Assembly (NCBI GenBank): GCA_027008705.1
Contig: JALVEB010000088.1
Location: 1 to 34,668 of the forward strand
Reading direction: 5' to 3'
DNA length: 34,668 nucleotides
DNA from: Sedimenticola sp.
GTDB lineage: Bacteria; Pseudomonadota; Gammaproteobacteria; Chromatiales; Chromatiaceae
Shown: positions 1 to 34,668 of the stretch, in pieces
Position numbering within the stretch: position 1 is the first letter of the stretch
How the letters are laid out: the number at the start of each line of letters is the position of its first letter
Translations under genes and position numbers: made by a program
Notes under the pieces: model-generated
The model's input: the letters and a program-made list of their open reading frames with translations, nothing else
The model's database searches: none
Told to the model about the DNA's origin: nothing

Positions 1-7
1 ATAAAGG

Positions 8-127
8 GTAACTGCTCAGATCACCGCTGAAATGCGTCAGATCAAGGCAAAAAATGGGATTTACAAGAGTAAATGACCATTTTTGAACGCAGAGCTGGCG
101 TATTTCAGCGGTTAGCTGAGTAGTTAC
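8..127. repeat. MITE-like hairpin element with 26-bp terminal inverted repeats
   Basis: Positions 8-33 (beginning GTAACTGCTCAG) are the reverse complement of 102-127 (ending CTGAGTAGTTAC) with three mismatches over 26 bp. Weaker pairing continues inward, so almost the whole 120 bp can fold on itself around an AT-rich loop near 60-75. No ORF of note is inside. A lone, diverged copy of the right end occurs at 16709-16734. The GTAA terminus recalls IS66-family ends, but no transposase or target duplication is visible (the left flank is cut by the window edge), so this family link is only a guess. Confidence 0.6.
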
Positions 128-296
128 GATTTTTCATGATCTGGGGTGATGCCACCCCGTCATGAGCGTGAATCGCGAAGCATCCTGGACCCGCCTACTT
201 GGGACTATAGCCCATTCTGGCACACGCTTGGCGCATGAGGCTACAAGCTCCATCTCATCTGATACAGTAAGCGCCAAGGGGCGACGCCCAGAGCAT
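128..296. other. Non-coding stretch with possible decayed repeat
   Basis: No credible gene. A small hairpin (GGGGTG 143-148 / CACCCC 153-158) is present. The segment around 203-217 (CTATAGCCCATTCT) resembles the centre of the R1 palindrome found elsewhere in the window, suggesting a decayed extra copy lying next to the better preserved one at about 297-427. Confidence 0.3.
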
Positions 297-427
297 GGCG
301 AGTCTCCGCGCCAAAGCCCACGAGCGCGGAAACGAGTCATAGCCGCATTCTATGGCGAGTTTCCGCACCGACGCCCACGGGTGCGAGGGGCGGTCGCAGT
401 GCCGAAAATTCATGGGCGACGAGTATA
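297..427 (+). repeat. R1 palindromic repeat, copy A (one arm truncated)
   Basis: The centre (GAGTCATAGCCGCATTC near 335-351) and the right arm match the reverse complement of the complete copy at 12597-12759 closely, including the outer motif TTCATGGGCGACGAGTATA at 409-427. The left arm lacks its outer part. The right end stops 10 bp before the start codon at 438. A reading frame that opens at 162 and runs into the gene translates this repeat and should not be used as the protein N-terminus. Confidence 0.75.
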
Positions 428-437
428 TAGTAACGCG

Positions 438-1274
438 ATGAAACTGGTATTCGTCGGCAGCCAGGGCGCGCAGTCGCTCGCAACCCTCGCCGAGCTCAAG
501 CGTCACGGCCTGGCTCCGCACGAGATCCTGATCCATGGGGCGGATGGAATCGCCGAGGGGATCCCGCTGCGGACTCCGGCTGACGGGATCGCCACCTGGG
601 CGGCGCGTCATGGTCTGGCGGCAAGACAGTTGTCACCCGGGTCGTTGTTCACCCACCTGCTCCACTGCGATGCCGATCGCCTGCTGGTGAGTTGCTATCC
701 GGCGCGCTTGCCAGAACGGGTGCTCGCGTGTTTCCCACATCGCTGTTACAACCTTCACCCCTCGCCCCTGCCCGCCTTTCGCGGACCCAGTCCGATATTC
801 TGGCAACTGCGCGCGGGGCGGCGGCATATCGGCGTAAGCGTGCACCACATGACGGCGTGCATGGACCAGGGCGCGCTCCTGGGCCGCGGACGCTTCATGC
901 CGCCGACCGGCGCCGACTGGTCCGAACTCCACCAATGCGCCGGCGCGCTCGGTGCGCGCCTGTTTCTGCATGGACTGAAGAAAGGACGGGAATACCACCC
1001 TCTCGCAAACCATGAACGACACAGCAGTTATCAACCCGCGCCGGGCTTCCAGGATTTCGAAGTCTCTCCATGCTGGACGCGCCGCCATGCGCAGGCTTTT
1101 ATCGACGGGGTAAGCGCAATCGGCACACCGTGGCTGCGCGATGTCGATGGAAAGCCGCTCCACATCCTGTCGGCACGCCCGGCGACGACGCCGCTCCGGC
1201 CCAGGGAACGACCGTTTCATTGCGCGGATGGCGTGCTGCTCATTCAACTTGACGAGCACGCTCGTCGTGGATGA
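438..1274 (+). CDS. Fmt-like formyltransferase family protein
   Basis: The product (278 aa) is a cytosolic protein of the formyltransferase fold used by methionyl-tRNA formyltransferase and GAR transformylase, which transfer a formyl group from 10-formyltetrahydrofolate. The motif NLHPSPLPAFRGPSP is at about 105-119, and the expected catalytic Asn105, His107 and Asp143 (in MDQGALL) are all present, so it is probably active. A C-terminal segment (about 210-275) resembles the small Fmt C-terminal domain. It is shorter than canonical Fmt (about 310 aa) and lacks def or rsmB neighbours, so it may be a paralogue acting on another substrate. The start at 438 is chosen because upstream codons belong to repeat R1. 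No clear Shine-Dalgarno is seen. The last codons and stop fall inside the next R1 copy. Confidence 0.8.
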   Translation: MKLVFVGSQGAQSLATLAELKRHGLAPHEILIHGADGIAEGIPLRTPADGIATWAARHGLAARQLSPGSLFTHLLHCDADRLLVSCYPARLPERVLACFPHRCYNLHPSPLPAFRGPSPIFWQLRAGRRHIGVSVHHMTACMDQGALLGRGRFMPPTGADWSELHQCAGALGARLFLHGLKKGREYHPLANHERHSSYQPAPGFQDFEVSPCWTRRHAQAFIDGVSAIGTPWLRDVDGKPLHILSARPATTPLRPRERPFHCADGVLLIQLDEHARRG

Positions 1275-1417
1275 ATTTCGGTTGCCGCGACTATCCCTCG
1301 TAGCCCGCGCCTCGTTGCGGAGTCCCGCCATAGTCACAGCGATGATTCGTTTCCGCGCCTGGCTCACGGGCTCGAGGAAGGGTCTCGAATATCCGAAAAT
1401 TCATGGGTGGCGAGTAT
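1261..1417. repeat. R1 palindromic repeat, copy B
   Basis: Complete but diverged copy. The left arm begins around GTGGATGAATTTCGG (1267-1281) and the right arm ends with TTCATGGGTGGCGAGTAT (1400-1417). The inner segment GTTTCCGCGCCTGGCTCACGG (near 1349-1369) matches the copy at 12597-12759 in the same orientation. The TGA stop of the formyltransferase (1272-1274) lies within its left arm. It fills the gap between that gene and the convergent antiporter gene. Confidence 0.75.
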
Positions 1418-1435
1418 GCCTGTGAGATCGGCGGT

Positions 1436-2602
1436 TCAATCCCGGCGCAGATCGGCCGAAACCGCAATCGGCGTAGGGTAGCGCAACACGATCAGGTAGG
1501 TCGATACCAAAAAAGTCAGCACCGTGCTGACCTGGATCAGGTAGGCCGCCTGACGGCCGATCACTCCCTGCTCCCATGCCAACACCGCCACCATCAGCGA
1601 GAACTCGCTCATCTGACCGAGTCGGAAACCAATCTCCAGTCCGGTATCCGGTTTTTCTCCGGTGCGCGCGAGCAGCCAGCGGAACACCCACGGCTTCAGC
1701 GCCAACAGCGACAGCCCGATCGCCAACGCCGGCGCCAGCACGAGTGGCAGCATGCGCGGATCGAAACTTGCGCCGATCGAGAAAAAGAACATCACCAGGA
1801 AAAAATCGCGCAACGGCTTCAAGCTCTCGGCCACGAACAATGCCACCGGACCGCTGGCCAGACTGACCCCGGCGATGAAAGCGCCGATCTCGTGCGACAG
1901 ACCGAGCAGCCGCGCCAGTTCGGCGAGTCCCAGACACCAGCCGATCGCAAGCAGAAAAACATACTCACGGATGGTGTCGAAGCGCCGGATCAACGGTGTC
2001 AGCACCCAGCGTTCCATCACGAACGCGAACAGCGCCAGAACAGGCAGCGATGCGAGCAGCAATACCAGGCGATACAGCGGCACACCGTTCTCCCCGCCCG
2101 CGCCGAGCAGCAACAGCAGCGCGATCGCGATCAGATCCTGCAACAGCAGAATGCTAATGATGATCTCGCCCATGCGCTGGTGGTGCAGCACCGTCGTCGG
2201 CAACAGCTTCAGACCGATGATGGTGCTGGAAAAACCCGCGACCGCGCCGATCAACAAGGCCTCCCCCCAACGATAGCCGAACAGCCACGCCAGCCCCGCC
2301 GCCAGCAGGAAGCAGGCCAGCGAGCTTCCCAGCGTGACCAGGGTCGTCTTGCGCGCCATGCGCAGCAGATCCTGGGGTTGCAGGTTCAAGCCGAGCAGAA
2401 ACAGCAGAAACATGATCCCGATATCGGCGATGCCGCGGATCAGATCCGGGTCGGTGACCAGACCCAGCCCCGACGGTCCGAGCAATGTGCCGAGCAAGAT
2501 ATAGGCCACCAGCAGCGCCTGGCGCGCAAACAGCGCCAGGGTCGCGAAAACCGCCGCCCCGGTAAAGATCAAAAAGATCGTATAGACGATATCATTGGTC
2601 AT
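1436..2602 (-). CDS. KefB-type monovalent cation:proton antiporter, membrane domain only
   Basis: About 388 aa of almost continuous hydrophobic helices (10-12 membrane segments) typical of the CPA2 Na+/H+ exchanger family in the inner membrane. Family-like segments include GIMFLLFLLGLNL, AGFSSTIIGLKLLPTT, LLLQDLIAIAL and SHEIGAFIAGVSLA. KefB and KefC normally carry a cytosolic RCK/TrkA-N regulatory domain after the transporter. Here the protein ends shortly after the last helix (ending VSADLRRD), so it lacks that nucleotide-binding control. Probable role: K+ or Na+/H+ exchange; the ion cannot be told from sequence. The start at 2602 (MTNDIVYTIF) is preferred because residues encoded upstream (to 2692) are hydrophilic and atypical. 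It converges on the formyltransferase and diverges from the GGDEF gene. Confidence 0.85.
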   Translation of the reverse strand: MTNDIVYTIFLIFTGAAVFATLALFARQALLVAYILLGTLLGPSGLGLVTDPDLIRGIADIGIMFLLFLLGLNLQPQDLLRMARKTTLVTLGSSLACFLLAAGLAWLFGYRWGEALLIGAVAGFSSTIIGLKLLPTTVLHHQRMGEIIISILLLQDLIAIALLLLLGAGGENGVPLYRLVLLLASLPVLALFAFVMERWVLTPLIRRFDTIREYVFLLAIGWCLGLAELARLLGLSHEIGAFIAGVSLASGPVALFVAESLKPLRDFFLVMFFFSIGASFDPRMLPLVLAPALAIGLSLLALKPWVFRWLLARTGEKPDTGLEIGFRLGQMSEFSLMVAVLAWEQGVIGRQAAYLIQVSTVLTFLVSTYLIVLRYPTPIAVSADLRRD

Positions 2603-2745
2603 ATCGGGAAGATCTTCATCGAGGTGGACCGCATGATCCTCAGCATAGCAGCCCATGCGGCTCAACGTTACCGTCGCCTGGCCGCTATCCATCGCAATCG
2701 GCCGAAGCCCGAATCACAGCTGGCGCCCCGTCACCGGTATACGAC

Positions 2746-3795
2746 ATGGCACAACCCAATCGAAGACGACATTCCACGGTGCAGGTCATCGACACCCTCG
2801 CCGAAGTCACCCGCCATCAGGATCGCGATCTGATCGAACGCAGCCTGGTGAAGACGCTCGCGGAGATCGTGGATTGCCTGGAACTGCGGCTCTACCGCAT
2901 TGTGCGCATGCCGCCGGAGATCGAGTTGTTGCTGGTCGATCAGGTCACTCCTCGCCAGAAGGTCATCGCGGCACTCGATGGCTGCGAACGACCGGTGCCC
3001 GACCGTCTCTGCGCCAGCATCATCGAGGCCCTGGAAAGCGGCGAGATCGTCACCAATCTGGAAGCCCAGCCCTGCGTGATCTACCCGATCGAGGACAACC
3101 AGGGAGGGATCCAGGCGGTGCTCGTGCAATTCGTCGTCAGGGTCTCGTTCGATGACCAACGCATGACCCACGGTCTGCTGCGCATCTACGCCAACTACCT
3201 CGCGCTGATCGACGAATCCCAACGCGACAAACTGACTTCGCTGCTCAACCGCGAAACCCTGGACGACACCATCGCGCGCCTGATGACCCATCGCCATATC
3301 CATGGGCGTGAAAAACCCAACAAACGGCGACAGGATGCCAACAGCCACTGGCTCGGCCTGCTCGACATCGACCATTTCAAGCGCATCAATGACAGCTGTG
3401 GCCACCTGTTCGGCGATGAAGTCCTGATCCTGGTCGCAAACTTGATGCGCGACACACTTCGCGAAGAAGACCTGATCTTCCGCTTTGGCGGCGAAGAATT
3501 TGTCGTTATTATCGATACGCCTTCCCAGCAACTCGCGTGGATGGTATTCGAACGACTGAGAAAAACCATAGAAAATCACCCTTTTCCGCAGATCGGCCGG
3601 GTCACTGCCAGTATCGGAATCGTCGAGATCGCCAACCAGGCGGGTCCGGCGATGGTGATCGGCAATGCCGACAAGGCGCTCTATCATGCCAAGAATACAG
3701 GTCGCAACCGTGTTGAAGTCTACGAGGAATTGGTCGCCCAGGGAGAATGCCAGGGCAGCGATACCCCCCGCACCGGCACCATCGACCTGTTCTAA
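2746..3795 (+). CDS. Diguanylate cyclase (GAF-like sensor + GGDEF)
   Basis: 349 aa, no membrane segment, so cytosolic. The C-terminal half (about 158-335) is a GGDEF domain that makes cyclic-di-GMP from two GTP. The active-site loop is GGEEF at 248-252, LLDIDHFKRIND is at 205-216, and an intact inhibitory I-site (REED, 239-242) lies exactly five residues before GGEEF, so product feedback is likely. Residues about 10-155 have the look of a GAF-type sensory domain, with no recognisable ligand residues. An insert rich in basic residues (about 183-200) separates the first GGDEF helix from the catalytic core. No Shine-Dalgarno is obvious before 2746. It is likely a single-gene unit. Confidence 0.9.
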   Translation: MAQPNRRRHSTVQVIDTLAEVTRHQDRDLIERSLVKTLAEIVDCLELRLYRIVRMPPEIELLLVDQVTPRQKVIAALDGCERPVPDRLCASIIEALESGEIVTNLEAQPCVIYPIEDNQGGIQAVLVQFVVRVSFDDQRMTHGLLRIYANYLALIDESQRDKLTSLLNRETLDDTIARLMTHRHIHGREKPNKRRQDANSHWLGLLDIDHFKRINDSCGHLFGDEVLILVANLMRDTLREEDLIFRFGGEEFVVIIDTPSQQLAWMVFERLRKTIENHPFPQIGRVTASIGIVEIANQAGPAMVIGNADKALYHAKNTGRNRVEVYEELVAQGECQGSDTPRTGTIDLF

Positions 3796-3864
3796 ACCAC
3801 CGGCCACGGGTACGCCGGCCCTTTCCATCCGCGGGATTCAGGGCTTACCCGGGTCTCCTCTCGA

Positions 3865-4722
3865 ATGAAAAGCCGCCTGCTTCCGTCCTTCCTCCTGTTG
3901 GCTCTGATGGCCGGCTGCGAAACCATGGAGCCGAAGTCCAGCGCGCGTCCCGACCCTCTCGTTCGCGCCGAGCAGGCCTATGCCGCGCATGAATGGCAAA
4001 AAGCGATCGACGCCTATGGAACCGCGGCCCGTGCCGGCACGCTCGCTCCCGAGTCCCGTCGCCACTTCATCGACAGCGCGCTGCGCGCCAACCGTCCCGG
4101 CCTTGCCGCGGCCACGATCGAAGAAGTCCGCAAGGAACCCGCGGATCCACAACAGCTCAGGCAACTGCTACGCGCGCACCTGCTCGGGGCACGGCGGACG
4201 CTGCGCGAGCTGCAGCGCCGAAAGGAGATCCCGAAACGGGAAAAACGCCGGCTGCGAAGACTGGCCGCCGCGATCGACACCTTCGAAACGGAAAAATCAA
4301 AGAAAAAGCGGCACGCCAGAAAAAAGCGTTCCCGGAAACCGGCCACCGCCCCACGCAAGGCCGTTCAATCCACGGCCACGGCAAGCAAAAGCGCAAAGAA
4401 ACCCCACAATCAAAGCCTGCCACCCTACCCGCGCTGGCTCGAGAAAGCCGGACCGGAGGCCCATACGATCCAGCTCATCACCGCGCTGACGCCGGCCCAG
4501 ATCAACCGCTTCATCGATGAAAACCAACTGCCGAGAAAGCCGCTCTACGTCGCCAACTATCGTCTCAACGGCATCCCGCACTACGTCCTGCTTTTTGGGC
4601 GCTTCGAGAATCTCGGACAAGCGAAGAAGGCCAGTGAACGACTGCCGCTGAGCATCAAGACCCTGTGGATCCGCCCGGCCCGCTCGGTTCGCGCCTTCCT
4701 GCGCATCGCCACGCATCATTGA
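3865..4722 (+). CDS. SPOR-domain lipoprotein
   Basis: 285 aa. The N-terminus MKSRLLPSFLLLALMAGC is a lipoprotein signal with the lipidated Cys at 18 (M at -3 is tolerated but not ideal). Residues 30-110 are helical and TPR-like (AEQAYAAHEWQKAIDAYGTAA). Residues 118-182 form a strongly basic linker full of Lys and Arg (KSKKKRHARKKRSRK). Residues about 198-275 (TIQLITALTPAQINRF ... HYVLLFGRFENLGQA) fit the SPOR domain, which binds denuded glycan strands of septal peptidoglycan. Expected location: anchored in a membrane with its body in the periplasm, possibly linked to division or wall remodelling. No clear ribosome binding site precedes 3865. Function beyond domain content is unknown. Confidence 0.75.
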   Translation: MKSRLLPSFLLLALMAGCETMEPKSSARPDPLVRAEQAYAAHEWQKAIDAYGTAARAGTLAPESRRHFIDSALRANRPGLAAATIEEVRKEPADPQQLRQLLRAHLLGARRTLRELQRRKEIPKREKRRLRRLAAAIDTFETEKSKKKRHARKKRSRKPATAPRKAVQSTATASKSAKKPHNQSLPPYPRWLEKAGPEAHTIQLITALTPAQINRFIDENQLPRKPLYVANYRLNGIPHYVLLFGRFENLGQAKKASERLPLSIKTLWIRPARSVRAFLRIATHH

Positions 4723-4747
4723 TCCATCCTCGCGCCGGGTATAGACT
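4719..4747 (+). promoter_or_regulatory. Possible sigma-70 promoter for mnmA-hflD
   Basis: TTGATC (4719-4724) and TAGACT (4742-4747) are spaced by 17 bp, each matching four of six consensus bases, 37 bp before the mnmA start. The -10 region lies in the loop of a GCGCCG/CGGCGC hairpin (4732-4755). This is a visual match only. Confidence 0.3.
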
Positions 4748-4783
4748 CGGCGCCCCAAGAATCCTTTCCGTCGATCCAGGCGC

Positions 4784-5881
4784 ATGAACCAAGCCCCCGG
4801 CCATATCATCGTTGGACTCTCCGGCGGCGTCGACTCCGCGGTCGCCGCGCTGCTGTTGAAGCGTCAGGGCTGGCGTGTCACCGGCCTTTTCATGAAAAAC
4901 TGGGAAGAGGACGACGGCCCCGGCCACTGCGCCGCGGCCGTGGACTTGAAAGAAGCGGAGAAAGTATCGAACGCATTGAATATAGAACTACTTACCGTAA
5001 ATTTCTCCAGTGAATACTGGGATCGGGTGTTTGCCATCTTCCTGGCCGAATACCGTGCCTTGCGCACTCCGAACCCCGATGTCTTGTGCAACCGCGAGAT
5101 CAAGTTCCGCGCCTTTCTGGACCATGCCCGCCAGCTCGGCGCCGATGCCATTGCCACCGGCCATTATGCGCGCATCCACCATCAGGGGGGCACAAGCCGA
5201 CTGCTACGCAGCCGCGACGAGAACAAGGACCAGACCTATTTTCTCTACCAGCTCGACCAGTCCCAACTACGCCATGCGCATTTCCCGCTCGCCGGGCTGA
5301 CCAAGCCCGAGGTGCGCGAGCTGGCGCGCCAGGCCGGCCTTCCGAACCACCAGCGCAAGGACAGCACCGGCATCTGCTTCATCGGCGAGCGCCGCTTCCG
5401 CGAGTTCCTGGCCCGCTACCTTCCAGCCAAACCCGGTGAGATCCGCGGCGACACCGGTCGCGTGATCGGACGCCACCAGGGTTTGATGTATTACACCCTT
5501 GGCCAACGCCAGGGGCTGGGCATCGGCGGCGTCGCCGGCGCCAGCGAGGCGCCCTGGTTCGTCATCGACAAACTCGTCGACGAAAACGTACTGGTCGTGG
5601 CGCAACGACACGATCATCCCAAGCTGCTGTCCAACCGTCTGCGTCTAAGCCAATTGAACTGGATCGGCCATCCACCCCGCCCCGGCGAAGCGATATCGGG
5701 TAGAATCCGGCATCGCCAGCCACTTCAGGCCTGCCATATCGAACACATCGACGAAACCGGCTGCATTCTCGCCTTCGCCGATATGCAGCGCGCCGCCGCG
5801 CCCGGGCAATCGGCGGTGCTCTATCGCGGAGACGAATGCCTGGGTGGAGGCATCATCGAAGAAGGATGGAGACGACCATGA
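4784..5881 (+). CDS. mnmA: tRNA-specific 2-thiouridylase MnmA
   Basis: 365 aa, the family's usual length. MnmA makes the 2-thio group of U34 in tRNAs for Lys, Glu and Gln, using ATP to adenylate the base and sulfur relayed by the Tus proteins. The PP-loop motif SGGVDS is at 13-18. The two catalytic cysteines are C102 (NPDVLCNREIKF) and C198 (DSTGICFIG). The family tRNA-binding stretch containing GDTGRVIGRHQG is near 220-232. The stop overlaps the start of hflD by ATGA, so the two are translationally coupled, the usual gammaproteobacterial arrangement. Confidence 0.97.
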   Translation: MNQAPGHIIVGLSGGVDSAVAALLLKRQGWRVTGLFMKNWEEDDGPGHCAAAVDLKEAEKVSNALNIELLTVNFSSEYWDRVFAIFLAEYRALRTPNPDVLCNREIKFRAFLDHARQLGADAIATGHYARIHHQGGTSRLLRSRDENKDQTYFLYQLDQSQLRHAHFPLAGLTKPEVRELARQAGLPNHQRKDSTGICFIGERRFREFLARYLPAKPGEIRGDTGRVIGRHQGLMYYTLGQRQGLGIGGVAGASEAPWFVIDKLVDENVLVVAQRHDHPKLLSNRLRLSQLNWIGHPPRPGEAISGRIRHRQPLQACHIEHIDETGCILAFADMQRAAAPGQSAVLYRGDECLGGGIIEEGWRRP

Positions 5882-6510
5882 AAGACCGCACTCTGGCGCT
5901 CGCCGCGCTCTATCAGGTCGCCACCCTGGTGCAGGCCATCGCCCGCCATGGCCAGGCCGATGAAACCGCGATGCGCACCATCATGTACAGCCTGTTCCAG
6001 CTCGACGCGCCCAACGTACTCGGCGTTTACGATCAGCTGTATGGACTACGCCTCGGACTGGAGCAGATCATAGAGCAGTTCGAAGGCAAGCAGGCGCGCG
6101 ACATCGAGCGCGTGCGTTATGTCGTTTCCCTGCTCCATCTGGAACGGAAACTCAGTCGCTTACCTGATAATCTTCAGGCGATACGGCAGAGATTGATCGA
6201 GCTTCAATCGGAAGCCGACGAGCATGAACTCACCGATATTGTCTTGATCCGCGAGCTGGCGGAACTCTATGGGAAGCAGGTCAGCACGGTCAGCCCACGC
6301 ATCATGATCTCGGGAGAACCCGTTTATATTCAGAACCCGGACAATGCCGCGCGCATCCGCGCCCTGCTGCTCGGAGGAATACGCAACGCAATGCTTTGGC
6401 GTCAACTCGGCGGCACCCGCAAGCAGCTGATCTTCGGGCGACGCAAATGGGTCGAGAGCGCGCGCGAACTCCTTGCGCAAGCGCTACCGGTTACACAACA
6501 TCAGAATTGA
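5878..6510 (+). CDS. hflD: High-frequency lysogenization protein HflD
   Basis: 210 aa, helical, membrane-associated or cytosolic. In E. coli HflD binds the lambda CII activator and affects lysogeny; its everyday role is poorly known, but it is almost always downstream of mnmA in Gammaproteobacteria. Recognisable stretches are LAALYQVATLVQAIARHG (about 7-24), LGVYDQLYGLRLGL and PRIMISGEPVYIQNP. The start at 5878 overlaps the mnmA stop (ATGA) and is preceded by GGAGA at 5868-5872. An upstream in-frame ATG at 5836 is inside mnmA and is less likely. Confidence 0.93.
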   Translation: MKDRTLALAALYQVATLVQAIARHGQADETAMRTIMYSLFQLDAPNVLGVYDQLYGLRLGLEQIIEQFEGKQARDIERVRYVVSLLHLERKLSRLPDNLQAIRQRLIELQSEADEHELTDIVLIRELAELYGKQVSTVSPRIMISGEPVYIQNPDNAARIRALLLGGIRNAMLWRQLGGTRKQLIFGRRKWVESARELLAQALPVTQHQN

Positions 6511-6524
6511 GGCTATGTCATTTT

Positions 6525-6538
6525 TCCCGATATCGGGA
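6525..6538. promoter_or_regulatory. 14-bp perfect palindrome, candidate operator
   Basis: TCCCGATATCGGGA is a perfect 14-bp palindrome located 15 bp after hflD and about 95 bp before the lipoprotein start. It has no loop, which suits a dimeric repressor or activator site better than a terminator. The regulator is unknown. Confidence 0.35.
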
Positions 6539-6633
6539 TATTCTTCACTCAAGGCGCGGTGGGCATCCACCCACCACGAACGTCGTTTCCATTGAAATAT
6601 TCAACGAAAACCTTACAAGCAAAAGGAGAGATC

Positions 6634-7113
6634 ATGAAAAAGCTTATCATCACCAGCCTGCTCGCCTTCCTTGCGCTCGGCCTGAGCGCCTGCGGCGAGA
6701 ATACCGACCAGATGCTCGACAAAGCCAAGGAAGCCACCGCCAAGGCTTGGGACAAGACGAAAGAAGCGGCTCACAATGTTGCCGAAAAGACCAAGGAAAC
6801 CGCACATACGGTTGCCGAGAAGGCCAAACCCGCCTGGGAGAAGACCAAGGAAAAGAGCAAGAATGTCTGGGAGAAAACCAAGCAGCAGGCGCACGAATCA
6901 ATGGAGGAAACCAAGGCGGCGGCCGCGGATCTGAAAGAGAAGATCACCTCCAGCGAGACCTATCAGAAGGTCAAGGAAAAAACCGCGGCGGTAAAGGAAA
7001 AGATCACCTCCAGCGAAACCTATCAAAAAGCGAAGGCCAAGATCCACGATCTTGCCGAGCAGGGCAAGGCCAGCATGGAAGAACGCGGCTACCAACCGCC
7101 TGAAACCGAGTAA
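6634..7113 (+). CDS. Lipoprotein with LEA-like amphipathic Lys/Ala/Glu repeats
   Basis: 159 aa. The signal MKKLIITSLLAFLALGLSAC ends in a good lipobox (LSAC, lipidated Cys20). The mature part is one long amphipathic helix rich in Lys, Ala, Glu and Thr, with repeating AEKTKET / WEKTKEK units like those of LEA or apolipoprotein-type stress proteins. Near the C-terminus a 20-residue unit containing KEKITSSETYQK occurs twice in tandem, with a 60-nt DNA period (units starting near 6934 and 6994). The start at 6634 is set by AAAAGGAGAG just upstream. It is a monocistronic unit with its own terminator at 7150-7182. The role is unknown: an envelope stress or desiccation protectant, or a wall spacer, is possible. 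Confidence 0.75.
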   Translation: MKKLIITSLLAFLALGLSACGENTDQMLDKAKEATAKAWDKTKEAAHNVAEKTKETAHTVAEKAKPAWEKTKEKSKNVWEKTKQQAHESMEETKAAAADLKEKITSSETYQKVKEKTAAVKEKITSSETYQKAKAKIHDLAEQGKASMEERGYQPPETE

Positions 7114-7149
7114 TCCGGTCCTTTTCACCTACCCGATCCGATCGGGCCG

Positions 7150-7182
7150 GCCCCGTCACCCAATGGATGACGGGGCTTTTTT
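7150..7182 (+). terminator. Rho-independent terminator
   Basis: GCCCCGTCA (7150-7158) pairs with TGACGGGGC (7168-7176) over nine perfect base pairs around a 9-nt loop, followed directly by six T (7177-7182). It lies 37 bp after the lipoprotein stop and isolates that gene from acnA. Confidence 0.9.
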
Positions 7183-7258
7183 GTGCGTATCCTGACGCAT
7201 TGGGTTAAAATCGGCGGATTTGAAACCTGTCCCACACCAGCATCACCGGAGCAGCGGA

Positions 7259-11302
<4,044 letters not shown>

Positions 11303-11303
<1 letters not shown>

Positions 11304-11536
11304 TGGCGCGCAAGAAACGACCCGGCTTCGAGGAAGCCCTGACCCAACTCGAGGAGATCGTCGAGCGCCTTGAATCGGACGAGCTGACGCTGGACGAGTC
11401 ACTGAAACTGTTCGAACAAGGCGTGGCGCTGACACGCCTCACGCAAAAGACCCTCGAAGAGGCCGAACAGAAGATCCAGGTACTCGGCGAACCGCTCAAG
11501 CTCGACGCCGAAGCGGAAGACCTCCCCGATGCATGA
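11303..11536 (+). CDS. xseB: Exodeoxyribonuclease VII small subunit
   Basis: 77 aa, helical and acidic, with the family pattern FEEALTQLEEIVERLESDEL ... SLKLFEQGVALTR. Several XseB chains join one XseA to form exonuclease VII, which degrades single-stranded DNA. xseA is not in the window. Its start overlaps the purB stop by one base and its stop overlaps the ispA start by eight bases. The xseB-ispA pairing is the common proteobacterial order, often followed by dxs, which is absent here. Confidence 0.95.
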
Positions 11537-12422
11537 CGCAGCCTTCACCCGGTTTCTTGCGCAACACCAACAGCGTGTCGAACGACTGCTTGACAAGATA
11601 CTGCCCGATGCCCGGATCGCGCCGCAACGCCTGCACCAAGCGATGCGTCACGCGGCGCTCGGCGGCGGCAAGCGCATCCGTCCGTTGCTGACCTATGCCA
11701 CCGGACGTTGTCTTGGAGTCGATCCACAGCGGCTCGACCGTCCCGCCGCGGCCATCGAGCTGATCCATGCCTACTCGCTGGTCCACGACGACCTCCCGGC
11801 CATGGACGACGATACGCTCCGCCACGGAAAGCCAAGCTGCCATGCAGCCTTCGGTGAAGCCAGCGCGATCCTCGCCGGCGACGCTCTCCAATCACTGGCT
11901 TTCCACCTGTTGGCGCGCACCGACGATCCGGAAAAGCCCGAGATCCGTCTGCAACTGCTGGAAACCCTCGCCCATGCGGCCGGCTCGCGCGGCATGGCCG
12001 GAGGGCAGCAAATGGATATCGACGCGGTCGGCAGCGAACTGAGCTTGCCCGAGCTGGAGAACATGCACATCCACAAAACCGGCGCGCTGATCTGCGCCAG
12101 CGTGCGCGTCGCGGCGCTGGTCGCCGAAATCGACGAGGCCGCGAGCCAAGGCCTCGGACACTATGCCAAATGCATCGGCCTGGCGTTTCAGGTCTACGAC
12201 GACATCCTCGATATCGAAGGCGAAACCGAGGAACTCGGAAAAACCCAGGGGAAGGATCAACAGGAAGACAAACCCACCTACCCCCGCCTGCTCGGACTCG
12301 ACGGCGCGCGCGAGATGGCGACCCGCCTGGTCGACGACGCGCTCGAAAGCCTCTCGGCCTTCGATCACCGCGCCGACGCGCTACGCGGCATCGCCCGCTA
12401 CATCGTCACGCGGCGTCATTGA
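11529..12422 (+). CDS. ispA: Polyprenyl synthetase, probable farnesyl diphosphate synthase
   Basis: 297 aa. It condenses isopentenyl diphosphate with allylic diphosphates in isoprenoid synthesis. The first Asp-rich motif DDLPAMDDD is at 87-95 and the second, DDILD, at 224-228. GGGKRIRP (45-52) binds the diphosphate. Length, motif spacing and position after xseB fit IspA; chain length (C15 versus C20) cannot be decided with certainty from sequence alone. It is the last gene of the acnA-purB-xseB-ispA run and converges with the DUF3149 gene 20 bp downstream. Confidence 0.93.
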   Translation: MHDAAFTRFLAQHQQRVERLLDKILPDARIAPQRLHQAMRHAALGGGKRIRPLLTYATGRCLGVDPQRLDRPAAAIELIHAYSLVHDDLPAMDDDTLRHGKPSCHAAFGEASAILAGDALQSLAFHLLARTDDPEKPEIRLQLLETLAHAAGSRGMAGGQQMDIDAVGSELSLPELENMHIHKTGALICASVRVAALVAEIDEAASQGLGHYAKCIGLAFQVYDDILDIEGETEELGKTQGKDQQEDKPTYPRLLGLDGAREMATRLVDDALESLSAFDHRADALRGIARYIVTRRH

Positions 12423-12442
12423 ACCCACGCAGGCGGCCTGAT

Positions 12443-12574
12443 TCATTCGTCGGATTTACCCGATTTACCGACGAACATCACCAGAAAAAACGCCATCATA
12501 CCGATGATGAAGGCGATCACAAAGAAGGAAAGAATCCCCACCCAATCGCTGAACAGCTGATGCCACAGTTCCAT
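12443..12574 (-). CDS. DUF3149 single-pass membrane microprotein
   Basis: 43 aa: a short amphipathic start (MELWHQLFSDWVG), one transmembrane helix (about 14-35) and a charged tail (GKSGKSDE). This fits the DUF3149 family of tiny proteobacterial membrane proteins of unknown role. The start at 12574 is supported by GGAG six bases upstream (minus strand). An open frame extending to 12751 translates the R1 repeat and should be ignored. The repeat's left end lies 23 bp upstream of the start codon. Confidence 0.7.
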   Translation of the reverse strand: MELWHQLFSDWVGILSFFVIAFIIGMMAFFLVMFVGKSGKSDE

Positions 12575-12596
12575 GCCGGTCTCCGTATCGTGTTGA

Positions 12597-12759
12597 TATA
12601 TCGTTGTCCATGAATTTTCGGCCACTGCGACCGCCCCTCGCACCCGTGGGCGTTGTTGCGGAAACTCGCCATAGAATGGGCTATGACTCGCTTCCGCGCC
12701 TGGCCCACGGGCGCGAGGAACGGTCTCGAAAATTCGAAAACTCATGGGCAACGAGTATA
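12597..12759. repeat. R1 palindromic repeat, copy C (complete)
   Basis: The most complete copy: a 163-bp imperfect palindrome. The left arm begins TATATCGTTGTCCATGAATT and the right arm ends ACTCATGGGCAACGAGTATA, its near reverse complement. The arms meet near CATAGAATGGGCTATG (12670-12685). Copies A, B and D align to it. Transcription from either side would give a long hairpin RNA. Size and layout recall intergenic palindromes such as ERIC, but the sequence is not one I recognise. Confidence 0.85.
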
Positions 12760-12841
12760 GTCCGTGGAATTACACCAGCACCGAAAAGGCATTTCATTGA
12801 TCGGAATCAACATCCACAACGCAGGGCTATACGCTATACCA

Positions 12842-12971
12842 CGGGGCAATCGCGCTGAAATGCCATTGACCTGACAAGGCGCGGGGCCGATCAAGCGCAG
12901 CGGATCGGGCAACAGCGCCAAACCTTTGAAATCAGGAAACCTCAAGCGAAATGAAGCGCGATTGCCCTGGG
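12842..12971 (+). repeat. R2 inverted-repeat element, copy 1
   Basis: The left end (GGGCAATCGCGCTGAAAT) and the reverse complement of the right end (AGGGCAATCGCGCTTCATTT) are near-identical terminal inverted repeats of a 130-bp element. Internal landmarks are CTGACAAGGCGCGG, GATCAAGCGCAGCGGATCGG and ACCTTTGAAATCAGG, all of which recur in copy 3. No coding capacity. MITE-like, non-autonomous; no target duplication was clearly seen. Confidence 0.7.
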
Positions 12972-13129
12972 CTGTACCCGCCCTGACGCAAAAGCCATAC
13001 CCTGCCTACGGGTTCTCCCGAAATAGAAATCCGCCATCGATGGTCTATATTCACCAGACAAGCGGCTGCGTGGACCGATTGCGTCCCACGGCCGACAGGT
13101 ATCACAACGATCCACTACGAGGAGAGACC
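12972..13129 (+). other. Upstream region of the DUF4426 gene
   Basis: Completes the gene-free stretch 12575-13129, most of which is the R1 and R2 repeats. A TATATT at 13047-13052 could be a -10 box but has no convincing -35 partner. GGAGAGACC immediately precedes the ATG at 13130. Confidence 0.3.
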
Positions 13130-13573
13130 ATGAGAAAGGTATTGAGCATCCTGCTGGGCGCCGGTCTGCTGCTGGCCTGGCTCGGCGCGCTGGCCGAGAA
13201 TGCCACCGTCGTCGACGGCTACACCATCCATCACAACGCACTGACCACCGACATGCTGCCGAAGGATGTCGCGCGCGCCTACCATATCCAGCGCAGCAAG
13301 AACCGGGGCATGCTGAACGTCAGCGTCATCAAGCAAGAAGCCGGCACCATGGGAAAATCAGTACCGGTCAAGGTACGCGCCTTCGCCGCCAACCTGAACG
13401 GCCAGACACGCACGATCCCGATGCGCGAGATCCGCGAGGATGACGCCATCTACTACATCGGCGATTTCCGCGTCAACAACGAAGAGACCCTGAACTTCAC
13501 GATCGAGGTCTGGCTGCCCGGGCAGAAGAAGCCCGCGGTGGCCAAGCTGAGCCAGGAGTTCTTCACCAGCTGA
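13130..13573 (+). CDS. DUF4426 periplasmic protein
   Basis: 147 aa. A cleavable signal peptide (MRKVLSILLGAGLLLAWLGALA, cut after 22) is followed by a compact beta-rich domain that fits DUF4426: HHNALTTDMLPKDVARAYHIQ, GMLNVSVIKQE and the C-terminal FTIEVWLPGQKKP. Periplasmic, function unknown. The start at 13130 is set by GGAG at 13121-13124; an upstream in-frame ATG at 12926 would translate part of repeat R2. It converges with the safE-like gene 47 bp downstream. Confidence 0.8.
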   Translation: MRKVLSILLGAGLLLAWLGALAENATVVDGYTIHHNALTTDMLPKDVARAYHIQRSKNRGMLNVSVIKQEAGTMGKSVPVKVRAFAANLNGQTRTIPMREIREDDAIYYIGDFRVNNEETLNFTIEVWLPGQKKPAVAKLSQEFFTS

Positions 13574-13620
13574 GACACCGCCTTCCCGCCACGGATGGCA
13601 TCGCGGCGGCGCCGATGGCC

Positions 13621-14295
13621 TCAAACCAGCGCCTGCCAGAACATCGACAGCGCCAGCATCACCACCAAAGCGCCGGCAAGATGGCGTACCCACGCGCGGT
13701 GAGTAAACGCCCGCATGCGCGTCGCCACCGCCCCCATCAGCAACAGGTTTGGCAGCGTGCCGAGACCGAAACCCAGCATCAGCAAGGCGCCATGCCACGC
13801 ATCGCCGGCCGACAGCGACCAAATCAGCATGCTATAGACCAGCCCACACGGCAGCCAGCCCCATACCAGCCCCAGCGCCAACGCCTGAGAGAAGCTCCGG
13901 ACCGGCAGGAAACGGCGCCCGAGGGGCTCGATGCGCCGCCACAGCGCACCGCCGGCGCTCTCGACGCGGCGCAGCAGGTTCAACCAGCCTCCGAGGTACA
14001 ACCCCATCAGCAGGGTCATCGTCGCGGCGAACAGATAGAGCAGCCACTGGGCCTCGAAGCCACCCTGGGAACGCGCCAGCAACAGGCCGATGCCGCCGGC
14101 GATCGCGCCGGCCAAGGCATAACTGACAAGCCGTCCAAGATTGTAGCCCAGTTGCAAGCGCCAGCGAAGCCGGGCCCGGGCCCGGGCGTCAATGCCCAGG
14201 CTCAGTGCCGAGACAATGCCGCCGCACATCCCGACGCAATGCACGCCACCGAGCAGACCGGCCAGCATCGCGGCAAGAAAACCCGTCTCGTTCAT
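13621..14295 (-). CDS. SafE/UreH-type membrane protein (cytochrome/metal biogenesis family)
   Basis: 224 aa with about six membrane helices. It has the paired Cys motifs of this family: HCVGMCGG (C20, C24) in the first helix and WLPCGLVYS near 155 in the second half, giving a CcdA/DsbD-like inverted arrangement. Homologues annotated sulfite exporter TauE/SafE or UreH-domain proteins are often found near cbb3 oxidase assembly genes and are thought to handle copper or thiols. No oxidase genes are here. It is the last gene of xth-ampG-safE-like; its start overlaps the ampG stop (ATGA). Confidence 0.8.
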   Translation of the reverse strand: MNETGFLAAMLAGLLGGVHCVGMCGGIVSALSLGIDARARARLRWRLQLGYNLGRLVSYALAGAIAGGIGLLLARSQGGFEAQWLLYLFAATMTLLMGLYLGGWLNLLRRVESAGGALWRRIEPLGRRFLPVRSFSQALALGLVWGWLPCGLVYSMLIWSLSAGDAWHGALLMLGFGLGTLPNLLLMGAVATRMRAFTHRAWVRHLAGALVVMLALSMFWQALV

Positions 14296-15542
14296 TCGAA
14301 CAACACCCCGCGATCACGCCGCTTCAACCAGTACAACAAGGCCAACCCGGGCGCCGCGAGCGCCGCGCACAGCAGAAAAAACGGCGCCCAACCCAACGCC
14401 TCGACCAGGTAGCCGGTCGGCGCCGCGGCGAAGATACGCGGCATCCCCATGAAGCTGCTGAGCAATGCGTACTGGGTTGCGGTGAAACGCTTATTGGTCA
14501 GACTGGCCATGAAACCCACGAAAGCCGCGGTGCCGAGCCCGGCGCTGAAGTTTTCGAGCGTCACCACCGAGGCCAGCGCCCAGTCCTGGTGACCGACCGT
14601 GGTGAGCCAGGCGAAACCGGCGGTCGAAACGCCTTGGAGCACGCCGAAGCCCATCAGGCCGGCGAACAGGCCGATGCGCATCAGCAACAGGCCGCCGACC
14701 ATCGAACCGGCGATCGTCGCCCAAAAGCCGAACAGCTTGACGATCGCGCCGATCTCGGTCTTGCTGAAACCCAGCTCCAGGTAGAACGGCGTGGTCATCT
14801 GGCTGGCCATGATGTCGCCGATCTTGTAGAGCAGAATGAACAGCAGGATCGCGATCGCATCCTGACGCCGGAAGTATTCGACGAACGGCTCGATCACCGC
14901 CGCGCGCAGGGTCTTCGGCGCACCGAACTCGAGCGCTGGTTCGCGACTCGCCAGCGTGGCGACGACGCAGGCCAGCATCGCCGCCGCCATCAACAGGTAA
15001 GTGCCGCGATAGCCGATCAGGTCAGCCAGGATCAGACCACCACCGGAAGCCAACAGCATGCCGACGCGATAGCCGCCGACATACAGCGAGGCGCCCATGC
15101 CCTGCTCGTCATCGGCCAGCGATTCCCGGCGATAGGCATCGATAACGATGTCCTGGCTGGCGGAGAAGAAGCCCAACAGCAACGAGGCCAGCGCGACCAA
15201 CCCGAGATGATCGCGTGGGTCGGACAGCGCGAGCAGCGCGATCGAGCCGGCCAGGCACAGTTGCCAGACGAGCAGCCAGCCGCGCCGCCGTCCCAGAAAC
15301 GGCGGTACATAGCGATCCATCAGCGGCGCCCAGACGAACTTCAGCGTATACGGCAGACCGACCAGCGCGAACAGACCGATGGTCGACAAATCGACCGCGC
15401 TCTCCTTCATCCACGCCTGCAACAGCGAGCCGGTCAGCAACAGCGGCAGGCCGGATGCGAAGCCCATCACGAAAGCCGCCAACATGCGGCCGCTGAACAG
15501 CGCGTCGCCGACCTCTCGCCAGTCACGCTTGCCCGGGCTCAC
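14292..15542 (-). CDS. ampG: AmpG-family muropeptide permease (MFS)
   Basis: 416 aa, about 12 membrane helices. AmpG imports GlcNAc-anhydroMurNAc peptides from the periplasm for cell-wall recycling and indirectly sets AmpC beta-lactamase induction. Family-like segments are GFASGLPLLLTGSLLQAWMKE (about 27-47), PYTLKFVWAPLMDRY (64-78) and GFFSASQDIVIDAYRRE. The start is a GTG at 15542 overlapping the xth stop (GTGA). It is somewhat shorter than E. coli AmpG (491), which has extra C-terminal helices. Confidence 0.9.
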   Translation of the reverse strand: MSPGKRDWREVGDALFSGRMLAAFVMGFASGLPLLLTGSLLQAWMKESAVDLSTIGLFALVGLPYTLKFVWAPLMDRYVPPFLGRRRGWLLVWQLCLAGSIALLALSDPRDHLGLVALASLLLGFFSASQDIVIDAYRRESLADDEQGMGASLYVGGYRVGMLLASGGGLILADLIGYRGTYLLMAAAMLACVVATLASREPALEFGAPKTLRAAVIEPFVEYFRRQDAIAILLFILLYKIGDIMASQMTTPFYLELGFSKTEIGAIVKLFGFWATIAGSMVGGLLLMRIGLFAGLMGFGVLQGVSTAGFAWLTTVGHQDWALASVVTLENFSAGLGTAAFVGFMASLTNKRFTATQYALLSSFMGMPRIFAAAPTGYLVEALGWAPFFLLCAALAAPGLALLYWLKRRDRGVLFE

Positions 15543-16318
15543 GCCGGCGGCTCCAGATCATAGTCGATGCTCAGCGGGGCGTGGTCCGAAAAACGCTGCT
15601 CCTTGTAGATCGAAGCCGCGCGGATGCGCTCGCGCAGCCCTGGGGTAACCACTTGATAATCGATGCGCCAACCGACGTTGCGCGCCCAGGCCTGCCCCCG
15701 GTTCGACCACCAGGTATACTGCTCCGGCCTCGGATCGACGACGCGGAAAGCATCGACGAAGCCGGCGCGACCGAACAACTCGTCCATCCACGCCCGCTCC
15801 TCGGGCAGAAATCCCGAATGCTTCTGGTTGGCGCGCCAGTTCTTCAGATCGATCGCCTTGTGCGCGATATTCCAGTCGCCGCACAGGATATACTCCCGTC
15901 GACGCCGGCGCAGCTTGCGCAGGTAGGGAAGAAAGCGTTCGAGGAACTCGAACTTCCGTTGCTGGCGCTCGTCCGAAGACGAACCGGAATGCAGATACAG
16001 CGAGACCACCGACAGGTCATCGAAGCAGGCCTCGATATAGCGTCCCTCGCGATCGACATCCTCCCAACCGATACCATGCAGCACCTGTTTCGGCTTGGCG
16101 CGGCAATACAAGCCGACCCCACTGTAGCCCTTGCGCTCGGCGGCATGGTAATAGCAGTGATAGCCCTGCGGATGGAACAGCGGATCGGCGATCTGAAACG
16201 GCTGCGCCTTGAGCTCCTGCAAACAGACGAAATCGGCGTGCTGGCGCGCCAGCCAGCCGAACAGACCCTTGCGGGCGGCGGCGCGGATACCGTTGACATT
16301 CAGCGTAATGACGCGCAT
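15539..16318 (-). CDS. xth: Exodeoxyribonuclease III (AP endonuclease)
   Basis: 259 aa. This exonuclease III family enzyme cuts 5' of abasic sites and removes 3' blocking groups in base-excision repair. Catalytic residues are in place: N7 (LNVNG), E35 (LQELKA), D148 and N150 (GDWNIAH), and D245/H246 (FSDHAPL). The start at 16318 (MRVITLNVNG) is chosen by homology, with GGAG seven bases upstream; this ribosome binding site sits at the edge of repeat R1 copy D. A six-codon upstream in-frame ATG at 16336 is unlikely. It heads an operon with ampG. Confidence 0.95.
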   Translation of the reverse strand: MRVITLNVNGIRAAARKGLFGWLARQHADFVCLQELKAQPFQIADPLFHPQGYHCYYHAAERKGYSGVGLYCRAKPKQVLHGIGWEDVDREGRYIEACFDDLSVVSLYLHSGSSSDERQQRKFEFLERFLPYLRKLRRRRREYILCGDWNIAHKAIDLKNWRANQKHSGFLPEERAWMDELFGRAGFVDAFRVVDPRPEQYTWWSNRGQAWARNVGWRIDYQVVTPGLRERIRAASIYKEQRFSDHAPLSIDYDLEPPA

Positions 16319-16321
16319 CGG

Positions 16322-16378
16322 GAGTCTCCGGCGCATGGAGCGCTCGCAGTGGCCGAAAATTCATGGGCGACGAGTATA
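16322..16378. repeat. R1 repeat, copy D (half copy)
   Basis: Only one arm is present, ending TTCATGGGCGACGAGTATA at 16360-16378, preceded by GCTCGCAGTGGCCGAAAA as in copies A and C. It lies directly upstream of xth and supplies its 5' leader. Confidence 0.7.
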
Positions 16379-16613
16379 TCAGCCTGCTGACATCTCCCCA
16401 TTTTTTCGGAAGTGGCCTTGTAAGGAATTGAAAATCAAGGGAAAGATGGGCCGAAAATGAAGTATCGGAGTTTTCGATGAGGAAAAATGGAAGTGCACAC
16501 AAGCCATTGAACCCCAAGGAAAACTCCGATGACTCAAGATGCCATAGAACGCACCAAATGGAAAGTCCGTTAGCAACCGGGTGAAAGGGCTGCCTTCCCT
16601 GATTAAGCGGCCG
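16379..16613 (+). mobile_element. Probable insertion-sequence remnant with hairpin-masked mini-ORF
   Basis: AT-richer than its surroundings. A 14-codon ORF (16529-16573, MTQDAIERTKWKVR) has an excellent Shine-Dalgarno AAGGA at 16516-16520. A perfect 12-bp inverted repeat, ATCGGAGTTTTC (16464-16475) and GAAAACTCCGAT (16519-16530), would bury that ribosome binding site and start codon. Hairpin-masked starts are a known way for insertion sequences to block read-through translation, so I read this as the decayed 5' end of a transposase gene. The family is not recognised. Confidence 0.35.
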
Positions 16614-16683
16614 GCAGGGCAATCGCACTTAAATTCCATTGACCCGACAGGGCGCAGGCTCGATCAAGCACAGCGGATCGGGC
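16614..16683 (+). repeat. R2 element, copy 2 (left part only)
   Basis: CAGGGCAATCGCACTTAAAT at 16615-16634 continues through CCCGACAGGGCG and GATCAAGCACAGCGGATCGG, matching R2 copy 1 in the same orientation. The other end is missing, and the sequence instead runs into a lone MITE end. Confidence 0.65.
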
Positions 16684-16708
16684 CTACTCATAGCCTGGGG
16701 AATATCAT

Positions 16709-16734
16709 TATCAGCTGGTTGGCTGAGTGGTTAC
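16709..16734. repeat. Solitary right end of the 8-127 MITE family
   Basis: CAGCTGGTTGGCTGAGTGGTTAC matches the right terminal repeat at 102-127 (CAGCGGTTAGCTGAGTAGTTAC) apart from a few changes. It lies 8 bp from the 3' end of the folB-folK gene. Confidence 0.5.
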
Positions 16735-16741
16735 GGTATTT

Positions 16742-17596
16742 TCACATTAAGTCGTGACAGGCTCCCAGGCGCCGCATCGGCTGGTTGTCGCGGTCGAAAT
16801 CGCGCCACAGGCTGGCATAGGTCCGGCCGTTCAGTGGATGTCGCTCGTGCGGCGCGACGTCGGCCAGCGGGCCGAGCACGAAGGCGTATTTCAGGATCTC
16901 GTCGCGTGGCACATGGACGCCGTCGAACTCGCCAAGCGCCTGCCCCCAGGTCAGGATGTCGACATCCAGCGTGCGCGCGGCAAAACGTTGCTTGCCGCGA
17001 ATACGACCATTGGCGGCCTCGAGCGCGTGCATCCAGTCATTCAGTTCGCCCAATGGCAGATCGCTGTCGATGCCGACGACCAGGTTATGGAACGGCTCGC
17101 CGTCGAAGCCCACGGCCTCGCTCTCGTAGACCGGTGAGACCACCAGCTCGCCGAAGCGCTCGCGCAATGCGCGCAGCGCGGCGCGCAGCGAGCGCTCACG
17201 CTCGATGTTGCTGCCAAGGCTCAGCCACAGGCGCCGCGAGGCGGCGGCGCGGCGACGCTCGATGAGGACACCGACCGCGGCGGCCATGCCGAGCGCCTCG
17301 GGCTTGCGCAGGCGCAGCCGCAGCCAATCGACGGAGAAGCTGTCGAGCAATACCGCGGCGAGATGTTCGGCCAGGGTCTCGACCAGGGCGAAGCGCGTCG
17401 CCGCGCATACCGCCAGCGCGGTGTGCGCCACCGCGGCATAGTCGAGCGCATCGGCCAATACATCCTCGCGCGCGGCAGCGGCGACATCGGCCGTCAACTC
17501 GATGTCCAGCCACAGTGGCTGGCGCAGCCGGCGTTCCCAAGGATGCACCCCGATGCGCGCCCGCGCGCCGAGTCTTTCGATCGAAACCCTGTCCAT
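16742..17596 (-). CDS. Fused dihydroneopterin aldolase (FolB) and HPPK (FolK)
   Basis: 284 aa with two folate-pathway enzymes in one chain. Residues 1-117 are FolB: IGVHPWERRLRQPLWLDIEL (E21), DYAAVAHTALAV (53-64), LVETLAEHLA (71-80) and RKPEAL with K98; it cleaves 7,8-dihydroneopterin. Residues about 123-270 are FolK: LWLSLGSNIERERSL, and the HPPK signature ARTLDVDIL at 207-215; it pyrophosphorylates the product. The two act consecutively, so the fusion makes sense. The start at 17596 aligns with known FolB N-termini, although GGAG is only three bases upstream. The extreme C-terminus (GACHDLM) runs to the edge of the repeat graveyard. It is divergent from plsY, as folB often is. Confidence 0.9.
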   Translation of the reverse strand: MDRVSIERLGARARIGVHPWERRLRQPLWLDIELTADVAAAAREDVLADALDYAAVAHTALAVCAATRFALVETLAEHLAAVLLDSFSVDWLRLRLRKPEALGMAAAVGVLIERRRAAASRRLWLSLGSNIERERSLRAALRALRERFGELVVSPVYESEAVGFDGEPFHNLVVGIDSDLPLGELNDWMHALEAANGRIRGKQRFAARTLDVDILTWGQALGEFDGVHVPRDEILKYAFVLGPLADVAPHERHPLNGRTYASLWRDFDRDNQPMRRLGACHDLM

Positions 17597-17683
17597 TTCT
17601 CCATGATACCGGGATCCGAGCGACTTGACCCGGCCGATTCACCGCCAGACAATGCCGCCTTTTCCTCCGCCCGGCCAGTCATC

Positions 17684-18274
17684 ATGCAACTCGATCTGTT
17701 CTTCATTCTCGCCGCCTATCTGCTCGGCTCGCTGTCCAGCGCCATCATCACCTGCCGCCTGATGGGGCTGCCCGACCCACGTTCCGGAGGCTCCGGCAAT
17801 CCCGGCGCCACCAATGTGCTGCGTCTGGGCGGTAAGAAGGCCGCCGCGCTGACGCTGTTGGGCGACAGTCTGAAAGGCTTCGCGCCGGTGCTCGCGGCGG
17901 TGCTCTCGGGACGCCCCGAGTGGGTGATCGCGGCGGTCGGCCTGGCGGCCTTTCTCGGCCACCTCTATCCGTTGTTTTTCGGCTTCCAGGGGGGCAAGGG
18001 GGTTGCGACCGCGTTCGGGGTCTACTTCGGTCTGGACTGGCGGGTCGGCGCGCTGATCGCGGCGCTGTGGGTCGGCATCGCCGTGTCAACGCGGATCTCG
18101 TCCCTGTCGGCACTGGTCTCGATGGGGCTGGCACCCCTGCTGGTGTGGTATTTCCGTCCCCAGGGTCCATTGGTCCTCATGGCCGTGGTCATCGCGCTAT
18201 TGCTGGCGTGGCGCCATCGCGAGAACATCCAGCGCCTGCTCGATGGTGAGGAAAGCCGCATCGGCCGTCAATGA
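17684..18274 (+). CDS. plsY: Acyl-phosphate:glycerol-3-phosphate acyltransferase
   Basis: 196 aa, about five membrane helices. PlsY acylates glycerol-3-phosphate with acyl-phosphate, the first step of phospholipid synthesis in the PlsX/PlsY route. Family motifs are SGNPGATNVLR (37-47) and GHLYPLFFGFQGGKGVAT. The start at 17684 (MQLDLFFILAAYLLGS) fits the family; a longer in-frame start at 17363 would run through folB. No clear Shine-Dalgarno. Its last seven bases overlap the convergent small membrane gene. Confidence 0.95.
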   Translation: MQLDLFFILAAYLLGSLSSAIITCRLMGLPDPRSGGSGNPGATNVLRLGGKKAAALTLLGDSLKGFAPVLAAVLSGRPEWVIAAVGLAAFLGHLYPLFFGFQGGKGVATAFGVYFGLDWRVGALIAALWVGIAVSTRISSLSALVSMGLAPLLVWYFRPQGPLVLMAVVIALLLAWRHRENIQRLLDGEESRIGRQ

Positions 18275-18393
18275 CCGATGGGGTAACGCCCTCCGGAGAG
18301 ACGGATATCCGGCACCAGGAAGACGAACAGGATCGCGACCAGCAACGCCGCAAGCAGAATCAGGATCATCGTCTTCTTGCCCATCGCCTTCAT
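18268..18393 (-). CDS. 41-residue single-pass membrane protein
   Basis: Start MKAMGKKTM, then one hydrophobic helix (about 9-28), then the polar tail VPDIRLSGGRYPIGH. The ATG at 18393 overlaps the stop of the HAD phosphatase gene (ATGA), which argues for real, coupled translation. An alternative start is at 18384 (MGKKTM). No family recognised; it could assist or anchor the upstream phosphatase, but that is inference only. Confidence 0.5.
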   Translation of the reverse strand: MKAMGKKTMILILLAALLVAILFVFLVPDIRLSGGRYPIGH

Positions 18394-19046
18394 TGCCTCA
18401 AGCTGATGATTTCCCAATCTTTCTCCGTGGCATGGGCGCGCAGTTCGTCGTCTGGATCGACCGCCACCGGGCGTTCGACCAGTTCGAGCAACGGCAGATC
18501 GTTGTGGGAATCGCTGTAGAAACAGCTTCCGTCCAGCGTCTCGCCGCGCGCCAGCAGCCACTCCCGCAAGCGTTCTACCTTGCCTTCACGAAAGCTCGGC
18601 GTGCCGTCCACTTCTCCAGTATAGCGCCCATCGCGCAACGCGGGTTCGGTCGCGATCAGGTTCGGCACGCCGAAGCGCTCGGCGATTGGTTCGGTGACGA
18701 AGCGATTGGTGGCGGTGATGATCACCAGTGTGTCACCCTCGATGCGATGGCCGTCGACGAGCATCTCGGCGGCGGGCTGGATCAAGGGTTCGATCTTCTC
18801 GGCCAGGAATCCCTCGCGCCAACGTCGCAGGGTTTCTCTGTCACGCCCGGCGAGTGGCCGCAACGAGAAACGCAGGAATTCATGGATGTCCAGTTTCCCC
18901 TCACGATACTCGCGGTAGAAGCGTTCGTTCTCGGACTCGTAGGTTTCGCCATCGACGATCCCCTGTTCGACCAGGTATCGGCCCCACAGGTAATCGGAAT
19001 CGCCGGCCAACAGAGTATTGTCGAGATCGAAAAGAGCCAATGCCAC
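18390..19046 (-). CDS. HAD-IB family phosphatase (SerB-like; possible histidinol-phosphatase)
   Basis: 218 aa cytosolic HAD hydrolase. Motif I is DLDNTLL with nucleophile D7 and acid D9; motif II is VIITATNRF; the Lys of motif III lies in FREGKVERL; motif IV is [12 protein letters not shown]. Starts at GTG 19046, with GGAG eight bases upstream. It lies divergent to rppH-ptsP, the same neighbourhood as Pseudomonas aeruginosa PA0335-rppH-ptsP, where the HAD gene has been linked to histidinol-phosphate hydrolysis. That substrate is plausible here but not proved by sequence; phosphoserine or another small phosphate ester is the alternative. Confidence 0.88.
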
Positions 19047-19182
19047 GCCTTGTTCTCCGCATGCTTCGTTTCAAGAAAAGCGCGAATATACCCGATTCCA
19101 TTGCCAGACAATAGTTTATCCGCTTGAGTCCCAGCCATGGTTTATGGAAAAATGGCCTTCAATACAGCCAAGGCAGCCCCCC

Positions 19183-19725
19183 GTGATCGACTCGGATGGA
19201 TTTCGACCCAATGTTGGCATTATTCTCTGCAATGACGAGCGCCAGCTGTTCTGGGGCCGGCGCATCGGGCAGGACGCTTGGCAGTTCCCTCAGGGCGGCA
19301 TCCAGCCTAACGAAAGCCCGCGACAGGCGATGTTCCGCGAGTTGGAGGAAGAGATCGGTCTGAAAACCGATCAGGTCGAGATCATTGGCCAAACCCGACA
19401 CTGGCTGCGCTACCGGTTGCCGAAGCGCTATATCCGGCGCCGCCCGGACCCCGGCGCGCGCACCTGCATCGGCCAGAAGCAGATCTGGTTCCTGTTGCGC
19501 GTACTCTGCGATGAAAGCGGCTTCTGCCTCGATCATACCGAAAAGCCGGAGTTCGACGACTGGTGCTGGGTGGACTACTGGGAACCGGTCAAGCGAGTGG
19601 TCTACTTCAAACGCAATGTCTATTCGCGCGCGCTCGCCGAGCTGGAATCCCTGCTCTTTCCCGAGCGCACCGACACCCTGCACCCGCAAAATCATACGAG
19701 CTATCTGCGTCAGAACCGACGCTGA
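19183..19725 (+). CDS. rppH: RNA pyrophosphohydrolase
   Basis: 180 aa Nudix enzyme that removes pyrophosphate from mRNA 5' triphosphates, triggering RNase E decay. The Nudix box begins at G38 ([11 protein letters not shown]) and continues RELEEEIGL to about 60. [19 protein letters not shown] is a very typical RppH stretch. I choose the GTG at 19183 ([15 protein letters not shown]) because the family begins [12 protein letters not shown] and AAGG lies nine bases upstream. An ATG at 19144 would add 13 residues and is the alternative. ptsP starts 8 bp after the stop, an order shared with many Gammaproteobacteria. Confidence 0.95.
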
Positions 19726-19733
19726 TCCTGGCG

Positions 19734-22004
19734 ATGCTGGATACGCTGCACCGGATCGTCCAGGAGGTCACCCGCGCCAACGACCTCGAAAAAGCGCTGC
19801 AATTGCTGGTCAGCGGCGTGCGCGAGGCCGTCCACAGTGACGTCTGCTCGGTCTACCTGACCGATTTCGAAAACCGCGAGCACGTCCTCGCGGCGACCGA
19901 TGGGCTGCGCCCGGAGGCGGTCGGCAAGGTGCGCCTGCCGATGCATCGCGGCCTCATCGGGCTGGTCGCCGAGCGCGCCGAACCGCTGAACCTCGACGAT
20001 GCGCCGAGCCATCCGCACTATCTTTATATCCCGCACACCGGCGAAACCGAGTACCACGGCTTTCTCGGCGTGCCGATCATCCACTACCGCAGCGTGCTCG
20101 GGGTGCTGGTGGCGCGTCAACAGCAGCCGCGCAAGTTCGAGGACGAGGAAGTCACCTTCCTGTTCACACTGGCGGCGCAACTGGCCGGCGCGATCAAGCA
20201 CGCCCAGGCGAGCGGCGAGCTGGCGACGCTGACCCGCCGAAGCGATGGCGGCGCGCGCTTTCTCGAAGGGCGCGGCAGCGCCACCGGCGTTGCGATCGGA
20301 ATCGGCCGGGTCGCCTACGAGGGCGCCGAGCTGTCGGCGATGCCGGACCGTCGCATCACCGACATCGCCGCCGAACGCCGCCAACTGCTCGACGCGGTGA
20401 ACCGCGTGCGCGACGAGCTCGAAGCGATGAAGCGGCGCCTCGCCGGCAGTCTCGGGCGCGAGGACCAGGCCCTGTTCGACGCCCTGCTGCTGATGCTCGA
20501 CAGCGATTCCCTGGTGCGGCGCGCGCTGACCCTGATCGAACAGGGCAACTGGGCCCCGGGCGCGCTGCGCGACAGCATCGAGGAACACGCGCGGGTATTC
20601 GATGCGATGGAGGACAGCTACTTGCGCGAGCGCGCCGCCGACGTGCGCAATCTCGGCAACCGCATCCTTTCCCATATGAGCGGCGCCGGCGGCCAGGCGG
20701 ATGCCCGGGACTACCCGGAGCAGACCATCCTGGTCGGCGAGGAGATCAGCATCATGCAGCTTGCCGAGGTCCCGCGAGAGCGGCTTGCCGGACTGGTTTC
20801 GATGCGCGGTTCGAATTCCTCGCATGTGGCGATACTGGCTCGCGCGATGGGCATCCCGGCGGTTATGGGGGTCGCCGAGCTGCCGGTCAGCCGCCTCGAC
20901 AAGCGCGCGCTGATCGTCGACGGTTACCGTGGCCGCATCTATATCTCGCCGACCCCGTCGGTCTTTCGTGAATACCAGCGTCTCGCCGACGAGGAACGCG
21001 CCCTGAGCCACGAGCTCCAGGCGCTGCGCGACCAGCCCTCGGAAACCGTCGACGGCGTGCATGTGCCATTGCTGCTGAACACCGGCCTGGTGCTGGAGCA
21101 ACGGACCGCCGGCGCCGCCGATGCCGAGGGCGTCGGCCTGTACCGCACCGAGCTGCCGTTCATGGTGCGCGACCGCTTCCCCGGCGAGAACGTGCAGACC
21201 ATCAACTATCACCGCGTGATCAGCGAGTTCGCGCCCCGCCCGGTGACGCTGCGCATCCTTGACATCGGCGGCGACAAGCCGCTGCCCTACTTCCCGATCG
21301 ACGAGTCGAATCCGTTTCTCGGCTGGCGCGGCATCCGCATCCTGCTCGACCACCCGGAGATCTTCCTGACCCAGGTGCGCGCGATGCTGCGCGCCAGCGT
21401 CGGCTTCGACAATCTGCATATCATGCTGCCGATGGTCACCACGCTGGACGAGGTCGACGACGCGCTGGATCTGATCCACCGCGCCCGCGAGGAGCTGCTC
21501 GACGAGGGCTACGAGATCCACCCGCCCAAACTCGGCGTCATGATCGAGGTGCCGGCGGCGGCGATGCAGGCCGAGATCTTCGCCGAGCGCGTCGATTTTC
21601 TGTCGATCGGCAGCAACGATCTGACCCAATACCTGCTCGCGGTCGACCGCAACAACAGCCATGTCGCCGCCCTCTACGACGACCTCCACCCGGTGCTGCT
21701 GCACACCATCCAGCAGGTCGCCACCGCCGCGGCGGCCCACGACACGCCGGTCAGTCTGTGCGGCGAGCTTGCCGGCAACCCCGCCGCGGCGCCGCTGCTG
21801 CTCGGCATGGGCATCACCAGCCTGAGCATGAGCTCCGGCAGCCTGCTGCGCGTAAAGGCGGTGATCCGCTCGACCAGCCTGCCGCGCGCGCGCGAACTGC
21901 TGCGCTCGGCGCAGCGCTGCCGCGACGGCGATTGCGTGCGCAAGCTGATGGAACGCGCGCTCGATGGCATGGGGCTGGGCGGGCTGGTGCGCCCCGGCAA
22001 GTAG
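19734..22004 (+). CDS. ptsP: Nitrogen phosphotransferase enzyme I (EI-Ntr)
   Basis: 756 aa. A GAF sensor domain (about 1-165) is followed by the enzyme I module. It autophosphorylates from phosphoenolpyruvate and passes phosphate to NPr (PtsO) and EIIA-Ntr (PtsN), linking nitrogen status (glutamine sensed by GAF) to K+ and stress control. The phosphorylated His is H364 in SMRGSNSSHVAILAR. The PEP-binding part has DIGGDKPLPYFP, NPFLGWRGIRILLD and LSIGSNDLTQYLLAVDRNN, with a catalytic Cys in SLCGELAGNP. No ptsO or ptsN in the window. It is probably co-transcribed with rppH; no Shine-Dalgarno is obvious. Confidence 0.96.
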   Translation: MLDTLHRIVQEVTRANDLEKALQLLVSGVREAVHSDVCSVYLTDFENREHVLAATDGLRPEAVGKVRLPMHRGLIGLVAERAEPLNLDDAPSHPHYLYIPHTGETEYHGFLGVPIIHYRSVLGVLVARQQQPRKFEDEEVTFLFTLAAQLAGAIKHAQASGELATLTRRSDGGARFLEGRGSATGVAIGIGRVAYEGAELSAMPDRRITDIAAERRQLLDAVNRVRDELEAMKRRLAGSLGREDQALFDALLLMLDSDSLVRRALTLIEQGNWAPGALRDSIEEHARVFDAMEDSYLRERAADVRNLGNRILSHMSGAGGQADARDYPEQTILVGEEISIMQLAEVPRERLAGLVSMRGSNSSHVAILARAMGIPAVMGVAELPVSRLDKRALIVDGYRGRIYISPTPSVFREYQRLADEERALSHELQALRDQPSETVDGVHVPLLLNTGLVLEQRTAGAADAEGVGLYRTELPFMVRDRFPGENVQTINYHRVISEFAPRPVTLRILDIGGDKPLPYFPIDESNPFLGWRGIRILLDHPEIFLTQVRAMLRASVGFDNLHIMLPMVTTLDEVDDALDLIHRAREELLDEGYEIHPPKLGVMIEVPAAAMQAEIFAERVDFLSIGSNDLTQYLLAVDRNNSHVAALYDDLHPVLLHTIQQVATAAAAHDTPVSLCGELAGNPAAAPLLLGMGITSLSMSSGSLLRVKAVIRSTSLPRARELLRSAQRCRDGDCVRKLMERALDGMGLGGLVRPGK

Positions 22005-22025
22005 CCTGTCGCCGCCGCGCGCCGC

Positions 22026-23000
22026 TCAGGCCTCGCCCGTCGCTTCCAGCGCGCCGCCACAACTCGAGCCCTGCCCGGCGGTGCAGCCCCAGCAGTGCTC
22101 GCCGACACGCACCCGCAACCCTTCCAGCGCCGACGCATCGAGCTCGCGCAGGTGGGTCCGTCGGCGCGCGCCGAGACGCAACGGCAGATCGAGCATCTGG
22201 TTGAAGTCGCAATCATAGAGGTATCCACGCCAATCGACGCTCAACAGCGCGCGACACATGACCGCCTCGAGGTTCTCGTCGTTATGGTGGTCCTTCAGCA
22301 AGCGCAGATACTCACCGAAGCGTCCTTGCGACTGCAACAGGCTGCCAAAACGACGGATCGGCAGATTGGCCAGGGTCAGCAAGTGATCGAAGACCACCCC
22401 ATGCGCCTCGCCGAGACGGCGCTTGTAGTCCTGCTCCAACGCGCATTGCGGCGGCGGCAGGTACGGTCCAGCCGGATTGTAGACCAGATCCAGACGCAGC
22501 TCGCCACCCTGGCCATAGCCGAGCGCGTTGAGGCGCCGCAACGCGCGGATGCTGCGCTCGAACACCCCCGCGCCGCGCTGGCCGTCGACATTCTCCGGCA
22601 GATAGCACGGCAGCGAGGCGACCACCCGCACCTGCCGCGCGGCCAGGAAGCTCGCAAGATCTTCCCGCCCCGGCTCCTCGAGTATCGTCAGATTGCAGCG
22701 ATCGATCACTTCCACGCCGAGCGCGCGGGCCTGCTCGACCAAATAGCGGAAAGCGGGGTTCATCTCCGGCGCGCCGCCGGTCAGATCCAGCGTGCCCACG
22801 CCACTGACGCGCAGAAAAGCCAGCACCTCGTCGATGGTCTCGCGCGTCATGACCTCGGCGCGGCGCGGGCCGGCGTCGACATGGCAATGCCGGCACTGCT
22901 GATTGCACAGATAACCCAGATTGACCTGAAGCGTCTCCAGACGGCCACGCAGCGGCGCCGGAAAACGGGTGGGAAACAGCAATGGACGGGAATCAAGCAT
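22026..23000 (-). CDS. ArsS-like radical SAM protein (DUF3641)
   Basis: 324 aa. The radical SAM cluster motif is C32, C36, C39 in NLGYLCNQQCRHCHVDAGP, followed by LDLTGGAPEMNP (SAM-binding GGAPE 75-79). The C-terminal half has extra cysteines (CRALLSVDWRGYLYDCDFN; then C303, C306, C314 in HCWGCTAGQGSSCGG), likely ligands of an auxiliary cluster. This layout fits the ArsS family, proposed to act in arsenosugar synthesis. No arsM or other arsenic gene is adjacent, so the substrate here is open. No in-frame TGA suggesting selenocysteine was seen. It is convergent with ptsP (21 bp) and divergent from nadK. A leader without a clear Shine-Dalgarno precedes 23000. Confidence 0.85.
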   Translation of the reverse strand: MLDSRPLLFPTRFPAPLRGRLETLQVNLGYLCNQQCRHCHVDAGPRRAEVMTRETIDEVLAFLRVSGVGTLDLTGGAPEMNPAFRYLVEQARALGVEVIDRCNLTILEEPGREDLASFLAARQVRVVASLPCYLPENVDGQRGAGVFERSIRALRRLNALGYGQGGELRLDLVYNPAGPYLPPPQCALEQDYKRRLGEAHGVVFDHLLTLANLPIRRFGSLLQSQGRFGEYLRLLKDHHNDENLEAVMCRALLSVDWRGYLYDCDFNQMLDLPLRLGARRRTHLRELDASALEGLRVRVGEHCWGCTAGQGSSCGGALEATGEA

Positions 23001-23165
23001 GAGATTTCTCGCAAGCGACGCAGATTCGGAGGGGCGGACTTCATTCTGCCTGCCATCCCGATCCGCGACAAGCCGGCATAAATCCCTTTCCTGCTACGCG
23101 CTGGCCGATACCCGCGACGCATGCTATTTTGCCGCAAGCCCGACACCGAAACCTACGGCGGCAAG

Positions 23166-24041
23166 ATGAGCGCACACTTCAAGACCATCGGCATCATCGG
23201 CAAGTACATCGCTCCCGGCGTGCAACGCACCTTGCGCCAGCTATTGAACTTTCTGCGCCAGCGCGGCTGCGAGGTGGTCGCCGACCGCTACACCGCCGAC
23301 AGCTACCCGGATCTGCGCATTCCCCGCCTCGATTGGGCCGGATTCGGCGCGCGCGCCGAACTCGCGATGGTGGTCGGCGGCGACGGCACCATGCTCCACG
23401 CGGCGCGCCACCTCGCCGTTCATGAAACCCCGCTGCTCGGCATCAACCTTGGTCGTCTCGGCTTCCTCACCGATGTCTCGCCGGAGAACATGGAAACCAC
23501 CCTGAGCCATATCCTCGACGGTGAATACGAACGCGACGCGCGACTCACGCTGGAGCTGCAACTGCTCGACGACGACCAAATCCGCGAGCGCGGCTTCGCG
23601 CTCAACGATGTTGTCGTGCACAAATGGAACATGGCGCGCATGATCGAGCTGGAAACCCACGTCAACGAGCGCTTCGTCGATACCCTGCGCTCCGACGGCC
23701 TGATCCTCGCGACGCCGACCGGCTCGACCGGCTATGCGCTCTCCGGCGGCGGCCCGCTGATGCCACCGAACATCGACGCCCTGGTGCTTGCGCCGATCTG
23801 CCCGCATACCCTCAGCAACCGCCCGATCGTACTGCGTGACGACAGCGTCATCGACATCCGCATCCACGGTCGCACCGACCCGGCCCATGTGCGCATCAGT
23901 TGCGATGGCAATGAAAGCCTGCCGATCGGGCGCGACACCCTGATCCGCATCCGCCGCGGCCCCCATCGCGTGCAGCTGATCCACCCGGTCGGACACGACC
24001 ACTTCTGCCTGCTGCGCGCCAAGCTCGGCTGGGGGGGATAA
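23166..24041 (+). CDS. nadK: NAD kinase
   Basis: 291 aa. It phosphorylates NAD+ to NADP+ in the cytosol. The GGDGT motif is at 71-75 and the NAD-binding stretch TPTGSTGYALSGGGP at 183-197. LNDVVVHK (147-154) occupies the place of the usual NE(V/I)VVH motif, with Asp for Glu. The start at 23166 (MSAHFKTIGIIGKY) fits the family; an in-frame ATG at 23121 is less likely. Its TAA overlaps the recN ATG (TAATG), the common nadK-recN coupling. Confidence 0.96.
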   Translation: MSAHFKTIGIIGKYIAPGVQRTLRQLLNFLRQRGCEVVADRYTADSYPDLRIPRLDWAGFGARAELAMVVGGDGTMLHAARHLAVHETPLLGINLGRLGFLTDVSPENMETTLSHILDGEYERDARLTLELQLLDDDQIRERGFALNDVVVHKWNMARMIELETHVNERFVDTLRSDGLILATPTGSTGYALSGGGPLMPPNIDALVLAPICPHTLSNRPIVLRDDSVIDIRIHGRTDPAHVRISCDGNESLPIGRDTLIRIRRGPHRVQLIHPVGHDHFCLLRAKLGWGG

Positions 24042-25738
24042 TGCTGCGCGAGCTGTCGATCCGCAACCTCGCGATCGTCACCTCGGCCGAGCTCGAACTC
24101 GGTCAAGGCATGGTCGTGCTGACCGGCGAAACCGGCGCCGGCAAATCGATCCTGATCGACGCCCTGTCGCTGGCTCTCGGCGGCAAGGCCGACAAACGCA
24201 TGATCCGTCACGGCCAGGCGCGCGCCGAGGTCAGCGCCGGCTTCCGCGTCGCGCCCGACAGCCCCGCCGCCGCCTGGCTGCGCGAGCATGAACTGGACAG
24301 CGACGACGAATGCATCCTGCGCCGCGTGCTGAACCAGGACGGCCGCTCGCGCGCCTTCGTCAACGGCAGCCCGGCGCCGCGCAAGGCCTTGCAGGAAATC
24401 GGCGCCCTGCTCGTCGCAATCCACGGCCAGCACGCCCACCAGGCCCTGACCCGGCCCACCCACCAGCGCCTGCTGCTCGACCGCTTCGGCGGCCACGCGC
24501 GGCTGCTCGAGCGCATCGCCCGCTGTTACCAGGCGCTACAACGAAGCCAGCGCCGGCTCGACGAACTGCGCGCCGCCGCCGACGAGCGCGCCGCGCGCGC
24601 CGAACTGCTGCGCTACCAGATCGACGAACTCGACGCGCTCGCGATCGGCGACGACGAATGGCCGCGCCTCGACGAGGCACAACGCCGCCTCTCGCGCGCC
24701 GACCAGCTGCGTGACGGCGTGGCCCGGGTGCTCACCCGCATCGCCGGCGACGATCAGGGCCTGCGCGACCCGCTGAACGATGCCGCGCGACAGCTGCGCG
24801 CGCTGGCCGCCTCCGACCCCACGCTCGGCGACAGCGCCGAACTGCTCGAATCGGCCTCGATCCAGATCGAGGAAGCCGCCAGCGGCCTGCGCCACTACCT
24901 GGACGGTCTCGAACTGGACCCGGCGCGGCTCGCGGAGGTCGAGACCCGCCTTGGTCAACTGCTCGACATGGCGCGCAAATACCGCGTCGAACCCACCCGG
25001 CTCAACGCCCACCGTGACACCCTCGCCACCGAACTGGCCACGCTGCGCCAGCATGACGACGACAGCGCGCGCCTCGCGGAAGAGACCGCTCGCCTGCAAG
25101 CCGAATACCAACGCGCCGCCGAACAATTGAGCAAGAAACGCGAGGCCGCGGCACGCAAGCTCGCTCGCATCGTCACCCAATCGATGGAAACCCTGGCGAT
25201 GCGGGGCGGCCGTTTCGAGATCCGGCTGAGCCCGGCCGAACCCGGCGCCAACGGGATCGACCAGATCGAATTCCGGGTCAGCGCCAACCCCGGCCAGCCG
25301 CCCGCGCCACTTGCCGCGGTGGCCTCCGGCGGCGAACTCTCGCGCATCAGCCTCGCAATCCAGACCGCCACCGCCGGTTGCGACGACATTCCGAGCCTGA
25401 TCTTCGACGAGATCGATGTCGGTATCGGCGGCGGCACCGCCAGCATCGTCGGCCGCCTGCTCCATCAACTCGCGCAACAACGCCAAGTCATCTGCATCAC
25501 CCACCTGCCCCAGGTCGCAGCCCACGGTGACCAACACCTCGCTGTGGCCAAGGCCGCCCGGGACGGACAGACCACCACCACCATCCGACCACTGAAACCA
25601 AGGCAACGCATCGAAGAACTGGCTCGCATGCTCGGCGGCGAGAAGATCACACCCAAGGCGCGTGACAACGCCCGCGAGCTGCTGCGCCAAACCGGCGCCC
25701 TGCCGGAAAGCCCCGCGCAAGCAGATCGTCCCCGCTGA
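24041..25738 (+). CDS. recN: DNA repair protein RecN
   Basis: 565 aa SMC-like ATPase acting in double-strand-break repair. Walker A GETGAGKS is at 29-36; the central part (about 160-390) is coiled coil rich in Arg, Glu, Leu and Ala; the signature SGGELSRISLAIQ lies near 430 and Walker B LIFDEIDVGIGGGTA near 453. The start overlaps the nadK stop. SOS control is usual for recN, but no LexA box was recognised in the coupled upstream sequence. Confidence 0.96.
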   Translation: MLRELSIRNLAIVTSAELELGQGMVVLTGETGAGKSILIDALSLALGGKADKRMIRHGQARAEVSAGFRVAPDSPAAAWLREHELDSDDECILRRVLNQDGRSRAFVNGSPAPRKALQEIGALLVAIHGQHAHQALTRPTHQRLLLDRFGGHARLLERIARCYQALQRSQRRLDELRAAADERAARAELLRYQIDELDALAIGDDEWPRLDEAQRRLSRADQLRDGVARVLTRIAGDDQGLRDPLNDAARQLRALAASDPTLGDSAELLESASIQIEEAASGLRHYLDGLELDPARLAEVETRLGQLLDMARKYRVEPTRLNAHRDTLATELATLRQHDDDSARLAEETARLQAEYQRAAEQLSKKREAAARKLARIVTQSMETLAMRGGRFEIRLSPAEPGANGIDQIEFRVSANPGQPPAPLAAVASGGELSRISLAIQTATAGCDDIPSLIFDEIDVGIGGGTASIVGRLLHQLAQQRQVICITHLPQVAAHGDQHLAVAKAARDGQTTTTIRPLKPRQRIEELARMLGGEKITPKARDNARELLRQTGALPESPAQADRPR

Positions 25739-26012
25739 ATCCCTTCGACAGAGAACAGAAACCGCATCCCAAACGGAGCGATTGGCGAACCCCATCACAA
25801 ATAGTTAAACAGAATGTTACAATTCCTTGATGTATTTCACATTATTTACGAAGGCCTTTCTGATATACTGTGTCCTATGTTGTTTTTTCGTGCTTGGATC
25901 ATCGGCTCGGCGCGTCTTCACCGTATCGCGCCAGTAAGACGGTTGACCCAATACAAATTAGTAACTTACGTTATTTTTTCAACTTTTTCCTAGATGTAGG
26001 AACCCGACAACA
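25739..26012 (+). promoter_or_regulatory. AT-rich promoter/leader region of the chemosensory operon
   Basis: Composition drops sharply to AT-rich between about 25796 and 26000. TGATATACT at 25861-25869 is a perfect extended -10 (TGnTATACT); no good -35 is at normal spacing. Initiation near 25876 would leave a leader of about 135 nt. The leader contains a GGCGCG / CGCGCC hairpin (25909-25914 with 25927-25932) and a long T-rich stretch before a weak AGGA (25998-26001) upstream of the ATG. Confidence 0.5.
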
Positions 26013-26369
26013 ATGCAGCACATTCTCGTCGTCGACGACTCGCTTACCGAACGCACCCGCCTAGCCGGCATCCTGAAGGACGCCGGCTACCAAGTGCTGA
26101 CCGCCAGCTCCGGTAACGAGGCGGCCACGATCGCCAAAAACCAGCACCCGGACCTGATCTTTCTCGATATCATCATGGACGATGGCGACGGATACAAAAC
26201 CTGTCGCGACCTGAAACGAGACGACGAGACAAAAAAAATTCCTGTCATCATGGTTTCGAGCAAATCCAACAGCGTCGACAAGAAATGGGCGATGAAACTC
26301 GGCGCCAGCGCCTATATCACCAAGCCCTACGAGGCCGAGGACATCCTCGCGGAACTCGAAAAACTCTGA
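26013..26369 (+). CDS. PilG/PilH-like single-domain response regulator
   Basis: 118 aa, a stand-alone receiver domain. Acidic pocket D8/D9 (VVDDS), phosphoacceptor D52 (IFLDIIMDDGDG), Ser82 in the switch position and Lys104 (ITKPY). The wording (MQHILVVDDSLTERTRLAGIL ... MKLGASAYITKPYEAEDIL) resembles the PilG/PilH receivers of type IV pilus chemosensing more than flagellar CheY. It has no output domain, so it would act by binding a partner such as a pilus motor protein. First gene of the operon; cheW starts 14 bp after its stop. Confidence 0.88.
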   Translation: MQHILVVDDSLTERTRLAGILKDAGYQVLTASSGNEAATIAKNQHPDLIFLDIIMDDGDGYKTCRDLKRDDETKKIPVIMVSSKSNSVDKKWAMKLGASAYITKPYEAEDILAELEKL

Positions 26370-26382
26370 GGCAACATGGTCC

Positions 26383-26973
26383 ATGCAGTCCCAACACGAG
26401 AACTCACCCGCGGTAAACGCCGTTGCCGGCCCAGACGCCTTCCCCGAGGCTTCGATACGGCCGCAGGATACCGCGGTCGGGCGCGCGCTCGACGCCATGG
26501 CGATGCGCTATGTCGTCGTCAGCTCCGGCGTTACACTGTTATTGCAGGCCGGCCTGACGATGGAGGTATTGGAAGACGTCGAGCGCCATTTCATCCCGCA
26601 TGCGCCAACCTGGTGCGATGGCGTGGTCAACCTGCGCGGAGAACTGCTGCCGATCGTCGTTCCCGGCCGCTTGCTCGAAAAAGCGCCCACGGCCGAAGCG
26701 GCCCCGAGCCGTCGTTATCTGCTGGTTCTGCGTCCGGAATCCAGCGCGCCCGTCGCGATCCCGTTGGACCAACTGCCGGACAAAACCCGCTTCTCCGAGC
26801 TCTCGCCCACCGCCCTGCCCGGCGGGCTGCCCGCGGCCATCACCGCGGCCTACCGCTTGGGGGAGCGGACCCTGCTCGAACTCGACCACGCGGCCTTGCT
26901 CGAATCATTGCGGCCCGAGCCGGACACGCTCCCCGCATCGGGCCGACAGACGGTCGAAACCGGGGAATCCTAG
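26383..26973 (+). CDS. PilI-like CheW coupling protein
   Basis: 196 aa. The CheW domain spans about 40-190, with the characteristic WCDGVVNLRGELLPIV at 77-92. It should bridge the MCP and CheA at the membrane. The first 38 residues are polar and variable. GAGG at 26368-26371 overlaps the end of the previous gene and is 11 bases from this start, so an internal start is possible. The downstream binding-protein gene begins after a 283-bp gap. Confidence 0.85.
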   Translation: MQSQHENSPAVNAVAGPDAFPEASIRPQDTAVGRALDAMAMRYVVVSSGVTLLLQAGLTMEVLEDVERHFIPHAPTWCDGVVNLRGELLPIVVPGRLLEKAPTAEAAPSRRYLLVLRPESSAPVAIPLDQLPDKTRFSELSPTALPGGLPAAITAAYRLGERTLLELDHAALLESLRPEPDTLPASGRQTVETGES

Positions 26974-27256
26974 CGACCTGATTCCCCACCGCTCTGGCGA
27001 ACTCCACCCGGCGAACCTCTGCCATCGACTCGCGTTGAAACGCTCTTGACGCGGGATTGCACCACCCAAGATGACGAAAATCAACAACCCAGGCATATTC
27101 CGCATTTATATTTATCGTATGGTCCGAGAAACGGATAAGGATCCGAATCAGAATGGATACGCAACATTACGACAGGAAACCCGGAACCCACGCGCGGACG
27201 AAACGACCGCCGCCGTGAAACCTTAGTTTGAAACAGGCATTAGTCAAGGCATACCC
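26974..27256 (+). other. 283-bp gap before the binding-protein gene
   Basis: No gene supported. An AT-rich patch (about 27098-27120, CATTTATATTTATCG) could hold a promoter, but no paired -35/-10 was convincing. AAGG at 27246-27249 is the probable ribosome binding site of the next gene. The gap suggests that the binding protein may have its own transcription start as well as read-through from cheW. Confidence 0.3.
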
Positions 27257-28573
27257 ATGAAAACCGATTCATCCCCGACCCCTCCCATCCCCGCGCCCGT
27301 GGCGATCCCGCCCATCCACGGCAATACGCCGGCATCATCCAAGCCGGGGGGATTCGCCCTCCGCGGCTTGTTGATTGTCCTTCTTGCGCTCGGAAACTCC
27401 ACGCCCGCGCACGCCGCCGGGCAGGGCATCACGCCAAAGCGCATCCTCCTCGGCGGAGTGATGGATCTGAAGGGGCGCTCGAAAGGCTTGGGGCTGGGCA
27501 TGTCCAGCGGCATCCAGGCCGCGTTGGAAGGCCAGAAGATCGGCCCGCGACAGATCCAGTACGAGGTACGCAACGACTCCTACAACCCGAAGAAAACCAT
27601 CGAGGCCACGCGCCGGCTGATCGAACGCGGCGTGTTCCTGTTCGCCGGCAATGTCGGCACTCCGACCGCCAAGGTCTCGCTGCCGATCCTGAAGAAACAG
27701 GGGATTCCGGCGGTGGGCTTCTTCACCGGCGCCGGATTGTTGCGCACGCCCGAGGCCACCAACGTCATTAACTACCGCGCCAGCTACAGCCAGGAGATTG
27801 CGGCGGTCATCGACAGCGCGCTGAAGCATGGCCTCCAGGCCGACGAGATCTGCGCCTATGTCCAGAACGACGCCTATGGCATGGCCGGCATCCAGGGCCT
27901 CATCGATGCGCTGCGCCAGCGGGAGGACAGCGCCGGGATCGTCGCCAAACTCGAGGCACTGCGCAAACTGCCCGGCGACAACCCGCCGCGCAACGGCATC
28001 GGCCCGGTCGGCGTCTACCAACGCAATACCTATCTCGCGCGACCCGGCTACGAATCCCTGAAACAATGGGAGAAAGCGAACGATACCCAATGCCGCCTGG
28101 TCGTCACCGTCGGCTCCTATACCTCGGTGGCGAAGTTCATCGGCTATGCGCGTTACAAACACGAGAACTGGCTGTTCAGCGCGGTTTCGTTCACCGGCGC
28201 CGAAAACTTCCGCTCCGCGCTGAAGGAGATGAATACCGAGAACCGGGTCATCATGACCCAGGTCGTACCGCATCTCGACAGCAAGCTGGAGATCGTCCAG
28301 CAGGCGCGCAAGGCGCTCGGCGAGCACTTCAATTCGGTATCGCTGGAAGGCTATATCGTCGGCAAGCTGATTCTGCACGGCCTCCGGAATATTGACGGAG
28401 AACCGACCCGGCGCGCCTTTCTCGACGCACTGCTCGGGAAATCGTTCCAACTCGGTGGTCTGAAAATGGACTTCACCGATGACAACCAGGGCTCCGACCT
28501 GGTTACGCTGACACTCCTGAAGAACGGCGAGTGGCGCCCGATGCGGGAGCGTGACTGGGCAGCCATCCGCTGA
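27257..28573 (+). CDS. Periplasmic type I substrate-binding protein (LivK-like, Peripla_BP_6)
   Basis: 438 aa. The start is followed by an unusually long Pro-rich n-region (about 1-35), then a hydrophobic core (GLLIVLLALGNS) and a cut site PAHA/AGQG near 53. The rest is a branched-chain-amino-acid-receptor fold: ILLGGVMDLKGRSKGLG (opening strand), then FAGNVGTPTAKVSLPILKKQGIPAVG and ICAYVQNDAYGMAGIQGLIDAL. It should bind a small ligand in the periplasm. No permease or ATPase genes are near; it sits between cheW and an MCP, 66 bp before the latter. Likely a ligand presenter for chemosensing rather than a transport component (inference). Confidence 0.85.
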   Translation: MKTDSSPTPPIPAPVAIPPIHGNTPASSKPGGFALRGLLIVLLALGNSTPAHAAGQGITPKRILLGGVMDLKGRSKGLGLGMSSGIQAALEGQKIGPRQIQYEVRNDSYNPKKTIEATRRLIERGVFLFAGNVGTPTAKVSLPILKKQGIPAVGFFTGAGLLRTPEATNVINYRASYSQEIAAVIDSALKHGLQADEICAYVQNDAYGMAGIQGLIDALRQREDSAGIVAKLEALRKLPGDNPPRNGIGPVGVYQRNTYLARPGYESLKQWEKANDTQCRLVVTVGSYTSVAKFIGYARYKHENWLFSAVSFTGAENFRSALKEMNTENRVIMTQVVPHLDSKLEIVQQARKALGEHFNSVSLEGYIVGKLILHGLRNIDGEPTRRAFLDALLGKSFQLGGLKMDFTDDNQGSDLVTLTLLKNGEWRPMRERDWAAIR

Positions 28574-28639
28574 CCCACACGGCCCACGTATTCAACCCGT
28601 ACTCTACCGAACCGACGCTAGCTCACGCAGGAAACCAGC

Positions 28640-30451
28640 ATGTCCACCAACTTCACCAAGCATTCCAAACTGAATCACCTCTCCCTGGCCACCCGCATCC
28701 TCTGGCTGATCATCCTCGCGATCTTTCTGATCGGCCTGATCGGCGCGCTTGCCGGCTTGGCGCTTCAACAAGACCTACGTGCACTGGACCAGACCAGCCG
28801 CATCGCCACGCGCCTGACTCTCAGCAGCAACCTGATCGACCAGATCAACAACTACCGCACGCTGCTTTACGAAGTCAACAACGGCATCCGCACCTGGGCC
28901 GACGCGCGCAAGGCGCTGGAGGATACCCGCCAGTCCCTGCTCGCCAGTCTCAAGCTATTTCAGCAAAGCGAACAGGACCAAGAGAGGGCCGCTCAGATCG
29001 AACAACTCACCCAGGCCTTTCTGCCGGACCTCGACGAAGCGGGTAAGCTACTCAGGGCCGAGAACCACGCCAACCTGTCCCTGTTCGTCACCAATGACAT
29101 GAACATCCCGCTGACTCCTTTACTCGCGGCCTTGCATGAACAGCAGGCCGAGGACGCCCAGGGTTCGCAGCAACTACTGGACGAAGCGCGGAAACATACC
29201 CAGCAATCGTTGCTCGCCGCGCTCGTCGTCAGCCTCATCGGCTTGTTCCTGATGATCCTGCTGGGTTATCTGATCTACCGTTCGATCACCGCCCCGACCC
29301 GCGCCCTGGTGGACACCGTGCACAAGCTGTCGCAGGGCGAGTTCGGCGCGCGCGCGCCGATCCACGGCAGCGACGAGCTGGCCGAACTCGGCCGGGCGCT
29401 GAACCAGCTGCTCGACGACCGCGTCGCCACGCTGAATCAGATCGAGCGCAACCACGAACAGCTCAACGACTCGGTGTTCGCATTGCTCGAGGCAGTGAGC
29501 GAACTCAGCGACCGCAACCTGACCGTCCGCGCCGAGGTCACCGAGGATGCCACCGGGCCGCTGGCGGACGCCATCAACCAGCTCGCCGAGGACACCACCG
29601 AGGTACTCAGCCAGGTCCGGGAGATCGCGCTCGAGGTCGACAAAACCGCCAGCGAGATCAACCAGCACGCCCAGTCGATCAACCAGATCGCAGCGGTCGA
29701 GCAAGCCGAGGCGGAAAAGACCGCCGCCGAGCTCGATACCATGAGCAAGCGCTTCGACAGCATCGCGACCGCCGCCAAGGTGATGAACGACACCGCCGAG
29801 GAGACCGCCGAAACCACCGGGCGCGCGCACCAATCGGTAAGCCGGACGCTCGACAGCATGCAGGAGATCCGCGACAAGACGCTGGACACCGGCAAGCGCA
29901 TCAAGCAGCTCGGTGAACGCTCCCAGGAGATCACCCACATCGTCGACGTCATCAATACCGTGGCCGAGCGCACCACCGTGCTCGCGCTGAACGCCAGCAT
30001 GCAGGCCGCCGCCGCCGGCGAGGCCGGACGCGGCTTCTCGGTGGTCGCCGAGGAGATCCAGCGTCTCTCCGAGAGCTCGCGCGAATCGACCAGCCAGATC
30101 GCCACACTGATCCGCAACATCCAGCTCGAGACCAACGAAACCATCCGCACGATGGACCGCACCATCGAGCAGGTCAGCGAAGGCTCCAAGCTGGCCGAGA
30201 ACGCCGGACGCGAGATGGAACAGGCGCAAGCGACCACCACTCGACTGGTCACCGAGGTCGCCCAGATCTCCGAGGCCTCTCAGCAGCAGGCGCGCGCCGG
30301 AAAGGCCTTGCAGACCCGTGCCAAACGCATCGTCAGCGCCACCAAGACCACTGGCGAACGCCTGCGCATGCAATCCCGGCTGATCCAGAAGCTGGCCGAC
30401 TACGCGCGCCAACTGGTCGACGCGGTCGGCGTGTTCAAGCTCGACAAATGA
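28640..30451 (+). CDS. PilJ-like methyl-accepting chemotaxis protein
   Basis: 603 aa inner-membrane receptor. TM1 about 20-43, a helical periplasmic domain of about 145 residues (44-190), TM2 about 191-214, then a HAMP domain (about 213-265, with P219) and a second HAMP-like unit (about 285-335, DRNLTVRAEVTEDATGPLADAIN). The signalling hairpin tip is RTTVLALNASMQAAAAGEAGRGFSVV (about 445-469, in two halves), with the Ser-Met-Gln / AGEAGRGF form typical of PilJ rather than flagellar MCPs. The periplasmic part has no recognised Cache or TarH motif. AGGA seven bases upstream fixes the start. Followed 49 bp later by cheA. Confidence 0.9.
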   Translation: MSTNFTKHSKLNHLSLATRILWLIILAIFLIGLIGALAGLALQQDLRALDQTSRIATRLTLSSNLIDQINNYRTLLYEVNNGIRTWADARKALEDTRQSLLASLKLFQQSEQDQERAAQIEQLTQAFLPDLDEAGKLLRAENHANLSLFVTNDMNIPLTPLLAALHEQQAEDAQGSQQLLDEARKHTQQSLLAALVVSLIGLFLMILLGYLIYRSITAPTRALVDTVHKLSQGEFGARAPIHGSDELAELGRALNQLLDDRVATLNQIERNHEQLNDSVFALLEAVSELSDRNLTVRAEVTEDATGPLADAINQLAEDTTEVLSQVREIALEVDKTASEINQHAQSINQIAAVEQAEAEKTAAELDTMSKRFDSIATAAKVMNDTAEETAETTGRAHQSVSRTLDSMQEIRDKTLDTGKRIKQLGERSQEITHIVDVINTVAERTTVLALNASMQAAAAGEAGRGFSVVAEEIQRLSESSRESTSQIATLIRNIQLETNETIRTMDRTIEQVSEGSKLAENAGREMEQAQATTTRLVTEVAQISEASQQQARAGKALQTRAKRIVSATKTTGERLRMQSRLIQKLADYARQLVDAVGVFKLDK

Positions 30452-30500
30452 ACGTCCATACGTCACGAACCAAGCGACCGGCTTCCCGGGGAGGACGCCG

Positions 30501-33362
30501 ATGAACGCCGATGTCCCAGCGCTCAGCGAGGAGCTTGAAGACATCGCTCTGCAACTCGCCGAGCAGTGCCTGGCGCTCGTTCCGCAAACCGACTCGCCAG
30601 AGGCATCCTGGCAGCCGATGCGGGATGAATACGCGCGGCTCGCGATGACCTGCGAGCTCTATGGGCAAGACGAACTGGCAAGAACCGCGCGTTGGGGTGG
30701 AGACAACCTCGGCCGTATCGCCCGGCTTCCCGCCGACGCGCAGCGCGAACGCCTCGATCAAGGCCTGCCCTATCAATGGATCGAATACTGCGCCGCCTAC
30801 CTCGCCGACCCGGGCGAGGCTGGCCTGCTGGTGGAGCTGCGAAACAGCCTGCTCGACCCGGGATGGCCGGAAGCCCTGTCGATGGAACAGCTCGAAGCGC
30901 TGTTGACCTCGCTGTGCACCCCCGCCGACGAGCCCGCTCCCTCCGGGACGACGGCGCCGGAAGAGAGTCCTCAAGAGAGCGACACATCGGCCTACCCGCT
31001 GCGCTGGAGCGACGACGTTCATCCGGAGTTGCTCGACGCCTTCTTCATCGAGGCTCCCGTCCAGGCGGCGCAACTGGCGGGCCATCTGCGCGCCATCGCC
31101 GCCAGCGAGGGCGTCGCCGACGAGGAAAGCTGCCGCACCGCGACCCGTCTCGCGCATACCCTGAAGGGCGCCAGCAGCGTGGTCGGCATCGACGCGCTCA
31201 CCGAGCTCACCCACCGGCTCGAAGACATCCTGAACCACTCCGTCGCCAGCCCCCTGCCGGCCCCGCTGCGCGAAGACATGGGCGCCGCCGCGGACTGTCT
31301 CGAGGGCCTGCTCGATGCCCTCCAGGGAAGCGCGCCGCCACCCGACAACTTCCCCGCTCTGCGCGATGCGCTCGAAACCTGGCGCAAGCGCCTGGAGGAG
31401 GAAGCCGATGAAGAACCGCAAAGCGCGGCCGGGGCGGAAGCAGAGCCGACGGCCGAAAACCCGCGAGCGGCGCGCGCGGGCGGCTTGCGCCACGCCAGCG
31501 AGCCCAAGCTGCTGGTGCCGGTCTCGCTGGTCGACCGGCTGCTGAACCTGGTCGATGAAATGGCGACCACCACCGGGCGCGCGCTGAGCGAACTCGAGCG
31601 CGTGCTGGATTACGGCCTCCAGGCGCGCGAGCAAGACCAGCGGGCGAGGCGCATCCTCGCCGAATACGCCAGTCTGGTCGACGAGGCGCTGGCCGCCGGC
31701 ATCGACGAGAGCCCGTCCGCGGGCGACGGCGACGAACCGTTCGATGCCCTCGAGATGGATCGTTACAACAACGCCCACGGCGTCAACAACATGCTCGAGG
31801 AGACCCTCGCCGACAGCCGCGAGATCCACCAGGCCAGCACCCGCCACCTGCGTCGCCTGAACGACATCCTGCACGACCAGAACCGGGTGCGCGAGGAGAT
31901 CGGCGCGACCCTGCTGCGCACCCGCCTCGTCCCGTTCCGCACCCTCGTGCCCCGACTCGAGCGCATCGTCCGGGAGACCTGCCGCGCCACCGGAAAACGC
32001 GCTGAACTGGTGGTCGAGGAAAACCAGTTGGCGCTCGATACCGACATCATCAACGATCTCGCCGAACCGCTGTTGCATCTGCTGCGAAACGCCGTCGACC
32101 ACGGTATCGAGCCGGCCGGGGTGCGTAGCGCGCTGGGCAAGCCGGCCAGCGGACGCATCACCCTTTCCGGCCGCCGCATCGGCAACCAGATCGAGCTGAC
32201 GCTGCATGACGACGGCGCTGGCCTGGACCCCGAGCGGATCCGCCGGCGCGCGATCGAGCGCGGTCTGATCGACGCCGACAGCGAGCTCGACGAGGCGGCC
32301 ACGCTGGCGCTGGTGATGCGGCCCGGATTCTCGACCCGCGACGAGGTCAGCACCGTCTCCGGACGCGGCATCGGCATGGACATCGCCCAGGCCACTCTGC
32401 AACGCATGCGCGGCAGCCTGCGCATCGAAAGCCGACTCGGCGAGGGCACCCGTATCCATCTGCGGGTTCCGGCCACACTGGTATCGGTCAACGCGGTGAT
32501 CGCGCGCGCCGGCGGTCACGTCTTCGCCGTTCCCGGAGACAGCATCGCCCAACTGCTCTACATCGACGACGACGCCCTCGAACTCGGCGAATGGCCGGAG
32601 GCGCTCGCCGCCTACCACCCCGGCGAGGCCTGCTGGCGCTACCGCCACGACGGAGAGACGCTCGCGATCGAGCCGCTCGAGGCGCTGCTGGGGCTGCCCA
32701 CGCGCGAGATCGAGCAGGCCGCGGGCGCAACCGCCCTGTTGATCGAAACCACCGCCGGCGAACGCCATCTGCTCCATGTCGACGAGATCGCACAAACCCG
32801 CAACATCCTGCTGAAGCCGCTGGAGCCCTACCTCGGCAACGTGCCCGGCGTGATCGGCGCCTGTCTGCTGAACGACGGCGATGTCGCGCCGGTGCTCGAC
32901 ATCGCGCGTCTGCTCGACTACCGCCGCGACGGCTTCGAGCCATCGCGCCGGCCGCCGCCGGCCCCGACCGGGCATCGCGCCGCGCCGGACGAGATACTGA
33001 TCGTCGACGACTCCCTCAGCAACCGCAAGGCGCTGAGCCTGATGATCGAGCAACTGGGCTACACCCCGCTGACCGCAATCGACGGCATCGACGCACTCGA
33101 GCGCCTCGAAGAACACCGGCCCGCGCTGGTGCTGACCGACCTGGAGATGCCGCGCATGAACGGCATCGACCTGACCCAGACGCTCCGACAACAACCAGAA
33201 ATCAGCGAGATCCCGGTGGTGATGATCACCTCCCGTTCGTCGCGAAAGCACCGCGAGCAGGCCCGCGAGGCCGGCGTCGACGACTACCTGACCAAGCCGG
33301 TCGACGACGAAACCCTGAGCGCCTGCGTGCGACGCTGGACAAGCAACGAGGTACCGGCATGA
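30501..33362 (+). CDS. ChpA-like hybrid CheA histidine kinase (Hpt-kinase-CheW-REC)
   Basis: 953 aa. Residues 1-140 are helical and resemble a degenerate Hpt; 170-290 is an Hpt with H219 in TRLAHTLKGASS. The dimerisation region is about 335-475, and the ATPase has the N-box HLLRNAVDHG (526-535), G1 DDGAGLD (570-576) and G2 GRGIGMD (621-627). A CheW-like domain covers about 655-805, and a C-terminal receiver 830-945 has phosphoacceptor D880 (LTDLEMPRMNG). It should autophosphorylate in response to the MCP and pass phosphate to its own receiver and the two separate regulators. ChpA of Pseudomonas is much longer, with more Hpt domains. GGGGAGGA (30488-30495) is a strong ribosome binding site. 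Confidence 0.92.
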   Translation: MNADVPALSEELEDIALQLAEQCLALVPQTDSPEASWQPMRDEYARLAMTCELYGQDELARTARWGGDNLGRIARLPADAQRERLDQGLPYQWIEYCAAYLADPGEAGLLVELRNSLLDPGWPEALSMEQLEALLTSLCTPADEPAPSGTTAPEESPQESDTSAYPLRWSDDVHPELLDAFFIEAPVQAAQLAGHLRAIAASEGVADEESCRTATRLAHTLKGASSVVGIDALTELTHRLEDILNHSVASPLPAPLREDMGAAADCLEGLLDALQGSAPPPDNFPALRDALETWRKRLEEEADEEPQSAAGAEAEPTAENPRAARAGGLRHASEPKLLVPVSLVDRLLNLVDEMATTTGRALSELERVLDYGLQAREQDQRARRILAEYASLVDEALAAGIDESPSAGDGDEPFDALEMDRYNNAHGVNNMLEETLADSREIHQASTRHLRRLNDILHDQNRVREEIGATLLRTRLVPFRTLVPRLERIVRETCRATGKRAELVVEENQLALDTDIINDLAEPLLHLLRNAVDHGIEPAGVRSALGKPASGRITLSGRRIGNQIELTLHDDGAGLDPERIRRRAIERGLIDADSELDEAATLALVMRPGFSTRDEVSTVSGRGIGMDIAQATLQRMRGSLRIESRLGEGTRIHLRVPATLVSVNAVIARAGGHVFAVPGDSIAQLLYIDDDALELGEWPEALAAYHPGEACWRYRHDGETLAIEPLEALLGLPTREIEQAAGATALLIETTAGERHLLHVDEIAQTRNILLKPLEPYLGNVPGVIGACLLNDGDVAPVLDIARLLDYRRDGFEPSRRPPPAPTGHRAAPDEILIVDDSLSNRKALSLMIEQLGYTPLTAIDGIDALERLEEHRPALVLTDLEMPRMNGIDLTQTLRQQPEISEIPVVMITSRSSRKHREQAREAGVDDYLTKPVDDETLSACVRRWTSNEVPA

Positions 33363-34303
33363 AACTGCGCATCCATCTCATCGACCTGGACGACAGCGAT
33401 GCCGCCCTGCTCGGGCGCATCCTCGAATTCGCCAACCGTCAGCAGCGTGAGTACCGCATCGTCCCCACCGCCAGCGAGGCCGATCTGTTGATCTGCGACG
33501 GCCGCCCCGAACGCCGTGAGCCGGCGCGCGCGGCGGCGCGCGACAGCAGCCTCCCCTTGCTTCTGATCGGCGCGCAAGGCCCATCGATGGAGAACGAGCA
33601 CGCGCTGGCGCGACCGCTGCTGGTGACCCGCGTGTTGCGCGAGCTCGACCGCATCGCCGCGCAAGCCGCCGAGCGCCCATCGCCCACCGCCGATACGACG
33701 CCCGCCCCAGTCGAAACGCCCACCGCGAGCGAGACGCCCGCGCCCGCCGGGACATCCGCCACCGCGCTGGCGTGCGTGCAACGCTATGCCTGGCAGGCCC
33801 GCCTGGAACGGGCCGCCGCGCGCCCGGCATCGGCGGTGGCGGAACCCGCATCCCCGCCAGCCCAAGCCGCTGCCGGCGAGACACCGGAATCCGGCCCGGA
33901 ATCCGCTTCGCGCTACCGCGCGCTGGTCGTCGACGACAGCCTCGCGATCCGCAAGCAGTTGGAGCTGGAGTTGCGCGACGCCGGCATCGCCGCGGACTTC
34001 GCCGAGGACGGCGAGATTGCGCTCGAGAAAGCCGCCAACAATCATTACGACCTGATCTTTCTCGACATCATGATGCCCGGCATCGACGGCTATGAGGTCT
34101 GTCGCGAGCTACGCAAGCAACCCCAATGGAAGAAAACCCCGATCACCATGCTCAGTGGCAAGACCTCGCCGCTCGACGAGGTCCAGGGCGTGCTTGCGGG
34201 TTGCTCCACCTACCTGACCAAGCCGATCCGGCACGACGACTTCCAAAAGATGCTCGAGCGCGTCCAGCGTTGGATCGATACCGTCAAGCAGAAGTCAGAC
34301 TGA
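33359..34303 (+). CDS. Response regulator: degenerate receiver-like half + intact receiver
   Basis: 314 aa. Residues 186-305 are a complete receiver: VVDDS (190-194), phosphoacceptor D236 (IFLDIMMPGIDGYEVC), Lys288 (YLTKPI). Residues 1-100 have an alternating strand-helix pattern starting RIHLIDLDDSDAALLGRIL and ADLLICDGRP, like a receiver that has lost its phosphoacceptor loop. A Pro/Ala/Thr-rich linker (105-180) joins them. There is no DNA-binding or enzymatic output. The start at 33359 overlaps the cheA stop (ATGA), so the pair is translationally coupled and it is a likely phosphate target of CheA. Repeat R2 begins two bases after its stop. Confidence 0.85.
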   Translation: MKLRIHLIDLDDSDAALLGRILEFANRQQREYRIVPTASEADLLICDGRPERREPARAAARDSSLPLLLIGAQGPSMENEHALARPLLVTRVLRELDRIAAQAAERPSPTADTTPAPVETPTASETPAPAGTSATALACVQRYAWQARLERAAARPASAVAEPASPPAQAAAGETPESGPESASRYRALVVDDSLAIRKQLELELRDAGIAADFAEDGEIALEKAANNHYDLIFLDIMMPGIDGYEVCRELRKQPQWKKTPITMLSGKTSPLDEVQGVLAGCSTYLTKPIRHDDFQKMLERVQRWIDTVKQKSD

Positions 34304-34304
34304 A

Positions 34305-34546
34305 CCCAGGGCAATCGGGCTTAATTTCGATTGATATTCCCTGGTTTCAAAGGCTTATCGCTGTCGCCCGATCCAGCATGGTGGATCGGACCCATGTTCC
34401 TATGGCAAAAAACCGCTGTAGGCCGGTTCAAGTACCGCGAAACCGGCTGCGGCGGCGCCGCGCAATTGCGCCGCTGCCCGATCCACTGCGCTTGATCGGG
34501 TCTACGCCTTGTCAGGGCAATGGCTTTTCAGCGCGATTGCCCTGGG
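34305..34546 (-). repeat. R2 element, copy 3 (complete, with longer middle)
   Basis: Ends CCCAGGGCAATCGGGC (34305-34320) and GCGCGATTGCCCTGGG (34531-34546) are inverted repeats. The minus-strand sequence matches copy 1 at both ends, but the middle is about 110 bp longer and contains a CCGATCCA / TGGATCGG hairpin near 34368-34391. It fills the space between the last chemosensory gene and the gene entering from the right. The stop codon of the latter is inside the element. Confidence 0.7.
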
Positions 34547-34668
34547 ACTGAGCCGCTCACCGAGCACGCGCCCGCCCCATGTCCGCAACGCCGCGAGTAA
34601 CTCACGCACCGCCGCGTCATCCGGGTGTTCGTTTTCCAGTTCGGCCAGCCGCGCGTGGTAGGTCTCGG
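34502..34668 (-). CDS. C-terminal end of an unidentified protein (runs off the window)
   Basis: An open minus-strand frame enters from the right edge and ends at TAG 34504-34502, giving 54 residues (ETYHARLAELENEHPDDAAV then RELLAALRTWGGRVLGERL and a tail). The first 39 residues look like genuine helical coding sequence. The last 15 (SPRAIALKSHCPDKA) are translated from repeat R2, so the original C-terminus was probably replaced or extended by the repeat. Family not recognised. Confidence 0.5.
   Translation of the reverse strand, partial: ETYHARLAELENEHPDDAAVRELLAALRTWGGRVLGERLSPRAIALKSHCPDKA

Follow-up and report, generated by a model that had tools for sequence, protein, structure and literature searches.

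A conserved chemosensory operon of Gammaproteobacteria encoding a periplasmic binding protein as the putative co-receptor of a type IV pilus-type pathway

In this study, we describe a six-gene chemosensory operon of Sedimenticola sp. that encodes a secreted periplasmic binding protein (PBP) between the coupling protein CheW and the chemoreceptor (MCP). The PBP-bearing operon is real, conserved and built from known kinds of parts, and it is apparently undescribed in the open literature. We consider it fairly likely that it encodes a system of the type IV pilus (Tfp) type, supplementary to Pil-Chp, in which this dedicated binding protein conveys the signal to the receptor. The analysed stretch of 34,668 nucleotides (the window) makes up contig C88 in its entirety; the genome to which it belongs measures 2.9 Mb and is 99% complete. 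The initial annotation had proposed a chemosensory operon of six genes on one strand at 26013-34303, and this was borne out by the open reading frames and Pfam domains:

26013..26369, + strand: RR1, a single-domain receiver in a PilH/PixH-like position (Response_reg 5.4e-28; conserved Asp52, in LIFLD)
26383..26973, + strand: CheW coupling protein in a PilI-like position (CheW 1.2e-13; conserved in 49 loci)
27257..28573, + strand: PBP, a secreted type I periplasmic binding protein and proposed co-receptor (Peripla_BP_6 4.9e-26)
28640..30451, + strand: MCP chemoreceptor (MCPsignal 5e-35, HAMP 5e-13; hydropathy, AF2 model and Tsr profile match)
30501..33362, + strand: hybrid CheA with Hpt, ATPase (HATPase_c), CheW-like and C-terminal receiver domains (Pfam)
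33359..34303, + strand: RR2, a two-part response regulator (C-terminal receiver, Asp intact)

The phosphorylation residues are intact, namely the Hpt histidine of CheA (within HTLKG) and the receiver aspartates of both regulators and of CheA. A single Hpt domain was detected in CheA by Pfam, and its residues 1-170 had no Pfam match; the N-terminal domain of RR2 is conserved and likewise without a Pfam match. RR2 most likely starts at the ATG at 33359, overlapping the cheA stop, and a start within the long open frame from 32591 was set aside in favour of this codon. The gap between cheW and the PBP gene is 283 bp in the window (median of 80 bp in relatives), and that between the PBP and MCP genes has a median of 59 bp. 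In a family-level look, CheR and CheB were not among the largest conserved neighbour families, and the contig ends soon after RR2.

Both other genomes of the genus (2/2) carry the order RR1-CheW-PBP-MCP-CheA, and in one of them the operon likewise lies downstream of NAD-kinase and recN genes; judged by the operon, the closest named relatives are metagenome genomes of Sedimenticola. When named genomes were scanned with a profile of the PBP, 56 loci emerged, 54 of which were close-family members in Gammaproteobacteria, the other two (L116 and L117) being remote proteins in other genomic contexts. With few exceptions, the 54 close-family loci have the PBP gene inside the operon, between cheW and the MCP gene, and a homologue of RR1 is found at the corresponding position in 51 related loci; one fragment (L100) shows no other operon gene. 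Some 50 loci in other genera show the same gene order, which, together with its presence in both congeners, makes the arrangement far from chance. Thus, the search for the ordered gene set that the initial annotation had called for recovered it widely, and the absence of the PBP from this position in relatives, named there as a refuting outcome, was not what we found. The usual order is RR2-RR1-CheW-PBP-MCP-CheA (26 loci), RR2 is last, as in the window, in nine, and the remaining loci are incomplete or have extra PBPs. Hosts include Thiothrix, Leucothrix, Hahella, Ketobacter, Competibacteraceae, Thiotrichaceae and an Olavius symbiont. One operon contig (L065), binned with Aquificaceae, is probably misbinned, since the CheA tree puts it in a tight group with Thiotrichaceae.

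Among 369 genomes sampled evenly across Gammaproteobacteria, PBP matches fell into two groups, six strong ones (E < 1e-165, including the query itself) and weak ones (E > 1e-49). All six strong matches sit in the same operon, and the five besides the query correspond to about 1.4% of the genomes. A phylum-level sample of 397 genomes returned the query and one of these five. A single-sequence search among 55 relatives found the genus and ordinary Liv proteins only, which does not imply absence elsewhere. A scan of the viral_contigs collection gave nothing.

Several variations on this layout were observed. Four Competibacteraceae loci (L094, L095, L069 and L098) have two or three PBP genes near one MCP gene, 50-82% identical within a locus, and the paralogues of L094 and L095 are old because the first copy forms a branch of its own. 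Six loci encode, between cheW and the PBP gene and immediately before the latter, a secreted, free-standing Cache-domain protein that is possibly a second soluble input:

L076:8313-8885, Cache-domain protein (dCache_1 2e-9, below the Pfam cut-off)
L080:3445-4053, Cache-domain protein
L083:8210-8785, Cache-domain protein
L077:8264-8887, Cache-domain protein
L105:8361-8945, Cache-domain protein
L115:8378-8950, Cache-domain protein

Following cheA, 29 and 19 loci carry members of two further conserved gene families (e.g., L076:15537-16441); for one family Pfam marks the L076 member as CheW-like, and the other family looks CheW-like by eye.

We then placed the operon among chemosensory systems by trees of the MCP signalling domain and the CheA core. 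In both, the PBP operons and six sister operons that carry no PBP formed one clade (100/100) that excluded flagellar proteins as well as Pil-Chp; the CheA tree also separated this clade from CheB/CheR-linked systems. Constraining the PBP-less operons to a single clade gave a p-AU of 0.077, which neither supports nor rejects such a grouping, so the PBP may have been either gained or lost. The CheA clade joins Chp and a Deinococcus row at 95/84, and the exact sister node is weak (86/36). Judged by MCP and CheA sequences, the nearest relatives are therefore Tfp-type systems, with the exact node weakly supported. Among plasmids, only 14 records (Acinetobacter, Deinococcus and one cyanobacterium) matched the MCP signalling domain below 1e-15, and the A. 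baumannii match lies in a Pil-Chp-like operon.

Two known identities were considered and rejected. A flagellar chemotaxis system is at odds with the trees and with the 29 of 50 hosts that lack FlhA above the cut-off, so that grouping of MCP and CheA with flagellar proteins, the other refuting outcome named beforehand, did not occur. The canonical Pil-Chp system was rejected because CheA falls outside the ChpA clade (99/99), which includes a ChpA of the same genome (L054), and has one Hpt by Pfam. This genome encodes a ChpA-type CheA on C27, which groups with Pil-Chp, and a flagellar-cluster CheA on C25 (beside CheY, CheZ and FlhB), which is weakly paired with E. coli CheA; accordingly, the operon is a third system in the cell. 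The type IV pilus class assigned by the initial annotation is thus supported by the nearest relatives, but the operon is not Pil-Chp itself; its ChpA-like hybrid CheA is indeed a hybrid with a receiver, though not a member of the ChpA clade; and its PilJ-like MCP has a Tfp-type signalling domain but a four-helix-bundle (4HB) sensor in place of the PilJ domain. Its suggestion of a separate system that has a ligand-binding protein of its own still stands.

Compared with Pil-Chp (PilGHIJ-ChpA of Pseudomonas and Acinetobacter), the operon shares the order receiver-CheW-MCP-hybrid CheA as well as the Tfp-type signalling domain, and differs in its separate clade, single Hpt, 4HB sensor, operon-encoded PBP and two-part regulator. 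A cyanobacterial Pix/Tax-type operon (L166, Allocoleopsis) has the order RR (of two-part length), RR, CheW, MCP, hybrid CheA and CheW, which is the usual order described here minus the PBP; L166 itself has no PBP, and it forms a long branch in both trees that is not supported as sister to the PBP operons.

The PBP has a signal-peptide-like N terminus, and its AF2 model (pLDDT 88.4) best matched 4kv7, a Liv-type binding protein of Rhodopirellula baltica (Z 41.5, 34% identity), which is the closest solved protein by structure and sequence likeness alone. Further Liv-type binding proteins came next among the structural matches, several of which have structures with amino acids or aromatic acids. 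By fold and Pfam family the PBP belongs with transporter proteins of the LivJ/LivK type, and one could suppose that it is an ordinary component of a branched-chain amino acid transporter that lies in the operon by chance. However, the operon contains no permease gene, PF02653 (the LivHM-type permease) had no match in this 99% complete genome whereas 12 of 14 control genomes matched, and it was also absent from 11 of the 49 other host genomes. The PBP of this organism therefore cannot serve such a transporter, and the operon that carries it is tightly conserved across distant genera. We regard the transporter explanation as very improbable.

A weaker group of PBP matches in other loci (E 1e-36 to 1e-48; L144, L146 and L148-L152) adjoins membrane sensors, either histidine kinases or MCPs, and the neighbour in L146 has a TorS sensor domain; this suggests a wider clade of signalling PBPs. 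Elsewhere in the Sedimenticola sp. genome, contig C102 (L016:1575-3245) has an open frame of 557 aa in which a cytochrome-c-like region (CANCH) precedes a periplasmic-binding-protein-like one.

The receptor itself offers a candidate docking surface for a co-receptor. Its parts and the two conserved motifs of its sensor are as follows:

MCP residues 20-38: TM1
MCP residues 39-190: periplasmic four-helix bundle
MCP residues 191-209: TM2
MCP residues 211-259: HAMP
MCP residues 384-564: signalling domain
28883..28897, + strand: distal tip motif 1, residues 82-86, G-I-R-T-W (W86 invariant, 52/52)
29075..29119, + strand: distal tip motif 2, residues 146-160, L-x-L-F-x-x-N-D ... P (by conservation)

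The initial annotation had given the MCP two HAMP units: the first is certain, and the second, a weak Pfam match (E 0.09) that aligns with the matching region of relatives, is probable. The sensor (residues 39-190) was modelled by AF2 as a four-helix bundle (pLDDT 90.5), is related to Tsr by profile (4e-11) and was matched to Tsr, Tar and PcaY by Foldseek; TarH and 4HB Pfam matches were found in 16/49 and 11/49 members. Homology and the predicted fold thus identify it as a Tar/Tsr-type four-helix bundle forming one conserved family. The profile of this domain matched 51 of the 54 PBP loci; among the ORFs of the PBP-less sister operons, and among those next to the weaker PBPs, it matched none. 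In the mirror-tree analysis, PBP and sensor distances did not covary beyond what the other operon genes show (partial r 0.13, with about the same value for the signalling domain and CheA), and the analysis thus gave coevolution of PBP and sensor no specific support. Two loci depart from the pattern: L096 and L099 keep the PBP, here divergent, lipoprotein-like with a lipobox and located upstream of RR2, and have an MCP sensor that is dCache-like rather than 4HB (the Pfam match in L096 is just under the cut-off).

When conservation was mapped on the sensor, the strongly conserved residues (G82, T85 and W86; L146, L148, F149, N152 and D153; P160) clustered in two stretches, both located at the membrane-distal tip; in the alignment, the second of these falls on YFAQP of E. 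coli Tar (DYGNTGAYFAQPTQ). Within the same domain, mean entropy is 1.75 and 1.76 bits for the tip stretches, 2.57-2.77 for the helices and 2.97 for the membrane-proximal loop. The distal tip is what we take, from classical genetics, to be the part of Tar on which maltose-binding protein (MBP) docks. On the other hand, such conservation could also reflect direct ligand binding or bundle packing. The aspartate pocket of Tar is also near the distal end, and the conserved patches could be a pocket of this kind, with the MCP binding its ligand directly and the PBP delivering or buffering ligand or acting on another receptor. This is improbable in our estimation: the conserved sensor residues include no arginines like those of the Tar pocket, and the sensor-domain family co-occurs with the PBP.

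The arrangement proposed here, in which the PBP would dock on the distal tip of a 4HB sensor, is shared with E. coli Tar-MBP, Trg-RbsB, Tap-DppA and Tsr-LsrB. The E. coli chemotaxis binding proteins also serve ABC transporters, and signalling there goes to the flagella, whereas the present PBP is encoded within the operon in a genome that lacks the LivHM permease. Activation by binding proteins is established for E. coli 4HB chemoreceptors and also for TorS, LuxQ and LytS (PMC6321045). The pairs TorT-TorS, LuxP-LuxQ and XylFII-LytS have in common with our operon a binding protein and a membrane sensor (PMC6321045), but these sensors are histidine kinases and not chemoreceptor arrays, and the TorS sensor domain differs.

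With regard to output, a PilT family match was present in 50/50 hosts, 49 of them above the cut-off, vs 230 of 275 class genomes (84%); the p-value of 0.003 is optimistic because the hosts, counted whatever their completeness, are related to one another. Flagella were not enriched (FlhA above cut-off in 21/50 hosts vs 141/275 background genomes, p 0.28). The PilT enrichment is modest and fits pili without being proof. Class affinity and co-occurrence together connect the operon with type IV pili and make a twitching or surface-sensing output plausible. Alternatively, the PBP might be a dedicated co-receptor of a pathway that controls a second messenger, exopolysaccharide or a biofilm state instead of the pilus. 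Some chemosensory pathways are known to have other outputs, second-messenger control among them (PMC6829864), no pil genes were seen beside the operon in the window, and the clade is separate from Pil-Chp. This seems rather unlikely to us, although less so than the two alternatives above, considering the Tfp-type affinity of MCP and CheA and the near-universal PilT of the hosts.

In the favoured pilus-type system with its own binding protein, the PBP would close on a small solute in the periplasm and, once loaded, dock on the tip of the MCP in the manner of MBP on Tar. Docking would change the MCP-CheW-CheA complex and alter CheA activity; CheA would phosphorylate RR1 and RR2, and these would set type IV pilus extension and retraction or a related surface behaviour. 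Tip docking and ligand gating are probable, and the pilus output is plausible. In Competibacteraceae, one receptor may read several ligands through two or three PBPs. Whether the operon represents an undescribed pilus-type class, with an array gated by one to three transporter-independent PBPs drawn from a wider signalling clade, appears to us an evenly balanced question.

We found no account of a PBP within an operon of the Pil-Chp or Tfp type in the open literature, which leaves most subscription papers uncovered, and within that scope the remark of the initial annotation that known Chp operons have no type I binding protein between cheW and the MCP gene agrees with our search. For the pilus chemoreceptor PilJ of P. 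aeruginosa, input from solute-binding proteins has been raised as a possibility (PMC10896506). Here, a binding protein appears to be wired into a PilJ-related pathway in many Gammaproteobacteria, including cultured Thiothrix and Hahella, so that the question becomes testable by a one-gene deletion. It also provides a route to the ligand, as a soluble PBP can be screened in place of a membrane receptor. If the proposal is true, surface motility would gain a chemically specific and exchangeable input.
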